DNA of 64,000 nt from positions 248,001 to 312,000 of the forward strand of contig NZ_JAARML010000004.1 of the NCBI RefSeq assembly GCF_011759375.1, in the 5' to 3' direction. This document shows positions 1-64,000 of this stretch, one piece after another. Position numbers and translations under genes: made by a program. Numbering within the stretch: the first letter of the stretch is position 1; each line of letters opens with the position of its first letter. The stretch is from Paraflavitalea devenefica. GTDB lineage: Bacteria > Bacteroidota > Bacteroidia > Chitinophagales > Chitinophagaceae. Below the pieces are notes generated by a model. It worked only from the letters and a program-made list of their open reading frames with translations, had not been told where the DNA came from and did no database searches.

Positions 1-1992
1 TGCTATGCTGGGCGTGCCTCCATTGATAGCTGTACTGACCACCAGTAAACTCAACCCATCATCTGCCGTTTGCCAAATGCCGTCTGCACCGGCAGGACTG
101 ACAGCATTGGAAAATGGATTGCCTGCGCCTTGTATATTACCAGCGCCGGCAAAAGCGTTTTGTGTATAACAATAAGTGATGGAATTGCCATCGGTGCTCA
201 TGATATTGATGTCGGCACCTGCCGGCGCCGTATTGTTCCAGAACACGCAGTTGGTGACTTTTGCTGCGGAGCCTGAAAGGTGCAGGGCCCCTCCCATAGC
301 GGTGGCGTTATTGCCTGCAAAGGTGCAATTGGTAATGACGGGGCTGGAACCGTCATTTTGTATGGCAGCTCCATAGCCGCCTGTGTTGTTGGCAAAAATA
401 CAGTTACGGATAACAGGACTGCTCCCGCCATTGTACATACCGCCCCCAAAGTACATATCGTTGCCGGTGAATATACAGTTGCTGATGGTAGGCGACGAGG
501 CGTTATTGCTCATTCCTCCACCGGTTATGATAAAGCCGTCGAGCAAGGAGGCCGTTGTGAGGGAATTGCTGCCGTTGTCAATAACGCGGCTATTGTTGCC
601 TTTTAATATACTGTTCTTTTGCGCGGCCAGGTTACGCTGGGCCAGGGCCGTTTCCGTTCCGGCGAAGCCACCGACTATTTTCTTTCCCTCCACCATGCTG
701 AAAGATTGGCCGCTCAGCGGCTGGTAGGTTCCTTTTGCTACCCATAGTTGTTGTACCGCCGGGTTGATGCGGGCTGCATACAAGGCGAGGGAGAGATCGG
801 CGGTTGCGGTGCTCCAGCTTTTGCCATTTGCGATGGTGGTGTTTACCTGGCTGCTGTCGATATACACGATACCACCGGCATCCGGTTCGGGTAGGGGAAA
901 TTCATACGCACCAATATCAATCGTTCCGGCTGTTATACGTGTAAAATCCAACAAGTCTTTTTCCGGCAATAACCAGGACGAAATGTTTGTTGTTGAACCG
1001 GCATTAACGGCTGTACTTCCTATGGCCAGTCTGAGGCCGTCGTCGGAAGTTCCCGCTATGCCATCTGAACCAGCCGGATTGTCACTGTCCGCAAATGGAT
1101 TATTGCTGCTCACGATGCAATTGGTTCCACCAATATTGGTGGAGGAATAACAGTTTTCGACGAAGTTCCAGTCATCATTGTTGTAGTTGAATATATCCTG
1201 CGATACCCCCTGGCTTTCATTTTGCCAGAATATACAGTTGATGATCGTGCCAAGGGACTCTTCGCAGTACAAGGCCCCGCCATTGACAGTACTGGTATTC
1301 TTAAGAAATGTACAGTTGTAAATACGGGGTTCCGCATAGTTGTCATTGTATAAGGCCCCGCCCTCAGCGGCGGAATTACTGCTGAAAACGCAATTGACGA
1401 GACTATACATAGCCCCCGCCGTACTATAGACAGCACCCCCATTAAGACCGGTATTGCTGTTGAAAATACAATTCCGGATCACCCCGGAGGAGTTGTCCAT
1501 GTTAATAGCTCCTCCATTATACGAAGCGCCGCCTCCTGCTGTAAGGGTAAAGCCATCCAGCTCGGTAGAATTATCCAGGTTCTTACCCGTGTTGTTAATA
1601 ATACTCCTGTTGTTGCCTTTTAATATGCTTTTATTGATCGTTGAAAGAATACGCTGTGCCAGGCTGGTTTCTGTACCGGCAAAACCGCCATATATTTTCA
1701 CTCCATTCTTCATCACATAAGAAGTATTGGAAGCGGGTTGGTAGGTACCCTTCATGACGAACAGACTATCGCCGGAAGTGCAGGCATTGATCGCGGTCTG
1801 CAAATTGGTATAGGCGTTGGCCCAACTGGTGCCATTGTTTGCACCGGAACCGGTGGGTTTTACATATCTTTTTGTTTGTGCCTGTCCTGCAAGGTTAATA
1901 CCGCAGCATAAAAGAATCAGGAATAGTATTCGCGCCTGGGTTGTAGTGCGCCTGCCTGCAGATGCCTGGCGCATTAGGGTGTAGGGAGTCAT
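1..1992 (-). CDS. Secreted parallel beta-helix protein, choice-of-anchor Q type (3' end outside window)
   Basis: The frame is open from 1992 to the window edge, so at least 664 residues are seen and the C-terminus is missing. The N-terminus has a basic stretch followed by a hydrophobic segment ending in GQAQ, a plausible signal peptide. Two homologous halves follow. Each begins with a W-A-K/M-K-G-T-Y-Q-P segment and GGFAGTET, runs through short repeats of the C-x-F-x-N-N/G-x-GGA type expected of a right-handed beta-helix, and the first ends in DIGAYEF near residue 364. Such proteins are usually exported surface proteins; a substrate cannot be inferred. An alternative start at 1974 would leave a more normal leader behind the -7 element at 2001-2008. 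Confidence 0.8.
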   Translation of the reverse strand, partial: MTPYTLMRQASAGRRTTTQARILFLILLCCGINLAGQAQTKRYVKPTGSGANNGTSWANAYTNLQTAINACTSGDSLFVMKGTYQPASNTSYVMKNGVKIYGGFAGTETSLAQRILSTINKSILKGNNRSIINNTGKNLDNSTELDGFTLTAGGGASYNGGAINMDNSSGVIRNCIFNSNTGLNGGAVYSTAGAMYSLVNCVFSSNSAAEGGALYNDNYAEPRIYNCTFLKNTSTVNGGALYCEESLGTIINCIFWQNESQGVSQDIFNYNNDDWNFVENCYSSTNIGGTNCIVSSNNPFADSDNPAGSDGIAGTSDDGLRLAIGSTAVNAGSTTNISSWLLPEKDLLDFTRITAGTIDIGAYEFPLPEPDAGGIVYIDSSQVNTTIANGKSWSTATADLSLALYAARINPAVQQLWVAKGTYQPLSGQSFSMVEGKKIVGGFAGTETALAQRNLAAQKNSILKGNNSRVIDNGSNSLTTASLLDGFIITGGGMSNNASSPTISNCIFTGNDMYFGGGMYNGGSSPVIRNCIFANNTGGYGAAIQNDGSSPVITNCTFAGNNATAMGGALHLSGSAAKVTNCVFWNNTAPAGADINIMSTDGNSITYCYTQNAFAGAGNIQGAGNPFSNAVSPAGADGIWQTADDGLSLLVVSTAINGGTPSIA

Positions 1993-2000
1993 AAGTGGCG

Positions 2001-2008
2001 CAAATGTA
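2001..2008 (-). promoter_or_regulatory. Candidate -7 promoter element for the beta-helix gene
   Basis: The minus strand reads TACATTTG, a full match to the Bacteroidota -7 consensus TAnnTTTG. It lies only 8 bases before the ATG at 1992 and 26 before the ATG at 1974. No good -33 TTTG is present at the usual spacing. Confidence 0.4.
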
Positions 2009-2102
2009 TTCCGGGCAATCCCCCGGAACGAATCCGGCAGGCATTCATTTGTCCCGGTTTATAATACAGGACAAAGTTTAGCAGATAGTACTTAGTAAGC
2101 GG

Positions 2103-3074
2103 TCATCGCCCAAAACCCTGCGCATACTCTACCGGACTTTTGCCGGTGAGTTTTTTGAAGGAGCTGTAGAAAGCGCTGCGGGAGGAGAACCCTGCATCGT
2201 AAGCCAGGGCCTCGATGGTATAGCTTTGCATATTCTCCGGCAATACCATCTGTTCTTTAATATGGTTGATACGATAGGTATTGATAAAATCTACAAAGTT
2301 GAGCTGGTAATGGCTGTTGAGCAGGGAAGATAATTTATGCGTAGTGATTTCCAGCGCAGCAGCGAGAGAAGCAAGGCTGATATTCTTTTCGGTGTAAGCC
2401 TGTGATTCCCGGAGATATTTTTCGAGTTGCCGGCAAAGCCTTTCTGTTCCTGCACTCTTCTGCACGGACAACGTATGCTGCCGGCGGATCTTTGCCAGGG
2501 TGTGGGGCTTTATATCGAGCAGAGAGGCTGCATTCTCCAGGGGGAGCCGGTCAATGTAACCCGGATTGGTTTGCATGAAATAGAGGAAACGTTCCTTCGC
2601 ATTGCCTACCCGGATAATATGCGCCCGCTCCTGTGCATCCTGGTAGTATTTCTGTACAAAGACGCGGAATATGTAATTGAAATCGAAATGTTTTTCAAAG
2701 AGGGCAAGCATGACCTCATTGGCCAGCGCTACCAGGCGGGTAGGTTCAATGGCTACGATCCCTTCCCGTGTCGGTTGCAAGCCATACAAACCGGAAATGG
2801 AGCTCACAAATTCATTTTCTACCGAAATATAAGTAGTGATCTTTTTACCCTTATGGGTAGCATGCCCCATCAAAGCCCCTTCCAGGATGAAATACATATA
2901 GTGGCAACGATCGCCTTCTTCCACCAGCGTATCGCCTTTAGCGAGCTGCAAGGATACCAGGTGCGTATAGAATTCTTCGCGCAGCGCATCGCTGACAGGA
3001 TAGGCACGGTTGAGCAGGTCAAGTACGATCTCCACATCTTTCCTGGCTGCTTTTCCATGGGTGGTTGGGTACAT
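2103..3074 (-). CDS. Transcriptional regulator: cyclic-nucleotide-binding-like domain, Crp-type HTH and C-terminal AraC HTH
   Basis: The start at 3074 (MYPTTHGK) avoids overlap with the upstream gene; the frame also reads upstream to 3182. Residues ~15-135 resemble the Crp/Fnr effector domain (GDTLVEEGD, FILEGALMG). Residues ~160-205 (ERFLYFMQTNPG, LPLENAASLLDIKPHTLAKIRR) look like the winged HTH typical of Bacteroidota Crp proteins. Residues ~225-320 are an AraC DNA-binding domain, including IEALAYDAGFSSRSAFYSSF and the KKLTGKSPVEY signature. Having both HTH units in one chain is unusual. The ligand and targets are unknown. The small membrane-protein gene lies just upstream on the same strand, so the two may be co-transcribed. 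Confidence 0.82.
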   Translation of the reverse strand: MYPTTHGKAARKDVEIVLDLLNRAYPVSDALREEFYTHLVSLQLAKGDTLVEEGDRCHYMYFILEGALMGHATHKGKKITTYISVENEFVSSISGLYGLQPTREGIVAIEPTRLVALANEVMLALFEKHFDFNYIFRVFVQKYYQDAQERAHIIRVGNAKERFLYFMQTNPGYIDRLPLENAASLLDIKPHTLAKIRRQHTLSVQKSAGTERLCRQLEKYLRESQAYTEKNISLASLAAALEITTHKLSSLLNSHYQLNFVDFINTYRINHIKEQMVLPENMQSYTIEALAYDAGFSSRSAFYSSFKKLTGKSPVEYAQGFGR

Positions 3075-3141
3075 GGGACAAAATTCGGAATACAGGCTGA
3101 GATTTGAAGTCCGGGGGATATTTATTTTCCTGTTACTATAA

Positions 3142-3534
3142 TTATTGGCGTCGCACCGGTGAGCTGCTGCGCCTTTTTGCATACCAATAATCTATTCCCA
3201 GTACAACGATGAGTATGACCAGCCCAAAGAATTCACGGGTATCTTCAATCCAGGGCTTCTGGGCTTTCATGGTCTGCGCAATGTTTTCCGCCTGGTGTTC
3301 CCTGATCCAATCCAATACCCCATCATCGGTAAAGAACAGGAACACCGCATAGATACTGTAGACCAGGATGCCAATGATATAGGCCCGGGGATAGTAATTG
3401 CCCCGGAAGGCCATCCAGCATAATACGGCGCCATAGCCGTAAATAGGGATCCATACATAAGGATCGGGGTCATTGTATTGGAGGGCGGCGCTGAAGACAA
3501 ACAGTAAACAGAAAAGCAGGTTGAAGATTTTCAT
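3142..3534 (-). CDS. Small membrane protein, transmembrane 220 (TMEM220) family
   Basis: A 130-residue protein with about four hydrophobic segments. The N-terminal MKIFNLLFCLLFVFSAALQYNDPDP is typical of the TMEM220 family, whose members keep the QYNDPDP motif after the first helix. The start at 3534 is preferred over an in-frame one at 3561 because the MKIF start gives a clean first membrane helix. The biochemical role of the family is unknown. The gene ends 67 bases before the Crp/AraC regulator start on the same strand. Confidence 0.75.
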   Translation of the reverse strand: MKIFNLLFCLLFVFSAALQYNDPDPYVWIPIYGYGAVLCWMAFRGNYYPRAYIIGILVYSIYAVFLFFTDDGVLDWIREHQAENIAQTMKAQKPWIEDTREFFGLVILIVVLGIDYWYAKRRSSSPVRRQ

Positions 3535-3568
3535 GCTGTTAATATACAAATGAAGAAACAAAAATACT

Positions 3569-3598
3569 CCGCAGGGTCCCTTGCAGGAGACCCTGCGG
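3569..3598. repeat. Intergenic hairpin, family H1 copy A
   Basis: The 10-bp arms CCGCAGGGTC and GACCCTGCGG are perfectly complementary and enclose CCTTGCAGGA. The same hairpin with compensatory changes occurs at 34713-34742 and 41498-41527. It lies between divergent genes and has no T-run, so it is not a standard terminator. It looks like a REP-type element. Confidence 0.75.
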
Positions 3599-3712
3599 GG
3601 AAGGTTAGATTTTCATGCTGTAATATACAAAGCGGGTGGTAAATGGCGAAGGCCCTTTCCATAAACAATTTCCGGGAGAAAAACAACTACATGTAATACG
3701 ACTAAAAGGGGC

Positions 3713-3743
3713 CTTGTACAGCCCTGGCAAGGCAATACTTTTA
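3713..3743 (+). promoter_or_regulatory. Candidate promoter for the OmpA-family gene
   Basis: CTTG (3713-3716) and TACTTTTA (3736-3743) are 19 bases apart, the spacing expected for the Bacteroidota -33/-7 pair. Each differs from TTTG / TAnnTTTG by one base. The start codon follows 25 bases later. Confidence 0.4.
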
Positions 3744-3768
3744 CCCCGTCTAATCAAAAACCACACTC

Positions 3769-5058
3769 ATGAAAAAGCTTTTTTTGCTGCTGCCGCTCCT
3801 GCTTACCCTACAGCTTACCCATGCCCAGATACTGAAGCGTATCGGCAGGAATGCACAACGAAAGGTAGAGCAAAAGATTGATCAGAAAGTAGACAAAGCC
3901 ATTGATGATGCGGTGGATGGCAAGCCGAAAACCAAAAAAGAATCCGGCAAGTCCAATGACGATGCTGCTGGTACGGAAGGGACCGGCAACCAGAGCGGCG
4001 GCAATGGCAAGTCTGGCACCCTCAAAAGTTATAGCAAGTTTGATTTTATTCCCGGCGAAAAGATACTGGTGGAAGAAGACTTTTCCCAGGATGCCATTGG
4101 TGATTTTCCCGATAAATGGAATACAAACTCTACCGGTGAACTGGTGAATGTAGAAGGTAAAACCGGCAAGTGGCTATCACTGTCCAAAGACGGTGTATTT
4201 ATGCCGGAATTCATCACTTCCCTGCCGGAGAATTTTACGCTGGAATTTGAAGTGATGTGCAACCCGGAATACAGTTATTATTCTACTCCCTTTCATCTAT
4301 ACATGGCGTCGCTTGCCAACCGGAAAGATTTTCAAGGATACAAGTTTTTAGGTCCTGCCAAAAAGGAAGCCGTGGAAGTATGGGTACACCCTAATGATGC
4401 AGGCGGCCAACGCGGGCATTCGGGGTTTGTGGTATGGAATGCCGGTAAAGAGAGTATGGAGAATGAAAGCAGCACGGCGCAGTTCCATAAAAGCAATAAT
4501 TATGTAAAGGTATCGGTATGGCGGCAGAAACAACGGTTGCGGGTATACCTGAATGAAGAAAAGGTATGGGACGTACCCCGTGCTTTTGATGCAGAGAAGA
4601 AATACAATACCCTCCTGTTCATGACCGGCAGAACACATGATGCAAACGACCGCTACCTGGTCCATAACCTGCGGCTGGCTGTGGGCGCTCCTGACACACG
4701 TAATAAGCTCATTACAGAAGGGAAGTTTGTCACAAATGGTATTTTATTCGACGTGAACAGTGACCGCATTAAGCCGGAGTCCTATGGCGTGCTGAAAGAT
4801 ATTGCCGGTGTACTGGCAGAGAACAGTACCGTGAAGGTAAAGATCATCGGGCATACGGACAGTGACGGTGACGACAAGTCGAATATGGACCTGTCGAAGC
4901 GCCGGGCGGCAGCGGTGAAAACGGCCTTATCCAGGGAATTCAATATTGATGCTGCCCGTATGGAAGCCGATGGCAAAGGAGAGTCGCAACCGGCCGACAA
5001 GAACGAAACGCCTACCGGCAAAGCCAATAACAGGCGTGTGGAGTTTATAAAACTATAA
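3769..5058 (+). CDS. OmpA-family outer-membrane protein with a LamG-like middle domain
   Basis: A 429-residue exported protein. Residues 1-20 form a signal peptide (hydrophobic core, then THAQ). Residues ~30-90 are a charged, low-complexity region rich in K, D and G. Residues ~105-315 look like a concanavalin-type (LamG or DUF1080-like) jelly roll (DFSQDAIGDFPDKW, FTLEFEVM). Residues ~325-429 are an OmpA C-terminal peptidoglycan-binding domain with FDVNSDRIKPES, IIGHTDSDGDD and a terminal NNRRVEF. The protein should anchor the outer membrane to the cell wall. The middle domain may bind a carbohydrate, which is inference. The gene ends at a bidirectional terminator shared with infC. Confidence 0.85.
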   Translation: MKKLFLLLPLLLTLQLTHAQILKRIGRNAQRKVEQKIDQKVDKAIDDAVDGKPKTKKESGKSNDDAAGTEGTGNQSGGNGKSGTLKSYSKFDFIPGEKILVEEDFSQDAIGDFPDKWNTNSTGELVNVEGKTGKWLSLSKDGVFMPEFITSLPENFTLEFEVMCNPEYSYYSTPFHLYMASLANRKDFQGYKFLGPAKKEAVEVWVHPNDAGGQRGHSGFVVWNAGKESMENESSTAQFHKSNNYVKVSVWRQKQRLRVYLNEEKVWDVPRAFDAEKKYNTLLFMTGRTHDANDRYLVHNLRLAVGAPDTRNKLITEGKFVTNGILFDVNSDRIKPESYGVLKDIAGVLAENSTVKVKIIGHTDSDGDDKSNMDLSKRRAAAVKTALSREFNIDAARMEADGKGESQPADKNETPTGKANNRRVEFIKL

Positions 5059-5071
5059 ATGCAGCAATAAA

Positions 5072-5104
5072 AAAAGCATCCTGCCCACGCAGCAGGATGC
5101 TTTT
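5072..5104. terminator. Bidirectional rho-independent terminator between the OmpA gene and infC
   Basis: The arms AAAAGCATCCTGC (5072-5084) and GCAGGATGCTTTT (5092-5104) are perfectly complementary, with a 7-base loop. An A-run on one side and a T-run on the other let it serve both converging genes. Confidence 0.9.
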
Positions 5105-5122
5105 CGAATATGATCGCAGCGC

Positions 5123-5719
5123 TTATTGCGCCTCTTTCGTTTCTTTCTTCTTTTGCTTGCCCTTGGGGGAAAGGATCATCAACATACGCTTGCCTTCCAG
5201 TTTGGGCATGCCCTCGGGCTGCCCTACTTCGGCCAGGCGCTCAGCAAACTTCAACAGTACGAGCTCGCCCCTTTCCTTGAACATGATGGCGCGACCCTTG
5301 AACTGTACATAGGCTTTTACTTTATTGCCTTCCTTGAGAAAGCTTTCCGCATGGCGGGCTTTAAAGTCAAAGTCATGGTCATCTGTACCAGGCGTAAAAC
5401 GGATCTCTTTTACTTCGGCCGTTTTACTATTGGCCTTCATCTCTTTTTCCTTCTTCTTCTTCTCGTACAGGAATTTATTGTAGTCGATGATTTTACATAC
5501 TGGTGGATCAGCCTGTGGTGAAATCTCTACCAGGTCAAGTCCCTGCTCCTGTGCCATCTTCTGTGCTTCCTGGGTAGAATATACACCTACTGTTACATTG
5601 TCGCCCACCAACCGTACCTGCGGTACGCGGATCATGTGGTTGGTACGATGTTCTTGTTGTTGTTCTTTTCTAAAACGTGGATTGAAATTACCTCTCGGAG
5701 GTCTCGGTGGAAATGCCAT
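5123..5719 (-). CDS. infC: Translation initiation factor IF-3
   Basis: A 198-residue protein. IF-3 binds the 30S subunit, prevents premature joining of 50S and checks the initiator tRNA. The N-domain shows IRVPQVRLVGDN and the linker VCKIIDYNKFLYEKKKKEKE. The C-domain shows KEIRFTPGTDDHDFDFK, HAESFLKEGNKVKAYVQFKGR and the lysine-rich tail. The ~30-residue N-terminal extension rich in R and P is common in Bacteroidota. The ATG at 5719 is used rather than the rare AUU of enterobacteria. The gene lies 85 bases downstream of thrS on the same strand, as in many bacteria, but a terminator follows it directly and rpmI/rplT are not present. Confidence 0.96.
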   Translation of the reverse strand: MAFPPRPPRGNFNPRFRKEQQQEHRTNHMIRVPQVRLVGDNVTVGVYSTQEAQKMAQEQGLDLVEISPQADPPVCKIIDYNKFLYEKKKKEKEMKANSKTAEVKEIRFTPGTDDHDFDFKARHAESFLKEGNKVKAYVQFKGRAIMFKERGELVLLKFAERLAEVGQPEGMPKLEGKRMLMILSPKGKQKKKETKEAQ

Positions 5720-5804
5720 TTACAATTTTTACGTGAACTAAATTTTTATTTATTGTTTTGTTTTATGGTACGGTTATTAAATATACTAATCTTTTACATA
5801 TCAC

Positions 5805-7739
5805 TTATTCTCCTTTCCGCGCTTTAATTTCCGCACTTATTTCGGTAATGAACTCTTCGATGCTCTTTACTCCTGCATCCCCTTTTCCCTGCCTGCGGAT
5901 AGCTACTTTGCCTTCATTCATTTCCTTCTCTCCCACTACCAGCATGTAAGGTACTCTCATAAGCTCGGTATCCCGGATCTTCTTGCCAATCTTCTCGTTG
6001 CGGTCATCGACCTCTCCACGAATATCCGCATTTTTCAGGGATTCTAAAATAGAATTTGCATAGGGTAAAAACTTATCGCTGATGGGCAATACTTTCACCT
6101 GAACCGGCGCCAGCCAGGCCGGGAATTTGCCCGCATAATGCTCCAGCAGGAAGCCGATGAAGCGCTCATGGGTACCCAAGGGGGCCCGGTGGATGATGAG
6201 CGGGGTTTCCGGGGAATTGTCCTTATTGGTGAATTCCAGCTTGAACCGCCGTCCCTGGGCAAAATCCACCTGGTTGGTAGCCAGGGTAAACTCGCGCCCA
6301 ATGGTGCTCCAGATCTGCACGTCAATTTTGGGGCCGTAAAAGGCGCCCTCATCCGGCACTTCTACATAGGGGATGTTCGATTCTTTCAGTACCTGCCGTA
6401 CCATTTCCTCGGTTTCCAGCCACAGTTCCGGCTCATTGATGTACTTCTGTCCCAGTTTGGAAGGCTCGTGCAGCGAAAGGCGCATGACATATTTGTCAAT
6501 GCCAAATATCTTGAAGTACTTGATATACATGTCATTAACAGCCCTGAACTCGTCGGCAAACTGCTCCCGGGTACAATAGATGTGGGCGTCGTTCATGTGC
6601 AGGCAACGTACCCGCATGAGGCCAAACAGCTCCCCGCTCTGCTCATAGCGGTAGCAGGTGCCATATTCCGCCAGGCGCAGGGGCAGTTCCTTGTAGCTCC
6701 TCGGCTCGGCCGCGAAGATCTTGTGGTGGTGCGGACAGTTCATCGCCTTCAGGTAGTATTTCTGCCCTTCCAGCTCCATCGGCGGGTACATACTGTCCTG
6801 GTAATAAGGCAGGTGCCCACTGGTCAGGTACATGCTTTCCTTGGCGATATGGGGCGTTACCACCCTTTTATAACCGCCTTTGAGCTCGGTTTCCTTGGCC
6901 AGTTTTTCCAGTTCTTCAATGATGATGGTGCCGTTGGGCAGCCACAGGGGCAGGCCCGGACCTACATCATCATCCATGGTGAAGATGCCTAATTCCTTGC
7001 CCAGCTTCCGGTGGTCCCGCTTTTTGGCTTCCTCCAGCAATTGCAGGTATTCATCCAGTTCCTTTTGGGAAGGGAAGGTAACCCCGTAAATGCGGGTCAG
7101 CATTTTATTGTTGGCATCGTTCTTCCAGTAAGCGCCGGCAATATTGGTGAGCCTGATCGCCTTGATAGGACCGGTGGTGGGGATATGTGGTCCCCGGCAC
7201 AGATCGGTAAAGCTACCCTGTGTATAGAAGGTGATCTCTCCGTCGGTCAGGTTGCTCAGGAGGTCCAGCTTGTACTCATCCCCTTTCTCGGTGAAGTATT
7301 TAACCGCTTCTGCCTTGGGCATGGCTTTGCGTACGTAGCTGTTGTTCTGTTTGGCCAGCTCGTTCATTTTCTTTTCCAGCTTGCGCAGGTCTTCTTCAGC
7401 AATCTGGCGGCCGCCCAGGTCAATATCATAATAGAATCCTTTATCAATAGCGGGTCCTACCCAGAATTTGGCGCCGGGAAACATGTCTTCCACCGCTTCA
7501 GCCATGAGGTGGGCCGAAGAATGCCAGAAGGTGCTCTTACCACCATCATCATCCCAGGTGAGGAGTTTCAGCGCTGCATCCTCATAAATAGGCCGTGTGG
7601 CATCCCACACCTGTCCGTTCACACTGGCGGCCAGCACTTTTCTGGCCAGCCCTTCACTGATTGATTTGGCGATATCCAAAGCAGTCACCCCTGCTGCATA
7701 CTCCCGTACTGCCCCGTCTGGTAATGTAATTTTGATCAT
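5805..7739 (-). CDS. thrS: Threonine--tRNA ligase
   Basis: A 644-residue class II synthetase that charges tRNA-Thr in the cytoplasm. Domains in order: N-terminal TGS (1-60, starting MIKITLPDGAVREY); editing domain with the HSSAH pair and CRGPHIP, so mischarged serine should be removed; catalytic core with motif 2 (CYRYEQSGEL) and zinc ligands in MNCPHHH, NDAHIYC and IHRAPLGT; C-terminal anticodon-binding domain from about residue 540. The length is normal for the family. A -7-like element lies at 7888-7895, implying a leader of about 150 bases. Confidence 0.97.
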   Translation of the reverse strand: MIKITLPDGAVREYAAGVTALDIAKSISEGLARKVLAASVNGQVWDATRPIYEDAALKLLTWDDDGGKSTFWHSSAHLMAEAVEDMFPGAKFWVGPAIDKGFYYDIDLGGRQIAEEDLRKLEKKMNELAKQNNSYVRKAMPKAEAVKYFTEKGDEYKLDLLSNLTDGEITFYTQGSFTDLCRGPHIPTTGPIKAIRLTNIAGAYWKNDANNKMLTRIYGVTFPSQKELDEYLQLLEEAKKRDHRKLGKELGIFTMDDDVGPGLPLWLPNGTIIIEELEKLAKETELKGGYKRVVTPHIAKESMYLTSGHLPYYQDSMYPPMELEGQKYYLKAMNCPHHHKIFAAEPRSYKELPLRLAEYGTCYRYEQSGELFGLMRVRCLHMNDAHIYCTREQFADEFRAVNDMYIKYFKIFGIDKYVMRLSLHEPSKLGQKYINEPELWLETEEMVRQVLKESNIPYVEVPDEGAFYGPKIDVQIWSTIGREFTLATNQVDFAQGRRFKLEFTNKDNSPETPLIIHRAPLGTHERFIGFLLEHYAGKFPAWLAPVQVKVLPISDKFLPYANSILESLKNADIRGEVDDRNEKIGKKIRDTELMRVPYMLVVGEKEMNEGKVAIRRQGKGDAGVKSIEEFITEISAEIKARKGE

Positions 7740-7887
7740 TGTTATTTATTGCCGTTTCTGTTGTTTTTATAAACTGCGGTATGAGCTTTGCTGTTGATGC
7801 TGCCTCAATTAGATGCGTGGTAAACAATGGTATCGGTGAAACCCGTATATTGAGCCCGCATCCGGCTGTCCCATATCCGAAAGACCG

Positions 7888-7895
7888 CAAATTTA
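7888..7895 (-). promoter_or_regulatory. Candidate -7 element for thrS-infC
   Basis: The minus strand reads TAAATTTG, matching TAnnTTTG. It lies about 150 bases before the thrS start, leaving room for a structured leader. No convincing -33 TTTG is present. Confidence 0.35.
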
Positions 7896-7918
7896 ACGAA
7901 CTTTTGCAGACGAGCACG

Positions 7919-7934
7919 TACGATATTTATCGTA
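7919..7934. promoter_or_regulatory. Palindrome between divergent thrS and secreted-protein gene
   Basis: TACGATA and TATCGTA are perfectly complementary 7-base arms with a 2-base spacer. The site lies between the two divergent promoters and could be a dimeric regulator site. No regulator is assigned. Confidence 0.3.
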
Positions 7935-7978
7935 ATAAATTACAATTTTATTAATTTGCCTCCGTGAGGTTACCATTC

Positions 7979-9148
7979 ATGAAGCGATTTCTACTTTTTG
8001 CGATTTGCTGCGTAAGTATTTCTGTGTCTGCCCAGGATTTAACGGGCATCTGGAGGGGGAGCTTCCGTTCAGCGGCCAAAAACCGCCTGATGGAAATGCT
8101 GGGACAGGAAGAACGATATAAGTTTGAAGTACAGGTTGATCAGCATGATAAACGTTTCAGCGGCGTTACCTACTCTTACCTTACCACTGTATTTTATGGC
8201 AAAGCCACCTGCCAGGGTACTGTAAATACCAAAAACGGAAAAGTATTACTGGAAGAGCTCAAGATCGTGGAACAACGCATGAGCAGCGGCAGCGATATTT
8301 GCATTATGACCCTCTTTCTTCAATATTCCAAGATCGGCGAAGAAGAGTTCCTGGAAGGTACGTATACCAGTATTAAAACCCGCGACTCCACCGATTGCGG
8401 CAAAGGCACTGTTTTCCTCCGTAAAGTAATCACCTCCGATTTTTATAAAGAACCTTTCCTGGCAGAACGGGAAAAGAAAGTGGAAAAGAAACAACCGGTC
8501 ATTACCCCCAAAACCGACAGTGTGGTGGTGAAGAAAACCACGCCAGTCACCAAACCGTCGACCACTACTACCAAAAAACCGCTTGCCAATACACCGGCCG
8601 TGAAGAAGCCGGCCACCACGAAAACGCCCAACAGCAATACTACGGCAAAGAAGAACACACCGGTAACCAAACCACCAGTCAATAAACCTGCTACCACCAC
8701 GCCCGCAGAGAAAAACCTGACCACCAAACCGGTGCTGATTGATTCTATGAAAAAGGTAGACAAACCAGTTGTAGTACCTCCGGTGGTAACACCGAAGATC
8801 TTGCTCACCCGGGAAAATGAGCTGGTAAAAACAATTATCACCAATGTCAACGAGATACAGATCAGGATTTACGATAATGGCAGCGTGGATAATGATACGA
8901 TTTCCGTATACCTGGATAAAAAGCTGGTGCTTGCCAAACAACGCTTAACAGAAAGGGCACTCACGTTGAAAGTAAAACTCGACGATCAAAATAATTACCA
9001 TGAGCTGGTGATGGTAGCAGAAAACCTGGGTGAAATACCACCCAATACTTCCCTGATGATCGTGGATGCCGGCAAGCAGCAATATGAAGTACGCATCACT
9101 TCTACAGAGCAGAAAAATGCAGTGGTGGTGTTTAAGTATAAGCCCTAG
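7979..9148 (+). CDS. Secreted protein of unknown function with a Pro/Thr/Lys-rich linker (paralogue of the next gene)
   Basis: A 389-residue protein; the ATG at 7979 gives a clean signal peptide (MKRFLLFAICC to VSAQ). Residues ~20-155 form a globular domain starting LTGIWRGSF with paired cysteines. Residues ~165-265 are a low-complexity linker of K, P, T and V. Residues ~285-389 are a second globular domain (RIYDNGSVDNDTISVYLD, AENLGEIPPNTSLMIVDAG). Both globular domains recur in the protein at 9322-10170. No enzyme motif is recognised; the last domain resembles small beta-sandwich modules of Bacteroidota surface proteins. Confidence 0.7.
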   Translation: MKRFLLFAICCVSISVSAQDLTGIWRGSFRSAAKNRLMEMLGQEERYKFEVQVDQHDKRFSGVTYSYLTTVFYGKATCQGTVNTKNGKVLLEELKIVEQRMSSGSDICIMTLFLQYSKIGEEEFLEGTYTSIKTRDSTDCGKGTVFLRKVITSDFYKEPFLAEREKKVEKKQPVITPKTDSVVVKKTTPVTKPSTTTTKKPLANTPAVKKPATTKTPNSNTTAKKNTPVTKPPVNKPATTTPAEKNLTTKPVLIDSMKKVDKPVVVPPVVTPKILLTRENELVKTIITNVNEIQIRIYDNGSVDNDTISVYLDKKLVLAKQRLTERALTLKVKLDDQNNYHELVMVAENLGEIPPNTSLMIVDAGKQQYEVRITSTEQKNAVVVFKYKP

Positions 9149-9154
9149 GAAAAC

Positions 9155-9251
9155 CCTGAAGTCGGAGGTCGGATGTCAGGGTCAGCGGGTTCGTACAGGT
9201 ACAGCCTGCTGCCCGGACAGCAGCTTCAGATTTCTGTTCTCAGACTTCGGG
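9155..9251. repeat. Intergenic inverted array of GAAGTC-type words
   Basis: The left part (9155-9182) is built from imperfect GAAGTCGGA-like words and the right part (9223-9251) from their reverse complements (CAGACTTCGGG). A CTGCTG/CAGCAG mini-hairpin lies between. The same vocabulary occurs inside the ABC-F gene at 22141-22290. Confidence 0.6.
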
Positions 9252-9321
9252 CTTTCACCGCTCACATAAAACAGGATGGCTGGTATTATAGTTGTTGCTA
9301 ATTTCCCTTAAAATCCCCCGG

Positions 9322-10170
9322 ATGCGTCGTTCTTTTCTCTTTGCATTATTGGTTATTGGCAGCAGCTCTTTAATGGCTCAATCTATTACCGGCATCTGGC
9401 GTGGGAAACGTACACAAGGCGCACAAGGGTGTTTTCCTGAATATTTCCTGGAATTGCATATTACCTGGGCCAATGATAATTCACTGATGGGTAATGCCTA
9501 TAGTTACGTTGATACCAAACAATTCACCAAGATCAATTTTACGGGCCGCTATAACCCGTTGAATAAACGGATGGTGATCACAGAAAATGCCGTACTGCAA
9601 TACAGTGTGCCGGCCAACTGTATCCCCTGTATTAAGACTTACGATCTTACCTGGTCAAAGAATGGCGCCCTCGAAGTCCTGCTGGGCGATTGGAAGGGCC
9701 ATGAGATGGGCAATAACAATGTGTGCCCGCCCGGCAAGATCACCCTCAACCGTGAAAAAACACCCACATTCCCGGTTGATGTATATCAAAACGACACGCT
9801 GATGAACCTGCAGAAAAACCTGAAGCTGCAGGAACGCCAAAAAGAAGTGGTGCAAACCGTGGTGATTGATACGTCTGTTATCAAGATCGAATTGTATGAC
9901 AATGCAGAGATAGATGATGATACGGTAAGTATTTTTCTCAACAATTCTTTATTGCTGCACAAGAAACGGCTTACCGACAGGCCGCTCACTTTTCAGTTCA
10001 ATGCCTTCCCCAATACAGAATATGAGCTGATGATGTATGCCGAGAATTTAGGCCGCATACCGCCCAATACTTCGCTCATGGTCATTACCGCCGGCAAGAA
10101 ACGTTATGAGGTCCGGTTATCCTCCAGTGAACAAAAGAGTGCGGTGGTGAAGTTTAAGTATACGCAATAG
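9322..10170 (+). CDS. Secreted protein of unknown function, shorter paralogue without the linker
   Basis: A 282-residue protein; the start at 9322 gives the signal peptide MRRSFLFALL to LMAQ. Residues ~20-145 match the first domain of the preceding gene (ITGIWRGKRT against LTGIWRGSF). Residues ~185-282 match its last domain: ELYDNAEIDDDTVSIFL, the shared AENLGxIPPNTSLM core, then AGKKRYEVRLSSSEQKSAVVKFKY. The ~100-residue Pro/Thr-rich linker is absent, so the pair arose by tandem duplication followed by linker gain or loss. Function is unknown. The gene ends in a long inverted repeat facing the M28 peptidase gene. Confidence 0.7.
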   Translation: MRRSFLFALLVIGSSSLMAQSITGIWRGKRTQGAQGCFPEYFLELHITWANDNSLMGNAYSYVDTKQFTKINFTGRYNPLNKRMVITENAVLQYSVPANCIPCIKTYDLTWSKNGALEVLLGDWKGHEMGNNNVCPPGKITLNREKTPTFPVDVYQNDTLMNLQKNLKLQERQKEVVQTVVIDTSVIKIELYDNAEIDDDTVSIFLNNSLLLHKKRLTDRPLTFQFNAFPNTEYELMMYAENLGRIPPNTSLMVITAGKKRYEVRLSSSEQKSAVVKFKYTQ

Positions 10171-10321
10171 GTTACGGGTTTGGCGTTCCGGGTTTCGGGT
10201 TCTGCAACCTGGAATAATTGACTAATAGCTATTTTGCTGCAATTATTAATGGCAAGAACATGTTGTACTTGCAGTATGTTACACATAAAGAACCCGAAAC
10301 GCCAAACACGAAACACTAAAC
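10171..10321. repeat. Long imperfect inverted repeat between convergent genes
   Basis: The left arm (10171-10202) contains GGGTTTGGCGTT and GGGTTTCGGGTTC. The right arm (10290-10321) contains GAACCCGAAACGCC and AAACACGAAACAC. Each arm repeats a short word imperfectly. It sits exactly between two convergent stop codons and may act as a two-way transcription barrier. Confidence 0.55.
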
Positions 10322-11890
10322 TTAAAATCCTTGTCTTCCCTGTGTTGCTGGAGTGGCTGGTTTTCTTGGCAGCTTCTCATCGCGCTGGGCCGCATGGTAC
10401 ACAAAGGAAGCTATGATGGTGGCAGCCTGCTTCAGGTCGTCGGCCTGCAGGTGGTCATAGGAATCCATGTTAGTATGATGCGTACGGGTATTGTACTCAA
10501 TTTCATCCTGGATGAACTGGAAGCCCGGCAAACCAATACCATCAAAAGCCAGGTGATCGGTACCGCCGGTATTTTGCAAGGTAACGGTAGCAGCGCCGAG
10601 GTCTTTGAATGGCTCCAGCCATTTGGCGAAGATGGTTTTCACGCCTTCATTGCCCTGCAGGTATACGCCCCTTACTTTACCGGTACCATTATCGAGGTTG
10701 AAATAAACCGACAGTTTATCACCGGCAGCATTGTAGCGGCGGGTAGTGGTATCTGTAAAATGATTGCGTACATAATTCCTGGAACCATGCAGGCCCTGCT
10801 CTTCCCCACCCCATAAGGCAATGCGAATGGTACGGCGTGGTTGTATGTTGAGCGCTTTGAGAATGCGGATCGCTTCCATCATGACGGCACAACCGGCTGC
10901 ATTATCCGTAGCGCCTACTGATCCATGCCAGGAGTCGAGGTGCCCACCCAGCATGACCAACTCTTCTTTAAGCTTCGGATCAGTGCCCTTGATCTCTGCC
11001 ACTACATTGTATCCTTTCAGGTCGTTGGTATAGAATTTTGATTTTACGTCTACATCTACTTTCACCGGGATGCCGGCATTCACCAGCCTTTGCAGCGACA
11101 TATAATCTTCATACGCCAGCATGATATCGAGGAAGTTTTCAGGCGCTGTTCCTGCATAAGCGCCTCCACCCTGTACAAAGAGGGTACCATCGCGTCCGCG
11201 CGGACTGGTGCTCAGTAAAGCAACAGCACCTTCTGCTTTGGCCATCTCCCTGATTTTTGCCTGGAGCGCCATAGCAGTACCGAAGTTACCACGTGGACCA
11301 CCACCGGCACGGCCACCACGATCCTGAACAGTCTTAGGATCGAAGGCGGCCATTTTGCCCAACTCTTCTTCATTCCGGCGACTGGCATCTGCCGCATAGG
11401 TTGGTTTTAATGTATCAGTACGGGACACCAGGATGAGCTTGCCTTTGAGTTTGCCTTTATAAGAAAGTAATTCTACAGAGTCTTTAGGGGAAAGGATGAT
11501 CACTTCTGCATTCTTTAAGCCCCGGGTGCTGGAAGTCCATGTTTTGGGGAAAGCGATCAGGGGCCTGTAATACGGAGCAGTCATGGCTACATAGGAACGT
11601 TCGAGTTCCCAGCCTTTACCCCATTCGCCCCAGGCTTCCAGTTGGGCATCTGCTGCACCGTATTTGGTCAGCTCCGATTTGGCCCAATTGGCAGCGCGCA
11701 TATAACCGGGTGAGTTGTTGAGCCGTGGACCACTCACTTCCGTGAGGTAGAAAACAATGTCCATTACTTTGGAGTTATTCAGGCCCTCGGCGCGGATCTT
11801 TTGGATCATATCTGTATCCAATTTTTCCTCCTGGGCCATAGCCAGGCAACTGGCAACAATAGCAGAACACGTGAACAGGAATTTTCTCAT
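10322..11890 (-). CDS. Secreted M28-family zinc aminopeptidase/carboxypeptidase
   Basis: A 522-residue protein starting at the ATG at 11890; the frame also has a TTG two codons earlier. Signal peptide MRKFLFTCSAIVASCLAMA. Residues ~120-290 hold a PA-like insert. The co-catalytic zinc site of the M28 family is visible in order: HLDSWHGSVGATDNAAG (His and bridging Asp), WGGEEQGLHGS (catalytic Glu pair), FNLDNGTG (Asp) and HHTNMDSYDHL (His). It should cleave peptides in the periplasm or outside the cell. A Gly/Arg-rich segment near residue 198 (GGRAGGGPRG) is a loop insertion. The protein is monocistronic, with a -7-like element at 11951-11958. Confidence 0.9.
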   Translation of the reverse strand: MRKFLFTCSAIVASCLAMAQEEKLDTDMIQKIRAEGLNNSKVMDIVFYLTEVSGPRLNNSPGYMRAANWAKSELTKYGAADAQLEAWGEWGKGWELERSYVAMTAPYYRPLIAFPKTWTSSTRGLKNAEVIILSPKDSVELLSYKGKLKGKLILVSRTDTLKPTYAADASRRNEEELGKMAAFDPKTVQDRGGRAGGGPRGNFGTAMALQAKIREMAKAEGAVALLSTSPRGRDGTLFVQGGGAYAGTAPENFLDIMLAYEDYMSLQRLVNAGIPVKVDVDVKSKFYTNDLKGYNVVAEIKGTDPKLKEELVMLGGHLDSWHGSVGATDNAAGCAVMMEAIRILKALNIQPRRTIRIALWGGEEQGLHGSRNYVRNHFTDTTTRRYNAAGDKLSVYFNLDNGTGKVRGVYLQGNEGVKTIFAKWLEPFKDLGAATVTLQNTGGTDHLAFDGIGLPGFQFIQDEIEYNTRTHHTNMDSYDHLQADDLKQAATIIASFVYHAAQRDEKLPRKPATPATQGRQGF

Positions 11891-11950
11891 GTGCAATGAA
11901 TTTAGCGATTAGACGGGTAAACTATCGTTTTCCTGCTGTAATGAAGACAG

Positions 11951-11958
11951 CAAACGTA
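11951..11958 (-). promoter_or_regulatory. Candidate -7 element for the M28 peptidase gene
   Basis: The minus strand reads TACGTTTG, a full TAnnTTTG match 60 bases before the start codon. No clear -33 is present. Confidence 0.4.
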
Positions 11959-12103
11959 CAATTTGCTGAAATTAAGGATAAGCGGCGTAGGATAAATGCT
12001 AATGAATAGGTCACCAGAGACCCAGAGAAAAACATGTGTGTTGTATTTATAGATGACATCCAAACAGCTATAATATACGTTAATAGGATACTAAGCTGAA
12101 GGC

Positions 12104-12562
12104 ATGAATTATGAAAAATATGAGCACATTATAGCTTCGCCAGATAAATTGGAATTCCAGTTTATTAGTGAAGGGCCAAAAGGGAAAATCACTAAAGTGA
12201 TTCAATTTACACAAACGCTGCATGAAGAGATCTATAATCTCGCATTCGGAAACTTAAAAAGTGATGGTTGCGTTGATGATGAAACGACTAACGATAATGG
12301 AGACCGAAATAAGATATTGGCAACTGTTGCCGGAGCGGTATATGAATTTAGCTCCCATTACCCTGATAAATTTGTTTTCTTTTGTGGAACTACTCCACAA
12401 AGAACCAGACTTTACCGGATGGCCTTGACAATCAATATGGAAGCATTAAAGAATGATTTCCGGATTTATGGAGTGCTCAGGGGAATTGACACTTTTGAAA
12501 GGGTTGCCTTCCATAAAGGTGTAGATTATTTCGGGTTTATGGTTAAAAGAAAAAAGATGTAA
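12104..12562 (+). CDS. DUF6934-like protein of unknown function
   Basis: A 152-residue soluble protein. The pattern FQFISEGPKGKITKVIQF, IYNLAFGN, NDNGDRNKILATVAGAVYEF and then RTRLYRMAL resembles a Bacteroidota family that I recall as DUF6934; the family name is from memory, not a search. No catalytic motif is seen. The gene has low GC for this genome and is followed after 10 bases by a 49-codon ORF that ends at a terminator, so the two form a compact transcription unit. Pairing of this size is reminiscent of toxin-antitoxin modules, but nothing in the sequence proves that role. Confidence 0.75.
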   Translation: MNYEKYEHIIASPDKLEFQFISEGPKGKITKVIQFTQTLHEEIYNLAFGNLKSDGCVDDETTNDNGDRNKILATVAGAVYEFSSHYPDKFVFFCGTTPQRTRLYRMALTINMEALKNDFRIYGVLRGIDTFERVAFHKGVDYFGFMVKRKKM

Positions 12563-12572
12563 TTTTAGGGTT

Positions 12573-12722
12573 ATGAAAAAGACCAAGAAAATGAAAGGAG
12601 CCGAAGCCATTGGCGTGAAGGTGAAAGTATCCAAATCGCTGGAGAAATTCTCCGGCAAGGTCTTGTTCCCAGAAAAATTGGAAAAGGCCAATAAAATAAT
12701 CGGAAAGCTAAAAATGGGCTGA
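12573..12722 (+). CDS. Small basic protein, 49 residues, downstream of the DUF6934-like gene
   Basis: ATG at 12573, TGA at 12720-12722. The protein starts MKKTKKMKGAEA and contains many lysines (KVKVSKSLEKF, KLEKANKIIGKLK). It has no hydrophobic segment. It lies 10 bases after its neighbour and is followed 24 bases later by a clear terminator, which supports it being a real gene. Function is unknown; it could be an accessory partner of the upstream protein. Confidence 0.6.
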   Translation: MKKTKKMKGAEAIGVKVKVSKSLEKFSGKVLFPEKLEKANKIIGKLKMG

Positions 12723-12746
12723 TTTTTATATGGATAAATTATTATC

Positions 12747-12770
12747 TGCCACCTAAAAGGTGGCATTTTT
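12747..12770 (+). terminator. Rho-independent terminator
   Basis: TGCCACCT and AGGTGGCA are perfectly complementary with an AAA loop, followed by TTTTT. It ends the DUF6934-like / small-protein unit. Confidence 0.85.
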
Positions 12771-12817
12771 ATTTTCGCAATATTGGCAGCCTATGCTTTA
12801 ATTTATAGCTTTATCCT

Positions 12818-13753
12818 ATGAACCTGAAGCAATTCAAACCACTCCATTGGGTGTATAACCTGTTACACTATAAAGCGCTGCAGCACAATAAGGCAGCGTA
12901 TAGCAGGTATGGCATCCGCAAACCGCTTACCGCTTCCATTTCCAGCAAAGACTTCCCCGACAAGGAATCCCGCGCCTGGCTGGATACCGGCGATTCGACC
13001 GTGCTGGCTCCCCAAAAAGAAGGGTTCTATCAATTCCAGCCCGCCATACGCGAAAAGATATTGCAATGGAGCGCCAATGGCTACCTGATCCTGGAACAGT
13101 TGATAGATACCGCCACCTGCGATGCCGTTAACCAGGAAATAAGTCTGTTGCAGGAAAAAGGCAAGCTGGGTTTTACATATGGCAACAAGCTGATGTTTGC
13201 CAATAAGAAATCAACACTGATCAAAGGCATTACGGTAAGCCCTGCCCTCACGAAGTTGTTGCAGTTCCTGTTGGATAAAGAAGTAGTGCCCTTCCAGACA
13301 ATCAATTTTATTCATGGCAGCGGTCAGCGGGCGCATTCCGACAGCATCCACATGACCACTTACCCGCTTGGCTACCTGATTGCTGTATGGATAGCGCTGG
13401 AAGATGTGACGTATGAGAATGGCCCCCTGTTCTATTATCCCGGCAGCCACAAGCTGCCCTACCTGCTGAATAATGATTTCAATGAAGGTTCTACGCTGCT
13501 CACCCTCGGCAAAAAGGATTATCCCGATTATGAAGATGTACTGGAAGAGCTGGTAGCCACCAACCATTATGAGAAGAAAGAGTTCCTGGCCAAAAAGGGC
13601 GATGTACTGATATGGCATGCCAACCTGGTGCATGGCGGCGCGCCCATCCTCAATAAAGCACTCACCCGCAAAAGCATGGTGATCCACTATTACGCCAAAG
13701 ATGTGATCAAGTACCACGAGATCACGGAAAGGCCGTCGTTGCTAGAAGAATAG
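12818..13753 (+). CDS. Phytanoyl-CoA dioxygenase (PhyH) family protein
   Basis: A 311-residue Fe(II)/2-oxoglutarate-type oxygenase. After an N-terminal ~70-residue region, the double-stranded beta-helix core shows the iron ligands H-S-D (in QRAHSDSIHMTTYP, about residue 170) and a distal His in LVHGGAP. A conserved ENGPLFYYPGSHKLPY segment, typical of PhyH proteins, lies between. The usual 2-oxoglutarate arginine is likely in the LTRKSMVIHYY segment. The substrate is unknown. The gene stands alone after the upstream terminator. Confidence 0.85.
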   Translation: MNLKQFKPLHWVYNLLHYKALQHNKAAYSRYGIRKPLTASISSKDFPDKESRAWLDTGDSTVLAPQKEGFYQFQPAIREKILQWSANGYLILEQLIDTATCDAVNQEISLLQEKGKLGFTYGNKLMFANKKSTLIKGITVSPALTKLLQFLLDKEVVPFQTINFIHGSGQRAHSDSIHMTTYPLGYLIAVWIALEDVTYENGPLFYYPGSHKLPYLLNNDFNEGSTLLTLGKKDYPDYEDVLEELVATNHYEKKEFLAKKGDVLIWHANLVHGGAPILNKALTRKSMVIHYYAKDVIKYHEITERPSLLEE

Positions 13754-14334
13754 CTCCATTACAATGGATTTGGGGCTTACGTGGCGGTTGACGCTTACAG
13801 TTTATCCTGAGGAAATTTTGAATCTGTTTTTGGATTCAGCGGCCTTTTTTGGTAAATTGTATGAACACTGATTTATCCGTTTATGATATGAGCAGGCGTA
13901 TTACTTTTAACATCCTCATTTCGATCAAACCCTTACCGGGACTGGGTTTGCCAATCCAAAACAATATAAACCCGCGTTCCGCCTGCATTTGACCCTTGTT
14001 GTGTTACTTCTCCTTTACTACTCCTTTACTACTGGCTTACTGCTGGTTTACTTTTCCTTTGCCTTTACCCGGAGATTGCTATCAGATTGCCCGGGGACTG
14101 CCATGGAACTACTATTAGGATAGCTATTAGGAGTAATCAGGTAAAGCGGGCCAGAGGCCCGGGAATAGGGCTGCGAGGCTGCAAGCCCTCGCAGAGCAGG
14201 TTACCTGGGCAGACAGGTCAAATAAGACATACTAAAACGGACATTTGTTTCACTTTCGTGCAAAAAGACCGTTTTGGAACATGGGTGATTTGGAAACCGT
14301 TATGAGCAGTTGTAAATTAGAGAAAAACACATGT
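13754..14334. other. 581-base intergenic region without a convincing gene
   Basis: No supported ORF or RNA was found. The region contains a short tandem tract around 14010-14050 (CCTTTACTACT repeated, then TTACTGC variants) and one hairpin at 14171-14194. A short ORF at 14087-14305 has no family features and is not called. Confidence 0.6.
14171..14194. repeat. Intergenic hairpin, family H2 (GCTGCAAGC core)
   Basis: CTGCGAG and CTCGCAG pair, with an inner GCT/AGC pair around GCA and one bulged C. The GCT-GCA-AGC centre also occurs in hairpins at 38826-38848 (other orientation) and 38900-38922. Confidence 0.55.
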
Positions 14335-15555
14335 ATGGCTAAAGTTATATCTCCTTTTAAGCTCAGCGGGTCACTCGGTGACCTTACCTATTTCGAGAAT
14401 GAGTATGGCCCCCAGGTGAAGGAAAAGGGCGGCCCTACGAAATGGCAGGTAAAAAACCTGGACAGTATGGCCAATACCCGCCACAATGCGGCCGAGTGGA
14501 AGCGGGCCACGGCGGCCTCCAAACTCACACGGCTGGCCCTGGGCAGCCTGCGGCATTCGGTGAAGAATATAAAGCTCAGCGGCCGCATGATTGGCCGGTT
14601 ACTGGCGGTCCTCAAGGCCGACCAGGTCCATGACCGGGGCGAGCGGGTGGTTGCCTCCGGCGACCTGTCGCTGTTAACCGGCTTTGAGTTCAACTATAAA
14701 CTGTCGCTGGACGACGCCCTGCCCTTGAATATAGCCAATTGCATGGCCGTTCAGCCAGGCAAGGTAGCGGTGAATATCCCGGCATTCCGGCTGCGTAAGA
14801 AAAAAAGCTTGCCGGTGGATGCCACGCATTACCGGCTGGTATCGTGTATACTGACGATCGATTTCGAAAAACGGACCTTCCGGCAAGACAAACAGGAAGG
14901 GGCACTACAAGCGATGGGCCGGCAGACTGGAGAAGGTTTTTGTATTGAGCAGGTGGTACAACCCGACAATGAACAAGGTTGCTTCTGGCTGATGGGGATC
15001 GAGTTTTATAAAATGGTGAATGAGCAACCAGTAGTAGTAAAAGGTGGCGCCTTGCGGGTGATGGAGTGGATTGGGCAGGCGTGTGAAGAAGAGCCTGTTA
15101 TGGTAGTTCAGGATGTTGCAGATGAGGTGGTATTGACTGAAGCGTATGCCGGGAAAGTAGAGCCTGTTGAGGCTGAGATGGAGGAGATTGGTGCAGCGTA
15201 CAAGGAAGCCATGGAGGAGGTTTTAGCTGCGTGCCTGGAGAGAACAGGATTTGCTGAAGCGGATGCTACTATTACAGCGGTTGAGCAGTCAGCCCTGTTT
15301 CCGGAAACGGATGTGGTGGAAGTTGAAGCTACAGCAGCAGCACCTGTTGAATTTATTGCAGACGAAGTGGATACGGTATTGATTAGTGATGATGTGGAAT
15401 TTGAGAAATCTTTGCGGGTGTTGTTGCCGGTAGAGGGTTATCAGCGGCGAAAAGCATCACGCAGTAGTTTGGCAGAGCCATTCTATGAACCCGTGTTGTG
15501 GACGGAAATGGAATATGCTCTTATTGCTGATATTATGGATGCTGCGGTGGACTAG
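14335..15555 (+). CDS. Lineage-specific Bacteroidota protein with basic N-domain and acidic C-terminal tail
   Basis: A 406-residue protein. The start at 14335 (MAKVISPFKL) is chosen because the characteristic segment SGSLGDLTYFENEYGPQVKEKGG begins right after it. I recognise this N-terminal pattern (short strand, G-x-x-G-D-L-T-F/Y, then a V-x-x-K-G-G turn and NTRxNAAEW) from uncharacterised proteins common in Chitinophagaceae. Residues ~245-380 are strongly acidic (many E, D, V, A) and read like a disordered tail with less GC than the N-terminal half. No signal peptide, no membrane helix. Function is unknown. It is followed by the AT-rich promoter of the XRE cassette. Confidence 0.7.
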   Translation: MAKVISPFKLSGSLGDLTYFENEYGPQVKEKGGPTKWQVKNLDSMANTRHNAAEWKRATAASKLTRLALGSLRHSVKNIKLSGRMIGRLLAVLKADQVHDRGERVVASGDLSLLTGFEFNYKLSLDDALPLNIANCMAVQPGKVAVNIPAFRLRKKKSLPVDATHYRLVSCILTIDFEKRTFRQDKQEGALQAMGRQTGEGFCIEQVVQPDNEQGCFWLMGIEFYKMVNEQPVVVKGGALRVMEWIGQACEEEPVMVVQDVADEVVLTEAYAGKVEPVEAEMEEIGAAYKEAMEEVLAACLERTGFAEADATITAVEQSALFPETDVVEVEATAAAPVEFIADEVDTVLISDDVEFEKSLRVLLPVEGYQRRKASRSSLAEPFYEPVLWTEMEYALIADIMDAAVD

Positions 15556-15666
15556 CCTATTGTAATAAATTGTTCTAAACTATCTTTTAAAAACAAACAC
15601 CCATTGTCTTATAAATTATTACAAATTGAATTTCAACTAGTTAATAATTTTAATAAATTTCTAACC

Positions 15667-15712
15667 TGTTACAATTTTTATAAATTAATAAAATTAATTT
15701 AATTTTGTAACA
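15667..15712. promoter_or_regulatory. Promoter with flanking inverted repeat (putative operator) for the XRE-ImmA-PIN cassette
   Basis: TGTTACAA (15667-15674) and TTGTAACA (15705-15712) are exact reverse complements 38 bases apart centre to centre. TAATTTTG (15700-15707), a full match to the Bacteroidota -7 element, overlaps the right arm; the left arm lies around the -33 position. The region 15560-15720 is nearly all A and T. A dimeric HTH protein bound at both arms would shut the promoter, so autoregulation by the XRE protein is inferred. Confidence 0.55.
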
Positions 15713-15743
15713 TCCTTTAAAAATCGCTAACCGCAAATTATCT

Positions 15744-16079
15744 ATGTCAAAAACTGGTTTAATAATGAAGTCCCTTAGGGAAAAGTTTGGGTATGTGCAG
15801 GAGAATGTAGCGGAGTTTCTGGGAGTTTCAAGAGAACTGGTAAGTATGTATGAAACTGAAGAAAGAGATGTACCAATTGAAGTCATCGAGAAACTAAGCA
15901 ACCTTTTCTGCGTCGACCCGGAAGCCTTTTTCGCTGAGACAGTGGAAGAAGCAGTAGCCCAGGTGGCTTTTGCCTTCCGAAAAGATGAAATTGACTCAAA
16001 AGATCTGGAAGAAATCGCCGCCTTTGGCAAGATTGTAAAGAACTATCTAAAGATTAAAAAATTAAATGGTCAGCTTTAA
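15744..16079 (+). CDS. XRE-family helix-turn-helix regulator
   Basis: A 111-residue DNA-binding protein. Residues ~5-60 form a Cro/C1-type HTH: SLREKFGYVQENVAEFLGVS, RELVSMYETEERDVP, then VIEKLSNLFCV. The C-terminal part (AFRKDEIDSKDLEEIAAFGKIVKNYLKI) is helical and probably mediates dimerisation or contact with the protease encoded next. It overlaps the ImmA/IrrE gene by 14 bases, showing translational coupling. It is the likely repressor of its own promoter through the inverted repeat at 15667-15712. Confidence 0.85.
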   Translation: MSKTGLIMKSLREKFGYVQENVAEFLGVSRELVSMYETEERDVPIEVIEKLSNLFCVDPEAFFAETVEEAVAQVAFAFRKDEIDSKDLEEIAAFGKIVKNYLKIKKLNGQL

Positions 16080-16815
16080 TGATAAGATACTGGAGGTAAG
16101 AGCCACTAAATTCAGGGACTCACTAGGAATCAGCAATGCTGACCCCATTGACCTATATAAAGTTCTGGCAGAGCTGAATGTAGTTACCAATTTTCGTCGC
16201 ATGGGACCAGAATTTTCCGGCATGGCGTTGAAGATAGGAAAGGATAGCAAGTTTATCCTGGTAAATAGTGAACAGGCCAGATCAAGGCAGCATTTCACCA
16301 TTGGCCATGAACTGTATCACTTGTTTGTACAACCTGACTTTAGCTTTATGTTGTGCAAAACAGGACGGTTTAACAAAAAAGACCGCGAAGAATACAATGC
16401 AGATGTTTTCAGTAGTTTCCTATTGATGCCAGAAGTTGGTGTGCTGAGTTGCATTCCCGAAGAGGAACTGGCAAGAGGAGGCCAGATTAGCCTGCCAACG
16501 ATAGTGAAGCTTGAACAGCATTTTGGAGTTTCCCGCCGCGCGCTACTGGTCAGGCTGGACAAGCTTGGTCTGATAGACTATGAAGGTTATAGCACTCAAT
16601 ACCTGACTGGAATAAAAAGAAGTGCCAACCAACTGGGTTATAGTACCAGATTATATGAAGCTGGTAGTGACTATAATATGATTGGTGACTATGGTATGGT
16701 TTGCAAAAAGCTCTTTGAAGAGGAAAAGATTTCAGAAAGTCACTACTTCAACCTGATGTTCGACATTGGAGTGAACATTGATCAAAAATTTGAGGAAAAT
16801 GACGACGAATGGTGA
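16066..16815 (+). CDS. ImmA/IrrE-family zinc metallopeptidase
   Basis: A 249-residue protein. Residues ~76-86 (HFTIGHELYHLF) carry the HExxH zinc motif. The third ligand is expected in the REEYNADVFSSFLLMP segment (residues 108-122), which is the hallmark of the ImmA/IrrE (COG2856) family. Such proteases cleave HTH repressors encoded nearby, as ImmA does for ImmR and IrrE for DdrO. The C-terminal ~80 residues may be a sensing or substrate domain. Start and stop overlap both neighbours (14 and 17 bases), so the three genes are one operon. The expected target is the XRE protein; this is inference. Confidence 0.9.
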   Translation: MVSFNDKILEVRATKFRDSLGISNADPIDLYKVLAELNVVTNFRRMGPEFSGMALKIGKDSKFILVNSEQARSRQHFTIGHELYHLFVQPDFSFMLCKTGRFNKKDREEYNADVFSSFLLMPEVGVLSCIPEEELARGGQISLPTIVKLEQHFGVSRRALLVRLDKLGLIDYEGYSTQYLTGIKRSANQLGYSTRLYEAGSDYNMIGDYGMVCKKLFEEEKISESHYFNLMFDIGVNIDQKFEENDDEW

Positions 16816-17338
16816 ACCCCAGATACTGCTCGATTGCGACGTTGTGATTCACTTCCTGAAAGGTGGCAAGATACTGGAATTACCAACCATCTTTCCCGGC
16901 CGTTTCGTTATGCTGGATAAAGTGCACAATGAGCTACTGAAACGTAACAGCAATGTACTAGCCATAGGGGTATTTCTGGCGGCTGGCAGCGTACCGGTGA
17001 TCGCCATGCCGACAGAACCTACAATCATAAAGGAATATTTGACGCTAAAAAAGTCGATGGGTGATGGAGAAGCTGCTTGTCTGGCTGTAGCAAGATTCAG
17101 AAAAGAATACGTGGCCAGCAGTAATATCAACGATATTGCTGCCTATTGCAAGACCAACAGGATAGTTTATTATACGACTATGGATCTTTTGCAAGAAGCA
17201 ACTGTCAAAAAGATTATGACTGATACAGAGTGCAATCTATTTATAGCCGAAGTAAGAAGTAAAGGCAGCCGTATGCCGTTTAATACTATCGTTGACTACC
17301 GGAAATCAAAAGGCATTGGAATCCATAAATATTCATGA
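16799..17338 (+). CDS. PIN-domain protein (putative ribonuclease) of the XRE-ImmA cassette
   Basis: A 179-residue protein starting at the ATG at 16799; an in-frame ATG at 16778 is also possible. The four acidic positions of a PIN nuclease are visible: D12/D14 (ILLDCDVVIHFL), E45 (KVHNELL), D89/E91 (SMGDGEAACLAVA) and D112 (SNINDIAAYC). PIN proteins are Mg-dependent RNases and are the toxins of VapBC-type systems. Here the usual small antitoxin is replaced by an XRE regulator and a metallopeptidase. The site looks intact, so the protein is likely active. The tail after residue ~150 (NTIVDYRKSKGIG) is an extension beyond the core fold. Confidence 0.8.
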   Translation: MTTNGEPQILLDCDVVIHFLKGGKILELPTIFPGRFVMLDKVHNELLKRNSNVLAIGVFLAAGSVPVIAMPTEPTIIKEYLTLKKSMGDGEAACLAVARFRKEYVASSNINDIAAYCKTNRIVYYTTMDLLQEATVKKIMTDTECNLFIAEVRSKGSRMPFNTIVDYRKSKGIGIHKYS

Positions 17339-17374
17339 TTTGGGAGCCTTGTGTTATTGTAAAACCCACTTAAC

Positions 17375-19726
17375 CTAAAACTTAAAATTCCACGTCACTG
17401 CGGGGATAATCGGGAACAGGGATACCTGGCGGGCTTCTACTTTCAGGCTCCCATCGTAGGGGCTACCTTCCTGGTCGAAGTAGATGAAATAAGGATTGAG
17501 GCGGCTATACACATTGTAAATGCTGAACACCCAGTTTTGCTCCCATCGCTGGCCGGGCTTCTTCCGGGGCGTAAGGGTGGCCGATATATCCGCACGGTGA
17601 TAGGCATCCAGCCGGTATTGGTTTACTTTGCTGTATTCCTGGGTAAGCACACCTCCTATCACGTAAAATCTTTCCGGCAAAGTGGTGGCATTGCCGGTGC
17701 CGTATACAAACACTCCCGATATTTTCCATTTTTCATTGAACTCATACATGGCCACTACCGACATATCATGCCGGCGGTCGTATTTGGCCGGGTATCGCTC
17801 CCCTTCATTAAGGCCGGCAAATTTTCTCCAGGTCCACGATAAGGTATAACCCACCCAGCCCGTAAGCTTCCCTTTTGTCTTATTCACAAAAAGTTCTGTG
17901 CCATAGCTCCATCCTTTTCCAAACGTAAATGTCTCTTCGGGATCTTTTAAAGAAGGCGTATATCCTTCCTGGTATTCAATCTGGTTATCCATGCTTTTAT
18001 AGTACAGCTCCAGGGATGTTTCGTAGGTATTGTCCTTAAAGTTTTTAAAGATGCCTGCTGCATAGAGCCAGCTTTGCTGCGGCTTTACCCGATAGGTACT
18101 GGGCACCCACAGGTCGGTGGGCAAGGTAGAGCCCGCATTGCTCACCAGGTGAATGTATTGGTTGTTGCGGGTAACGGCCGCTTTCAGGGAGGTTGCATCA
18201 TTGAGCGCATAGCGAATGGTAAACCGCGGTTCCAATCCGCCATAGGTCTTCACTGCACTGCCGCGGCCATAAACGGTACTGTCCAGCTTATTACCATCTG
18301 CATCCCGCTGAAAAATCTTGTACGGACCTACCTGTGTGAACCCGGTATAACGTAATCCCATATGCACTTTTATTTTTTCACTCAGCTCCCAGTCGTCCTG
18401 GATATAGATGCCCGACTCCAGCGCATATTTCTTACTCTCATTGTTGGGTTCAAAAACTGTAGAACCCTGGTTGCCACTCAATATATTGGGGGTAAACCGG
18501 TGATAGGTGTACAAGCCACCGAAACGCAGCTTGTGGCGCGGAGCCGGATAGAAATCTATGTCTACCTTTCCATTCAGGTCGCGGATGCCGGAAGAGAGCT
18601 TGATAGAAAAATCATTTTGCGCAGCACCGAAAGAAAACGCATAGTCATTGTATACAAGGGTGGTATTGGCAAAGAGTTTCCGGTTGAAGACATGGTTCCA
18701 GCGCAGCGTGGCCGTAGAATTGCCCCAGGGAATTCTTGCATTGAAGGAGCGCCGGGAATTGCGGAAGTCAAATACGTCCCTACCAAAGTAACCGCTGAGG
18801 TATAGCCGGTCTTTTTCAGAGAACTTATAGTTCACCTTCATGTTCACATCATAGAAGTAATAACCGGAGCCATAAAAGGCATTGCTCTTGCCAATGAATG
18901 GTTTTATCAGCAGGTCAATATAGGTTCTCCGGGCAGAGATGATGAAAGAGGCTTTGTCTTTTTTGATAGGTCCCTGTATAGACAAGCGGGAAGCAATAGC
19001 CCCTATCCCTCCTTCCACTTCCAATTTTTTCATGTTGCCTTCCTTCATGGCAATGTCGAGCACAGAAGATAAACGGCCGCCATATTGGGCAGGCATCCCG
19101 CCTTTGATGAGTGATATGTTTTTGATGGCATCGGCATTGAAGATGGAGAAGAAGCCAAAGAGGTGACCGGTATTGTACACAATGGCATCATCCAGCAGGA
19201 TGAGGTTCTGATCGGGTCCACCGCCGCGTACATAGAGACCGGTATTACCTTCCCCGGCATTGCGTACGCCGGGCATAAGTTGTAATGTTTTGAGCAGGTC
19301 TACCTCCCCCAGCAATACCGGCACTGCCTTCACCTGGTTCATAGACAGGTCTATTTTTCCCATCTGCGCATTTTGCACGTTGCCATCGCGGCGGCGGGAA
19401 GATACCACGACTGATTCCAGCATTCCCTGTTGCAGCAAGGGGAAGTTGAAAGCAATATTCCTGTTGAGCGTAAGGGCCATCTGCACTGGCTGGTAGCCGG
19501 CAAAGGACACGAAGATGTTATAGTCGCCTTCCGGCAAGGTAATGGAATAGAAACCGTATTGGTTGCTGGTGATGCTTTTGCCCTGACCGTTCACCGCAAT
19601 GGTAGCGCCGATGAGCGATTCGCCGGACAGGGAATCTTTTACATAACCGCTTAATGTGTATTTGGACTGCGCAAAAGCAGGAATGGTGATAAGGCAGATG
19701 AGTATGACTACAGCGCAATGCCGCAT
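17375..19726 (-). CDS. TonB-dependent outer-membrane receptor with carboxypeptidase-like N-domain
   Basis: A 783-residue receptor; the start at 19726 gives the signal peptide MRHCAVVILICLITIPAFAQ, whereas the frame reads upstream to 19792. Residues ~20-105 form a carboxypeptidase-regulatory-like domain (LSGYVKDSLSGESLIGATI). Residues ~125-235 form the plug (LLKTLQLMPGVRNAGEGNTGLYVRGGGPDQNLILLD is its core, seen in parts). The rest is a 22-strand-type barrel. It imports a ligand driven by TonB/ExbBD; the ligand is unknown. No SusD partner is adjacent. The gene follows a DUF3347 gene on the same strand by 76 bases, and the two likely form an operon. Confidence 0.88.
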   Translation of the reverse strand: MRHCAVVILICLITIPAFAQSKYTLSGYVKDSLSGESLIGATIAVNGQGKSITSNQYGFYSITLPEGDYNIFVSFAGYQPVQMALTLNRNIAFNFPLLQQGMLESVVVSSRRRDGNVQNAQMGKIDLSMNQVKAVPVLLGEVDLLKTLQLMPGVRNAGEGNTGLYVRGGGPDQNLILLDDAIVYNTGHLFGFFSIFNADAIKNISLIKGGMPAQYGGRLSSVLDIAMKEGNMKKLEVEGGIGAIASRLSIQGPIKKDKASFIISARRTYIDLLIKPFIGKSNAFYGSGYYFYDVNMKVNYKFSEKDRLYLSGYFGRDVFDFRNSRRSFNARIPWGNSTATLRWNHVFNRKLFANTTLVYNDYAFSFGAAQNDFSIKLSSGIRDLNGKVDIDFYPAPRHKLRFGGLYTYHRFTPNILSGNQGSTVFEPNNESKKYALESGIYIQDDWELSEKIKVHMGLRYTGFTQVGPYKIFQRDADGNKLDSTVYGRGSAVKTYGGLEPRFTIRYALNDATSLKAAVTRNNQYIHLVSNAGSTLPTDLWVPSTYRVKPQQSWLYAAGIFKNFKDNTYETSLELYYKSMDNQIEYQEGYTPSLKDPEETFTFGKGWSYGTELFVNKTKGKLTGWVGYTLSWTWRKFAGLNEGERYPAKYDRRHDMSVVAMYEFNEKWKISGVFVYGTGNATTLPERFYVIGGVLTQEYSKVNQYRLDAYHRADISATLTPRKKPGQRWEQNWVFSIYNVYSRLNPYFIYFDQEGSPYDGSLKVEARQVSLFPIIPAVTWNFKF

Positions 19727-19802
19727 ATATTTTCCAGCTATTAAGGTGAGCCGCCCTCCTGCGCTGCATTGCAGAACGGCAGGGCGACCCACCTTATAGC
19801 AT

Positions 19803-20396
19803 TTATTTTTTCGCGTAATTCAGCGAGTCTTCTGTGCTGCCGCAATGCAGCATTTCATTCCCAAAATAAGGATTCATGATAATAGTATCATTACTCATCC
19901 AGTAAGCGCCCTTATCATTGAAAGCCATGGGACAATATTGCCAGTATACTTTTTCCCCATTGTATTTCACGGTACGGGTAAGGCTCCAGACGGCATCGGC
20001 GATCATTTCAAATTGTTTGCGTTTGTCGTCCAGGGTCTTGCTGTCTGCCAGCACTTTAGCGGTAGTGCTGAGGTTAGCGGTATAACTTTTAGCGGTTTCT
20101 TTGATCATGCCGGAGGTGTCGCCCTGGATCTCGCTCACTTTCAGGCTGTCGGAAGCCAGGATGAGCTGGTGGGCAGCAGCGGTAGCTTTGGCGGTATCAC
20201 TGGCCACGAGTGCGTCTTTTACAGCATAATACGCCTGTAATAATTGGGCATATGACTGGTTAAAAGTCCCGGTATTCTCCGCAATGGATAAGGCTTTTTG
20301 CTTTTCACGGGGTTTCTCCTCTTTGCCACCCAATAGTTTCCAGGCAATTAGCCCCACTACAGCCAGCAACAGGATGCCAATGATCAGTTTCTTCAT
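19803..20396 (-). CDS. DUF3347-containing membrane-anchored protein
   Basis: A 197-residue protein. Residues 1-24 are a single hydrophobic anchor or signal (MKKLIIGILLLAVVGLIAWKLL). Residues ~45-170 match the DUF3347 pattern: YAQLLQAYYAVKDALVASDTAKA and, near the end, YCPMAFNDKGAYW, NPYFGNEMLHCG. This domain is found in Bacteroidota envelope proteins and at the end of CusB-like metal-efflux adaptors; the conserved Cys/Met/His residues suggest metal contact, but that is inference. It stands first in a probable operon with the TonB receptor. Confidence 0.8.
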   Translation of the reverse strand: MKKLIIGILLLAVVGLIAWKLLGGKEEKPREKQKALSIAENTGTFNQSYAQLLQAYYAVKDALVASDTAKATAAAHQLILASDSLKVSEIQGDTSGMIKETAKSYTANLSTTAKVLADSKTLDDKRKQFEMIADAVWSLTRTVKYNGEKVYWQYCPMAFNDKGAYWMSNDTIIMNPYFGNEMLHCGSTEDSLNYAKK

Positions 20397-20413
20397 TGAT
20401 GAAAAAGTTTTGC

Positions 20414-20421
20414 CAAAGTTA
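20414..20421 (-). promoter_or_regulatory. Candidate -7 element for the DUF3347-TonB receptor operon
   Basis: The minus strand reads TAACTTTG, a full TAnnTTTG match, 17 bases before the ATG at 20396. No -33 TTTG is seen at the usual distance. Confidence 0.4.
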
Positions 20422-20523
20422 ACAGATTTGGGGAAAGAATGTATGGTCTAAAGCCTGAGTTATGAGTGGTAAATTACCTGATAATTTGTAACTTGCGGGG
20501 TTTCTGAACCTATAAATTATTAT

Positions 20524-22557
20524 ATGCTGGCAGGATTTACGAATATGACGTTTGAGTTTGGGGCACGTGCCATTGTGGAAGATGCAACCTGGCATATTCA
20601 ACCCAATGAAAGAATAGGCCTGATCGGGTACAATGGTACCGGTAAATCGACCCTGTTGAAGCTCCTGGTGGGCGAATACCTCCCTTCTGCAGGCACCGTA
20701 GAACGGAGCCGCGGCACTTCCATCGGGTACCTGCACCAGGACCTGCTGAGCTTTGATACGAACGATTCCATCCTGGAAGTAGCGCTGGGCGCCTTTGAAC
20801 GCGTGCGGCAACTGGAAGTGGAGATCGAGGAAGTGGGTAAGGAACTGGAAAAGACCGGCGATGAAGACCTGCTGCACAAGTATACCGACCTGCTGCACGA
20901 GATGGAAACACTCGGCGGCTATAATATCCACCACAAAACAGAGGAAATATTGCAGGGCCTGGGCTTTGCCAATGCCGACCTGCAACGTCCCTATAAAGAG
21001 TTCAGCGGTGGCTGGCGTATGCGGGTACTGCTGGCCAAGATGATCCTGCAGGCGCCCGACCTGCTGCTGCTTGATGAGCCTACGAACCACCTTGACCTGC
21101 CCTCTATTGAATGGCTGGAAAAGTACCTGGTGCACTACCAGGGATCGGTGGTGATCATCAGCCACGATAAGTATTTCCTGAACCGGATGGTGACGAAGAT
21201 CATTGAACTGTACCAACGCCGCCTGCATATTTATAACGGCAATTATTCTTTCTATGAAACAGAGAAGGAACAAAGGCTGGAACTGATGCAGCGGGCGTAT
21301 GAGAACCAGCAGGATTATATCCGCCAGCAGGAAAGGTTTATTGAACGCTTTAAGGCCAAAGCCTCCAAAGCAGCGGCGGCGCAAAGCGCCATGAAGCGGC
21401 TGGACAAGCTGGACAGGCTGGAAGATATTGGCATCGAACGGCCCAGCCTGCGCATCAATTTCCAGGTAGATAAAACACCTGGCAAGGTATTGTGTGAGTT
21501 AAAACACATCGGCAAAAGTTTTGGCACGAATAAGATTATCGAGCATACCGGCGCAGAGATTAACCGGGGCGATAAGATTGCCCTGATCGGGGCCAATGGT
21601 AAAGGTAAATCCACCGTATTGCGCATTATTGCCGGCGTGGAATCTTTTACCGGCGACCGCCGCTGGGGTCATAATGTGGATGAAAGTTTTTATGCCCAGC
21701 ACCAGTTGGAAGCCCTCAATGTAAATAACACGATCCTGGATGAGATGAAGGAGGCGGGCAGCCAGAAAACAGAACTGGAATTGCGCACGATCCTGGGTTG
21801 CTTCCTGTTTAGCGGCGATGATGCCGATAAGAAGATCAAGGTGCTGAGCGGTGGAGAAAAAGCACGGGTAGCACTGGCCAAAACGATTATCAGCAAAGCC
21901 AATTTCCTGATGCTCGATGAGCCTACGAACCACCTGGATATGCATACGGTAGACCTGCTGATCGAGGCCCTGAATAAGTATGAAGGCAGCCTGATACTGG
22001 TGAGCCACGACCGTTATTTTATTTCCAAAGTAGCTAATAAGATCTGGGAGATCGATAATTACCAGATCAAGGATTTTGATGGTGGTTATGAAGAATGGGT
22101 GGAATGGAAAGAGCGTATGAAGAAGAAGAAGGAGGAAGAAGCCAGAATTCAGCATTCAGAATCCAGAATGCAGAAGGCTGGCACCGGAAATCAGAAGTCG
22201 GAAGTCAGAAATCCGAAGTCTGAAGAGAAGCCGAATACGCAGCCATCATCCGACGTCAGACCTCAGACTTCAGCGCCAGTTCAGCCACCTGCCAAACAGG
22301 AGCCAATTAATAAAGAGGCTAAGAAGGAGCTGCAAAAAAAACAACGCCTTTTTAAAGAACTCGAAGAAAAAATAACTACCTTAACAACAAGAAAAAGCGA
22401 ACTGGAAACATTATTGGCTTCTCCCGATGTGTTTTCAGACAAAAACAAGTTCCTCTCTGCAGAACGCGAGTATAAAAGCGTTACTGAAAATCTTAAAGAA
22501 GCCTCTGATCAGTACGAAAAAGTATTTGAAAGCATCATTGACCTGGAATCCCAATAA
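20524..22557 (+). CDS. ABC-F family ATPase (Uup/YheS-like translation factor)
   Basis: A 677-residue soluble protein with two ATP-binding cassettes and no membrane helices. First cassette: Walker A GYNGTGKST, signature FSGGWRMRV, Walker B LLLLDEPTNHLD. Second: Walker A GANGKGKST, signature LSGGEKARV, Walker B FLMLDEPTNHLD. The inter-domain linker (about residues 240-310) carries the charged helical hairpin of ABC-F proteins. ABC-F factors act on the ribosomal E site. The C-terminus ends in a coiled coil (after residue ~590: KEAKKELQKKQRLFKELEEKI). Between the second cassette and the coiled coil lies an odd linker (residues ~540-585) that is encoded by repeat-like DNA. Confidence 0.92.
   Translation: MLAGFTNMTFEFGARAIVEDATWHIQPNERIGLIGYNGTGKSTLLKLLVGEYLPSAGTVERSRGTSIGYLHQDLLSFDTNDSILEVALGAFERVRQLEVEIEEVGKELEKTGDEDLLHKYTDLLHEMETLGGYNIHHKTEEILQGLGFANADLQRPYKEFSGGWRMRVLLAKMILQAPDLLLLDEPTNHLDLPSIEWLEKYLVHYQGSVVIISHDKYFLNRMVTKIIELYQRRLHIYNGNYSFYETEKEQRLELMQRAYENQQDYIRQQERFIERFKAKASKAAAAQSAMKRLDKLDRLEDIGIERPSLRINFQVDKTPGKVLCELKHIGKSFGTNKIIEHTGAEINRGDKIALIGANGKGKSTVLRIIAGVESFTGDRRWGHNVDESFYAQHQLEALNVNNTILDEMKEAGSQKTELELRTILGCFLFSGDDADKKIKVLSGGEKARVALAKTIISKANFLMLDEPTNHLDMHTVDLLIEALNKYEGSLILVSHDRYFISKVANKIWEIDNYQIKDFDGGYEEWVEWKERMKKKKEEEARIQHSESRMQKAGTGNQKSEVRNPKSEEKPNTQPSSDVRPQTSAPVQPPAKQEPINKEAKKELQKKQRLFKELEEKITTLTTRKSELETLLASPDVFSDKNKFLSAEREYKSVTENLKEASDQYEKVFESIIDLESQ
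22141..22290. repeat. GAAGTC-word repeat array inside the ABC-F coding sequence
   Basis: The DNA has CAGAATnCAG words, then imperfect GAAGTCnGA words (22195-22228), then the reverse complement CAGACTTCAGC (22264-22274). Reading frame is kept and gives a Ser/Gln/Lys/Pro linker. The same word family occurs between genes at 9155-9251. Confidence 0.55.
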
Positions 22558-22736
22558 CCCGGACTGAGCGTCTGTACAGTATTTATTCCCCGTTAACACT
22601 TTGCCGTGGATGCCTTGTTGTGTCCGCGCCATGAGATCCCCCCATGTTCCTGCGTGATCCCCTGCAGATGGGTGATTACACCGTAGCTGATTGGCTGCGC
22701 GTAGCATGTTATTGTTCACTAAAATCAGATAAAATA

Positions 22737-23246
22737 ATGAAAACAATTCAAACGAAGCTTGCGTTGCTCTCCCTGGTGATGGCCGTAAGCAGCCTGGTAT
22801 TGTATTCCTGTAAAGGCAAGGTGAAAGACAGTGATATACAGCAGGCCATTGCCGCCAAAGCCCAAACGATGACCGGCCTGGAAAAGGTAACGACTTCCGT
22901 GAAGGATGGTGTGGTTACGCTCAGCGGGGAGACTACTGATGAAACAGCCAAGGTAGCTTATGAATCGGCCATCAAAACGGTCCCGGGCGTAGAAAAAGTG
23001 AGCAATAATATTGTGGTAGTGGCTCCTCCCCCGGCGCCGGAACCTGTGGTGATCTCCCCCGACGAAACACTTAAAGCGGCCGTGAATGATGCCATCAAAG
23101 CCTATAGCGGCGTGAAAGCGGAGGTAAAGGATGGCGTGGTAACCCTTACCGGCGAAATCAGGAAAGCCGAGCTCACCGTGCTGATGCCTACACTGCATGC
23201 ATTGAAGCCCAAGAAGATCGAGAATAAACTAACCGTTAAAAAATAA
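22737..23246 (+). CDS. Lipoprotein with two BON domains
   Basis: A 169-residue protein starting MKTIQTK at 22737. The hydrophobic segment ends in VLYSC, a lipobox-like cleavage site, so it should be a lipoprotein. Two BON (OsmY-type) domains follow at residues ~30-90 (VTTSVKDGVVTLSGETTDE) and ~108-168 (VKAEVKDGVVTLTGEIRK). A proline-rich joint, APPPAPEP, lies between. BON domains bind membranes or envelope structures. It is 16 bases upstream of the Kbp-like gene, so an osmotic or envelope-stress operon is likely. Confidence 0.85.
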   Translation: MKTIQTKLALLSLVMAVSSLVLYSCKGKVKDSDIQQAIAAKAQTMTGLEKVTTSVKDGVVTLSGETTDETAKVAYESAIKTVPGVEKVSNNIVVVAPPPAPEPVVISPDETLKAAVNDAIKAYSGVKAEVKDGVVTLTGEIRKAELTVLMPTLHALKPKKIENKLTVKK

Positions 23247-23262
23247 ATGGAGGAACCAAACC

Positions 23263-23640
23263 ATGGCACTGCAAGATAAATACAAAGAGCTGGTGGATGC
23301 TGCCAAAGCATCCGGTATTACAAACCTGCAGGTACGTGAGCAGGACAATGTGCTGTATATTGATGGCGAAGCACCTTCCTTCACGGTGAAAGATCAGCTA
23401 TGGGCTATTTATGATAAGATAGATCCTGACTACCGCGCTGCCGATGTGGTGATGAATATAACTGTAGCCGCTTCTGCTGCACCGGAAGAATATGAAGTGG
23501 TGAAAGGAGATAACCTCACTAAAATAGGTAAAAAGTATGGGATTGGCTGGAAGGAGATCTATGAAGCCAATAAGGACCAGATCAAGAACCCTGACCTGAT
23601 ACAGGTGGGCTGGAAGCTGAAGATACCAAAGAAGGCATAG
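23263..23640 (+). CDS. Kbp (YgaU)-like BON-LysM protein
   Basis: A 125-residue protein without a signal peptide. Residues ~5-72 resemble a BON domain (NVLYIDGEAPSFTVKDQLWAIYDKI). Residues ~77-124 form a LysM domain (YEVVKGDNLTKIGKKYGI, then VGWKLKIPKKA). This order and size match E. coli Kbp, a cytoplasmic potassium-binding protein; functional equivalence is inferred. It follows the BON lipoprotein by 16 bases on the same strand and is followed by a cluster of hairpins. Confidence 0.82.
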   Translation: MALQDKYKELVDAAKASGITNLQVREQDNVLYIDGEAPSFTVKDQLWAIYDKIDPDYRAADVVMNITVAASAAPEEYEVVKGDNLTKIGKKYGIGWKEIYEANKDQIKNPDLIQVGWKLKIPKKA

Positions 23641-23646
23641 ACTTCG

Positions 23647-23747
23647 CACTCGCTCGCCTCCGGCGAGTGAGGCTATTGGCAAGCCTCTGGCTTGCTACAA
23701 CAAGCCAGAGGCTTGTAAATACCCGTCACCAGCGGGACGCTGGCGAC
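23647..23747. repeat. Three consecutive intergenic hairpins
   Basis: Hairpin 1: CTCGCC / GGCGAG (23653-23667), extended by outer pairs. Hairpin 2: a perfect 15-bp stem, CAAGCCTCTGGCTTG (23680-23694) and its complement (23701-23715), loop of 6. Hairpin 3: GTCACCAGCG / CGCTGGCGAC with one mismatch (23725-23747). No T-runs follow, so these are REP-like rather than terminators. Confidence 0.65.
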
Positions 23748-23783
23748 TGAAAGCCAGACAGTATTTTAACTTTTCTTTCAAAC

Positions 23784-23818
23784 AAAGCTGTTCCATTTAA
23801 ACGGAACGGCTTTTATTT
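23784..23818 (+). terminator. Rho-independent terminator
   Basis: AAAGCTGTTCC (23784-23794) pairs with GGAACGGCTTT (23803-23813) with one T-G wobble, followed by TTATTTTG. It separates the BON/LysM operon from the patatin gene. Confidence 0.75.
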
Positions 23819-23860
23819 TGTTAATTGTAGCTGTAACTTACACTTCAACCTAATGCCGCC

Positions 23861-26095
23861 ATGAAGTACAGTTTTGTGGGTATTCTTGTTTTGTTCACCC
23901 TGTTCTCCGGCGCACAGCCTACCCCTGCTGCCCGCCCCAGGATTGGCGTTACCCTCAGTGGCGGCGGCGCCAAAGGTCTGGCCCATATTGGTATCCTCAA
24001 AGCGATCGACTCTGCCGGCCTCCGGGTGGATTATGTTACCGGCACCAGCATGGGCAGCATTATCGGAAGTCTGTACGCAGTGGGCTATTCTGCTGATTCC
24101 ATTGAAAGGATTGCCCGTACGATCGACTGGGACCTGCTGCTCAGCAATCAATCCTCCCTGCGCAGCATTTTCATGGAAGAGAAAGATGAGTATGCGAAGT
24201 ATGTGATCGAGCTTCCCTGGGTTAACCACCGGTTCCGCTTACCCGGCGGCGTATTGCAGGGGCAGGAATTATGGCTGAAGTTTTCCGAACTGTTTTTCCC
24301 GGTATATAATGAAAAAGATTTCTCCAAATTCAGCATCCCCTTCCGGTGTATCGGCACGGATGTAGGTACCGGCGAAGCCGTAGTGATGAAGGAAGGAGAG
24401 ATCATCAGCGCTGTTCGTTCCAGTATGGCCATCCCCTCCGTATTTACGGCTGTGGATTTTAATGGCCGCAAGCTGATTGACGGAGGCCTGGTGCGCAATT
24501 TCCCGGTGAAGGATGTAAAGGAAATGGGCGCCGATTTTGTGATCGGCAGCAATGTAGCCACCGGGCTGATGCCTTCAGACAAGGTGCGTAATGCCTTACA
24601 GGTATTGTTGCAGGTAGCTTTTTTCCGGGAAGCAGAAGACAATAAGAAGGAAGTGGCGCAATGCGATATTTATATCCCTTTCGATATGGAAAGGTTCAGC
24701 ATGGGCAGCTTTGGCGATTCAAAGGAGCTGATGGAGCTGGGCCTGCAGGAAGGGCGTAAGTTATACCCGCGCTTTAAAAAGATCGCCGATTCACTGGAAG
24801 CATTGTATGGCCCTGTACCACCCAGGGTAAACCGCCTGCCCCAGGTACCTGCCGTGGTGATCTCCTCATTTGAGGTGCGCGGGGTTGACAAAACGTCGGC
24901 AGAGTTCTTTATCCATACCATGAATTTTGAGATCAATGAGTTTTATACTGCCCGTAAGCTGGCCAATATGGTGCGGCAGGCTTATGGCACCCGGTATTAT
25001 AGCCGGGTTACTTATTCATTGGAACCTCAACCGGATGGCACCTCGAAGATTATTTTTGATGTGACAGAGTATCCTTTCACGTTTGCCAAGCTGGGCCTTC
25101 ACTATAACCGCTTTACCGGTGTGGGCCTGATTGTCAACCTCACCTCGCGGAATTTCTTTACGACCAACTCCAGGAGCCTCGTATCAGTGAATATAGGTGA
25201 AACGTTCCGCATCCGTGGCGAGCACCTGCAATACCTCGGCAGGCTCAAGAACGTAGCGCTGCTACTGGAAACACAGTACGATAATTTCGATATCGGCACT
25301 TACAGCGAGTCGAAGCAGAACGGGTTGTATAACCTGAACTTTTTTAAGTTCGGCTCCAAACTCCAGTTCTCAGCCAAACGTCAGTTTACGGTGGGTGTGG
25401 GCAGCCGTTTTGAATGGGTGAAGTACAGTCCCAAGATCTCCACAGAACTGGAATTTAAAGGAAGCAAGAAGTTCTTCACCCCCTTTGCCTACCTGGCGCG
25501 TAATTCACTGGACAAAAGTATTTATCCCAGGCGGGGCTTTAAACTGGATATGGAAGTGGGCTGGGTAGCGCCGCAAAACTCCCATATCCGTTTTTATGAG
25601 AATGGCGCGGAGGTCCCCCCGGGCGTTATTTTTATCAGCGACCGCAGCTTTTACCGCTCCAGCCTTAACCTGGAAACTTATACCCCCCTCAGCAAGCGCA
25701 CTACCCTGTTGTTCAATGTACAGGGCGGCGCCAATTTTGATTATGCCGATAATGTGCTGAATGAGTTTGTGATCGGCGGCCTGACGAGGACATTCCGCAA
25801 CCAGATCACTTTTGCCGGCCTGCCGGAAGGCGCTGAATATAGTTCCAGCGCGGCAGCACTGCAGGGAGGATTAAGGGTGCAGGTGTTTAATAATACTTAC
25901 CTGATGGGCCGCGCCAATGTGCTGTTCAATAATTTTATTGAAGACCCTGGTTTCTTTGTAACGCGTGATTTCTTCTCGGGCTATGCCCTTACCTTCTCCT
26001 ATAATTTCGCGCTTGGTCCGCTGGAGATCAGCGCCATGTATTGTGACCAGACGGGGAAGATACAGTCGTATGTGAATTTGGGGATACCTTTCTGA
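23861..26095 (+). CDS. Patatin-like phospholipase fused to an outer-membrane barrel
   Basis: A 744-residue exported protein. Signal peptide MKYSFVGILVLFTLFSGA. Residues ~27-215 form the patatin domain: oxyanion hole GGGAKGLAHIG, nucleophile elbow GTSMGS and the catalytic aspartate in DGGLVRNFP. Residues ~320-400 look like a POTRA-type segment (ISSFEVRGVDKTSAEFF). Residues ~410-744 are a barrel of the BamA/TamA (Omp85) class ending LGIPF with a terminal aromatic. This architecture matches PlpD-type type Vd autotransporters, which expose or release the lipase. Stop codons of this gene and hutG are 1 base apart, converging. Confidence 0.88.
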   Translation: MKYSFVGILVLFTLFSGAQPTPAARPRIGVTLSGGGAKGLAHIGILKAIDSAGLRVDYVTGTSMGSIIGSLYAVGYSADSIERIARTIDWDLLLSNQSSLRSIFMEEKDEYAKYVIELPWVNHRFRLPGGVLQGQELWLKFSELFFPVYNEKDFSKFSIPFRCIGTDVGTGEAVVMKEGEIISAVRSSMAIPSVFTAVDFNGRKLIDGGLVRNFPVKDVKEMGADFVIGSNVATGLMPSDKVRNALQVLLQVAFFREAEDNKKEVAQCDIYIPFDMERFSMGSFGDSKELMELGLQEGRKLYPRFKKIADSLEALYGPVPPRVNRLPQVPAVVISSFEVRGVDKTSAEFFIHTMNFEINEFYTARKLANMVRQAYGTRYYSRVTYSLEPQPDGTSKIIFDVTEYPFTFAKLGLHYNRFTGVGLIVNLTSRNFFTTNSRSLVSVNIGETFRIRGEHLQYLGRLKNVALLLETQYDNFDIGTYSESKQNGLYNLNFFKFGSKLQFSAKRQFTVGVGSRFEWVKYSPKISTELEFKGSKKFFTPFAYLARNSLDKSIYPRRGFKLDMEVGWVAPQNSHIRFYENGAEVPPGVIFISDRSFYRSSLNLETYTPLSKRTTLLFNVQGGANFDYADNVLNEFVIGGLTRTFRNQITFAGLPEGAEYSSSAAALQGGLRVQVFNNTYLMGRANVLFNNFIEDPGFFVTRDFFSGYALTFSYNFALGPLEISAMYCDQTGKIQSYVNLGIPF

Positions 26096-26096
26096 T

Positions 26097-27146
26097 CTAC
26101 TGACTATGTGCTTTTACAAAATCGCTGACGAGGTAGCTGACGAGTTTGCCGGTGCTGTCGTCTTTGCGGCCATCGGTAAGCTGGGTGGCGCCTTCGCAAA
26201 TGTGCAGGTAGGCGGCATTACAGTCGATACCGGTGAAGGTAAGGTATTGCCGGGCATGGAGCGGCAGGATGCCTGCCGGCGTGACGGCACTGGACAAGGT
26301 GTGCTCTATGCAATCCAGGTCGAGCTCAATGCCGGTATAGTTATCATCTGTAAAGCTGGCGGCATGGGCTACGGCCTGTATGAAGTTCCTTTTCTCATGT
26401 ACAAAAATGTCTTCGTAAGTAATAAAGTCCAGGAAGGGGTTGTTGACAATATCAAGCCATACGTTCTGGGGCAGGTAGTTTTCATGCAGGCCTACCACAC
26501 AATATTTTTGCAGGTAGCCATCTTCTTCTGCATACCGGAAACCGTTGCCGCTGTGCCGGCCTTCGGCCGGCCGGAAATCGGCATGGGCATCGAGGTTGAT
26601 ACAGTTGATCTGCGCCAGGGGCAGCAGCCCTGCTTTGTGTAATCCTTTGGCAGCGCCTTTGATGAGGGGATACGCATTGTTGTGTCCGCCGCCAATGACA
26701 ATAGGTATCTTTTTATAAGACGTAATGATCTTGATCAGTTCTTCCACTTCTTCATCAATGGTGATGACAGCATGGCGGTAAGCATCTATTTTTTCGTCAT
26801 GACCATGGGCATTCTGTTCTATCAGGTATTTAAGATCACCGAAGTCAAAATGCCCCAGCAGCAGTAATTCGTTGCCCACCAGGAAGTCATTGCTCTGGAT
26901 GTTTAAGAAAGCAGCCAGAAAAGGTACCCAGATAGAATCGGTCCCCCCTACTCCATGATTGGCCCGCACACCAATGTCTTCCGGGATGCCCAACACTACA
27001 TAGTCGGCTATTGATTGCGTGAGGGAAGTTTCCAGTTGATGCTTATCGGCCAGTACCTGTATACTTTCACCGAGCCTGGTTTCAAATTTCCGCAGCTTTG
27101 TGAGGGACAATACATCCTGCTTATCGTAAAATTTAAAATGCTTCAT
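26097..27146 (-). CDS. hutG: Formimidoylglutamase (arginase/agmatinase superfamily)
   Basis: A 349-residue ureohydrolase. The binuclear manganese site is visible: GGGHNNAYP (His), NLDAHADFRP (Asp, His, Asp) and ELDLDCIEH (Asp, Asp). In the hut context it hydrolyses N-formimidoyl-glutamate to glutamate and formamide, the last step of the pathway. The length is about 30 residues above many arginases because of a longer N-terminal region. It is the last gene of the minus-strand hut unit, 18 bases after the SpecificRecomb gene. No terminator is visible at its end. Confidence 0.9.
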   Translation of the reverse strand: MKHFKFYDKQDVLSLTKLRKFETRLGESIQVLADKHQLETSLTQSIADYVVLGIPEDIGVRANHGVGGTDSIWVPFLAAFLNIQSNDFLVGNELLLLGHFDFGDLKYLIEQNAHGHDEKIDAYRHAVITIDEEVEELIKIITSYKKIPIVIGGGHNNAYPLIKGAAKGLHKAGLLPLAQINCINLDAHADFRPAEGRHSGNGFRYAEEDGYLQKYCVVGLHENYLPQNVWLDIVNNPFLDFITYEDIFVHEKRNFIQAVAHAASFTDDNYTGIELDLDCIEHTLSSAVTPAGILPLHARQYLTFTGIDCNAAYLHICEGATQLTDGRKDDSTGKLVSYLVSDFVKAHSQ

Positions 27147-27164
27147 AAATGAATTGTTGGAAAA

Positions 27165-29183
27165 TTATTGTATATCCAATCTTCTTCTCGGTCTGAAAAA
27201 GTCGAGGGGGCGGGAACGGAAGTATTTCCACAATATACCCAGGAATTCAGGATAATCGCGCAACTTGATACCCCTGGAGCGTACCGCTACAATGAACGCC
27301 AGTGAAAAGCTGACCAGGAAGTTCAGGAAGCCGATACCCAATACGCCGCTCACTACCACGGCCATGTAACTGAAAGATACATTATTCCAGCCTACGCCGT
27401 ACAAGCCAATGGAAGTATTGGCGGCGGCAATGGTAATATGGCGGATGTCGAACCCGATACCGAATAAGTCGCCCGCTGTAGTGGCAAAGCCCAGGAAAAA
27501 GCCGAGCGAGATGTTACCGGCCAGGCCGCCTGCATGCGCATCGAGGTAATTGGCAATACGCTGCAGCCGTTTCCGTGAAGTATATTGACGCAGAAAAGGG
27601 TGTTCGGCCAGGCGGCGGCCCACGCGGCCATAGTTGACTTTGTTCTGTACATATCCCGCAATGATACCACTGAGGAACAGGAATACGCCCGTATTGCAGG
27701 CATACAGCAGGGAAAAGCTATGCCAGGGATGCTGTGCTTCCAATAGTTTCACCGCCTTTTCGCCTGCCACGAGCGGTACGCCAAAGCAAATATCATATAA
27801 CCAGGCCAGCAGGAAGGTACCGGGAAACACTACGATGAGGTTACCCACAAAAGAAGCGATCTGGCTGCGGGATACTTTTGATACAGTAACAGCGAGGTTG
27901 TACAGGTTGGGCGTGTTATCGCCTTTCCTCGTATCGAGGGAGCTGGCTACTGCGCTGGCTGTAAAGGCAGGCTGTTTGGTAGCGAGCGTGGACTTTGTTT
28001 CTTCTATGACCACAAAGCCCAGGCTGTAGTTGATACTGTAGGCAAAGCCATGCCAGAACGGCGCCATGTGGACCTTTCCCAGCAATATTTTAACGATGGC
28101 CACAAAACATACAATGAACCCACCCCACATGGCGCTCACGATCATTTGCCAGTACTCGAGGGGCGAAGAAGTAATGTATTTATTGCCTTTCTTTCCCTTG
28201 TGCTCCGCTATCTGGTACGCCAGGTAACCGGTGGTTTGGGAAAGGAATTCCCACAAGCTGTTCTTACGGTTCTCATTGCGGATGGCCTTGATGAAGAGAC
28301 TGGCCAGGCGGGAGGTATCCATTTTTTCATCGAGGTCTACAATATCCAGTACCAGTTGCATGCGGTCCAGCTTCTGTTCCAGTTGGAAAAGAATAAAGGT
28401 CTGTGACAGGCTGGCCCCTCTTTCGGCTGTCTGGTCACGGATGTGCTGTATTACCTGCATGCCTTCCGCAAATACGGCTTTAATACGCTCCAGCAATGGA
28501 TGCAATTTTTCCCGCGAGCCATTATTGAGCAATAGTTCCTTTAACTCGTATACGAGGTATTGCTGTTCGGCAAATGGATTATCCGCCTGCGGGTGTTTGA
28601 AGGGAGCATTGCGCACAACGGCACTTTCCCATCCCAGTTGGGCCACGCCTGCCGAGAGTATTTGCAAAGCTGTCAATGCCTGTTGGGTAATCACCGGTGC
28701 ACGTCCCTCAAAAGAAAATCCTATCGCATCAAAGAATTGCACCCACCTGTGGTGTCCGATTTCCTCCACCCATTCATAATCGTCTTTACGGTAGAATAGA
28801 CGGTCCAGCACATACAGGAAATCATTGGGGTCCTGTAAGGCGGGCAGGAATTTATGCTTGAGGCGGGCATATAATTCACGGCCGGCGCCGCGTGACACGG
28901 TGATGCCGCTTTCTGTAAGCAGGGGCAGCAGGTTGCTGTTGATCAGTTGCGCGAGGATGGAAACGCGAAGTCCATTGAGTACAGCAGGATGCTCATACAA
29001 TACATGCAGGGCTTTTCCAAAGTTCTCCACGGCTTCACCGGGCTTGCCGGTACGGGGACGAATCAGGTGCATGAAAGATACCAGGTAATCCAACCCGGCT
29101 TCCCGGTCTTTGATAGAGACGGTTGGCTTTTGCTCCAGGAACTGAACAAATGGATCGACTTTCTTTTTTCTGCGGATCATCAT
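27165..29183 (-). CDS. Polytopic membrane protein of the SpecificRecomb (PF10136-like) family
   Basis: A 672-residue protein that databases name 'site-specific recombinase'. Residues 1-310 are soluble and helical (HHRWVQFFDAIGFSFEGRAP, LFIKAIRNENRKNSLWEFLSQTTGYLAYQIAEHKG). The C-terminal half has about six to seven hydrophobic segments (MWGGFIVCFVAIVKILLG, FVGNLIVVFPGTFLLAWLY, FSYMAVVVSGVLGIGFLNF). No serine- or tyrosine-recombinase site is seen, so the name is probably wrong. The ATG at 29183 overlaps the hutI stop codon (ATGA), indicating translational coupling with hutI. Function is unknown; a transport or envelope role is inferred. Confidence 0.8.
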   Translation of the reverse strand: MMIRRKKKVDPFVQFLEQKPTVSIKDREAGLDYLVSFMHLIRPRTGKPGEAVENFGKALHVLYEHPAVLNGLRVSILAQLINSNLLPLLTESGITVSRGAGRELYARLKHKFLPALQDPNDFLYVLDRLFYRKDDYEWVEEIGHHRWVQFFDAIGFSFEGRAPVITQQALTALQILSAGVAQLGWESAVVRNAPFKHPQADNPFAEQQYLVYELKELLLNNGSREKLHPLLERIKAVFAEGMQVIQHIRDQTAERGASLSQTFILFQLEQKLDRMQLVLDIVDLDEKMDTSRLASLFIKAIRNENRKNSLWEFLSQTTGYLAYQIAEHKGKKGNKYITSSPLEYWQMIVSAMWGGFIVCFVAIVKILLGKVHMAPFWHGFAYSINYSLGFVVIEETKSTLATKQPAFTASAVASSLDTRKGDNTPNLYNLAVTVSKVSRSQIASFVGNLIVVFPGTFLLAWLYDICFGVPLVAGEKAVKLLEAQHPWHSFSLLYACNTGVFLFLSGIIAGYVQNKVNYGRVGRRLAEHPFLRQYTSRKRLQRIANYLDAHAGGLAGNISLGFFLGFATTAGDLFGIGFDIRHITIAAANTSIGLYGVGWNNVSFSYMAVVVSGVLGIGFLNFLVSFSLAFIVAVRSRGIKLRDYPEFLGILWKYFRSRPLDFFRPRRRLDIQ

Positions 29184-30421
29184 AACCACTCCCCTTTTAT
29201 CATTACTTTATCAATCAGGTTAGCACCAAAAGCATAAGGATAATAGGCCAGTGAAGGAATGGGTTTTGTAATAATAAGGTTGGCTTTTTTACCTACGGTA
29301 ATACTACCCAGCTCCTGGCCCAGTTCCATGGCGTAAGCTCCGTTGAGCGTGGCAGCATTGATGGCTTCCTGCGGCAGCATTTTCATTTGTATGCAGCTCA
29401 TGGCCACCACGAGGTTCATGTTACCACTAGGCGATGAGCCCGGATTAAAGTCCGACGCCAGGGCAATGGCACAACCGGCATCTATTAAAGTCCGCGCAGG
29501 CTGAAAAGGCATGCGCAGGAAAAAGGCGGCGGTGGGCAATAAGGTACCGATGGTATTGGAATGGGCCAATGCCTGTATAGCAGCTTCATCCATCGTTTCG
29601 AGGTGGTCTACGCTGATGGCGCCCAGTTGCACCCCTACCTGTGTACCTCCAGAAAGGTGCAGTTGATTGGCATGGATCTTAGGTTTGAGCCCATGCGCCA
29701 TGCCGGCGCGGCAAATGGTTTCCGTTTCTGCCGGGGAGAAGAACCCTTCTTCACAAAAAACATCAATATAATCGGCCAGCTTGTCCCGGGCAATGACCGG
29801 CAGCATATCCTGTATGATACTATCAATGTATCCCTGGTGGTTATTCTTGTATTCGGATGGGTAGGTATGTGCCCCGAGGAAGGTGGCCTTAATGGATAGC
29901 GGGGACTTTTCTTGTAGCTTTTTGATCACCCGCAGCATTTTCAATTCTGCTTCTACGGTTAGTCCATAACCACTCTTGATCTCAATAGCGCCTGTGCCGA
30001 GGCGGCTTACTTCTTCCAGGCGCTTCCAGGCCTGGTTAAACAGCTCCTCTTCTGAAGTATCATGGAGCTTACGGGCTGAGTTCAGGATACCGCCTCCTTT
30101 GGCAGCGATATCAGCATAGCTCATGCCCCTGATCTTATCTACAAACTCCTCTTCCCTGCTGGCGGCAAAGACGATATGCGTATGGCTGTCGCACCAGGCA
30201 GGCACGACGAAGGCGCCTATCGCGTCGACAACAGTTGCTGGTTGTTGGTTGCTGGCTGGTAAGTCTTCCATACGGCCATAGCCGGCAATGGTATCCTCTT
30301 CTATGAGCAGGTAAGCATTGTCTATACAGGGAAGATCGGCCAGCTCCCTGCCCCGCAGTACAGAAGTGTGTTCACGAACATTGACAAGTTGACGAATATT
30401 TGTAATGAGTAGTGAAGACAT
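29180..30421 (-). CDS. hutI: Imidazolonepropionase
   Basis: A 413-residue amidohydrolase. It hydrolyses imidazolone-5-propionate to N-formimidoyl-glutamate, the third hut step. The metal-binding DSHTHIVFAAS (HxH) is present near residue 78, followed by GGGILNSARKLHDTSEEEL, KSGYGLTVEAELKMLRVI, the KIHANQLHLSGG segment with a metal His and a late SDFNPGSSPSGNM. Length is normal. The stop codon overlaps the start of the SpecificRecomb gene. The GH15 gene ends 24 bases away upstream, so hutI may be co-transcribed with the trehalose genes. Confidence 0.95.
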   Translation of the reverse strand: MSSLLITNIRQLVNVREHTSVLRGRELADLPCIDNAYLLIEEDTIAGYGRMEDLPASNQQPATVVDAIGAFVVPAWCDSHTHIVFAASREEEFVDKIRGMSYADIAAKGGGILNSARKLHDTSEEELFNQAWKRLEEVSRLGTGAIEIKSGYGLTVEAELKMLRVIKKLQEKSPLSIKATFLGAHTYPSEYKNNHQGYIDSIIQDMLPVIARDKLADYIDVFCEEGFFSPAETETICRAGMAHGLKPKIHANQLHLSGGTQVGVQLGAISVDHLETMDEAAIQALAHSNTIGTLLPTAAFFLRMPFQPARTLIDAGCAIALASDFNPGSSPSGNMNLVVAMSCIQMKMLPQEAINAATLNGAYAMELGQELGSITVGKKANLIITKPIPSLAYYPYAFGANLIDKVMIKGEWL

Positions 30422-30444
30422 GGGGTAAAGATAACAAAGGCAGG

Positions 30445-32229
30445 CTACAGAAAATCCACCTTATCTACTTTCCGGGCAATACGAAAAGCGGCATTGATAA
30501 GGCCCACATGGCTGTAAGTTTGGGGGAAGTTGCCCCATTGTGATCCATCTATATGCACATCTTCACTAAAGATGCCCAGGTGGTTGCTGAAGCCTAAGAG
30601 CTTGTCCAATATACGGATGGCATCGTCTGTGCGGCCCACGCAGGCCAGCGCATCCACGTACCAGAAAGCGCATACCAGGAAGGTGGTTTCGGGAAAGCCA
30701 AAATCATCGTAGTGTTTGTAGCGATAGAAAAGACCATGATCGGCCAGCAGTTCTTTTTCAAGGGCGGCAATATGGTCGCGGGCCCTTTGTGAGTTATGGT
30801 CCAGGTAGTTCATGGTAACCATGGTAAGGGTACTGGCATCGAGGTTGGGCGTACCAATGGCCTGCGGGTATACTTTGCGTTCTTTATCATACGCTTCTTC
30901 CAGCAGTTTATTGGCGGCGGCGGCCAGGTCCTGCGCCTGCTGCATGAGCGGCATGTCATTGAAGACTGCGCCGATCTTATAGGCAGCCTTGGCGCCGGCC
31001 CAATGGAATAACAAGGTATAGGTATGTACCTGCACCTGGTTACGGAACTCCCACAGGCCAGAGTCGGGCATGGTGAGTGTACGTTCTATCTGGTTCAGCA
31101 ACCAGGGTACAATGGTGCGGTAACTGTTCTTGCGCATGAAGGTAAGCCGCTTATCGGTGTACAGCGGCAGCAGGCTTACCAATACCTGTCCATATACATC
31201 ATGCTGTACCTGCACATAGGCTTTATTGCCTACGCGCACCGGCTTATTGCCCATATAACCATGCAGGTCGATGGTGAGCTCTTCCAGGTCTTTCTCCCCG
31301 GCAATGGAATATAAAGGTTGCAGGGAACTGCCGGCATTGGCCAGAATGTTATGGATGAAGTCGAAGTATTTTTCCAGCTCTTCAAAGTGACCGATCTGGT
31401 TAAAGGCCCGCAAGGTATAGTGCGCATCGCGGAACCAGCAGAACCGGTAATCCCAGTTGCGGGTACTATCGTGAAATTCGGGCAGACTGGTAGTGCCGGA
31501 AGCAATGACGCCGCCTGTATCCTCATACTGGTGCAGTTTAAGCACCAGGGCCGAGCGGATGATCTCTTCCTGGTAGATATCCGGCAGGTAACAGCTCTTG
31601 ATCCATTGCTGCCAGTGCTGGATGGTCTTGCGCAGGAACTCTTCACAGGTTTCTTTCAGGGGCGCTTCGAGGGGCGATCCATAGGTCAATACCACATAGC
31701 GGTCCTGGTCGAGCAGGAAAGGCCGCTTGTCCTGGATATAAGTAAGTGAAATATCAGTGGTAAGGCGTACGGGCTGTCCCAGGTTCATGTAACGGATATG
31801 GTTGCTGCCGGTAGTGGTTTCCGGCACTACCTGTCCGTAGTCGCCCCGCGGATCACAGGTGACCCGGATAGCGGGATCACCACTGATGAGCTCTATCTTA
31901 CGCACCATCATGAGGGGCCTGAACTGCCGTTCATGAATGGTCATGCGCGGGGCACAATCTTTCACCACGAAGCTGCCATCAGCCGCGGTGAACTCCGTGC
32001 ACAATACGTTGGTATTGGGAACATAATACTGCCGGCTGGTATATCCTTCCATAGCGGGCTGGATAGAAAAGTGTCCTCCCCTCCCTTCATCGAGCAGTGA
32101 CCCAAAGAGGAAACTGCTGTCGAACCTCGGCAGGCACATCCACTTTACATCTGCTTTCGTATCAATATAGGCCAGGTAGGAGCAGTTACCTATGATGCCC
32201 ATGTTGTATTTATGCACCGGCATATTCAT
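30445..32229 (-). CDS. Glycoside hydrolase family 15 protein (glucoamylase/trehalase-like)
   Basis: A 594-residue soluble protein. The N-terminal beta-sandwich (residues 1-~220, including IGNCSYLAYIDTKADVKWMCLPRFDSS) and the (alpha/alpha)6 barrel (from ~230: SLPEFHDSTRNWDYRFCWFRDAHYTLRAF) are the two domains of GH15. No signal peptide, so it is cytoplasmic. Activity may be on trehalose or on alpha-glucans; the sequence does not decide. It overlaps the otsAB stop by 20 bases, as is common for GH15 genes next to trehalose synthesis genes, and could act as a trehalase or glucan hydrolase. An in-frame ATG at 32223 is an alternative start. Confidence 0.9.
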   Translation of the reverse strand: MNMPVHKYNMGIIGNCSYLAYIDTKADVKWMCLPRFDSSFLFGSLLDEGRGGHFSIQPAMEGYTSRQYYVPNTNVLCTEFTAADGSFVVKDCAPRMTIHERQFRPLMMVRKIELISGDPAIRVTCDPRGDYGQVVPETTTGSNHIRYMNLGQPVRLTTDISLTYIQDKRPFLLDQDRYVVLTYGSPLEAPLKETCEEFLRKTIQHWQQWIKSCYLPDIYQEEIIRSALVLKLHQYEDTGGVIASGTTSLPEFHDSTRNWDYRFCWFRDAHYTLRAFNQIGHFEELEKYFDFIHNILANAGSSLQPLYSIAGEKDLEELTIDLHGYMGNKPVRVGNKAYVQVQHDVYGQVLVSLLPLYTDKRLTFMRKNSYRTIVPWLLNQIERTLTMPDSGLWEFRNQVQVHTYTLLFHWAGAKAAYKIGAVFNDMPLMQQAQDLAAAANKLLEEAYDKERKVYPQAIGTPNLDASTLTMVTMNYLDHNSQRARDHIAALEKELLADHGLFYRYKHYDDFGFPETTFLVCAFWYVDALACVGRTDDAIRILDKLLGFSNHLGIFSEDVHIDGSQWGNFPQTYSHVGLINAAFRIARKVDKVDFL

Positions 32230-34444
32230 TCTCGGTTAAAGGGGTCATCAAATGCTCCAGCAATGGCAATACTTTTCTTTGCGAGAATACGGTGTATTGC
32301 GCGGCGGTAATGCCATTGCTCACCTTGATACTATAGGCTTTGTTGCCCAGCGCCTTGAACATATCCTCGTCAGTCGTATCATCTCCTATGCACAAGGTAA
32401 AGTCGGGATTGAGGTCGTTCACGATCCGCAGGGCCATTACGCCTTTATCAAAGCCCGACATACGCACTTCAATGACTTTATTGCCATCAATGACCTGCAA
32501 CATGGTATTTTGCACCAGTTGCGACAGGTTGTTGATGAGCTCACGGGAACGGCTGAAACCAAGATCGGGATGGGTATTCCTGTAATGCCAGGCAATGGTG
32601 TTGTTCTTTTCCTCAATGAAGGAACCCACACAGCGGCTTACAAACATTTGCATGATGGGGCGTATTTCATCTTTCCATTGATCCGACACGGGGATCGCCT
32701 GCTGCCACAACTCGTTCTTCATTTTTACGCTGGCGCCATGTTCTGCCACCAGGGTAACAGGCAAATGGCCCAGCCATTTTTCCAGCATCTCTGCATCACG
32801 TCCGCTGATGATAACCACATGGTTCTTTTCATCTTTTGCCAGCCGGTACAACAGGTCTTTTAGTTCTTTATCAGGTACGGCTTCCTGCGGCAAGCGGGTA
32901 AAGGATACCAGGGTACCATCATAATCCAGCAGCAGGCAACGTTTCTGCGCCTTCTGGTAGTGCTGGTGTATGCGTTTTAATATTTTATCGTCCAGCAGCT
33001 TGGTCTGCAGCTTCAGTTGTTCTTTCCGTACATTGACAAGCTGATCCAGGAAATCATTCACCCACTTGATGACGTCATAATCCATTAACCTTTTTTGCAT
33101 AAGCGCCATGCGGTTCTTTTGTTCATGCAGCGGCATGTTCAATGCTTTTACAATGGCATTGGATACATCCACAATATCCGTTGGGTTTACCAGCAAGGCT
33201 TCATTCAGCTCACTCGCAGCGCCTGCCAGCTCACTCAGGATGAGCACGCCGCGCTGGGTAGAGCAACTGGCCACATATTCTTTGGCCACGAGGTTCATAC
33301 CATCACGCAAAGGGGTAATGAGGGCCACGTCTGCCGCCTGGTATAAGGCGCAAAGCTCACTGAACGGAAGATGATTATACCGGTAGATGACCGGCTGCCA
33401 GCTTATGGAAGAGAATTTACCATTGAGCGTACCTATCTTTTCTTCGATCTGCCGTTTCCGTTCCAGGTAAGCCGGTATCTCATCCCTGGAGGGTACGATG
33501 TTCAGTACAAACACGACCTGTTCCAGCCATTCGGGATGTTGCTGGAGGAAGTATTCAAATCCATTCAGGCGGTCCATTAAGCCCTTGGTGTAATCCAGCC
33601 TGTCTACCGAGAAAATGATCTTCTTGCTTTCAAAGTTCCTTTTGATATCATTGCGCAGGTCCAATACTTCTGCATCATACGCAGCCTGGTGGAATTTCTT
33701 ATAGTCAATCCCTATGGGGAACAGGTCGGCCTTTACCAGCCTGTCCTGGTATTGCATGGTATAGAAATAATTGTCTACCCCCAGCAGCATTTTTACGCTC
33801 TGCATGAAGTGCTGTACATAATCGTGAGTATGGAAACCGATCAGGTCGGCGCCCATCAGTCCGTGCATCAATGAAGTCTTCCATTCTGTGGGCATGAGCC
33901 GCAATATTTCATAGGAAGGGAAGGGAATATGAAGAAAGAAACCAATATTAATATTGGATTGTTGGGCGCGCAACATGTCGGGCAGCAGCATCAACTGGTA
34001 ATCGTGTATCCATACGGTGTCGCCCGGTCTTACTACTTCACTTAGACGTTCTGCAAAAATGCGGTTCACTTGTACAAAAGCATCATAATACTGCGTTTGG
34101 TAATCCACCAATGAAGGGAAGTAATGGAACAGGGGCCATAATACGGAGTTGGCAAAGCCATTGTAATAATCTTTGTACAATGCTTTATCCACAAATAAGG
34201 GATAAGCTGTAAAATCATATTTGGCCATTCGGGGCGCTACTTCCGACTCCCAGTCTTCGCTGGAAAAATCGGCGACCCCCATCCATGCCTTTTCAGTGAT
34301 CGTGCTATTGTCTGCCTGATCGCTCTCAAAATAACTTTTAATAGCGCTCACCAGTCCGCCAGAACTCTGCCGTATCGTCACCTGGTCACCATCATGATCT
34401 ACCGAAAATGGCAATCTGTTTGAAACAATAATTAGTCTACCCAT
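32210..34444 (-). CDS. otsAB: Bifunctional trehalose-6-phosphate synthase/phosphatase
   Basis: A 744-residue fusion. Residues 1-~470 are a GT20 synthase (IIVSNRLPFSV, IHDYQLMLLPDMLR, VDRLDYTKGLMDRLNGFE, RDGMNLVAKEYVA) that joins UDP-glucose and glucose-6-phosphate. Residues ~495-744 are a HAD phosphatase of the OtsB type (LLDYDGTLVSF, IISGRD, GDDTTDEDMF) that releases trehalose. Fusion of both steps in one chain is known in Bacteroidota. Trehalose protects against osmotic and drying stress. Upstream lies a 496-base region with a 96-bp direct repeat and the H1 hairpin, which may hold its promoter. Confidence 0.95.
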   Translation of the reverse strand: MGRLIIVSNRLPFSVDHDGDQVTIRQSSGGLVSAIKSYFESDQADNSTITEKAWMGVADFSSEDWESEVAPRMAKYDFTAYPLFVDKALYKDYYNGFANSVLWPLFHYFPSLVDYQTQYYDAFVQVNRIFAERLSEVVRPGDTVWIHDYQLMLLPDMLRAQQSNINIGFFLHIPFPSYEILRLMPTEWKTSLMHGLMGADLIGFHTHDYVQHFMQSVKMLLGVDNYFYTMQYQDRLVKADLFPIGIDYKKFHQAAYDAEVLDLRNDIKRNFESKKIIFSVDRLDYTKGLMDRLNGFEYFLQQHPEWLEQVVFVLNIVPSRDEIPAYLERKRQIEEKIGTLNGKFSSISWQPVIYRYNHLPFSELCALYQAADVALITPLRDGMNLVAKEYVASCSTQRGVLILSELAGAASELNEALLVNPTDIVDVSNAIVKALNMPLHEQKNRMALMQKRLMDYDVIKWVNDFLDQLVNVRKEQLKLQTKLLDDKILKRIHQHYQKAQKRCLLLDYDGTLVSFTRLPQEAVPDKELKDLLYRLAKDEKNHVVIISGRDAEMLEKWLGHLPVTLVAEHGASVKMKNELWQQAIPVSDQWKDEIRPIMQMFVSRCVGSFIEEKNNTIAWHYRNTHPDLGFSRSRELINNLSQLVQNTMLQVIDGNKVIEVRMSGFDKGVMALRIVNDLNPDFTLCIGDDTTDEDMFKALGNKAYSIKVSNGITAAQYTVFSQRKVLPLLEHLMTPLTENEYAGA

Positions 34445-34611
34445 AAGAAAATGAATTAGGGGGTACGGATTAAATGATTAAGTTGTTCATAGTATGTTTT
34501 CAAAAAGGAGGCCAGTTTGGTCAATCGACACCACCAATCAATCAACCTATTGCTTAGTAAAGCATTACAAGGAGGTCCAACCTATTGATATCAGGCGGTC
34601 GCAGGCATGTG

Positions 34612-34841
34612 AAGAAAAGATTATGCTCCAGCAAAAGTAAAAGCAGGGCATTAGGGAGGACTTATAATGATAGTACAATGTCCTTAAAATGGGGAGGTTT
34701 TGGGACAAAAGACCGCAGTGTCCCCTTCGGGAGACACTGCGGGGAAAGAAAAGATTATGCTCCAGCAAAAGTAAAAGCAGGGCATTAGGGAGGGCTTATA
34801 ATGATAGTACAATGTCCTTAAAATGGGGAGTTTTTTGGACA
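34612..34841. repeat. 96-bp direct repeat, two copies 134 bases apart
   Basis: Copy 1 (34612-34707) and copy 2 (34746-34841) both start AAGAAAAGATTATGC and run through AATGTCCTTAAAATGGGGAG. I count about three differences in 96 bases, so the duplication is recent. Between them lies the H1 hairpin. Confidence 0.85.
34713..34742. repeat. Intergenic hairpin, family H1 copy B
   Basis: Arms CCGCAGTGTC and GACACTGCGG are perfectly complementary; the centre CCCTTCGGGA forms a C(TTCG)G tetraloop. The variable stem pair is T-A here, against G-C at 3569 and A-T at 41498. Confidence 0.8.
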
Positions 34842-34850
34842 GAAATTTCC

Positions 34851-34934
34851 AGCTGCGAGCTATGAGCTGCGAGCCCTTACTTCAATCGGCTTTTCTGTAT
34901 TTCGCTCGCTGCTCATAGCTCGTGGCTCGCAGCT
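34851..34934. repeat. Long inverted repeat of AGCT-GAGC words
   Basis: The left arm (34851-34874) is AGCTGCGAGC plus variants, and the right arm (34911-34934) is GCTCATAGCTCGTGGCTCGCAGCT in pieces, its approximate reverse complement. A T-run follows on the plus side. It sits just after the hutU stop and has the same architecture as the arrays at 10171-10321 and 9155-9251. Confidence 0.6.
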
Positions 34935-34940
34935 TTTTTA

Positions 34941-36629
34941 CTATTGAACATTATCTAACCTTATTTGTATGTCCAATCCAAACGTTGTAGCTGTCTTTTT
35001 GGCTGTTTCATACCCGGCATCAGCATGACGGATAACGCCCATGCCGGGATCATTACGCAATACACGGCTCAGGCGGGCAGCCGCTGCATCGGTACCATCG
35101 GCCACAATGACCATACCGGCATGGATACTATATCCCATGCCTACCCCGCCACCATGATGCAAGCTTACCCAGGAAGCGCCACCGGCTGTATTTACCAGTG
35201 CATTCAGCAGCGGCCAGTCGGCCACAGCGTCACTGCCATCCATCATCGCTTCTGTTTCCCGGTTGGGAGAAGCCACTGAACCGGTATCGAGGTGATCACG
35301 GCCAATGACAATGGGCGCTTTCACTTTGCCTGTTCGCACCAGTTCATTGAAAGCGAGTCCTGCCTTCTCCCGCTCTCCCTGTCCCAGCCAGCAAATACGT
35401 GCCGGCAATCCCTGGAAAGCGATCTTTTCTTTGGCCAGCTTCAGCCAGCGTTGTAAAGAGGTATTGGCCGGGAACATTTCACTGATGACCTGGTCTGTAA
35501 CGGCAATATCAGCGGGATCACCACTGAGGGCTGCCCAGCGGAACGGGCCTTTGCCTTCACAGAACAGCGGCCGTATGTAAGCCGGTACAAAGCCGGGAAA
35601 GTCAAAAGCGTTTTGCAATCCTTTTTCCTGTGCTCTTGCCCGTATGTTGTTGCCATAATCGAAAGTAATGGCGCCCTGCTTTTGTAATTCCAGCATGAGC
35701 TGCACATGACGGTACATGGATTCGTAAGCCAGTTCGATGTATTGTTTGGGATTTTGTTCACGCAGCACTTTCGCCTGCTCATAGCTGATGCTATGCGGCC
35801 AGTAGCCAATGAGCGGATCATGTGCAGAGGTTTGGTCGGTCAATGTGTCCGGCACTACCTTGCGGGCTATCAATCTTTCCAGCAGCGTTACTGCATTACA
35901 GCATACGCCAATGGAAATGACCTCTCCCTGTTGTTTGGCCATGAGGGCGCGGTCAATGGCTTCATCAATATCCGCTACCTGTATATCGAGGTATTTTGTT
36001 TCGAGCCTTTTGTCTATGCGCCATTTTTCCACTTCGGCAATGAGGGCCACCCCTTCATTCATGGTGATGGCCAGGGGCTGTGCGCCGCCCATGCCACCGA
36101 GTCCGGCCGTTACATTCAGGGTGCCTTTCAGCGTGCCGCCAAAATGCTTGTTGGCGGCTGCAGCATAGGTTTCATAGGTGCCCTGCACAATACCTTGTGA
36201 ACCGATATAGATCCAGGAGCCGGCCGTCATTTGCCCGTACATCATGAGCCCTTTCTTTTCCAGCTCATCAAAATGTTCCCAGGTGGCCCAGCGGGGCACC
36301 AGTTGTGAGTTGGAGATGAGTATGCGGGGTGTATCGGGATGTGTTTTAAGTATACCAACGGGCTTACCGCTTTGTATAAGGAGGGTTTCATCATTTTCCA
36401 GATCTTTCAGTCCTTTGATAATGCCGTCGAGCGCTTCGAAATTACGGGCGGCTTTACCACGGCCGCCATATACAATGAGGTCGTCGGGCCGTTCTGCCAC
36501 GCGCGGGTCGAGGTTATTGAGCAACATGCGTAGGGCCGCTTCCTGTATCCATCCCTTGCAGGTTAATTGTGTACCCGTAGGTGTTTTGTATTTAACGGGA
36601 TCGTATTGGCGGGTTGCTGTATTGTTCAT
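34941..36629 (-). CDS. hutU: Urocanate hydratase
   Basis: A 562-residue NAD-dependent enzyme. It adds water to urocanate to give imidazolone propionate, the second hut step. Clear family segments are [21 protein letters not shown]-type entry [56 protein letters not shown] (NAD-binding Gly-rich loop), and [17 protein letters not shown] near the end. Length is normal for the family. It lies 72 bases downstream of hutH on the same strand. The long inverted repeat just after its stop may end the MarR-hutH-hutU transcript. Confidence 0.96.
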
Positions 36630-36701
36630 AAAACAAGTTTTTTCATTAATAATAACGTAGCATCGGGCCGGGAAGACGGGAAGACGGAAAGAGTGACAAA
36701 A

Positions 36702-38264
36702 TCAGATACTAAACCCTTCATAGCCTTTATTCAATTCTACACCCGCGAGGGAAGTATAGGTATTCACCGCATCCACAAACGAAAAGTCACTGATGATGTT
36801 CCTGATCTTGTTGATGTCTTCGGCAAAGATCCTGTCCTCTTCTGCAAAACCTACAAAACGGCGCACATAATCATGGGCAAATTCCAGGATGGCACTGCTC
36901 TTCAGCGGATGCCGGAACTCAATAGCCTGACAGGCGCTTAGCAATTCAATAGCCAATATGAATTCCAGGTTATCCAATACTTTATTGAGCTTCCTGCCAC
37001 TGATACTGCCCATGCTCACATGGTCTTCCTGTCCGAGCGAGGTAGGGATGCTGTCGGCACTTGCCGGGAAACACAGGGTTTTGTTTTCTGTTACCAGTGC
37101 CGCCGTGGTGTATTGCGGGATCATGAATCCGCTATTGAGCCCTACATTCTTCATGAGCAACATAGGCAGTCCCCATTTGCCTTCCAGCAACAGGTAGCAG
37201 CGGCGGTCGGCAATGTTGCCGATCTCTGCTGCAGCAAAGCAGGCATAATCCAGGGGCAATGCCAGCGGCTGTCCATGGAAATTGCCGCCGCTGATGGTAT
37301 CATCGGCCGCCAGGATGATGGGATTATCCGTAACGGCATTCAGTTCTATTTCTGTCAGCTCTTTCAAATGCAGCCAGGCATTGCGCGAAGCGCCATGCAC
37401 CTGCGGCATACAGCGCAGGCTATAGGGGTCCTGCACACGGCCGCAATCCACATGACTTTGCATGATGGCCGAGTTGTGTAATAAGAGGCGTAAGCGCTGC
37501 GCCACCAACTGGGTGCCGGCAAAAGGACGCAACTGGTGCAGCCGCTCATCGAAGGGCGCCTGGGTACCGGTCAACGCTTCAAGACTCATGGCCCCGATGA
37601 TATCTGCCGCTTCCAGGCAGTAGTGCATACGCTGTACGGCCTTCACCGCAAAGGATAGAATGAACTGGGTGCCGTTGATGAGCGCCAGGCCTTCTTTGGG
37701 ACCTAACTGGATAGGCAGCAGGTTAAACTGCTGCAGGACCTCCTGCGCCTTGTACCGCGTGCCTTTGTAATACACTTCTCCCAACCCGATCAGCGGCAGG
37801 AATAAGTGTGCCAGTGGCGCCAGGTCGCCGGAAGCGCCCACACTCCCCTTTTCCGGCACTACGGGAATGATCTCCTGCTCTATATGCCAGTTGATGCGTT
37901 CCAGCGTTTGTAACTGTACACCGGAATAGCCTTTAGCCAGGGCCTGCATTTTGGTAATGAGCATGAGTTTGGCCATCTCCACCGGAATGGGATCGCCCAC
38001 CCCTACACTGTGGCTTTGCAGTATTTTGTGCTGCAAGGTGCGGGTATCTTCGTCAGATATCCGGGCATTGGCCAGTATGCCGAAGCCGGTGGTAATACCA
38101 TACACGGTTTTGTTGTCGTCTACGATCTGTTGCACCTGTTGCTGACTGGCCGTGATACGTTGGCGCGCTTCTTTACTCAGGATGCCTTTCAGTTCGCCCC
38201 TGGCAATGGCGAGCGCTTTACCAGTTGTCAATACATCAATACCGTATTCAAATATTTTATACAT
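36702..38264 (-). CDS. hutH: Histidine ammonia-lyase
   Basis: A 520-residue enzyme; the ATG at 38264 is preferred over the in-frame TTG at 38270. It removes ammonia from histidine to give urocanate. The Ala-Ser-Gly that forms the MIO cofactor is intact in GSVGASGDLAPLAH (about residues 142-144). Other family segments: YGITTGFGILANARI, the GLALINGTQFILSF region and NVGLNSGFMIPQYTTAALVTENK. Length is normal. It lies 17 bases after the MarR gene and before hutU, all on the minus strand, so the three are probably one operon opened by the MarR gene. Confidence 0.96.
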   Translation of the reverse strand: MYKIFEYGIDVLTTGKALAIARGELKGILSKEARQRITASQQQVQQIVDDNKTVYGITTGFGILANARISDEDTRTLQHKILQSHSVGVGDPIPVEMAKLMLITKMQALAKGYSGVQLQTLERINWHIEQEIIPVVPEKGSVGASGDLAPLAHLFLPLIGLGEVYYKGTRYKAQEVLQQFNLLPIQLGPKEGLALINGTQFILSFAVKAVQRMHYCLEAADIIGAMSLEALTGTQAPFDERLHQLRPFAGTQLVAQRLRLLLHNSAIMQSHVDCGRVQDPYSLRCMPQVHGASRNAWLHLKELTEIELNAVTDNPIILAADDTISGGNFHGQPLALPLDYACFAAAEIGNIADRRCYLLLEGKWGLPMLLMKNVGLNSGFMIPQYTTAALVTENKTLCFPASADSIPTSLGQEDHVSMGSISGRKLNKVLDNLEFILAIELLSACQAIEFRHPLKSSAILEFAHDYVRRFVGFAEEDRIFAEDINKIRNIISDFSFVDAVNTYTSLAGVELNKGYEGFSI

Positions 38265-38281
38265 AGTCAATCGTTACAACG

Positions 38282-38767
38282 TTAAGCGTTCATAATGCGT
38301 TCTACCCGGTCGAAGACACTTTGGCTGGCCATGTGTTCCTCCACTTCCGCGATGGCCTTGAGCAATACTTTGCTGTGGCGGCCTTCCTGTACCAGTTCTT
38401 CCATCGCCTGCGTCAAAGCAGTCCATACCGGCGCTATCTGCTGTTGCAGCTTTTTTCCTTTGGCCGTGAACTCCACCACTTTCCTGCGGGCATCATCGGC
38501 GGCCGTGGTGGTTTTCACCAATCCCTTTTGCTGCAGGGCGCTGATGAGCTGGCTGACCGAGGAATGGGAGATGGCCAGTTCATCGGCAATATCCCTGATA
38601 GAGACAGACTCTTTCCGGGAAAGGATGTAGAATACGGGGAACCAGGCTGCATCGAATTTGAGCTTGTGGGCTTCATAGATGCGGTTCACATCACCCAGGA
38701 ATGTTTCACTGAGCCGCCGCAGGCGGCTGCCAAAGACAAGGAAACCGAGGGATTCGTAGAAGTTCAT
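38282..38767 (-). CDS. MarR-family regulator, putative controller of the hut genes
   Basis: A 161-residue winged-helix protein. Residues ~55-110 show the MarR recognition region: VSIRDIADELAISHSSVSQLISALQQKGLV, and the wing DDARRKVVEFTAKG. N- and C-terminal helices form the dimer interface. It is the first gene of the cluster, 17 bases before hutH. A perfect palindrome overlapping its -7 element is its likely own operator. A ligand such as urocanate would fit other hut regulators, but this is inference; HutC (GntR) is the classical one and is not present here. Confidence 0.88.
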   Translation of the reverse strand: MNFYESLGFLVFGSRLRRLSETFLGDVNRIYEAHKLKFDAAWFPVFYILSRKESVSIRDIADELAISHSSVSQLISALQQKGLVKTTTAADDARRKVVEFTAKGKKLQQQIAPVWTALTQAMEELVQEGRHSKVLLKAIAEVEEHMASQSVFDRVERIMNA

Positions 38768-38770
38768 AAA

Positions 38771-38795
38771 TTGTATAAGTACTTATACAAATATA
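38771..38795 (-). promoter_or_regulatory. MarR operator palindrome abutting the -7 promoter element
   Basis: TTGTATAAGT and ACTTATACAA (38771-38790) form a perfect 20-bp palindrome three bases before the start codon. TATATTTG on the minus strand (38788-38795) is a full -7 match and shares three bases with it. A bound dimer would cover the transcription start. Confidence 0.75.
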
Positions 38796-38825
38796 GGGAT
38801 TTGGTGGAAATTACGTAGTGGAGCT

Positions 38826-38922
38826 ATGCGAGGCTTGCAGCCTCGCATGGTTATTTCGTTGCTTTCAGCAACACGGTTGCCAAAGGCAACCAAATAAACC
38901 TTCGGAGCTGCAAGCTCCGAAG
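38826..38922. repeat. Four tandem hairpins in a divergent intergenic region
   Basis: Hairpin 1: ATGCGAGGCT-TGC-AGCCTCGCAT (38826-38848). Hairpin 2: GTTGCT-TTC-AGCAAC (38858-38872). Hairpin 3: GGTTGCC-AAA-GGCAACC (38875-38891). Hairpin 4: CTTCGGAGCT-GCA-AGCTCCGAAG (38900-38922). All stems are perfect and all loops have three bases. Hairpins 1 and 4 share the GCT-GCA-AGC centre in opposite orientation (family H2). Confidence 0.8.
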
Positions 38923-39032
38923 AGCGACCCCAAGCGCGCAAAATTGGTAAAAGAATGGTGAGCTTGTATGCGATTTGTTCGTAATTTCCGCCACGCTAAT
39001 TCTACCAACTCAAATAGATCAAACTAAGACTG

Positions 39033-40238
39033 ATGAAAACCAACACCGGCGTTTCGCTTGGATTAATGATGTTCCTGGAATATTTTATCTGGGGCTCATG
39101 GTATGTAACCATGGGCACGTACATGGGAGAGCATTTACAGTCATCGGGTTTACAGGTAGGCGCCGCCTATAGTGCGCTGGCAATTGCCACGATGATATCG
39201 CCCTTTTTTGTGGGACTGGTAGCTGACAGGTTCTTTGCCGCACAACGTATCATGGGCGTGTTGCATCTCCTCGGTGCAGCGCTGCTCTTCCTGGCTACCA
39301 AGGTTACCGGCAACAGCCCCTTTTACTGGGTAATACTGTTCTATTCGCTGCTGTATATGCCTACTATTGCCCTATCCAATAATATTGCTTTTTCCCAGAT
39401 GACTGATCCCGGCAAACAGTTTCCCTGGATCCGCGTTTTCGGCACCATTGGCTGGATTGTGGCTGGTATTATCATCGGCCAGTTGGGCATCGAAAAAACA
39501 AACACTACGTTTATGATTGCAGCCGCTGCTTCGGCTGCATTGGGTTTATTTAGTTTTGCCTTACCCAATACACCGCCCAAAGCCAGCGCCAACGCTACCG
39601 TAGCCCAAACACTGGGCAAGGATGCTTTTGTACTGTTCAAAAGTAAATCCTACCTGATCTTCTTTATTGCCGCCATCCTGGTGTGTATACCACTTTCTTT
39701 CTATTATGGTTTTGCCAATCCTTTCCTGAATGAAATGGGCCTGGACAAACCCGCCAGTAAGATGATATTGGGGCAGGTATCTGAAGCGGTATTTATCCTG
39801 GCCATCCCCTTCCTGTTTAATAGCATTGGCGTAAAGAAGATGCTGCTGCTGGGCATGAGCGCCTGGATATTACGCTATGTGGCCTTCGCCTACGGTGATG
39901 CCGGCAGCAATACCTGGATGCTGTATGCCGGTATCATTTTACACGGTATCTGCTACGATTTCTTCTTTGTAACCGGTTATATGTACACCGAAAAGAAAGC
40001 CGGCGAAAAGATCAAGAATGCTGCCCAGGGCCTGTTCACTTTTGCTACTTATGGACTGGGTATGTTTATCGGTACCTGGTTCTCCGGCTTCATAGTAGAC
40101 AACTACACTATTGCTGGTGATCCGGTGACCCACAACTGGAAGAGCATCTGGTTTGTTCCGGCCGGTATTGCCATAGTTGTGTTATTGTATTTCATCCTGT
40201 TCTTCCGCGAGAAGAAGGACATAACCCAGGCCGCTTAA
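39033..40238 (+). CDS. Nucleoside:H+ symporter-type MFS transporter (NupG-like)
   Basis: A 401-residue inner-membrane protein with about 12 hydrophobic segments. The N-terminal LMMFLEYFIWGSWYVTMGTYM and the FPWIRVFGTIGWIVAG, GKQFPW and VSEAVFILAIPFLFN segments match the nucleoside-proton symporter group of the major facilitator superfamily. The substrate is probably a nucleoside or a similar small molecule. The next gene, an oxidoreductase, starts 52 bases later on the same strand, so the imported compound may be its substrate or precursor. Confidence 0.85.
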   Translation: MKTNTGVSLGLMMFLEYFIWGSWYVTMGTYMGEHLQSSGLQVGAAYSALAIATMISPFFVGLVADRFFAAQRIMGVLHLLGAALLFLATKVTGNSPFYWVILFYSLLYMPTIALSNNIAFSQMTDPGKQFPWIRVFGTIGWIVAGIIIGQLGIEKTNTTFMIAAAASAALGLFSFALPNTPPKASANATVAQTLGKDAFVLFKSKSYLIFFIAAILVCIPLSFYYGFANPFLNEMGLDKPASKMILGQVSEAVFILAIPFLFNSIGVKKMLLLGMSAWILRYVAFAYGDAGSNTWMLYAGIILHGICYDFFFVTGYMYTEKKAGEKIKNAAQGLFTFATYGLGMFIGTWFSGFIVDNYTIAGDPVTHNWKSIWFVPAGIAIVVLLYFILFFREKKDITQAA

Positions 40239-40290
40239 CACCACGACGGCAACCATCAAACAATCAACTAAAAACCATAAATATATTTTT

Positions 40291-41484
40291 ATGCAACGCA
40301 TTGCGATGTTAGGTTCCGGATTTATCGGCCGCTTTTATGCCGATTCCATTCAAGGCTATAGAAGCAAGGATAAGATCGTGAGCATTTATTCCCGCCGCGA
40401 GGAAAGCGCCAAAAAGTTTGCCGCCGATTATAAGGTGCCGCACTGGACTACCGATATGGAAGCCGCCATTGCCCACCCCGAAGTAGATATGGTGTGCATT
40501 TCCCTGCCCAATAACCTGCATGAGGCAGCCGTACTGCTTTGCTGCAAGCACAAGAAAGCGGTGATCACTACCAAACCACTGGGCCGCAATGGCGAAGAAG
40601 CCAAACGCATGTTGGAGGCTGTAGAGAAAGCCGGTATTTTCAACGGTTACCTGGAAGATCTTGTTTATACGCCCAAGTTCATCAAGGCTTTGGAGAGCGT
40701 TAAGAATGGCGCACTGGGCCGCATCCTCTGGGCCAAATCACGCGAAACGCACCCCGGCCCCCACAGTGAATGGTTCTGGGATATAGAACAGGCCGGAGGC
40801 GGTTGTATCCTCGACCTCGGCTGCCATTGCGTGGAGATCACCCGCAGCTATATAGGCAAAGACATTAAACCCGTAGAAGTGATGTGCTGGGCCGACACCC
40901 AGGTAAAACCCATTGATGCGGAAGACCATGCCATCGGACTGGTAAAGTATGAGAATGGCGCCATCGGCCAGTTTGAAGTAAGCTGGACTTTCCGTGGCGG
41001 TCTCGACCTGCGCGATGAAGTGATGGGATCAGAAGGCACGATCTGGATAAACAGCTTCCTGCGTACCGGATTTGATATGTTCACCACCGGTAAAGGGGCC
41101 GACTATGTGGCCGAAAAAGCAGAAAGCAATACCGGCTGGCTGTTCCCGGTAGGCGATGAACTGAATGAGCTGGGTTATAACCATATGTTCATGGATATGT
41201 TCAATGCCATAGAAGCAGGAACTGCACCCAAAGAATCTTTTTATGACGGCTATGTAGTGAACTGTATCCTTGATGCGGCCTACCGTTCGGCCAAGAGCAA
41301 ACAATGGGAACCCGTAAAGCTCGACATCTGGCGCGGACGTACCGGCGTATCCAAGGACAGTCACCTCACGGAGTACGACGCCGACCATTACCTGGTGAAA
41401 GAAGAAATGACCCACTATGGCGCCAAGAAGGTGATCATTAAAAATAAGAAGACGGGCAAGATCAGTGAGAAGGTACTTGAGTAG
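40291..41484 (+). CDS. Gfo/Idh/MocA-family oxidoreductase
   Basis: A 397-residue NAD(P)-dependent dehydrogenase. The Rossmann fold starts at once: RIAMLGSGFIGRFYADSI, then VDMVCISLPNNLHEAAVLLCCKHKKAVITTKPLGRN with the family lysine-proline motif. The C-terminal alpha/beta domain shows GGGCILDLGCHCVEI (catalytic His region). Such enzymes oxidise sugars, inositol or sugar-derived acids. The sugar is unknown. It is co-oriented with the transporter gene 52 bases upstream and is followed by an H1 hairpin. Confidence 0.9.
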   Translation: MQRIAMLGSGFIGRFYADSIQGYRSKDKIVSIYSRREESAKKFAADYKVPHWTTDMEAAIAHPEVDMVCISLPNNLHEAAVLLCCKHKKAVITTKPLGRNGEEAKRMLEAVEKAGIFNGYLEDLVYTPKFIKALESVKNGALGRILWAKSRETHPGPHSEWFWDIEQAGGGCILDLGCHCVEITRSYIGKDIKPVEVMCWADTQVKPIDAEDHAIGLVKYENGAIGQFEVSWTFRGGLDLRDEVMGSEGTIWINSFLRTGFDMFTTGKGADYVAEKAESNTGWLFPVGDELNELGYNHMFMDMFNAIEAGTAPKESFYDGYVVNCILDAAYRSAKSKQWEPVKLDIWRGRTGVSKDSHLTEYDADHYLVKEEMTHYGAKKVIIKNKKTGKISEKVLE

Positions 41485-41497
41485 CTGTTACTTTATG

Positions 41498-41527
41498 CCG
41501 CAGAGTCCCCTACGGGAGACTCTGCGG
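41498..41527. repeat. Intergenic hairpin, family H1 copy C
   Basis: Arms CCGCAGAGTC and GACTCTGCGG are perfectly complementary. The centre CCCTACGGGA gives a C(TACG)G tetraloop, of the stable UNCG type. It lies 13 bases after the Gfo/Idh stop codon and may protect or end that transcript. Confidence 0.8.
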
Positions 41528-41607
41528 GGGATTAGTTGGAGTAAATTTATTAGTTTAGAGGTGGTGTCTTTTATAAAGCACCACCTTTATTATTAAACCG
41601 ATTGTCC

Positions 41608-43785
41608 ATGCCTGCCGCTAACCAAACCTTCCGATGGAATTTCATTGTTGTGCTACTTCTCATCATTTCGTGCAACACTCCTTCCGAAAAGCGCACTGGC
41701 TGGCCTGTATACGGCGGCAGCAAAGAAGCCATCCACTATTCTTCCTTAACAATCATTGACACCAACAATGTAACACAACTGCAACCCGCCTGGACTTATC
41801 GTACCGGTGATGCGGATACGGTACACCACTCACAGATACAATGTAATCCTATTGTAGTGAATGGTATTTTATACGGTACCTCTCCCACCCTGAAACTATT
41901 CGCCGTGGATGCCGCTACCGGAGCGCGCCGCTGGACTTTTGACCCCGCAGACTCCACCCTACAAAACAGTGTCATGCAGTTTATACTCAATAATAACCGT
42001 GGCGTCACGTATTGGTCGAAGGGCAATGACCAGCGCATCCTATATACAGCCGGCTCCTTCCTGTATGCTGTCAATGCCCTCACCGGCAAACTGATTGACT
42101 CCTTTGGCCATCAGGGAAGAGTAGACCTGCACGATGGCCTGGGCAGGAATGTGAAAGACCTGTTTGTCACCGCTACTTCACCAGGCATTGTTTATAAAAA
42201 CCTGTATATACTGGGTTCACGGGTAGATGAAGGCGCTGCGGCTGCACCGGGACATATACGGGCTTATGATGTGCGTACCGGAAAACTGCAATGGATCTTT
42301 CATACGATCCCGCAGCCCGGCGAGTTTGGTTATGATACCTGGGAAGACCCTATTGCGTATAAACATATTGGCGGCGCCAATAGCTGGGGCGGTTTCTCAC
42401 TGGATGAAAAAAGAGGTATCCTGTTTGCCCCTACCGGCTCTGCTTCTTTTGATTTTTATGGTGGCAGACGCCGGGGTGCTAACCTGTTTGCCAACTGCCT
42501 GCTGGCCCTGGATGCCGCCACCGGCACCCGCAAGTGGCATTTCCAGTTTGTGCACCATGATGTATGGGACCGTGATGTACCGGCCCCACCGGCACTGGTA
42601 ACGGTCAACAAAGATGGAGTGAAAATTGACGCCGTAGCACAGGCCACGAAGCAGGGCATGATCTATGTGTTCGACCGGGAAACCGGCAGGCCCCTATATC
42701 CCATAGAAGAAAAAGCCATTGATACGAACACCACGCTGGTGCAGGAGAAGATATGGCCTACGCAACCCATTGTATCCACACCCAAACCTTTCGTACGGCA
42801 ACGCTTCACCGCCGATGAATTGAACCCGTATTTGCCGGACAGTTCTATAGCCAGGCTGAAAAAGGAATTCTCGGGCTACCGCTATGGAGAAATGTATATG
42901 CCGCCCGGCAAACAAACGATGGTGCTGCTGCCAGGACTGGATGGCGGAGCAGAATGGGGCGGCCCTTCTTATGATCCGGAAACAGGCTACCTGTATTTGA
43001 ATGCGAATGAAATGGCCTGGCTGCTCACAATACGGGATAATAAACCGGCCACTACACAGCGGGAGAACTACGGACAGGCCGGCAGGCGCCTGTATGAAAC
43101 GCATTGCATGAGCTGCCATGGCGCCGACCGCAAGGGATCGGGCAATAATCCTTCCCTGCTGGATGCAGCATCCCGGTACAAAGAGCCCGATCTTCTTTCC
43201 CTCATCAATACCGGCCGGCGCATGATGCCTGCCTTTAATCAATTGGCAGAAGAAGAAAAAGAAGCGATCGTTTCTTTCATTGTGGAAGCGAAGGAACGGA
43301 AAAAGAAAGCATTCATGATGAAGGCAAAGTCTGTAGACAGTTTCCTCAACCTACCCTATGGTGTTACCGGCTATTATAAGTTCCTGAGCCCTGAAGGGTA
43401 TCCCGCCATCAGGCCACCCTGGGGCACTTTAACCGCCATTAACCTGCATACGGGTGAACACGTATGGAAAACCACGCTGGGCGAATATCCTGAACTGAAA
43501 GCGAAAGGCGTACCTCCTACCGGCACCGAGAATTACGGCAGCTCAGTAGTCACCGCCGGCGGCTTGTTGTTTATCGCAGCCGCCCGTGATGGCAAACTGC
43601 GGGCATTCAATAAATATACTGGCAAACTATTATGGGAATATACCTTGCCTGCCCCGGGCTTTGCCACACCGGCTGTATATGAGGCAGGCGGACGGCAGTT
43701 TATCGTGATCGCCTGCGGCGGTGGTAAGTTGGGTACACCATCCGGTGATACGTATATAGCTTTTGCATTGCCAGCAATGAAATAA
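41608..43785 (+). CDS. PQQ-dependent dehydrogenase lipoprotein with an internal cytochrome c domain
   Basis: A 725-residue protein; the ATG at 41608 is used, with an in-frame TTG two codons earlier. The N-terminal segment ends in LLLIISCNT, a lipobox. The eight-bladed propeller shows repeated GxxxWxF/Y motifs (GARRWTFDPA, GKLQWIFHT, GTRKWHFQFVHHDVWDRDVPAPP). A class I cytochrome c with CMSCH (about residues 500-504) and an axial Met in GRRMMPAFNQ is inserted before the last blade (EHVWKTTLGEYP to FIVIACGGGKLG). It oxidises sugars or alcohols in the periplasm and passes electrons to the heme. PQQ synthesis genes are not in the window. Confidence 0.9.
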   Translation: MPAANQTFRWNFIVVLLLIISCNTPSEKRTGWPVYGGSKEAIHYSSLTIIDTNNVTQLQPAWTYRTGDADTVHHSQIQCNPIVVNGILYGTSPTLKLFAVDAATGARRWTFDPADSTLQNSVMQFILNNNRGVTYWSKGNDQRILYTAGSFLYAVNALTGKLIDSFGHQGRVDLHDGLGRNVKDLFVTATSPGIVYKNLYILGSRVDEGAAAAPGHIRAYDVRTGKLQWIFHTIPQPGEFGYDTWEDPIAYKHIGGANSWGGFSLDEKRGILFAPTGSASFDFYGGRRRGANLFANCLLALDAATGTRKWHFQFVHHDVWDRDVPAPPALVTVNKDGVKIDAVAQATKQGMIYVFDRETGRPLYPIEEKAIDTNTTLVQEKIWPTQPIVSTPKPFVRQRFTADELNPYLPDSSIARLKKEFSGYRYGEMYMPPGKQTMVLLPGLDGGAEWGGPSYDPETGYLYLNANEMAWLLTIRDNKPATTQRENYGQAGRRLYETHCMSCHGADRKGSGNNPSLLDAASRYKEPDLLSLINTGRRMMPAFNQLAEEEKEAIVSFIVEAKERKKKAFMMKAKSVDSFLNLPYGVTGYYKFLSPEGYPAIRPPWGTLTAINLHTGEHVWKTTLGEYPELKAKGVPPTGTENYGSSVVTAGGLLFIAAARDGKLRAFNKYTGKLLWEYTLPAPGFATPAVYEAGGRQFIVIACGGGKLGTPSGDTYIAFALPAMK

Positions 43786-43813
43786 AAAATCCCGGCATCT
43801 GGTGTTGCCGGGA
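43784..43813 (-). terminator. Rho-independent terminator for the OmpH gene
   Basis: TCCCGGCA (43790-43797) and TGCCGGGA (43806-43813) are complementary. On the minus strand the hairpin is followed by a T-run. It overlaps the last bases of the PQQ gene. Confidence 0.8.
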
Positions 43814-43841
43814 CATGACGGACCATTAATCATAAACTATC

Positions 43842-44423
43842 TTATGGCTTGGAGCCTGCAGGCTTCGGCGCTGTTGTAGCCGGTGTTGTTCCTGCCGGTG
43901 CAGCCGGTTTAGTAAGGCTGATATTCAGTTTCTTCGCTACCAGTGGCAGCACATCATCGCCCGGAGGAAACGCGATCAGTTGCTCTTTGGAAAGAATATA
44001 AGTATAACCATTTTCTTTAGCTACGGTTTGCGTAGTGGTCACCGCTTTCTCCTGGATAGGGGCCAGCAACTCCTGCTCTCTTCTTTGTATCATTTGAGGC
44101 CCTTCCTGGTTAGTGAAGTTCACCGATTTCAGGTAAGCTTCATTCAGTTGCTTGCGCTTCACCTGTTTTTGAGCAGAAGTCCATTTGGCAGAGTCGGCCA
44201 CAAAAATACTGTCCAGCCTTTGATAGGCTTCCTGGTATTCATTGGCTTGTTGCTGTATTGCTTTTTGATAGTCGGCCATATCCTCATTGGCTTTCTTGAA
44301 TTCGGGCATGGCTACAATCAGTTCCTGCAGGCTGATATAGCCCACCTTCACCTGCGCATTCACCTTACCTGTAGTCAACAGCAGGGCCAGCGCAACAATT
44401 ACGAAAGAAAAATGCTTTTGCAT
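43842..44423 (-). CDS. OmpH/Skp-family periplasmic chaperone
   Basis: A 193-residue exported protein. Signal peptide MQKHFSFVIVALALLLTTGKVNAQ. The mature part starts with KVGYISLQELIVAMPEFKKAN, then a long helical tentacle rich in Q, E and K (residues ~45-130), the QKVKRKQLNEAYLKSVNF type region, and a return strand with YTYILSKEQLIAF. The proline/alanine tail ends in PKPAGSKP. Skp-like proteins hold outer-membrane proteins before insertion. It is separated from the phosphomutase gene by 94 bases and may share its transcript. Confidence 0.88.
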   Translation of the reverse strand: MQKHFSFVIVALALLLTTGKVNAQVKVGYISLQELIVAMPEFKKANEDMADYQKAIQQQANEYQEAYQRLDSIFVADSAKWTSAQKQVKRKQLNEAYLKSVNFTNQEGPQMIQRREQELLAPIQEKAVTTTQTVAKENGYTYILSKEQLIAFPPGDDVLPLVAKKLNISLTKPAAPAGTTPATTAPKPAGSKP

Positions 44424-44517
44424 GAGAGTTGTTTGTTAGTTGTTTTATGTAAGTCATTAAAAACAGGTAATTCGCTGCCTGAAAACAGGGCAGTTTTCTT
44501 CCTGATACAATTTCAGC

Positions 44518-46245
44518 CTATTTCAATTGCATATCTTTTATAATACCATCAATGCGGGCATTGAGCTCAGTATGCACTTTATCAAAGTTGGCGGCATTGT
44601 CCAGCTTCGTATTGACACTGAAGTAGAACTTGATCTTGGGCTCTGTGCCACTGGGACGGGCTGAGATCTTACTGCCATCGGCCAGGATGAATTGCAACAC
44701 ATTCGATTTGGGCAATTTGATCTCCCACTCCTCTCCTGTTTGCAGGTTCTTCCCTTGGCGCAATTCATAATCCAGCAGCTTCACCACCGGAGAACCATTG
44801 ATGGTTTGAGGCGGATTGCTGCGATAGGTTTCCATCATATCGGCAATCTCCTTCTGGCCATTCATGCCTTTTTTGGTAATGGAGATCAGGTGCTCTTTAA
44901 AGAAGCCATATTGCACGTACAGATCAATCAGCTTATCATATAGTGTGCGGCCTTTGTCTTTTTCATAAGCCGCCATCTCACAGAGGAAGGCTACGGCAGA
45001 TACCGCATCCTTATCGCGCAACTGGGAACCGATCATTAATCCATAGCTTTCTTCACCGCCGATCACATAGTTCTCAGCCGCTTCTTTTTCCTTGATGAGC
45101 TCGGCAATCCATTTAAAGCCGGTGAGTACATTGTAACACTTGATGTTATTCTTAGCGGCAATATTGTCAATCATATCGGTGGTAACAATTGTTTTCACCA
45201 CCATATCATTGGCCTGCGCAATGCCTTTTGCTTTGCGTGCTTCAATGAGGTAGTTGAAGGCCAGTACGGCGGTTTGGTTACCATTCATCAGCACCCAGTT
45301 GCCCTGCTTGTCCTTAATGGCAATACCTACACGGTCGGCATCGGGATCAGTACCCAGCAGGATATCGGCATCCAGCTCTTTGGCTTTCTTCAGACCAATG
45401 CTCATGGCTTCACTCTCTTCGGGATTGGGATATACTACCGTGGGGAAGTTCCCATCGGGCACTGCCTGTTCCTGTACGATGGTGACATTGGTAAATCCAA
45501 AACGCTTCAATACTTCGGGCACCAGGGTAATACCGGTGCCGTGTATGGGCGTGTACACGATCTTCAGGTCATGCTGCCGGGCAATCACTTCCGGATATAC
45601 GCTCAGGCTTTTTACCATGTTGATGTAGGCCTCATCCAATTCTTTTCCAATGAGGGAGATGTTGGCTTTGCCGCCTTCCCATTGTACATCATCCACCGAA
45701 GCGATCTTTTCCACTTCAAGGATCACATTTTTATCATGGGGCGGCACCAATTGTCCGCCATCGCTCCAATAGGCTTTATAACCATTGTATTCTTTGGGAT
45801 TGTGGGAAGCAGTACATACTACCCCGCCCTGGCATCCGAGGTGACGGATGGCAAAAGACAATTCAGGTGTAGGACGCAGCGCTTCAAAGAGGAATACTTT
45901 AATACCATTGGCGCCCATCACATTGGCTACGATCTCTGCAAAGAAGCGGCTGTTGTTGCGGCTATCATGTGCAATGGCGATGCGTATAACACCACCGGGA
46001 TATGTTTTTTTGAGGTAATTGGCAAAACCTTGTGTGGCCATGCCCACCGTATATTTATTCATACGGTTGGTGCCTATGCCCATGATACCGCGCAAACCGC
46101 CGGTACCAAATTCAAGGCTCCGGTAAAAGCTTTCTGTCAGCTCATTGGGATTTTCCGCCTGTAACTTTTTGATCTCCTCTTTGGTGGCCTGATCGAAATT
46201 GCCGGTCAGCCAGGCGCTCACTTTGTCCTGTATTGCTACATCCAT
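44518..46245 (-). CDS. Phosphoglucomutase/phosphomannomutase family enzyme
   Basis: A 575-residue alpha-D-phosphohexomutase. It moves a phosphate between C1 and C6 of glucose or mannose. The catalytic phosphoserine is in CTASHNPKEYNGYKAYW (about residue 145); the metal loop is GTDPDADRVGIA (about residue 300); the sugar loop is GEESYGL; and the phosphate-binding loop near the end is SARPSGTEPKIKFYFSV. Length fits the PgcA-like group of Bacteroidota and Firmicutes. Glucose-1-phosphate made here would also feed UDP-glucose for otsAB. Confidence 0.92.
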   Translation of the reverse strand: MDVAIQDKVSAWLTGNFDQATKEEIKKLQAENPNELTESFYRSLEFGTGGLRGIMGIGTNRMNKYTVGMATQGFANYLKKTYPGGVIRIAIAHDSRNNSRFFAEIVANVMGANGIKVFLFEALRPTPELSFAIRHLGCQGGVVCTASHNPKEYNGYKAYWSDGGQLVPPHDKNVILEVEKIASVDDVQWEGGKANISLIGKELDEAYINMVKSLSVYPEVIARQHDLKIVYTPIHGTGITLVPEVLKRFGFTNVTIVQEQAVPDGNFPTVVYPNPEESEAMSIGLKKAKELDADILLGTDPDADRVGIAIKDKQGNWVLMNGNQTAVLAFNYLIEARKAKGIAQANDMVVKTIVTTDMIDNIAAKNNIKCYNVLTGFKWIAELIKEKEAAENYVIGGEESYGLMIGSQLRDKDAVSAVAFLCEMAAYEKDKGRTLYDKLIDLYVQYGFFKEHLISITKKGMNGQKEIADMMETYRSNPPQTINGSPVVKLLDYELRQGKNLQTGEEWEIKLPKSNVLQFILADGSKISARPSGTEPKIKFYFSVNTKLDNAANFDKVHTELNARIDGIIKDMQLK

Positions 46246-46360
46246 AATAACTCTTTTTTATGTTGTGGGGGACTAATATCGTTACAATTGGTAAGATTAC
46301 AAAACAGGGCCGTATTTTTATTGTAAATTAGCCGCCAATAAGTTATCATTAATTTTGACA

Positions 46361-47401
46361 GTGCTTTCCCGCAAAATACCCATACTTAAAATACGAGCTG
46401 TCCTGATTGGTTTACTGATCACAGGAACGTTGGCGGCGCAAGAACCCTCTCTACCTCAAAAGACTCCTAATACTCCCCCACCTACTATTCCGTGGGAAGA
46501 TACTACCACCAAAAGTATTGACGCTAACCTGGGGCCGATGCACCCTCCGCCTGTACAACATCCCAATAGAAAGTGGCTGGTAGCAGGCGCCCACGCAGCC
46601 CTCTGGGGCGGTTCTTATATAGCCCTGAACAAAGCCTGGTATGCTGATTATCCGAAAGAATCATTTCACTTCTTCAATGATAACCGGGAATGGAGTCAGA
46701 TGGATAAAGCCGGCCATGTGTGGACAGCTTACCAGATGAGCCGGTTCTCGGGCGCCCTGTGGCAATGGGCAGGTCTGAACCCTAAAAAAAGCGCCTGGCT
46801 GGGCGGCATCAGCGGGGTGGCCTACCAAAGCATTATTGAGATACAGGATGGATTTTCCAGTGAATGGGGCTTTAGCTGGGGCGATATGGCAGCTAATGTA
46901 ACCGGCTCTGCCCTCTATGTAGCCCAGGAGCTGTTATGGCAGGAACAACGGCTGCAGGTAAAGATGAGTTATTGGCCCTATGATTATAACAGCCCTGAAC
47001 TCACTGCCCGCCGGAACCAGCTTTTTGGGAAAAGTATCCCGGAAAGGATGCTGAAAGATTATAATTCACAAACCTACTGGCTCAGCGCCAATCTCCATTC
47101 TTTTATGCCCGACAGCAGGCTACCCAAATGGCTCAACCTGGCCGTGGGGTATGCAGCCAAAGGTATGCTGGGCGGATACGACAACAAGTGGGTAGACAAA
47201 GCCGGCATAGTCCATAACAGGAATGATATAGCCCGTTGCAGGCATTTTTACCTGAGCCCCGATATAGACCTCACCAAAATAAGAACGAAGAGTAAATTCC
47301 TGCGCTCTGCCTTTTTTGTGCTTAATATGATCAAGATACCTGCCCCTGCGTTGGAGCTTAGTTCGAATGGGAAGTTCCGGGGACATTTAATTCACTTCTG
47401 A
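46361..47401 (+). CDS. DUF2279 (YfiM-like) exported protein
   Basis: About 347 residues. No ATG lies before residue ~60; the GTG at 46361 or the TTG at 46355 must be the start. The sequence then gives a signal peptide (IRAVLIGLLITGTLAAQ), a proline-rich stretch and the DUF2279 core: FNDNREWSQMDKAGHVWTAYQMSRF, KKSAWLGGISGVAYQSIIEIQDGFSSEWGFSWGDMAANVTGSALY. These conserved His/Trp/Asp positions suggest an outer-membrane or lipid-facing role. The function of the family is unknown. TAATTTTG at 46350-46357, a -7-like match, overlaps the start region. Confidence 0.8.
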   Translation: MLSRKIPILKIRAVLIGLLITGTLAAQEPSLPQKTPNTPPPTIPWEDTTTKSIDANLGPMHPPPVQHPNRKWLVAGAHAALWGGSYIALNKAWYADYPKESFHFFNDNREWSQMDKAGHVWTAYQMSRFSGALWQWAGLNPKKSAWLGGISGVAYQSIIEIQDGFSSEWGFSWGDMAANVTGSALYVAQELLWQEQRLQVKMSYWPYDYNSPELTARRNQLFGKSIPERMLKDYNSQTYWLSANLHSFMPDSRLPKWLNLAVGYAAKGMLGGYDNKWVDKAGIVHNRNDIARCRHFYLSPDIDLTKIRTKSKFLRSAFFVLNMIKIPAPALELSSNGKFRGHLIHF

Positions 47402-47406
47402 CAGTA

Positions 47407-47736
47407 TTAATCTACAATCAAAAGCTGGCAACCTGTTTGGGTAGAAGAACGGTGTGGCTCGCTATTATCGCCCACAAGATAGGTCATGCCTGCAGTGAGT
47501 TTGAAATGGCGGCCATCTTCCAGTTCTGTATCCATTTCTCCTTCCAGGCAATGGAGCACATGGCCTTTACTGCACCAGTGATCGGCTATATACCCGGCAG
47601 AATAAGCAACCCTGCGTACACGGATGTTACCCATAAACAGCACCTGCCGCACCACCGTACCTTGTTCACCAGGCAGCTCTTCGCGGGGAATAGCAGTCCA
47701 GTCAATGGTTTGGAAGTTGAACGGGGGTATCTCCAT
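47407..47736 (-). CDS. Small cupin of the DHCW-motif type
   Basis: A 109-residue single-domain cupin. The central ADHWCSKGHVLHCLEGEMDTELEDG carries the D-H-x-C and H residues after which the family is named, followed by GMTYLVGDNSEPHRSS with a second His. The metal ligand set is therefore present. Function unknown. It is 10 bases downstream of the membrane Fe-S protein gene and is co-transcribed with it by inference. Confidence 0.82.
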   Translation of the reverse strand: MEIPPFNFQTIDWTAIPREELPGEQGTVVRQVLFMGNIRVRRVAYSAGYIADHWCSKGHVLHCLEGEMDTELEDGRHFKLTAGMTYLVGDNSEPHRSSTQTGCQLLIVD

Positions 47737-47746
47737 TACGGTTGTT

Positions 47747-49069
47747 TTACGCTTTCAGTTCTTCTGCCCATTTATCTCTGTCATCCGGACTGAATTTCCA
47801 GGGGGCAAAGTTGTTTTCGATATTGCCAAACATGCCATTCCATTCCTGGGGCGCATTGCTTTCTTCCATGATAAGGGAGCGGCGCAGTTCGAGGATGATT
47901 TCCAGTGGACTAATGCTGACAGGACATTCTTCCACACAGGCATTGCAGGTGGTGCAGGCCCTTAATTCTTCCGTGGTGATATAGTTGTGTAATAACGTTT
48001 TGCCGTCGTCTTTAAATTCCCCGTTGGTATTGATGTTCTGTCCTACTTCTTCCAGCCGGTCGCGGGTATCCATCATGATCTTACGGGGTGAAAGGGCTTT
48101 ACCGGTCTGGGTGGCTGGGCAAGCACTGCTGCAGCGGCCGCATTCGGTACAGCTATAGGCATCCATCAGGTTGCGCCAGCTAAGGTCCATCACATCTTTA
48201 GCGCCGAATTTTTCAGGTGGTGTAGCGTTGGTAGGCGCCAGTTCAGGCTGCATGGCGTACAATACTTCATGCTGTATCTCCGGCATATTGCGCATCAGTC
48301 CCTTGGGTTCCAGACGGGTATAATAGGCATTGGGAAATGCCAGTAAGATGTGCAGGTGCTTGGAGTATGGCAGGTAATTCAGGAAAGCAAAGATGCCGAG
48401 GATGTGCAGCCACCAGCAGGCACGCTCTACTGCCACCAGTGCTTCATTGCTAAGCCCGTTCAGGAGAGGATGCAGCCATTGTGAAAAGGCAAAATTGCCG
48501 GTGATATGCTCTGCATAGTGCCCATAACCGCGGGATTGTAATAAGGTATCTGACGCATTGAGGGTAAGGAAGAGCGTCATGAGGATGATCTCGGTAATGA
48601 GGATGTAATTGGCATCACTCCGGGGCCATCCATCCAGGTCCTTACTGATGAAGCGTTTTAATTTAAGGATATTCCTGCGGGCCAGGAAAGCTACGCACAC
48701 AGCAATCACTCCTATTGCCAGGAACTCAAAGGCATTAATGAGGAAGGTATAAAAACCTCCCAGCCAGCCGGCAAACAGGCGGTGTGTGCCAATGACGCCA
48801 TCAATGAATATTTCCCCTACTTCGATATTGATAATGATAAAGCCTGCATAGATGATAAAGTGCATGAACGCCACCAGCGGCCTGCGGAACATTTTCTTTT
48901 GCCCTAAAGCCAGCAGGAATACGTTTCTCCACCGATCGGACGGATGGTCATTATAGGGCTCGTCTTTGCCCAATAGAATGTTCCTACGGATCTGAATGGC
49001 CTTACGGGAAAACAACCAAACGGCCACAACGGCCGCAATAACAAACAATATCTGCTGCAGGTATGACAT
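47747..49069 (-). CDS. Membrane-anchored 4Fe-4S oxidoreductase (HdrC/GlpC-like)
   Basis: A 440-residue protein. Residues 1-~230 hold five or six membrane helices resembling the cytochrome-b-like part of nitrate reductase gamma or HdrE. Residues ~300-400 hold two 4Fe-4S sites: CTECGRCSSACPATQTG and CTTCNACVEECPVS. It would pass electrons between the quinone pool and a soluble partner. The CCG-domain protein at 54734-55510 is the type of partner usually encoded next to it, but here it lies 5.7 kb away. Confidence 0.85.
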   Translation of the reverse strand: MSYLQQILFVIAAVVAVWLFSRKAIQIRRNILLGKDEPYNDHPSDRWRNVFLLALGQKKMFRRPLVAFMHFIIYAGFIIINIEVGEIFIDGVIGTHRLFAGWLGGFYTFLINAFEFLAIGVIAVCVAFLARRNILKLKRFISKDLDGWPRSDANYILITEIILMTLFLTLNASDTLLQSRGYGHYAEHITGNFAFSQWLHPLLNGLSNEALVAVERACWWLHILGIFAFLNYLPYSKHLHILLAFPNAYYTRLEPKGLMRNMPEIQHEVLYAMQPELAPTNATPPEKFGAKDVMDLSWRNLMDAYSCTECGRCSSACPATQTGKALSPRKIMMDTRDRLEEVGQNINTNGEFKDDGKTLLHNYITTEELRACTTCNACVEECPVSISPLEIILELRRSLIMEESNAPQEWNGMFGNIENNFAPWKFSPDDRDKWAEELKA

Positions 49070-49238
49070 GCCTTATAGATTGGACAGCGCGAAGATAAGC
49101 AAGGTTTCAGGATTTGCAGGTCTATAACCCGGATATTCCCCTATAAGTAGTTCACAGGCAACTCACAATGGTGCTTTTATGCGGGTTTCTACAAGAAACT
49201 TTCATGCCGCGGGATGGTACGGCCTGGGTAACTGCAAA

Positions 49239-49268
49239 ATTGCTATTCCGTCGCAATTTGTATTTTAG
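49239..49268 (+). promoter_or_regulatory. Candidate promoter for the PRTase gene
   Basis: ATTG (49239-49242) and TATTTTAG (49261-49268) are 18 bases apart. Each is one base from the TTTG / TAnnTTTG consensus. The ATG follows at 49289. Confidence 0.3.
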
Positions 49269-49288
49269 CGTCCTGAAACTTTAAATGA

Positions 49289-49783
49289 ATGGCAAAGAAC
49301 TATATCCTGGATGCAGATACAGCCAACAGGAAGATGCAACGGATGGCGTATGAGATTGTAGAGAATAACCTGGAAGAGCGCCAGCTTATCCTGGCTGGTA
49401 TCCGGGAGAGCGGCAGCGTGATAGCCCGCAACATACAGCAATTGTTGAAGCAGATCAGCGACCTCCCCACAGAGCTGATCACGATCGCGCTGGACAAAAA
49501 GAAACCTGCAGAAGTTATCGTAAGTCCTTCCCTCGATTTTAACGATAAAGTGGTGATCATTATTGATGATGTGGCCAATAGCGGCAAAACACTGCTCTAT
49601 GCCATGAAGCCCCTCCTGGCCTTTCATCCGCGGAAGATCCAGACACTGGCGCTGGTAGAACGCACCCACAAAGCCTTCCCGGTAAGTACTGATTATGTGG
49701 GTCTCTCTGTAGCTACCACTTTACAGGAACATATTTTTGTAGAAACGGAAGGAGAACAAGTGAAAGGCGCTTATATGGAGTAG
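49289..49783 (+). CDS. Phosphoribosyltransferase-fold protein (PyrR/PRTase type)
   Basis: A 164-residue cytoplasmic protein. The PRPP-binding loop is VVIIIDDVANSGKTL (about residues 91-105), preceded by LAGIRESGSVIARNIQ (PPi loop). The size and pattern match PyrR-like and uracil/hypoxanthine PRTases of Bacteroidota. Whether it makes UMP, regulates pyr genes or salvages a purine cannot be told; no pyr genes are near. It is monocistronic, followed by an inverted repeat and the convergent LysE gene. Confidence 0.8.
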   Translation: MAKNYILDADTANRKMQRMAYEIVENNLEERQLILAGIRESGSVIARNIQQLLKQISDLPTELITIALDKKKPAEVIVSPSLDFNDKVVIIIDDVANSGKTLLYAMKPLLAFHPRKIQTLALVERTHKAFPVSTDYVGLSVATTLQEHIFVETEGEQVKGAYME

Positions 49784-49793
49784 AAATGTCAGG

Positions 49794-49837
49794 CTGAGCC
49801 TGTCGAAGCCGTCTTAAGCACCCTTCGACAAGCTCAG
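49794..49837. repeat. TGAGC-TGTCGAAG inverted repeat
   Basis: CTGAGCCTGTCGAAG (49794-49808) and CTTCGACAAGCTCAG (49823-49837) form a 15-bp stem with one wobble. It lies between convergent genes. This word (CTTCGACAAGCTCAG) is widespread in bacterial intergenic repeats. Confidence 0.75.
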
Positions 49838-49852
49838 GGCAACAATAATTAT

Positions 49853-50500
49853 CTACAGCTTCTCCGCCGGGTCTTTATGCCGCCACATACGCCAGCCTTG
49901 GATAATAGCGGTAATGGCGAAGATGCCACCAATGATCCAGTTCACCACATTTTCGTTGGCATTCAACCGGTCTAGCATCAGGTGACCGCCATAGATGAAG
50001 ATACAATTACCGATGAAGGTGCCGGTACCTATGCCCAATATATACATATTGTAATGATCACTCTGAGGCAGTAAGACTTTTTTGGTAAATAATACCGTAC
50101 TCCATCCAAACCAGAAAGGTATCTGCATGGGGTTGACCGCGCTCATGGTGATGCCCAGGAAAAAACGGTGCATGGTGCTGCTGAGGATCACGTTCTTTCC
50201 GGAACCAGACGGATGAGCTGCCGCTACAAATGTGGTAATGGCCAGGGCAGTAATGATGAGCAGGGTAAGCCATTCCAGCCAGCGGAACAGCCTCTTTTGT
50301 TTGCGCACCCAATCCATGGCCACCAGTGATAGCCGTACATATACCATCTCTACCAGCAAAGCACCCAGGGCAAAATAGAGGGCGGGCCGTATGCCATCCG
50401 TGACCGAGATCTGCATAGCAGCCACATTCAGGGTACCCAGGGGTAAGGTCCCTAAAAAACTAATAAAAAGACCCGTACAAAGTATGCGTAACAGTTTCAT
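49853..50500 (-). CDS. LysE-family amino-acid exporter-like protein
   Basis: A 215-residue membrane protein with about six hydrophobic segments. LGTLPLGTLNVAAMQISVTDG near the N-terminus and the GALLVEMVYVRLSL helix match the LysE/RhtB group, and MSAVNPMQIPFWFGW holds the conserved Asn-Pro. It should export an amino acid or a similar compound; the substrate is unknown. It starts 11 bases after the ATP-grasp gene stop, as the last member of the four-gene DinB-NRDE-ATP-grasp-LysE unit. Confidence 0.82.
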   Translation of the reverse strand: MKLLRILCTGLFISFLGTLPLGTLNVAAMQISVTDGIRPALYFALGALLVEMVYVRLSLVAMDWVRKQKRLFRWLEWLTLLIITALAITTFVAAAHPSGSGKNVILSSTMHRFFLGITMSAVNPMQIPFWFGWSTVLFTKKVLLPQSDHYNMYILGIGTGTFIGNCIFIYGGHLMLDRLNANENVVNWIIGGIFAITAIIQGWRMWRHKDPAEKL

Positions 50501-50510
50501 GTTGTCGTAA

Positions 50511-51575
50511 TCATTCAGTCATCGCCGCCAGCTTCTGCGACCATTCCTTGTCCTCCCGGAACATCTGCACGCCCTCTTTCCAGGTAAGGTACCGGTGCCC
50601 CCGCCGGTGGTTCATCCGGCTGATGCGTCCCAGAATAAACCAATGCCGCACGATCTCCTTCCACGCAAAAAAGATAGAATGCCGGGGATCATAGATATGG
50701 GTAGGCTCTGCACCGGCGCCATTCACTTCAATGATGGCAAAGTTGCGGGCCTGCTTTAACTCTTCCAGCGTATTGTAGCGCACATCCAGCCGGCCATAAT
50801 AAAACTCCGGTATCTGTTTGCAAATGGTATCTATCGTAGCCTGCAGTTCCGCATCCACCAGGTGTGAATGGTCCAGGAACAGCGAGCCCCGGGAATGATT
50901 ACCATACGGCGACACGATCCGCTTCTCCCCTGCCGGCAGCACTTCCTGCAAGCCTTCACCATGCATATTTTCCAGGCTGGCCATGTACATCAATGCCCGT
51001 TTATCCTGCTCCAGCAATTGCCGGATGGTATGCCGGCCATTGCCGGTTACCGATAAGAATTCCTTTTTTACGATACCTGAAATAACGCCACTGGCTTCAC
51101 CGGGATACCGGTAATAGAAAATACCCACTTCATTTTTCCAGGGCACATATTCCTGGATATGGAAGTCCAGGCAGGCCTGCGCTGCATACGCTTTTACATC
51201 GGCCTCCTCTTTCAGCACCTTTACCCCACGGCCACGGCCACCTACATTGGGCTTGCCGATGAGTGGGAACGACAGCCCTTTACGTTGCAACTCTTTCCAT
51301 ACAATGTCCCCATTGGCAGGCAGGTCGAAAAAGGCTGTTTTAGGGTGGTATTGTTCCGGTATCAGGGCCACCAGGTCCTGTTTGGATTCATTGAGAAAAC
51401 CGCCATTTTTAATGCGCGGATTGGCAGCAGCAAAGAAGAAGAAGGAACGGGCGCGCAGGCAAATCAATATCCAGCATGGATAGATCCACAGGTAAACGGC
51501 TGTAAAACTCCAGTATTCCCAGTTCAATAATCGAATGAAAAAAGGTCTGTGCAGGATGCTGCGTAAAACATTCAT
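50511..51575 (-). CDS. ATP-grasp enzyme (D-Ala-D-Ala ligase-like)
   Basis: A 354-residue protein. Residues ~20-50 are hydrophobic (FTAVYLWIYPCWILICL), suggesting a membrane-near segment. The ATP-grasp fold shows FPLIGKPNVGGRGRGVKVLKEE (phosphate-binding loop), FHIQEYVPWKNEVGIFYYR and a late FAIIEVNGAGAEPTHIYD with the metal-binding E-x-N. It should ligate a carboxylate to an amine; the substrate is unknown. Its ATG overlaps the NRDE stop by one base (TAATG). A possible link to the LysE exporter downstream is inference. Confidence 0.8.
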   Translation of the reverse strand: MNVLRSILHRPFFIRLLNWEYWSFTAVYLWIYPCWILICLRARSFFFFAAANPRIKNGGFLNESKQDLVALIPEQYHPKTAFFDLPANGDIVWKELQRKGLSFPLIGKPNVGGRGRGVKVLKEEADVKAYAAQACLDFHIQEYVPWKNEVGIFYYRYPGEASGVISGIVKKEFLSVTGNGRHTIRQLLEQDKRALMYMASLENMHGEGLQEVLPAGEKRIVSPYGNHSRGSLFLDHSHLVDAELQATIDTICKQIPEFYYGRLDVRYNTLEELKQARNFAIIEVNGAGAEPTHIYDPRHSIFFAWKEIVRHWFILGRISRMNHRRGHRYLTWKEGVQMFREDKEWSQKLAAMTE

Positions 51576-52303
51576 TATCGGCCTACCATTGATTTTTCAA
51601 TTGCTAATTCCTGCGCAAAAGTCTGATTATTTTTTAAATCAAGGTAATGAATGTCTATAGCGTGGCCGGTAATAGCCAGGGAAGTAACGCTTACCGTGAA
51701 TACTTTTCCATCGCGGTTCATCATAAGATCGTTGTGTTCATCACCATCACCGGTAAACTGGTGGAAATGCAGGATCTCTTCCTGCAGAGGGATCTCCTGT
51801 TCCCGCAGCCAGCTTTCAAACCAGCGGCGGCGCTTATTGATCACCTCCTCATTGTATAAAGTAACGGAGCTCCATATATGCGGTACGGTGGCATCCAGGT
51901 CCTTTTCGTATTTCTGTATTCCATCCCAGCGGCATTCATACAGGCGCCCGTCTTCCCAGATCACCGCCGTAAAAGGCTCTATATTGTCCAGTGACAGGGA
52001 TAGGAAACAATGATAGGGCATAGCGCTGTTGATCAGGTCCAGCAGAATGAGTCCCCTGCTTTTGCGGTAAGGAGGTTGCGGCGTATGGCATATCCAGCCG
52101 CCATTGAGGAATACGATGGCATTGCCATTTTCATGGGCGGCTATCCAGGTACCACCGGCATCGGCATCTTTGGGAAATAATATTTTGCCCGAAGAACAAT
52201 CATACACGGCGGGGGCCAGTGCGGGCGAGCGCCAATGTTTTTCATCCCGGTTAGAGGTAAGATATACCTTGTCTGCAGCCGGAATAAAGGTTACTGTGCA
52301 CAT
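51575..52303 (-). CDS. NRDE-family (TANGO2-like) protein
   Basis: A 242-residue protein beginning MCTVTFIPAADKVYLTSNRDEKHWR. The initial Met-Cys-Thr and the N-R-D-E motif near residue 18 are the family hallmark and suggest an Ntn-hydrolase-like fold with Cys2 as nucleophile after Met removal. Eukaryotic homologues act in secretion and lipid metabolism, but bacterial function is unknown. The start overlaps the DinB-family gene by 13 bases and the end overlaps the ATP-grasp gene by one base. Confidence 0.85.
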   Translation of the reverse strand: MCTVTFIPAADKVYLTSNRDEKHWRSPALAPAVYDCSSGKILFPKDADAGGTWIAAHENGNAIVFLNGGWICHTPQPPYRKSRGLILLDLINSAMPYHCFLSLSLDNIEPFTAVIWEDGRLYECRWDGIQKYEKDLDATVPHIWSSVTLYNEEVINKRRRWFESWLREQEIPLQEEILHFHQFTGDGDEHNDLMMNRDGKVFTVSVTSLAITGHAIDIHYLDLKNNQTFAQELAIEKSMVGR

Positions 52304-52794
52304 TGCTGCTTTTTATACTTAACCGTAGAAGAAGCTACGCCGAAATTCTCCGGCAGGGTAATGGTCGTGACCTCGGTGAGCCCTACGCGGATGAGCGCCA
52401 TATGATGGATGGTATGCTCCAGGTTGTAGGCTACCTCCCGGAAATAGTTGGTGTCAATAGTAATAGGTTCGGTAGAATGATCGTCATACGTGGCCTCCAG
52501 GATGAGTTCTTTGTTGGACCTGCCCAGTCCATTGTGAATCTCCAACAACAGGCGACTGGCCAGCGCTTTATCGGTTTCGATATCCAGGTCACGTTTTCTT
52601 TTTTCATAATTCACCACGCCATGCTCATACCCTTTCTCAAGACACTGGAACAATTCGATCACATGACGCACGTGCTGTCCAATGGTATTATTGAACAACG
52701 TTTTACATGGCTGAATATATTCTTGCTGAGAAATCTGTTCTAAAGACTCAGCAAGCTGTACAAATACTGTATTGACAGCTTGTTGTAATTGCAT
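52291..52794 (-). CDS. DinB-superfamily protein
   Basis: A 167-residue four-helix-bundle protein. The metal-ligand positions typical of DinB/YfiT folds are visible as His in TIGQHVRHVIE (about residues 39-45) and His in YNLEHTIHHMALIR (about residues 128-138). Members are metal-dependent enzymes including thiol S-transferases such as BstA. Substrate unknown. It is the first gene of a four-gene operon. Confidence 0.8.
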   Translation of the reverse strand: MQLQQAVNTVFVQLAESLEQISQQEYIQPCKTLFNNTIGQHVRHVIELFQCLEKGYEHGVVNYEKRKRDLDIETDKALASRLLLEIHNGLGRSNKELILEATYDDHSTEPITIDTNYFREVAYNLEHTIHHMALIRVGLTEVTTITLPENFGVASSTVKYKKQQCAQ

Positions 52795-52882
52795 CGGTCG
52801 GTTCTGTTTAATTGCAAAATAGGATTATTTCAGCGTACCGTCAACGTTCTAACTGATTTTTAATCAACACCTCATGCACAAA

Positions 52883-53425
52883 TTATGCCCTTTTGACAAG
52901 CACATTCAAGGAAACCGTCAGCTTATCGGATATAGTACTGGTTTTGCCGACAGTAAAAGGTTTTCTGCGTAGGCCCGCTGTTCCTTCCATCCTGTACCCG
53001 TCTGCAGTGGGTGTAACGGTAAAGGGGAAAGAAAGCGGCAAAGATCTGTCCTTGATAGTCAGAATACCTTCCATAAAAAATGTGCCAGCCCTTCCACCTG
53101 CTGTAACCTTTGTAGATACGAATTTTATTTTTGGATAGTTCTTAACATCGAAAAAGTCTTCCTGCCGCAGGTGTTCATCCCGTTTGGCATTGCCGGTATT
53201 CACGGAAGCAGCGTCAATTTCCACGTTAAAACGACTATTTTCCGGCTGGTTGGGATCGAAAGTGATGGTACCCTGCAAACCTGAAAAAGACCCATTGACC
53301 TTAATGCCCAGGTTTTTGATAGAGAAGGCGATCCGGGAGCTGTCGCCCAGGGGAACATAGGTCTGGGAATGGGCAACTGTAAAACAAACAATACCTGCCA
53401 GTAACACAACTATCTTTCTGATCAT
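52883..53425 (-). CDS. YceI-family periplasmic lipid-binding protein
   Basis: A 180-residue exported protein. Signal peptide MIRKIVVLLAGIVCFTVAHSQ. The lipocalin-like beta-barrel shows SRIAFSIKNLGIKVNGSFSGLQGTITFDP, SRFNVEIDAASVNTGNAKRDEHLRQEDFFDVKNYPKI and the last strands with FTVGKTSTISDKLTVSLNV. YceI proteins bind isoprenoid lipids in the periplasm. It is preceded by DoxX (72 bases) and the Crp gene on the same strand, so a shared operon is likely. Confidence 0.88.
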   Translation of the reverse strand: MIRKIVVLLAGIVCFTVAHSQTYVPLGDSSRIAFSIKNLGIKVNGSFSGLQGTITFDPNQPENSRFNVEIDAASVNTGNAKRDEHLRQEDFFDVKNYPKIKFVSTKVTAGGRAGTFFMEGILTIKDRSLPLSFPFTVTPTADGYRMEGTAGLRRKPFTVGKTSTISDKLTVSLNVLVKRA

Positions 53426-53497
53426 ACAACCGTGCTTCTTTTGTTAAAAGTATTTATAAAAACTACGGTCTCCATACCTTTCGTCACAAAGCTGGAT

Positions 53498-53884
53498 TCA
53501 TTTCAGCTTCAATAACCGGACTACCTGTTGCCGGTAGATCACCAGCAGGATAAAACAGGCAACAAAAGTGATCACTGCGTAAATGAACAATACGGCATCC
53601 CCATCGAATACAATGCCCAGTTTGGTAAGATGGAAAAAGATAGCGCCGGCCATTAATCCAAGTCCCAGGCCTGCTCCATACAGGGTGGTGCGGGGAATCA
53701 ACAACAGTATGGCGGCGATCAATTCCAATATCCCGGTGCCAATACGCCCCCATGGCTCCATACCCAGTATAGTGAATAGTTTTACTGATTGCTCATGCCC
53801 TGTAAATTTAAAATACAGGGTTTGCAGCATAATAAGAGCCGCCAACAAACGTAATATCCAGGTAAAAACAGACAAGCGTTTCAT
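53498..53884 (-). CDS. DoxX-family membrane protein
   Basis: A 128-residue protein with four hydrophobic segments: AALIMLQTLYFKFTGHEQSVKLF, WGRIGTGILELIAAILLLI, YGAGLGLGLMAGAIFFHL and ADAVLFIYAVITFVACF-type helices. F-T-G-x-E and GxxE match DoxX members. Some DoxX proteins work with thiol-quinone redox enzymes; the partner here is unknown. A -7-like element lies at 53903-53910, so it may have its own promoter within the Crp block. Confidence 0.82.
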   Translation of the reverse strand: MKRLSVFTWILRLLAALIMLQTLYFKFTGHEQSVKLFTILGMEPWGRIGTGILELIAAILLLIPRTTLYGAGLGLGLMAGAIFFHLTKLGIVFDGDAVLFIYAVITFVACFILLVIYRQQVVRLLKLK

Positions 53885-53902
53885 GTAGATGTTTTAATAC
53901 AT

Positions 53903-53910
53903 CAAAATTA
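53903..53910 (-). promoter_or_regulatory. Candidate -7 element for DoxX-YceI
   Basis: The minus strand reads TAATTTTG, a full TAnnTTTG match, 19 bases before the DoxX start and downstream of the Crp gene stop. Confidence 0.4.
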
Positions 53911-53937
53911 CCTGCACGTCCGGTGGCCGTTTGTCAA

Positions 53938-54645
53938 CTACCCGACATTTGCCAGCTTTTGCAATTTTTTCACATCCGGGAAGCGGATCTCCTGCCTGCT
54001 GAATGTAAGAAGTCCCTCAGCAGCAAGTTCATTGATCAGGGTGGTAATGGTTTGCCGGCTGGCGCCAATCAGTTGAGCAATATCTTCATGTGTGAGGTAG
54101 TTGGGAATATGGACAGCGCCTGCCACTTGCCCATCAGGGTCCGGATGCTGCACCACCAGTTGCCACAGGAAATTCACCAGTCGCGTTTTAACGTCCTTAT
54201 TCAGCAGGTTGATCAGCCTGTTTTCAATGGTGCGGAGTTTGGAGCCTACCTGCTTGCTGTATTTTAAGGCCAGTTCAGGTTTTTTGGCCAATAATTGCTC
54301 AAAAGCTTCGATCGTAAAAGCGCAAAGGCTCACATCCTGCTTATGGGCCTGAGCAAACTCGCCCTGCAGGTTATTGCGTTCGAGGGTAAGCTGACCGAAT
54401 ATTTCGCCTTTTTCTATAATCTCTTTGATCACCTCCTTGCCCTGCTCATCAATATACCCAATGCGTACATGCCCTTCCTTAATAAAATACAGCTTATTGT
54501 GGTGGAATGCTTCAAAATAAATGTACTCGCCTTTCTTTGCTTCCAGGAAATTATGCACCACATTCAATGCTTCATATTCCTCATCGGAAATATGCCGCCA
54601 GAGGTCGTAACGGCGTATCAGTATTAATTTATCATCAGACAGCAT
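53938..54645 (-). CDS. Crp/Fnr-family transcriptional regulator
   Basis: A 235-residue protein. Residues ~15-135 form the effector domain (FLEAKKGEYIYFEAFHHNKLYFIKEGHVRIGYID, KGEIFGQLTL). Residues ~160-230 form the winged HTH with YLTHEDIAQLIGASRQTITTLINELAAEGLL. No Fnr-type Cys cluster is obvious. It heads a minus-strand block with DoxX and YceI; it could control them through the promoter at 53903. Its own -7 is at 54671-54678. Confidence 0.88.
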   Translation of the reverse strand: MLSDDKLILIRRYDLWRHISDEEYEALNVVHNFLEAKKGEYIYFEAFHHNKLYFIKEGHVRIGYIDEQGKEVIKEIIEKGEIFGQLTLERNNLQGEFAQAHKQDVSLCAFTIEAFEQLLAKKPELALKYSKQVGSKLRTIENRLINLLNKDVKTRLVNFLWQLVVQHPDPDGQVAGAVHIPNYLTHEDIAQLIGASRQTITTLINELAAEGLLTFSRQEIRFPDVKKLQKLANVG

Positions 54646-54670
54646 AACAATAGCATGAACAATTCTGTTT

Positions 54671-54678
54671 CAAATGTA
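54671..54678 (-). promoter_or_regulatory. Candidate -7 element for the Crp/Fnr gene
   Basis: The minus strand reads TACATTTG, a full TAnnTTTG match, 25 bases before the start codon. Confidence 0.4.
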
Positions 54679-54733
54679 GTGAATGTTCCGGGTTTGGTAT
54701 TTTGTATTAGATTTACACCCAAATTTCGAATTG

Positions 54734-55510
54734 ATGCAGGTACCAACAATGGCTGAGATGATGGCCAATGGAACAACACCGGATATATTGTTTTGGGTAG
54801 GATGCGCAGGAAGTTTTGATCAGCGTGCCCAGAAGATCACGAAGGCTTTTGCCACCATTCTCACAAAAGTAGGTATTAATTACGCCATTATGGGCAAGGA
54901 AGAAATGTGTACAGGCGACCCTGCCCGCCGCGCCGGCAATGAATTTATGTTCCAGATGATGGCCTACCAGAACATCCAGCTATTAAATGGCTATGGCATT
55001 AAAAAGATCGTTACAACCTGTCCCCACTGCTTCAATATATTCAAAAATGAATACCCTGTACTGGGTGGCAGCTATGAGGTGATCCACCACACTACCCTGC
55101 TGCAACAACTCATCAATGAAGGCAAGATCGTATTACAAGGCGGCGGCGCCTTCAAGGGTAAGCGCATCACTTATCATGACAGTTGCTACCTGGGCCGTGC
55201 CAATGATATCTATGAAGCTCCCCGCAAAGTGCTGGAAGCCCTTGATGCCGAACTGGTAGAGATGAAGCGTTGCCGCAGCAAAGGCCTGTGCTGTGGAGCC
55301 GGCGGCGCCCAGATGTTTAAAGAAGAAGAAAAAGGCACTACGCGCATCAACTTCGAACGCACCAATGAAGCCCTCGATACCGGCGCCAACATCATCGCCT
55401 CCGCCTGCCCCTTCTGCAATACCATGCTCACCGATGGCGTAAAGAACAAGGAACAGGAACAAAATGTACAGGTGATGGACGTGGCCGAGCTCATCGCCCA
55501 GTCGCTGTAG
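54734..55510 (+). CDS. CCG-domain Fe-S protein (HdrB/LutA-like)
   Basis: A 258-residue soluble protein; the ATG at 54734 is chosen because the conserved ILFWVGCAGSFDQRAQKI starts soon after. Two cysteine-rich CCG modules are present: VTTCPHCFNIFKNEYP and a GLCCGAGGAQMFKEE segment; a further ITYHDSCYLGR holds a ligand Cys. These domains bind unusual Fe-S clusters and do thiol or quinone redox work. The usual partner is a membrane 4Fe-4S protein like the one at 47747-49069. The following gene starts 19 bases later. Confidence 0.88.
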   Translation: MQVPTMAEMMANGTTPDILFWVGCAGSFDQRAQKITKAFATILTKVGINYAIMGKEEMCTGDPARRAGNEFMFQMMAYQNIQLLNGYGIKKIVTTCPHCFNIFKNEYPVLGGSYEVIHHTTLLQQLINEGKIVLQGGGAFKGKRITYHDSCYLGRANDIYEAPRKVLEALDAELVEMKRCRSKGLCCGAGGAQMFKEEEKGTTRINFERTNEALDTGANIIASACPFCNTMLTDGVKNKEQEQNVQVMDVAELIAQSL

Positions 55511-55529
55511 TTTTTCGTATCTTTGCCCG

Positions 55530-56039
55530 ATGAACTGGAATTATCAATCTTTGTTACCCGCTGATTTTGCGCCCGACTCCAGGGTGTGGATATACCAGAG
55601 CAGCCGCCTCCTGGGTATGGGTGAAGCCCTGCAGATAGAAGACCTGCTCAATGAATTTGTGGCCAACTGGAAATCGCATGGCACTCCTGTAAAAGGTTTC
55701 GGCACCTTGTTTTTTGGACAGTTTATCGTACTGATGGCCGACGAAAATGCCACCGGTGTAAGCGGCTGCAGTACGGATAGTTCCGTACGCCTGATCAAAC
55801 AAATAGAAGAGCTCTATAAAGTTCAGTTGTTTGACCGCCAGTTACTGGCCTTCCAGGTAAAGGAAAAGGTACAATTGCTGCCCCTCTCCCAGTTGCAGCA
55901 TGCGGTTGACAATAACTTCATTTCCCCCGATACACTTTATTTCAACAACCTGGTACAAACCAAAGAAGAGCTGGAAAACAAGTGGATGATACCGGTGAAG
56001 GATAGCTGGCTTACCCGCCGGATTGCCATCAAAGCATAA
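55530..56039 (+). CDS. Conserved Bacteroidota protein of unknown function
   Basis: A 169-residue soluble protein. Segments such as DSRVWIYQSSRLLGMGEALQIEDLLNEFVANWKSHG and GFGTLFFGQFIVLMADENATGVSGCSTDSSVRLIKQIE are conserved in Bacteroidota and are often labelled 'ABC transporter ATPase' in databases; no Walker motif is present, so that label looks wrong. The Cys in SGCSTDSS may be functional. It lies 19 bases after the CCG gene and probably shares its transcript. Confidence 0.75.
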   Translation: MNWNYQSLLPADFAPDSRVWIYQSSRLLGMGEALQIEDLLNEFVANWKSHGTPVKGFGTLFFGQFIVLMADENATGVSGCSTDSSVRLIKQIEELYKVQLFDRQLLAFQVKEKVQLLPLSQLQHAVDNNFISPDTLYFNNLVQTKEELENKWMIPVKDSWLTRRIAIKA

Positions 56040-56135
56040 GTAGTACGATATAATATTTGTTAAATTGTTACAGCTGTTAATCACCTTAACAGAACCTTTA
56101 AACGGGGCATAGTAGCTTTATGGAAACCCATCCAT

Positions 56136-56915
56136 ATGCTAAAATTCTACTTATTGCCGGTTACCGGTTTATTGTTGTTGATAGCTCCCTCCTGCCAAAA
56201 ACGCCATGATCCCAACAATGGCACCATCCTCCGACAAACAGTGATTGACCGGCCAAGTGTCGGTATAGTAGCCACTAACTATGTGTACGATGAAGTGCAT
56301 GACCTGGTGAGGTTACACATAGTGACCAACCCTGGTGAGCGGAACGCACGCACGGAGGCATTAATGATAGAAATGAGCCTGGAGGGCTACCTCCTTAGGT
56401 CTTACTATACAGAGTCAGGCAATAGCGCCTACAACATAGAAGAATATACTTACAGCAGGCAGCTCCCCGACACCGTCCAGTCGACCATTACTACCCACCG
56501 CAATCTGCCGCCTGCTTATACCCGGCAGGTGATACTGGACATTTATCAACGCGTGATCAGCGACAGTATACGCACAATTGCCAATGGAGATGTACACTTT
56601 ACTGCTTATACCTGGGATGCAAACGGTAATATAGCTACCGAAAGGACCGGCCTACTGGTAAACGGGATCATCAGGGACAGCAGTAAGATCACTTACACCT
56701 ACGATACCCGCCACAACCCCTTGCGGAGGTTCGGTGTACCTTATTACCTGGCTACCCGCGACGCTACGGTATTTAATACCAGCAATGTTCAGACCTGGGA
56801 TGATGGTCAATTCCGTTATTCCTGGAAATACCGGTACAACACCAATGACCTGCCCCTGGAGCGGGTTCTACCCATTGCAAGTGGAGAAAGAAAACATCTT
56901 TTTTATTACCGGTAA
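56136..56915 (+). CDS. Lipoprotein of unknown function
   Basis: A 259-residue protein. The hydrophobic N-terminus ends in LLLIAPSC, a lipobox, so it is lipid-anchored. The mature part is rich in beta strands with Y-T/Y-x-D/N-x-N motifs (FTAYTWDANGNIAT, ITYTYDTRHNPLRRFG) like those of YD/RHS-like or DUF4595-type repeats. No enzyme motif. The gene precedes the 0.7-kb non-coding region before susC; it is not clearly part of that operon. Confidence 0.65.
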   Translation: MLKFYLLPVTGLLLLIAPSCQKRHDPNNGTILRQTVIDRPSVGIVATNYVYDEVHDLVRLHIVTNPGERNARTEALMIEMSLEGYLLRSYYTESGNSAYNIEEYTYSRQLPDTVQSTITTHRNLPPAYTRQVILDIYQRVISDSIRTIANGDVHFTAYTWDANGNIATERTGLLVNGIIRDSSKITYTYDTRHNPLRRFGVPYYLATRDATVFNTSNVQTWDDGQFRYSWKYRYNTNDLPLERVLPIASGERKHLFYYR

Positions 56916-57637
56916 CGGAAAATTGCCTGGGATAGCACTTCAAGTAAAATTTATATTACCGGCAAACTGTGGCCCAATATTTACCAGATCGACTTCCCGC
57001 ATTAAACCGCTGCTCCCTGCCGTACAACTTCTATTTTACTCATCTTATCTTGCCGCGACCGGGCAACCTTGTCAAAAACAATTCACCCCTCATATTTTGC
57101 CGATTGTACAAAATGCCCTAAATTGCCTAACCAACCAAAACCAACACATGAGACAACTCTTACCATCAGGGATCGCCATGACAGGGCGCTACCCACCTTA
57201 GCCATTTATTTATTGTTTTAGTTTTTACATCCTCATAAGCCGGGTCATTTCCAGTTGCCCGTCTGCAGGTTTTCTATGGTTACATCCTGCAAAAACCTGT
57301 TATTTCTTCCTGACGATTGCTGCTCTACTGAACATTGCTTTCACCTGCTTCTGTCGTATGAATGGCTGTTGCCATGATTAACAAATCACTCCCGTTGCAT
57401 ACGCGGAGCAATACCTTGTTTTGTCATTTCTGCACATCATTAACTTCTATCCTATTGGCCATGATTAACAGGTAACAGCCTGTAACAGGCAGGCTATGTA
57501 TTGCATAGCCACTTCATCCCATAACCTACTGTCCTATTGCCATGATCAACACTGCAACAGCCCGGGCACCTGCCGGGCAGGATATTGTATTGCTATAACC
57601 GACCGGCATCATTCCTTATTATAAAATCAAATCAAGC
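56916..57637. other. 722-base region upstream of susC without a convincing gene
   Basis: No supported ORF or structured RNA was found. A weak frame runs to 57201 with no family features. From 57369 the DNA has an array of about 80-base degenerate repeats that share TTGCCATGATTAACA; the second and third units also share hairpin-like sequence. The region probably holds the susC promoter and leader, but no consensus promoter was recognised. Confidence 0.6.
57369..57551 (+). repeat. Degenerate repeat array upstream of susC
   Basis: TTGCCATGATTAACA at 57369-57383, a variant with one extra G at 57455-57470, and TTGCCATGATCAACA at 57537-57551: three copies about 82-86 bases apart. After copies 2 and 3 a hairpin-like stretch (ACAGCCTGTAACAGGCAGGCT and AGCCCGGGCACCTGCCGGGC) and then TTGTATTGC-like sequence recur. 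Confidence 0.55.
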
Positions 57638-60600
57638 ATGAGAAAAACGCTTTCATTACTGACCTGCTTCATGGCCTGCTGTGCCATCGCCCTTGCACAG
57701 GGCACAAGAGTCACCGGTAAAGTAGTAGACTCTACCGGCGCACCGGTGGCATTCGCCTCCGTAACCGTAAAAGGAACCAAAACAGGCGCCACCACAGATA
57801 TGGATGGCGCATTCAGCATTACCCTGCCGGAAAATAAAAAGATCCTTATTTTCTCGGCCATTGGCTACCAGTCGCAGGAGCTCACGCCAGGGTCAGGTCC
57901 GGTTATTATTAAGCTCACCCAATCATCTGTTGATGCTTTAAAAGATGTTATTGTGAGTGGCGTGGCAAGCGCCACCTCCCGGAAGAACATGACCGTTTCC
58001 GTAACCAAGATTGATGAAGACCGCCTCAATGTTGTTCCGGCCACCTCTGCCGCCAGCGCCCTTTCGGGAAAAGTAGCCGGGGTGCGGGTAAACTCTTCCG
58101 GCGGTACGCCCGGCGGTGGTTTGGACCTCCTGTTGCGTGGCGATAACAACCTGAACATTGGCTCCGGCCCCCTGATCATGCTGGACGGCGTGATCCTGAG
58201 CGGCTCGCTTACGGATATTAACGTGGATGATGTGGAATCCATGGAAGTGATCAAAGGCGCCTCTGCCTCCTCCCTGTACGGCTCCCGCGCAGGCAATGGT
58301 GTTATTGCCATTACTACTAAACGTGGTTCCAAACTGAATGCCAATACCTCCAAAATAACCATCCGCAATGAAATAGGCTTTCAGAGCCTGCAGAAATACA
58401 TTGACCTCTCAGAAAGCCATCCTTTCACCCTGGCCAGCGACTGGGAAACCTATAAAGGGCAGTACACCAAATACAACGGTGTCACTTATCCGGATGGTTA
58501 TATGGGCGGCTTCAACCCGGCTATTTCAGGCGCACGTAAGGTGGATGCAGATCATTATATGGACAATCCTTTCGGTGTAACCAAAGATCAGCAGAAGGAG
58601 TTTTTCAGCACAGGTATGAACTATACCAATTTTGTGGGCATTGCCACCAAATCAAGGCTCACCAACCTGTATGCTTCTTTTGAGAACAATGCGCAGGAAG
58701 GTATTATCCAATATACCAACGGTTACAAACGGCAGAACTTCCGGCTGAACCTGGACCACCAGGTAGCCCCCTGGCTTAAACTATCGGCCTCCAACCTGTA
58801 CATCAATACCAACTCACAATCGCCCGGTGACGGTGGCGGTATTTTCTTCAACATCGTATTGGCCGAGCCCGACAATAACCTGAACCTGCCCCACCCCGAT
58901 GGTCAGCCGTATTACATTCGCCACAACCATTGGAGCAATGAACGCAATCCCCTGTACTCTGTATGGAAAAATAAACGGGAAGACTATACCCGTCGCTGGA
59001 TAGGTAATTATTCAGTAAACCTGAAGCTGACCAAATGGCTCAATATAGATGCCTCCCGTACCATTGAAATTGAGAACTACCGCTACACCAGCTACAATCC
59101 TTATGATACCTGGACCTTAGGCGCTGCCGGCGGCGACCTGGGCATCATCTACAGCAAAGGCAGCCTGTACAAATATTCCTATGAATCCAATACCCAGAAT
59201 ACGCAAGCGACCATCAACCTCACCCATAAAATAGGCGATCTGGCCATTAATGGCAAACTCTCTTACCTGTATGAAGACAGGCATGAAGAAGACTATAGTA
59301 TAAATGGCTCACGGTTTAAACTTCGTGATCTGCCTACCCTCGAAAATTTTGATCCGGCCAACATTACAGACTACGGTTCTACCATGTACGATTACAAAGC
59401 GCAAAACTATTTTGCCATCCTCTCCCTTAATTATGACAACCGCTTTTTACTGGATGGCATGTACCGGTATGATGGTTCTTCCCTGTTTGGTAAAGATGAA
59501 AGATGGCATCCTTACTTCCGGGTATCAGGCGCCTATCGTATTTCACAGGATGTTACCATTCCTGGTATTGATGAATTGAAAATAAGGGCAGCGCATGGAA
59601 CCGCCGGTCTTCGCCCCGGGTTCAACTGGCAGTATGATGTCTACTCCCTGAACAATGGAACGACCTCTTCTTACCAACGGGGAAATGATTCCCTGAAACC
59701 ATCCAAAACAGCAGAAAGCGAAATAGGGCTCAACGTGGAATTCCTGAAGAAATTCTATTTTGAAGCTACCTATGCACAGTCAAAAACAACCGATCAATTC
59801 CTGAATGTCCCCCTCATACCTTTTTTGAATTACGGTTTTGTTGGCCAATGGCGGAACGCCGGCACCATCGAATCCAAAACCCTGGAAATTACGCTAGGAG
59901 CCAACTGGCTTAAAAAGAAAGATTTCACCTGGAATACCAACATCGTATTCTCAAAGATTAATCAAAAGATCACTGAACTGCCTATCCCTCCGTACCAGGG
60001 AGGAGCCGATGGATTGTTTTACATCAGACCAGATGAAGATTATGGGGCTATTTATGGCTATGACTGGGTAAGAAGCCTGGACCAAATGGCAAAGCAATTG
60101 CCCACTGGCAAAACGATCGCCGACTACGAAGTAAACTCCGATGGCTATGTAGTACCTGCCAAAAGTCAGGGTACCGTAACCGAAAAACCGGTTAAGCTGC
60201 TGGATGACAAAGGCAATCTGGCTTTTGTAAAGATCGGTAACGGAAATCCGGACTTTAATATGGGTATTTCCAATACCATCGGTTATAAAGGATTCCAGTT
60301 GTATGTACTGGTGGATATCAAGAAAGGCGGCGACGTGTACAACAGGAAATCCCAATGGCTTACCCGCGATAGCCGCAATGGCATCATGGACATGGCCGGC
60401 GTAGATGGTTCCAAAAAGAAAACCTACGACTATTTCCAGGCTTTTTATGATGTCAATACCAATAACTCCTATTGGGTGGAAGATGCCGGCTTTATCAAAT
60501 TCAGGGAAGTGGCATTGGGCTATACCTTTTCACAAAAAACATTGGGTGTATTCAAGGGAATTGTAAAAGGCGCTTCTGCCCGTATCATCGGCAGGAACCT

Positions 60601-60724
60601 ACTCACCATTACCGATTATTCCGGTTACGACCCCGAGGTAGGTTCTATCAGGAACCCGTATGACGGCACAGGCACTTATCCCAACTTCCGCAACCTCGCC
60701 TTTTCTTTATCCCTTGAATTTTAA
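57638..60724 (+). CDS. susC: SusC/RagA-family TonB-linked outer-membrane protein
   Basis: A 1028-residue receptor. Signal peptide MRKTLSLLTCFMACCAIALAQ. Residues ~23-100 form the carboxypeptidase-like N-domain (VTGKVVDSTGAPVAFASVTVKGTKTGATTD). A plug follows: ATSRKNMTVSVTKI, APNSTSAASALSGKVAGVRV-like core, PLIMLDGVILSG, IEVIKGASASSLYGSRAGNGVIAITTK in parts. The rest is the barrel, ending LAFSLSLEF with a terminal Phe. With SusD 22 bases downstream it forms the transporter for an oligosaccharide or peptide. No hydrolase or regulator gene is adjacent, so the substrate is unknown. The gene lacks an STN signalling domain. Confidence 0.95.
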   Translation: MRKTLSLLTCFMACCAIALAQGTRVTGKVVDSTGAPVAFASVTVKGTKTGATTDMDGAFSITLPENKKILIFSAIGYQSQELTPGSGPVIIKLTQSSVDALKDVIVSGVASATSRKNMTVSVTKIDEDRLNVVPATSAASALSGKVAGVRVNSSGGTPGGGLDLLLRGDNNLNIGSGPLIMLDGVILSGSLTDINVDDVESMEVIKGASASSLYGSRAGNGVIAITTKRGSKLNANTSKITIRNEIGFQSLQKYIDLSESHPFTLASDWETYKGQYTKYNGVTYPDGYMGGFNPAISGARKVDADHYMDNPFGVTKDQQKEFFSTGMNYTNFVGIATKSRLTNLYASFENNAQEGIIQYTNGYKRQNFRLNLDHQVAPWLKLSASNLYINTNSQSPGDGGGIFFNIVLAEPDNNLNLPHPDGQPYYIRHNHWSNERNPLYSVWKNKREDYTRRWIGNYSVNLKLTKWLNIDASRTIEIENYRYTSYNPYDTWTLGAAGGDLGIIYSKGSLYKYSYESNTQNTQATINLTHKIGDLAINGKLSYLYEDRHEEDYSINGSRFKLRDLPTLENFDPANITDYGSTMYDYKAQNYFAILSLNYDNRFLLDGMYRYDGSSLFGKDERWHPYFRVSGAYRISQDVTIPGIDELKIRAAHGTAGLRPGFNWQYDVYSLNNGTTSSYQRGNDSLKPSKTAESEIGLNVEFLKKFYFEATYAQSKTTDQFLNVPLIPFLNYGFVGQWRNAGTIESKTLEITLGANWLKKKDFTWNTNIVFSKINQKITELPIPPYQGGADGLFYIRPDEDYGAIYGYDWVRSLDQMAKQLPTGKTIADYEVNSDGYVVPAKSQGTVTEKPVKLLDDKGNLAFVKIGNGNPDFNMGISNTIGYKGFQLYVLVDIKKGGDVYNRKSQWLTRDSRNGIMDMAGVDGSKKKTYDYFQAFYDVNTNNSYWVEDAGFIKFREVALGYTFSQKTLGVFKGIVKGASARIIGRNLLTITDYSGYDPEVGSIRNPYDGTGTYPNFRNLAFSLSLEF

Positions 60725-60745
60725 TTCCAAAAAAATAAAATTATT

Positions 60746-62224
60746 ATGAATACACTCAAATATAGTATCGGACTTGCAGCCCTGCTTAGTATAGCAATGG
60801 GATGCAAAAAAGAACTGGATGTCAAAAACAACAATGAACCAAGTGCAATTGAAGTCTACGCCACTGGTGATGACGTAGAAAGTGTTGCCAGTACTTTGTT
60901 TAACAATGCTTATAAATCATCACACGCTTATGCCGGCGTTTATATGTTTTTAGCCACCTCGTCGGACAATACCACCTGTTCCTGGGGCAACCAGTCCATG
61001 CGCGATATGAGTTGGGAACCCCGCAATGCCTGGAACAATGCGCCTAATTATACCTACCAGGGTACTACGAAGACTTTTTTTGATGGCATCTATGAGGTAG
61101 CGGTCAAAGCCACTAATATTATGAACGCTATAAAAAGAGGTGTAGATATGGGCGACAATGAAAATATGGTCAAAGCCTTCTGCAAATTCGGCCAGGGAGT
61201 GGTATACGGCAACATGGCATTGGTTTTTGACAAGGGATTCATAGAAGATGAAAATATCACCAATCCCAATGCCACCCCCGCTACCGCCGCTACCTATAAG
61301 CAGGTAGCTGCCGCAGCCGTTGCTTACCTTGATACCGCCATTCTATTAAGCGCCACCCCCTTCACCATACCCAAAGACTGGATGGGAACTGCAGCTGATC
61401 TTTCCAATACAGATTTTATCAAGCTGTGCAATTCTATGGCTGCCCGCATACTGGCCAACGTACCACGTAATAAGACCCAGTTGGCCGAGGTAGACTGGGC
61501 TAAGGTAAAAGCCTATGCAGATGCAGGTATTACCGGTGATTTTACCATACAAATGGACGGCTACACCAAGTGGTATGCTGAAGCAGCCGACTACCTCACT
61601 TCACCAGGCTGGGGACAAACAGACATGTACGTTATACACCTCATGGACCCTGCCCAACCCCAGCATTGGGACGACTCCCCTTCTTTTCCCTGGCCTGCGG
61701 CATCTACCAACCCACCCGACAAAAGATTGCTTTCAGATTTTCAATACCTGAGCTCTACACCGCTCAACCCTACCCGCGGTTATTATCACTTTTCCAATTA
61801 CAGAGCCAGCCGTTATGACGCCTCCTTTGCGCTGGGCGATGGCCCTATCCCGGAATTTATGAAAGCAGAAAATGACCTCTATAAGGCAGAAGCAAGGGTA
61901 TACCTCAATGACCTTGCAGGTGCTGCTACCATCATTAATGCCGGCACACGGTCTACCCGCGGCCAACTGGCGGATGTAGCTGCCGTAAAAGAAGATCTTA
62001 TTCAGGCCATTCACCATGAAAGGCACGTGGAGTTAATGAACACCGGATTGGGACTGTCTTTCTTTGAAATGCGCAAACTGAACCTGCTGCAGAAAGGCAC
62101 GCCGCTGCACTGGCCTTTACCTGCCAAAACACTCGAAACCTTCCGGGAAACGCTTCCCTTCTATACGTTTGGAGGCGTGGCCAATGCCGATGGCACCAAT
62201 ACCTCCAACGGAGGCTGGCGATAA
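60746..62224 (+). CDS. susD: SusD/RagB-family nutrient-binding lipoprotein
   Basis: A 492-residue surface lipoprotein. The N-terminus MNTLKYSIGLAALLSIAMGC has a lipobox. The TPR-rich SusD fold shows ATNIMNAIKRGVDMGDNE, KAFCKFGQGVVYGNMALVFDKGF and, late, FMKAENDLYKAEARVYLNDLAGAATIINAG, followed by HHERHVELMNTGLGLSFFEMRKLNLL. It caps the SusC barrel and binds the ligand. A strong terminator follows at 62248. Confidence 0.93.
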   Translation: MNTLKYSIGLAALLSIAMGCKKELDVKNNNEPSAIEVYATGDDVESVASTLFNNAYKSSHAYAGVYMFLATSSDNTTCSWGNQSMRDMSWEPRNAWNNAPNYTYQGTTKTFFDGIYEVAVKATNIMNAIKRGVDMGDNENMVKAFCKFGQGVVYGNMALVFDKGFIEDENITNPNATPATAATYKQVAAAAVAYLDTAILLSATPFTIPKDWMGTAADLSNTDFIKLCNSMAARILANVPRNKTQLAEVDWAKVKAYADAGITGDFTIQMDGYTKWYAEAADYLTSPGWGQTDMYVIHLMDPAQPQHWDDSPSFPWPAASTNPPDKRLLSDFQYLSSTPLNPTRGYYHFSNYRASRYDASFALGDGPIPEFMKAENDLYKAEARVYLNDLAGAATIINAGTRSTRGQLADVAAVKEDLIQAIHHERHVELMNTGLGLSFFEMRKLNLLQKGTPLHWPLPAKTLETFRETLPFYTFGGVANADGTNTSNGGWR

Positions 62225-62247
62225 AGTTTTTCTCATGTGAGCAGTAT

Positions 62248-62280
62248 AGGGGTTGACCGTAAAAGGTCGGCCCCTTTTTA
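62248..62280 (+). terminator. Rho-independent terminator of the susCD operon
   Basis: AGGGGTTGACC (62248-62258) pairs with GGTCGGCCCCT (62265-62275) with two G-T wobbles, followed by TTTTA. Confidence 0.8.
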
Positions 62281-62309
62281 TTATATCTTTATGGTCAAAA
62301 TCAATAGCC

Positions 62310-62696
62310 ATGACCAGTCAACCATTCAGCGGTGGCATCAACATCGCCATTAAGATCCCCAAAAGTAAATATGAAGCAACGGTCGCTTTCTACAGGGACA
62401 TCCTGCGGTTAGGGGTACAGGAAAAGCCTATTACTAATCCTACCGTGTCGAGAACACATGAAGTAAGATTTGGAGACAATATCGTTTGGCTCGATTGCGT
62501 AGACAACTATACCCATTCCGAAACCTGGTTGGAACTGGTGACGCCCGATGTACAGGAAGCCACCGAATACCTGAAAGCCATGAACGTTCATACCTGTGAT
62601 GAGTTGGAACAGCTCCCGGACAACAATGCCCACTGGATCATGGACCCGGCCGGCACCGTACTGATCGTTAACCAGGAGCGCCCCACCGGTCAATAG
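62310..62696 (+). CDS. VOC (glyoxalase/bleomycin-resistance) superfamily protein
   Basis: A 128-residue protein starting MTSQPFSGG at 62310. Two beta-alpha-beta-beta-beta halves: NIAIKIPKSKYEATVAFYRDILRLGV and WLELVTPDVQEATEYLKAMNVHTCDELE, ending in HWIMDPAGTVLIVNQ, the usual end of a VOC domain. The metal ligands are not all obvious, so a binding role is possible. The HEAT gene begins 7 bases after its stop. Confidence 0.8.
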   Translation: MTSQPFSGGINIAIKIPKSKYEATVAFYRDILRLGVQEKPITNPTVSRTHEVRFGDNIVWLDCVDNYTHSETWLELVTPDVQEATEYLKAMNVHTCDELEQLPDNNAHWIMDPAGTVLIVNQERPTGQ

Positions 62697-62702
62697 CAGC
62701 TT

Positions 62703-63464
62703 ATGGCATTCTACGATCTCTCCAAACAGGAGCGCGAACAATTGGTCACCACCATCAGCAATGACCTGTTGCAGGAGTTTAAGGCCGGCAAACTGAAAAA
62801 GACGATCCCCTATTTTGCAGATGAAGATACCTACATCAGAAAGTCGGCCTACCTGGCAACCGGGCGCATATATGCAGACAGCAAAAAGCATCAATCCAGG
62901 ATCATAAAGCTCCTGGGTGAACTCTTGCAGCACGATGATTACAAAGTACGTCAGACGGTGATCAATGCTGCCGGGGAGATCGGCAAAAAAGATTTTGCCG
63001 CCGTACAATCCTTTTTCGATACCGGCTTATTTGATCAGCATCACTCACCCCGGAATGCGGTGATTGGCTCCATCAAAAAAATGGGTGAGGTAAACCCGAA
63101 GCCTGTATTGGCATGGGCAAAAAAATACCTCCATCATCCGGATAAGGAAATACGACGGGAAATATGTCACGGCATAGAACTGCGGGGCAGGAAGTACCCG
63201 CAGGACATCCTGCCCCTGCTGAAAGAACTGCAACACGATAAAACAGCCAGGGTGCGCGATACACTGGTGCACGTGATTGGCCAGATTGCTTACAAGAAAG
63301 GTTGCCTTGCTACAGTCATTGCGCACCTGAAAACCTGGGACAATGCCCCGCTGGTAGCAGACGCCCTCGAAGAGATCATAGACGTACACCACCGCTACCG
63401 CGACTTCGCCGTCCTGACCCAGGAGCAGGCGAAAGCGTATATTGCGGAGCATTACAGCCAATAA
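62703..63464 (+). CDS. HEAT-repeat protein
   Basis: A 253-residue alpha-solenoid. At least five HEAT-like helical pairs are readable: YIRKSAYLATGRIYADS, YKVRQTVINAAGEIGKKDF, SPRNAVIGSIKKMGEV, EIRREICHGIELRGRKYP and ARVRDTLVHVIGQIAYKKG. HEAT solenoids bind other proteins or, as in AlkD-like members, DNA. No catalytic residue is recognised. It lies 7 bases after the VOC gene and 11 before the DUF2809 gene, all in one direction. Confidence 0.82.
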   Translation: MAFYDLSKQEREQLVTTISNDLLQEFKAGKLKKTIPYFADEDTYIRKSAYLATGRIYADSKKHQSRIIKLLGELLQHDDYKVRQTVINAAGEIGKKDFAAVQSFFDTGLFDQHHSPRNAVIGSIKKMGEVNPKPVLAWAKKYLHHPDKEIRREICHGIELRGRKYPQDILPLLKELQHDKTARVRDTLVHVIGQIAYKKGCLATVIAHLKTWDNAPLVADALEEIIDVHHRYRDFAVLTQEQAKAYIAEHYSQ

Positions 63465-63474
63465 CCCTTACCCC

Positions 63475-63861
63475 ATGTTCCAGTTCAACAAACGGTATTT
63501 CCTTATTGCTATCCTACTTTTCATCATCGAGGTGCTAATAGCCCTATATGTTCAGGATGCTATTATACGTCCCTATGTGGGTGATTTTTTAGTAGTCATA
63601 CTGTTGTACTGCCTCCTGAAAGCTTTCCTGAATATTTCACTGCTGCCGGCAGCCATCAGCGTATTACTGTTTGCTTACCTGATAGAAATCCTGCAATACT
63701 TCCACCTTGTTCACCGTCTTGGCCTTCAGCACTCAAAGCTGGCAACAACCGTCATCGGCAGCTCCTTTGAGTGGATTGACCTAATCGCCTATACAGCAGG
63801 AATCATCTTCACCATCATTGTTGAAAAAAGATACCGCCCGGCTGTTCAACGGTCTTCCTAA
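63475..63861 (+). CDS. DUF2809 family membrane protein
   Basis: A 128-residue protein starting MFQFNKRYFL at 63475 with four hydrophobic helices (FLIAILLFIIEVLIALYV, VGDFLVVILLYCLLKAFL, LPAAISVLLFAYLIEILQYF, IDLIAYTAGIIFTIIVE). GDFL in helix 2 and the E-x-x-Q in helix 3 match the DUF2809 pattern. Function unknown. It closes a three-gene unit with VOC and HEAT genes. Confidence 0.8.
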   Translation: MFQFNKRYFLIAILLFIIEVLIALYVQDAIIRPYVGDFLVVILLYCLLKAFLNISLLPAAISVLLFAYLIEILQYFHLVHRLGLQHSKLATTVIGSSFEWIDLIAYTAGIIFTIIVEKRYRPAVQRSS

Positions 63862-63941
63862 CAAAAGACCAGGCACATTCTGTAATTCTGCCCTTAATAA
63901 TATTTTTCTCCCCCTCTCCGCCTAATTTGGTCAGCCCTCCT

Positions 63942-63949
63942 TATATTTG
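63942..63949 (+). promoter_or_regulatory. Candidate -7 element near the right edge
   Basis: TATATTTG is a perfect TAnnTTTG match, 21 bases before a possible GTG start at 63971. No -33 TTTG at 19-base spacing. Confidence 0.4.
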
Positions 63950-63970
63950 CAACATTGTTGAATAAATACA

Positions 63971-64000
63971 GTGGCGACATCTCCTACATACAGGCACCTG
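63971..64000 (+). CDS. Possible start of the next gene (cut by the window edge)
   Basis: From the GTG at 63971 ten codons are open to the end (MATSPTYRHL). The -7 match just before and the lack of other features make this a plausible gene start. Too short to identify. Confidence 0.3.
   Translation, partial: MATSPTYRHL

Follow-up and report, generated by a model that had tools for sequence, protein, structure and literature searches.

A mobile XRE-ImmA/IrrE-PIN cassette in Paraflavitalea devenefica: a probable autorepressed toxin operon with protease release

What is a PIN-fold protein doing at the end of an operon whose other products are a putative repressor and a metalloprotease? The question is raised by three overlapping + strand genes at 15744-17338 of the window, the 64,000-nucleotide stretch of Paraflavitalea devenefica DNA analyzed here, which specify an XRE protein, an ImmA/IrrE protease and the PIN-fold protein (Table 1). 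The overlaps given in a first-pass annotation, 14 nt for XRE/ImmA and 17 nt for ImmA/PIN, are borne out by the coordinates; its starting point, 15556, lies in the promoter region, where there is no gene. For the PIN gene the ATG at 16799 is preferred, the mechanical ORF beginning at a TTG at 16778. No small VapB antitoxin gene stands beside it: its same-strand neighbour is the protease gene, and the only small ORF in the operon is that for XRE. The cassette is a mobile operon; that it serves as a stress or phage-defence toxin operon, autorepressed and released when a damage-activated protease cuts the repressor, is the reading considered probable.

Table 1. Positions in the window of the genes, control elements and residues discussed
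Feature	Position	Strand	Evidence
Operator box 1, TGTTACA	15667..15673	.	Pairs with box 2 in inverted orientation, the starts 39 bp apart; conserved in the upstream regions of relatives
-7 promoter element, Bacteroidota type, TAATTTTG	15700..15707	+	Similarly placed in most relatives; box 2 overlaps it
Operator box 2, TGTAACA, overlapping the -7 element	15706..15712	.	Exact 46-bp operator once in genome
XRE repressor, CapH-like, probable antitoxin, 111 aa	15744..16079	+	Pfam HTH_3, PADLOC capH and PDB matches
F78-R79, 'FR' motif (AFAFR), predicted protease cleavage region of XRE	15975..15980	+	AF(R/K) conserved
ImmA/IrrE (M78) protease, CapP-like, 249 aa	16066..16815	+	Pfam, PADLOC capP, PDB CapP 7t5t
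HELYH zinc-binding motif (H81, E82, H85; residues 81-85)	16306..16320	+	Columns invariant in 10 relatives
Cys97, candidate cysteine switch	16354..16356	+	Cys at second His +12
Protease E109	16390-16392	+	Nearly invariant
PIN-domain protein, VapC-like fold, predicted ribonuclease toxin, 179 aa	16799..17338	+	AlphaFold model, fold searches, conserved family
PIN acidic residue D12	16832..16834	+	Invariant, 12/12 aligned relatives
PIN acidic residue E45	16931..16933	+	Invariant, 12/12 aligned relatives
PIN acidic residue E91 (GDGEA)	17069..17071	+	Invariant, 12/12 aligned relatives
S108-N109, replaced canonical fourth acidic position	17120..17125	+	SSN in split-gene clade

The first two products are readily recognized. 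Pfam places the XRE protein in HTH_3 (E=4.9e-9) and the protease in Peptidase_M78 (E=7e-12), both above cut-off and in agreement with the initial description of an XRE protein followed by a metallopeptidase with HELYH. Among PADLOC models XRE matches capH (2.7e-7, residues 3-97) and the protease capP (4.1e-23). The PDB matches of XRE are the ICEBs1 XRE-family regulator 7t8i (2.9e-10) and 7t5u (5.5e-4), and a search of the PDB with XRE and ImmA concatenated returned the ICEBs1 XRE-family regulator only. The solved protein nearest to the protease is CapP 7t5t (6e-6 by sequence and 1e-7 by fold), followed by IrrE/PprI; the protease profile also finds VapB52 (9vzy) as its fourth sequence match with an E of 0.0025. 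The last 70-80 residues of the protease have no sequence alignment to CapP, IrrE or VapB52.

Recognition of the third product depends on structure. The window PIN protein has zero matches in Pfam, NCBIfam, PADLOC, PHROGs and the sequences of the PDB, and a profile of its family likewise found no sequence match among PDB chains. Its AlphaFold model (mean pLDDT 87.6) has a PIN fold, with VapC toxins nearest (Foldseek E 2.5e-4, prob 1.0; VIA Z 12.3 over 119 residues at 3.0 A), and so the call of a PIN domain made from the bare sequence is upheld by VapC structures where the sequence libraries are silent. The 'intact acidic quartet' of that call has to be given up: only D12, E45 and E91 are invariant (n = 12), and the fourth position is Ser108-Asn109 across the whole split-gene clade, with ASDE or ATDD in the distant fused relatives L010 and L011. 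The Asp three residues past that position, D112, is Gln in one relative (L006), and D14 is an additional acid present clade-wide, which may make up for the lost fourth one. Since the fourth acidic residue is lost, catalysis is not assured; by analogy with its structural neighbours, the protein is nonetheless quite likely an RNase toxin.

How is the operon controlled? Bacteroidota-type promoters have a -7 element with the consensus TAnnTTTG. Upstream of the operons are inverted TGTTACA/TGTAACA boxes, 39 or 40 bp apart, and in most loci the downstream box overlaps TAnnTTTG. In an unbiased spacing scan of 13 upstream regions, exact inverted 7-mer pairs occurred at a spacing of 39 in 4 loci and of 40 in 3, the maximum at any one spacing in 300 mononucleotide shuffles being 2 loci; once pairs with 1 mismatch are counted, 11 of the 13 regions have an inverted pair at 39-40 bp. 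The 46-bp operator with exact boxes and spacing has a single occurrence in the 8.7-Mb genome; even when the spacing is relaxed, the number expected in the window is 0.01. A second loose match in the genome (C5:38714) was set aside for its wrong spacing and GC-rich sequence. Among the matches listed, genomic sites elsewhere that depart from the operator by 1-2 mismatches were no commoner than in the control, and a wider regulon is not claimed.

The boxes change together with the recognition helix of the repressor. The helix RSAYSNYE of L009 goes with TGTGGCA/TGCCACG at unchanged spacing, and RGAYANYE of L042 with TGTTGCA/TGCAACA. For L045, which has a helix of the L009 type, GTGGCA boxes were forecast beforehand, and a perfect TGTGGCA/TGCCACA pair was found, 40 bp apart and on the -7 box TATATTTG. 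Upstream of the L047 XRE gene (3444-3643) no inverted pair at 38-41 bp was found; a -7 element is present there, and the helix differs (RSVLRKYE). Because the operator is conserved, unique and covaries with the recognition helix, there is good evidence that XRE binds it and represses its own operon, and autorepression via this predicted operator is very likely. A third TGTTACA box, possibly a further repressor site, lies 53-64 bp upstream of the operator pair in L002, L003 and L006 (at about -134, -141 and -147 from the ATG), and one with a single mismatch is found in L008 and L012.

The cassette has company, widely if thinly spread. About 15 relatives were found, mostly in Bacteroidota, on chromosomes, integrative elements, a plasmid and viral contigs. 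All keep the order XRE-ImmA-PIN, usually with overlaps, only ImmA-PIN being seen where a contig ends (L044 begins at a contig end, inside the gene set). In counts that each take in the window's own genome, the PIN protein was found in 5/296 genomes of the family, 5/395 of the phylum and 3/398 of the order, a patchy presence in about 1-2% of genomes. A single-sequence genome-contig scan (one relative), together with searches of plasmids and phages and a scan of viral contigs, gave further relatives: a MAG, a Hymenobacter plasmid that is mobilizable, a faecal 'phage' contig, and four IMG/VR contigs of which two are near-identical. A protease profile run against the 296 genomes revealed no close member lacking a PIN gene; it found only the window's own protease and two distant fusions. 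Those two, L010 and L011, have an XRE-ImmA fusion and then a PIN gene, the form described in PMC2701414.

Signs of movement are present at several loci. Relatives lie beside integrases or ArdC and primase genes in L030, L032, L042 and L047; in L030 an integrase and ArdC are near the cassette, and in L042 and L047 integrases adjoin it. In the sister genome G086 the two genes that flank the cassette in the window are adjacent, with no cassette between them. The window cassette adjoins a 436-aa ORF at 14245-15555 that is without a Pfam or NCBIfam match; its homologue in G086, where there is no cassette, diverges after residue 397, and the cassette may therefore have arrived at the 3' end of this ORF.

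As to whether such loci cluster in defence islands, a matter raised at the outset, six relatives are near known or candidate phage-defence genes. A scan of 18 genes around the window copy showed no evident defence system. Type I R-M genes are near the cassette in L029, L033 and L036, accompanied in L033 by a TIR protein and a helicase and in L036 (4823-6957, on a 9.7-kb contig) by an AbiLi/AbiLii pair, the pair and the R-M genes being directly upstream of the cassette. Septu is near the L006 cassette, DRT9 near that of L046 (plasmid), and the candidate PDC-M04 near that of L034. Enrichment near defence genes is an impression given by these raw counts. At the window copy, matches to mad3, AriA, GajA, ZorB and a phospholipase were rejected as a defence island, the genes appearing from their sequences to be housekeeping ABC-F ATPase, OmpA-type and patatin genes.

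In the protease, a Cys 12 residues past the second zinc His occurs in 15 of 16 records, the exception being a frameshifted plasmid copy (L046); the fused relatives read have no Cys at the switch position. Cys97 aligns with a CapP cysteine, and we infer that it acts as a cysteine switch; in CapP and VapB52 a cysteine blocks the zinc till ssDNA binds (PMC13273310). On the side of the predicted substrate, AF(R/K) is present in every readable XRE protein of the clade, and the proteins end with this motif plus a helix. VapB52 self-cleaves with ssDNA, F75-R76 being at the cleaved junction (PMC13273310), and by this analogy XRE is fairly probably cleaved near its FR motif. Repressor and protease are separate genes here, and cleavage would therefore be in trans.

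The scheme envisaged runs as follows. In quiet cells XRE would sit on the two inverted boxes, one of them on the -7 element, and hold its own operon (XRE, protease, PIN) low. XRE would probably also bind and blank the PIN protein, a part played towards VapC52 by the N-terminal domain of VapB52; when direct neutralization is assessed on that analogy as a claim of its own, the chances look even. On appearance of ssDNA, which related enzymes make slightly favoured as the trigger, the protease would be activated and would cut XRE near the FR motif, with loss of the C-terminal segment of the repressor. The operon would then be derepressed, and unguarded PIN protein would build up and cut RNA, so that growth stops or infection aborts. 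Of the protease-gated, repressed module that the first-pass annotation had put forward, the conserved unit stands and XRE is very likely self-repressing, with an operator on the -7 element and a covarying helix; release of that repression is something that the CapP-like protease could accomplish.

Might the three genes simply be an XRE-ImmA pair that has an unrelated PIN gene as a chance neighbour? The absence from the four same-genus genomes searched is in keeping with this, but the order is the same in different families of the phylum, on a plasmid and on viral contigs. Chance adjacency is excluded because all relatives keep XRE-ImmA-PIN, and can be given practically no weight; the search for homologous three-gene loci suggested earlier has thus refuted it. 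A catalytically dead PIN protein with a binding or regulatory role would account for Ser-Asn replacing the fourth acid in a whole clade. The constancy of D12, E45 and E91 through 12 divergent relatives speaks against it, as does D14, the perhaps compensating acid, and a dead enzyme is considered improbable. As for the protease, its signal might be other than ssDNA, with redox or zinc release acting via the cysteine, or a phage protein. Oxidation or zinc can in principle open a cysteine switch, and PMC7907104 reports zinc/redox signalling for Deinococcus IrrE; against this, ssDNA activation is reported for the nearest solved relatives CapP (PMC13373217), PprI (PMC10904395) and VapB52 (PMC13273310), and a different signal seems unlikely.

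A further question is whether XRE ever touches the PIN protein. Under purely transcriptional gating of the CapH-CapP type it would not: the operon would be silent until the repressor is cut, and the PIN protein would act conditionally as an effector and would not belong to an addiction pair. The resemblance of XRE and the protease to CapH and CapP does cover the core or the greater part of each protein, and the -7 element carries a strong operator for autorepression. However, in the fused VapB52 the N-terminal domain binds the PIN toxin directly (PMC13273310), and the genes for XRE, protease and PIN overlap and remain together in all relatives, as expected for a stoichiometric TA complex; gating without contact is accordingly thought rather unlikely. 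The most novel version of the protease-released toxin operon would make it a split VapBC52 acting in trans, in which a cysteine-switch protease cleaves a separate XRE that is both repressor and PIN antitoxin, the PIN site is rearranged (fourth acid lost, D14 gained), and the whole is a distinct Bacteroidota system for ssDNA-triggered abortive infection. This is put forward tentatively, as somewhat doubtful.

The idea has forebears. Makarova, Wolf and Koonin predicted Xre-COG2856-PIN as a 'three-component TAS' in 2009 (PMC2701414), with the same three domains in one operon, a patchy distribution, presence on plasmids and phages, and the same proposed logic of a protease cleaving an Xre antitoxin/repressor. 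Theirs were mostly Xre-COG2856 fusions, whereas here there are three separate genes with a defined operator, and a PIN subfamily outside Pfam and PADLOC models. VapBC52 of mycobacteria, characterized in 2026 in its fused form (PMC13273310; PDB 9vzy), shares the XRE domain, FR motif, IrrE peptidase with cysteine switch and PIN partner; VapB52, however, is one fused self-cleaving protein, in contrast to the two separate overlapping genes of the window clade. The CapH-CapP controllers of CBASS, Bub and other systems are separate HTH repressors with ssDNA-type metalloproteases having a Cys switch, and the window pair is homologous to them, with the zinc-site residues HELYH and E109, and C97, present; they control a neighbouring multi-gene immune operon, here replaced by one PIN gene in the same operon. 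VapKSC (PMC13373217, 2026) is also a three-gene anti-phage operon with a damage-sensing regulator pair and a VapC-like PIN effector, but a kinase and a STAS protein take the place of protease and XRE. Classical VapBC shares the PIN fold; it differs in having four conserved acids, not three, and a small VapB beside the PIN gene.

Among candidate systems, the uncharacterized PADLOC entries PDC-M69 (A/B/C) and PDC-S70 correspond partially to the cassette: XRE matches M69A (2.5e-4) and the protease M69B (3.7e-13), the L047 PIN protein matches M69C (1.3e-5), and PINs of relatives match PDC-S70 at between about 0.003 and 1e-10; the window PIN matches neither M69C nor PDC-S70. XRE and ImmA are homologous to RmrA, the ImmA-type antitoxin of RosmerTA (PMC10440598), but RmrA is usually a fusion and the toxin studied is a membrane depolariser; the PIN protein has no RmrT match. 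NetFlax linked ImmA and PIN in 2023 (PMC10440598). A PIN protein with XRE and protease partners, at first thought unusual, had thus been foreseen in 2009 (PMC2701414), met again by NetFlax (PMC10440598), partly covered by PDC-M69 and characterized in the fused VapBC52 (PMC13273310).

With the general idea already known from these four, and with VapKSC as its kinase analogue, what is new is the split Bacteroidota clade, an operator that covaries with the recognition helix, the placing in trans of the conserved cysteine and the FR motif, and an altered site in the PIN protein. The cassette joins three lines, the 2009 prediction of a protease-gated toxin, the CapHP damage switch and the fused VapBC52 pair, and since repressor, protease and toxin are separate genes, each step is testable separately. 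The 46-bp operator and the helix covariation make a ready reporter and a test set for binding specificity. Since the Pfam, NCBIfam and PADLOC models tried miss the PIN family, such operons will be labelled 'hypothetical' in many genomes.

On the Hymenobacter plasmid (L046 7205-7953; NZ_CP053906.1) the protease gene is apparently frameshifted and without the switch cysteine, and the XRE and PIN genes are open; the frameshift could be decay or a sequencing error, and the locus is probably a natural case of a toxin gene kept with its repressor and the protease absent. In L041 (913-2507) an XRE-ImmA fusion is followed directly by a DUF4411 protein, another swap of PIN-type partner.
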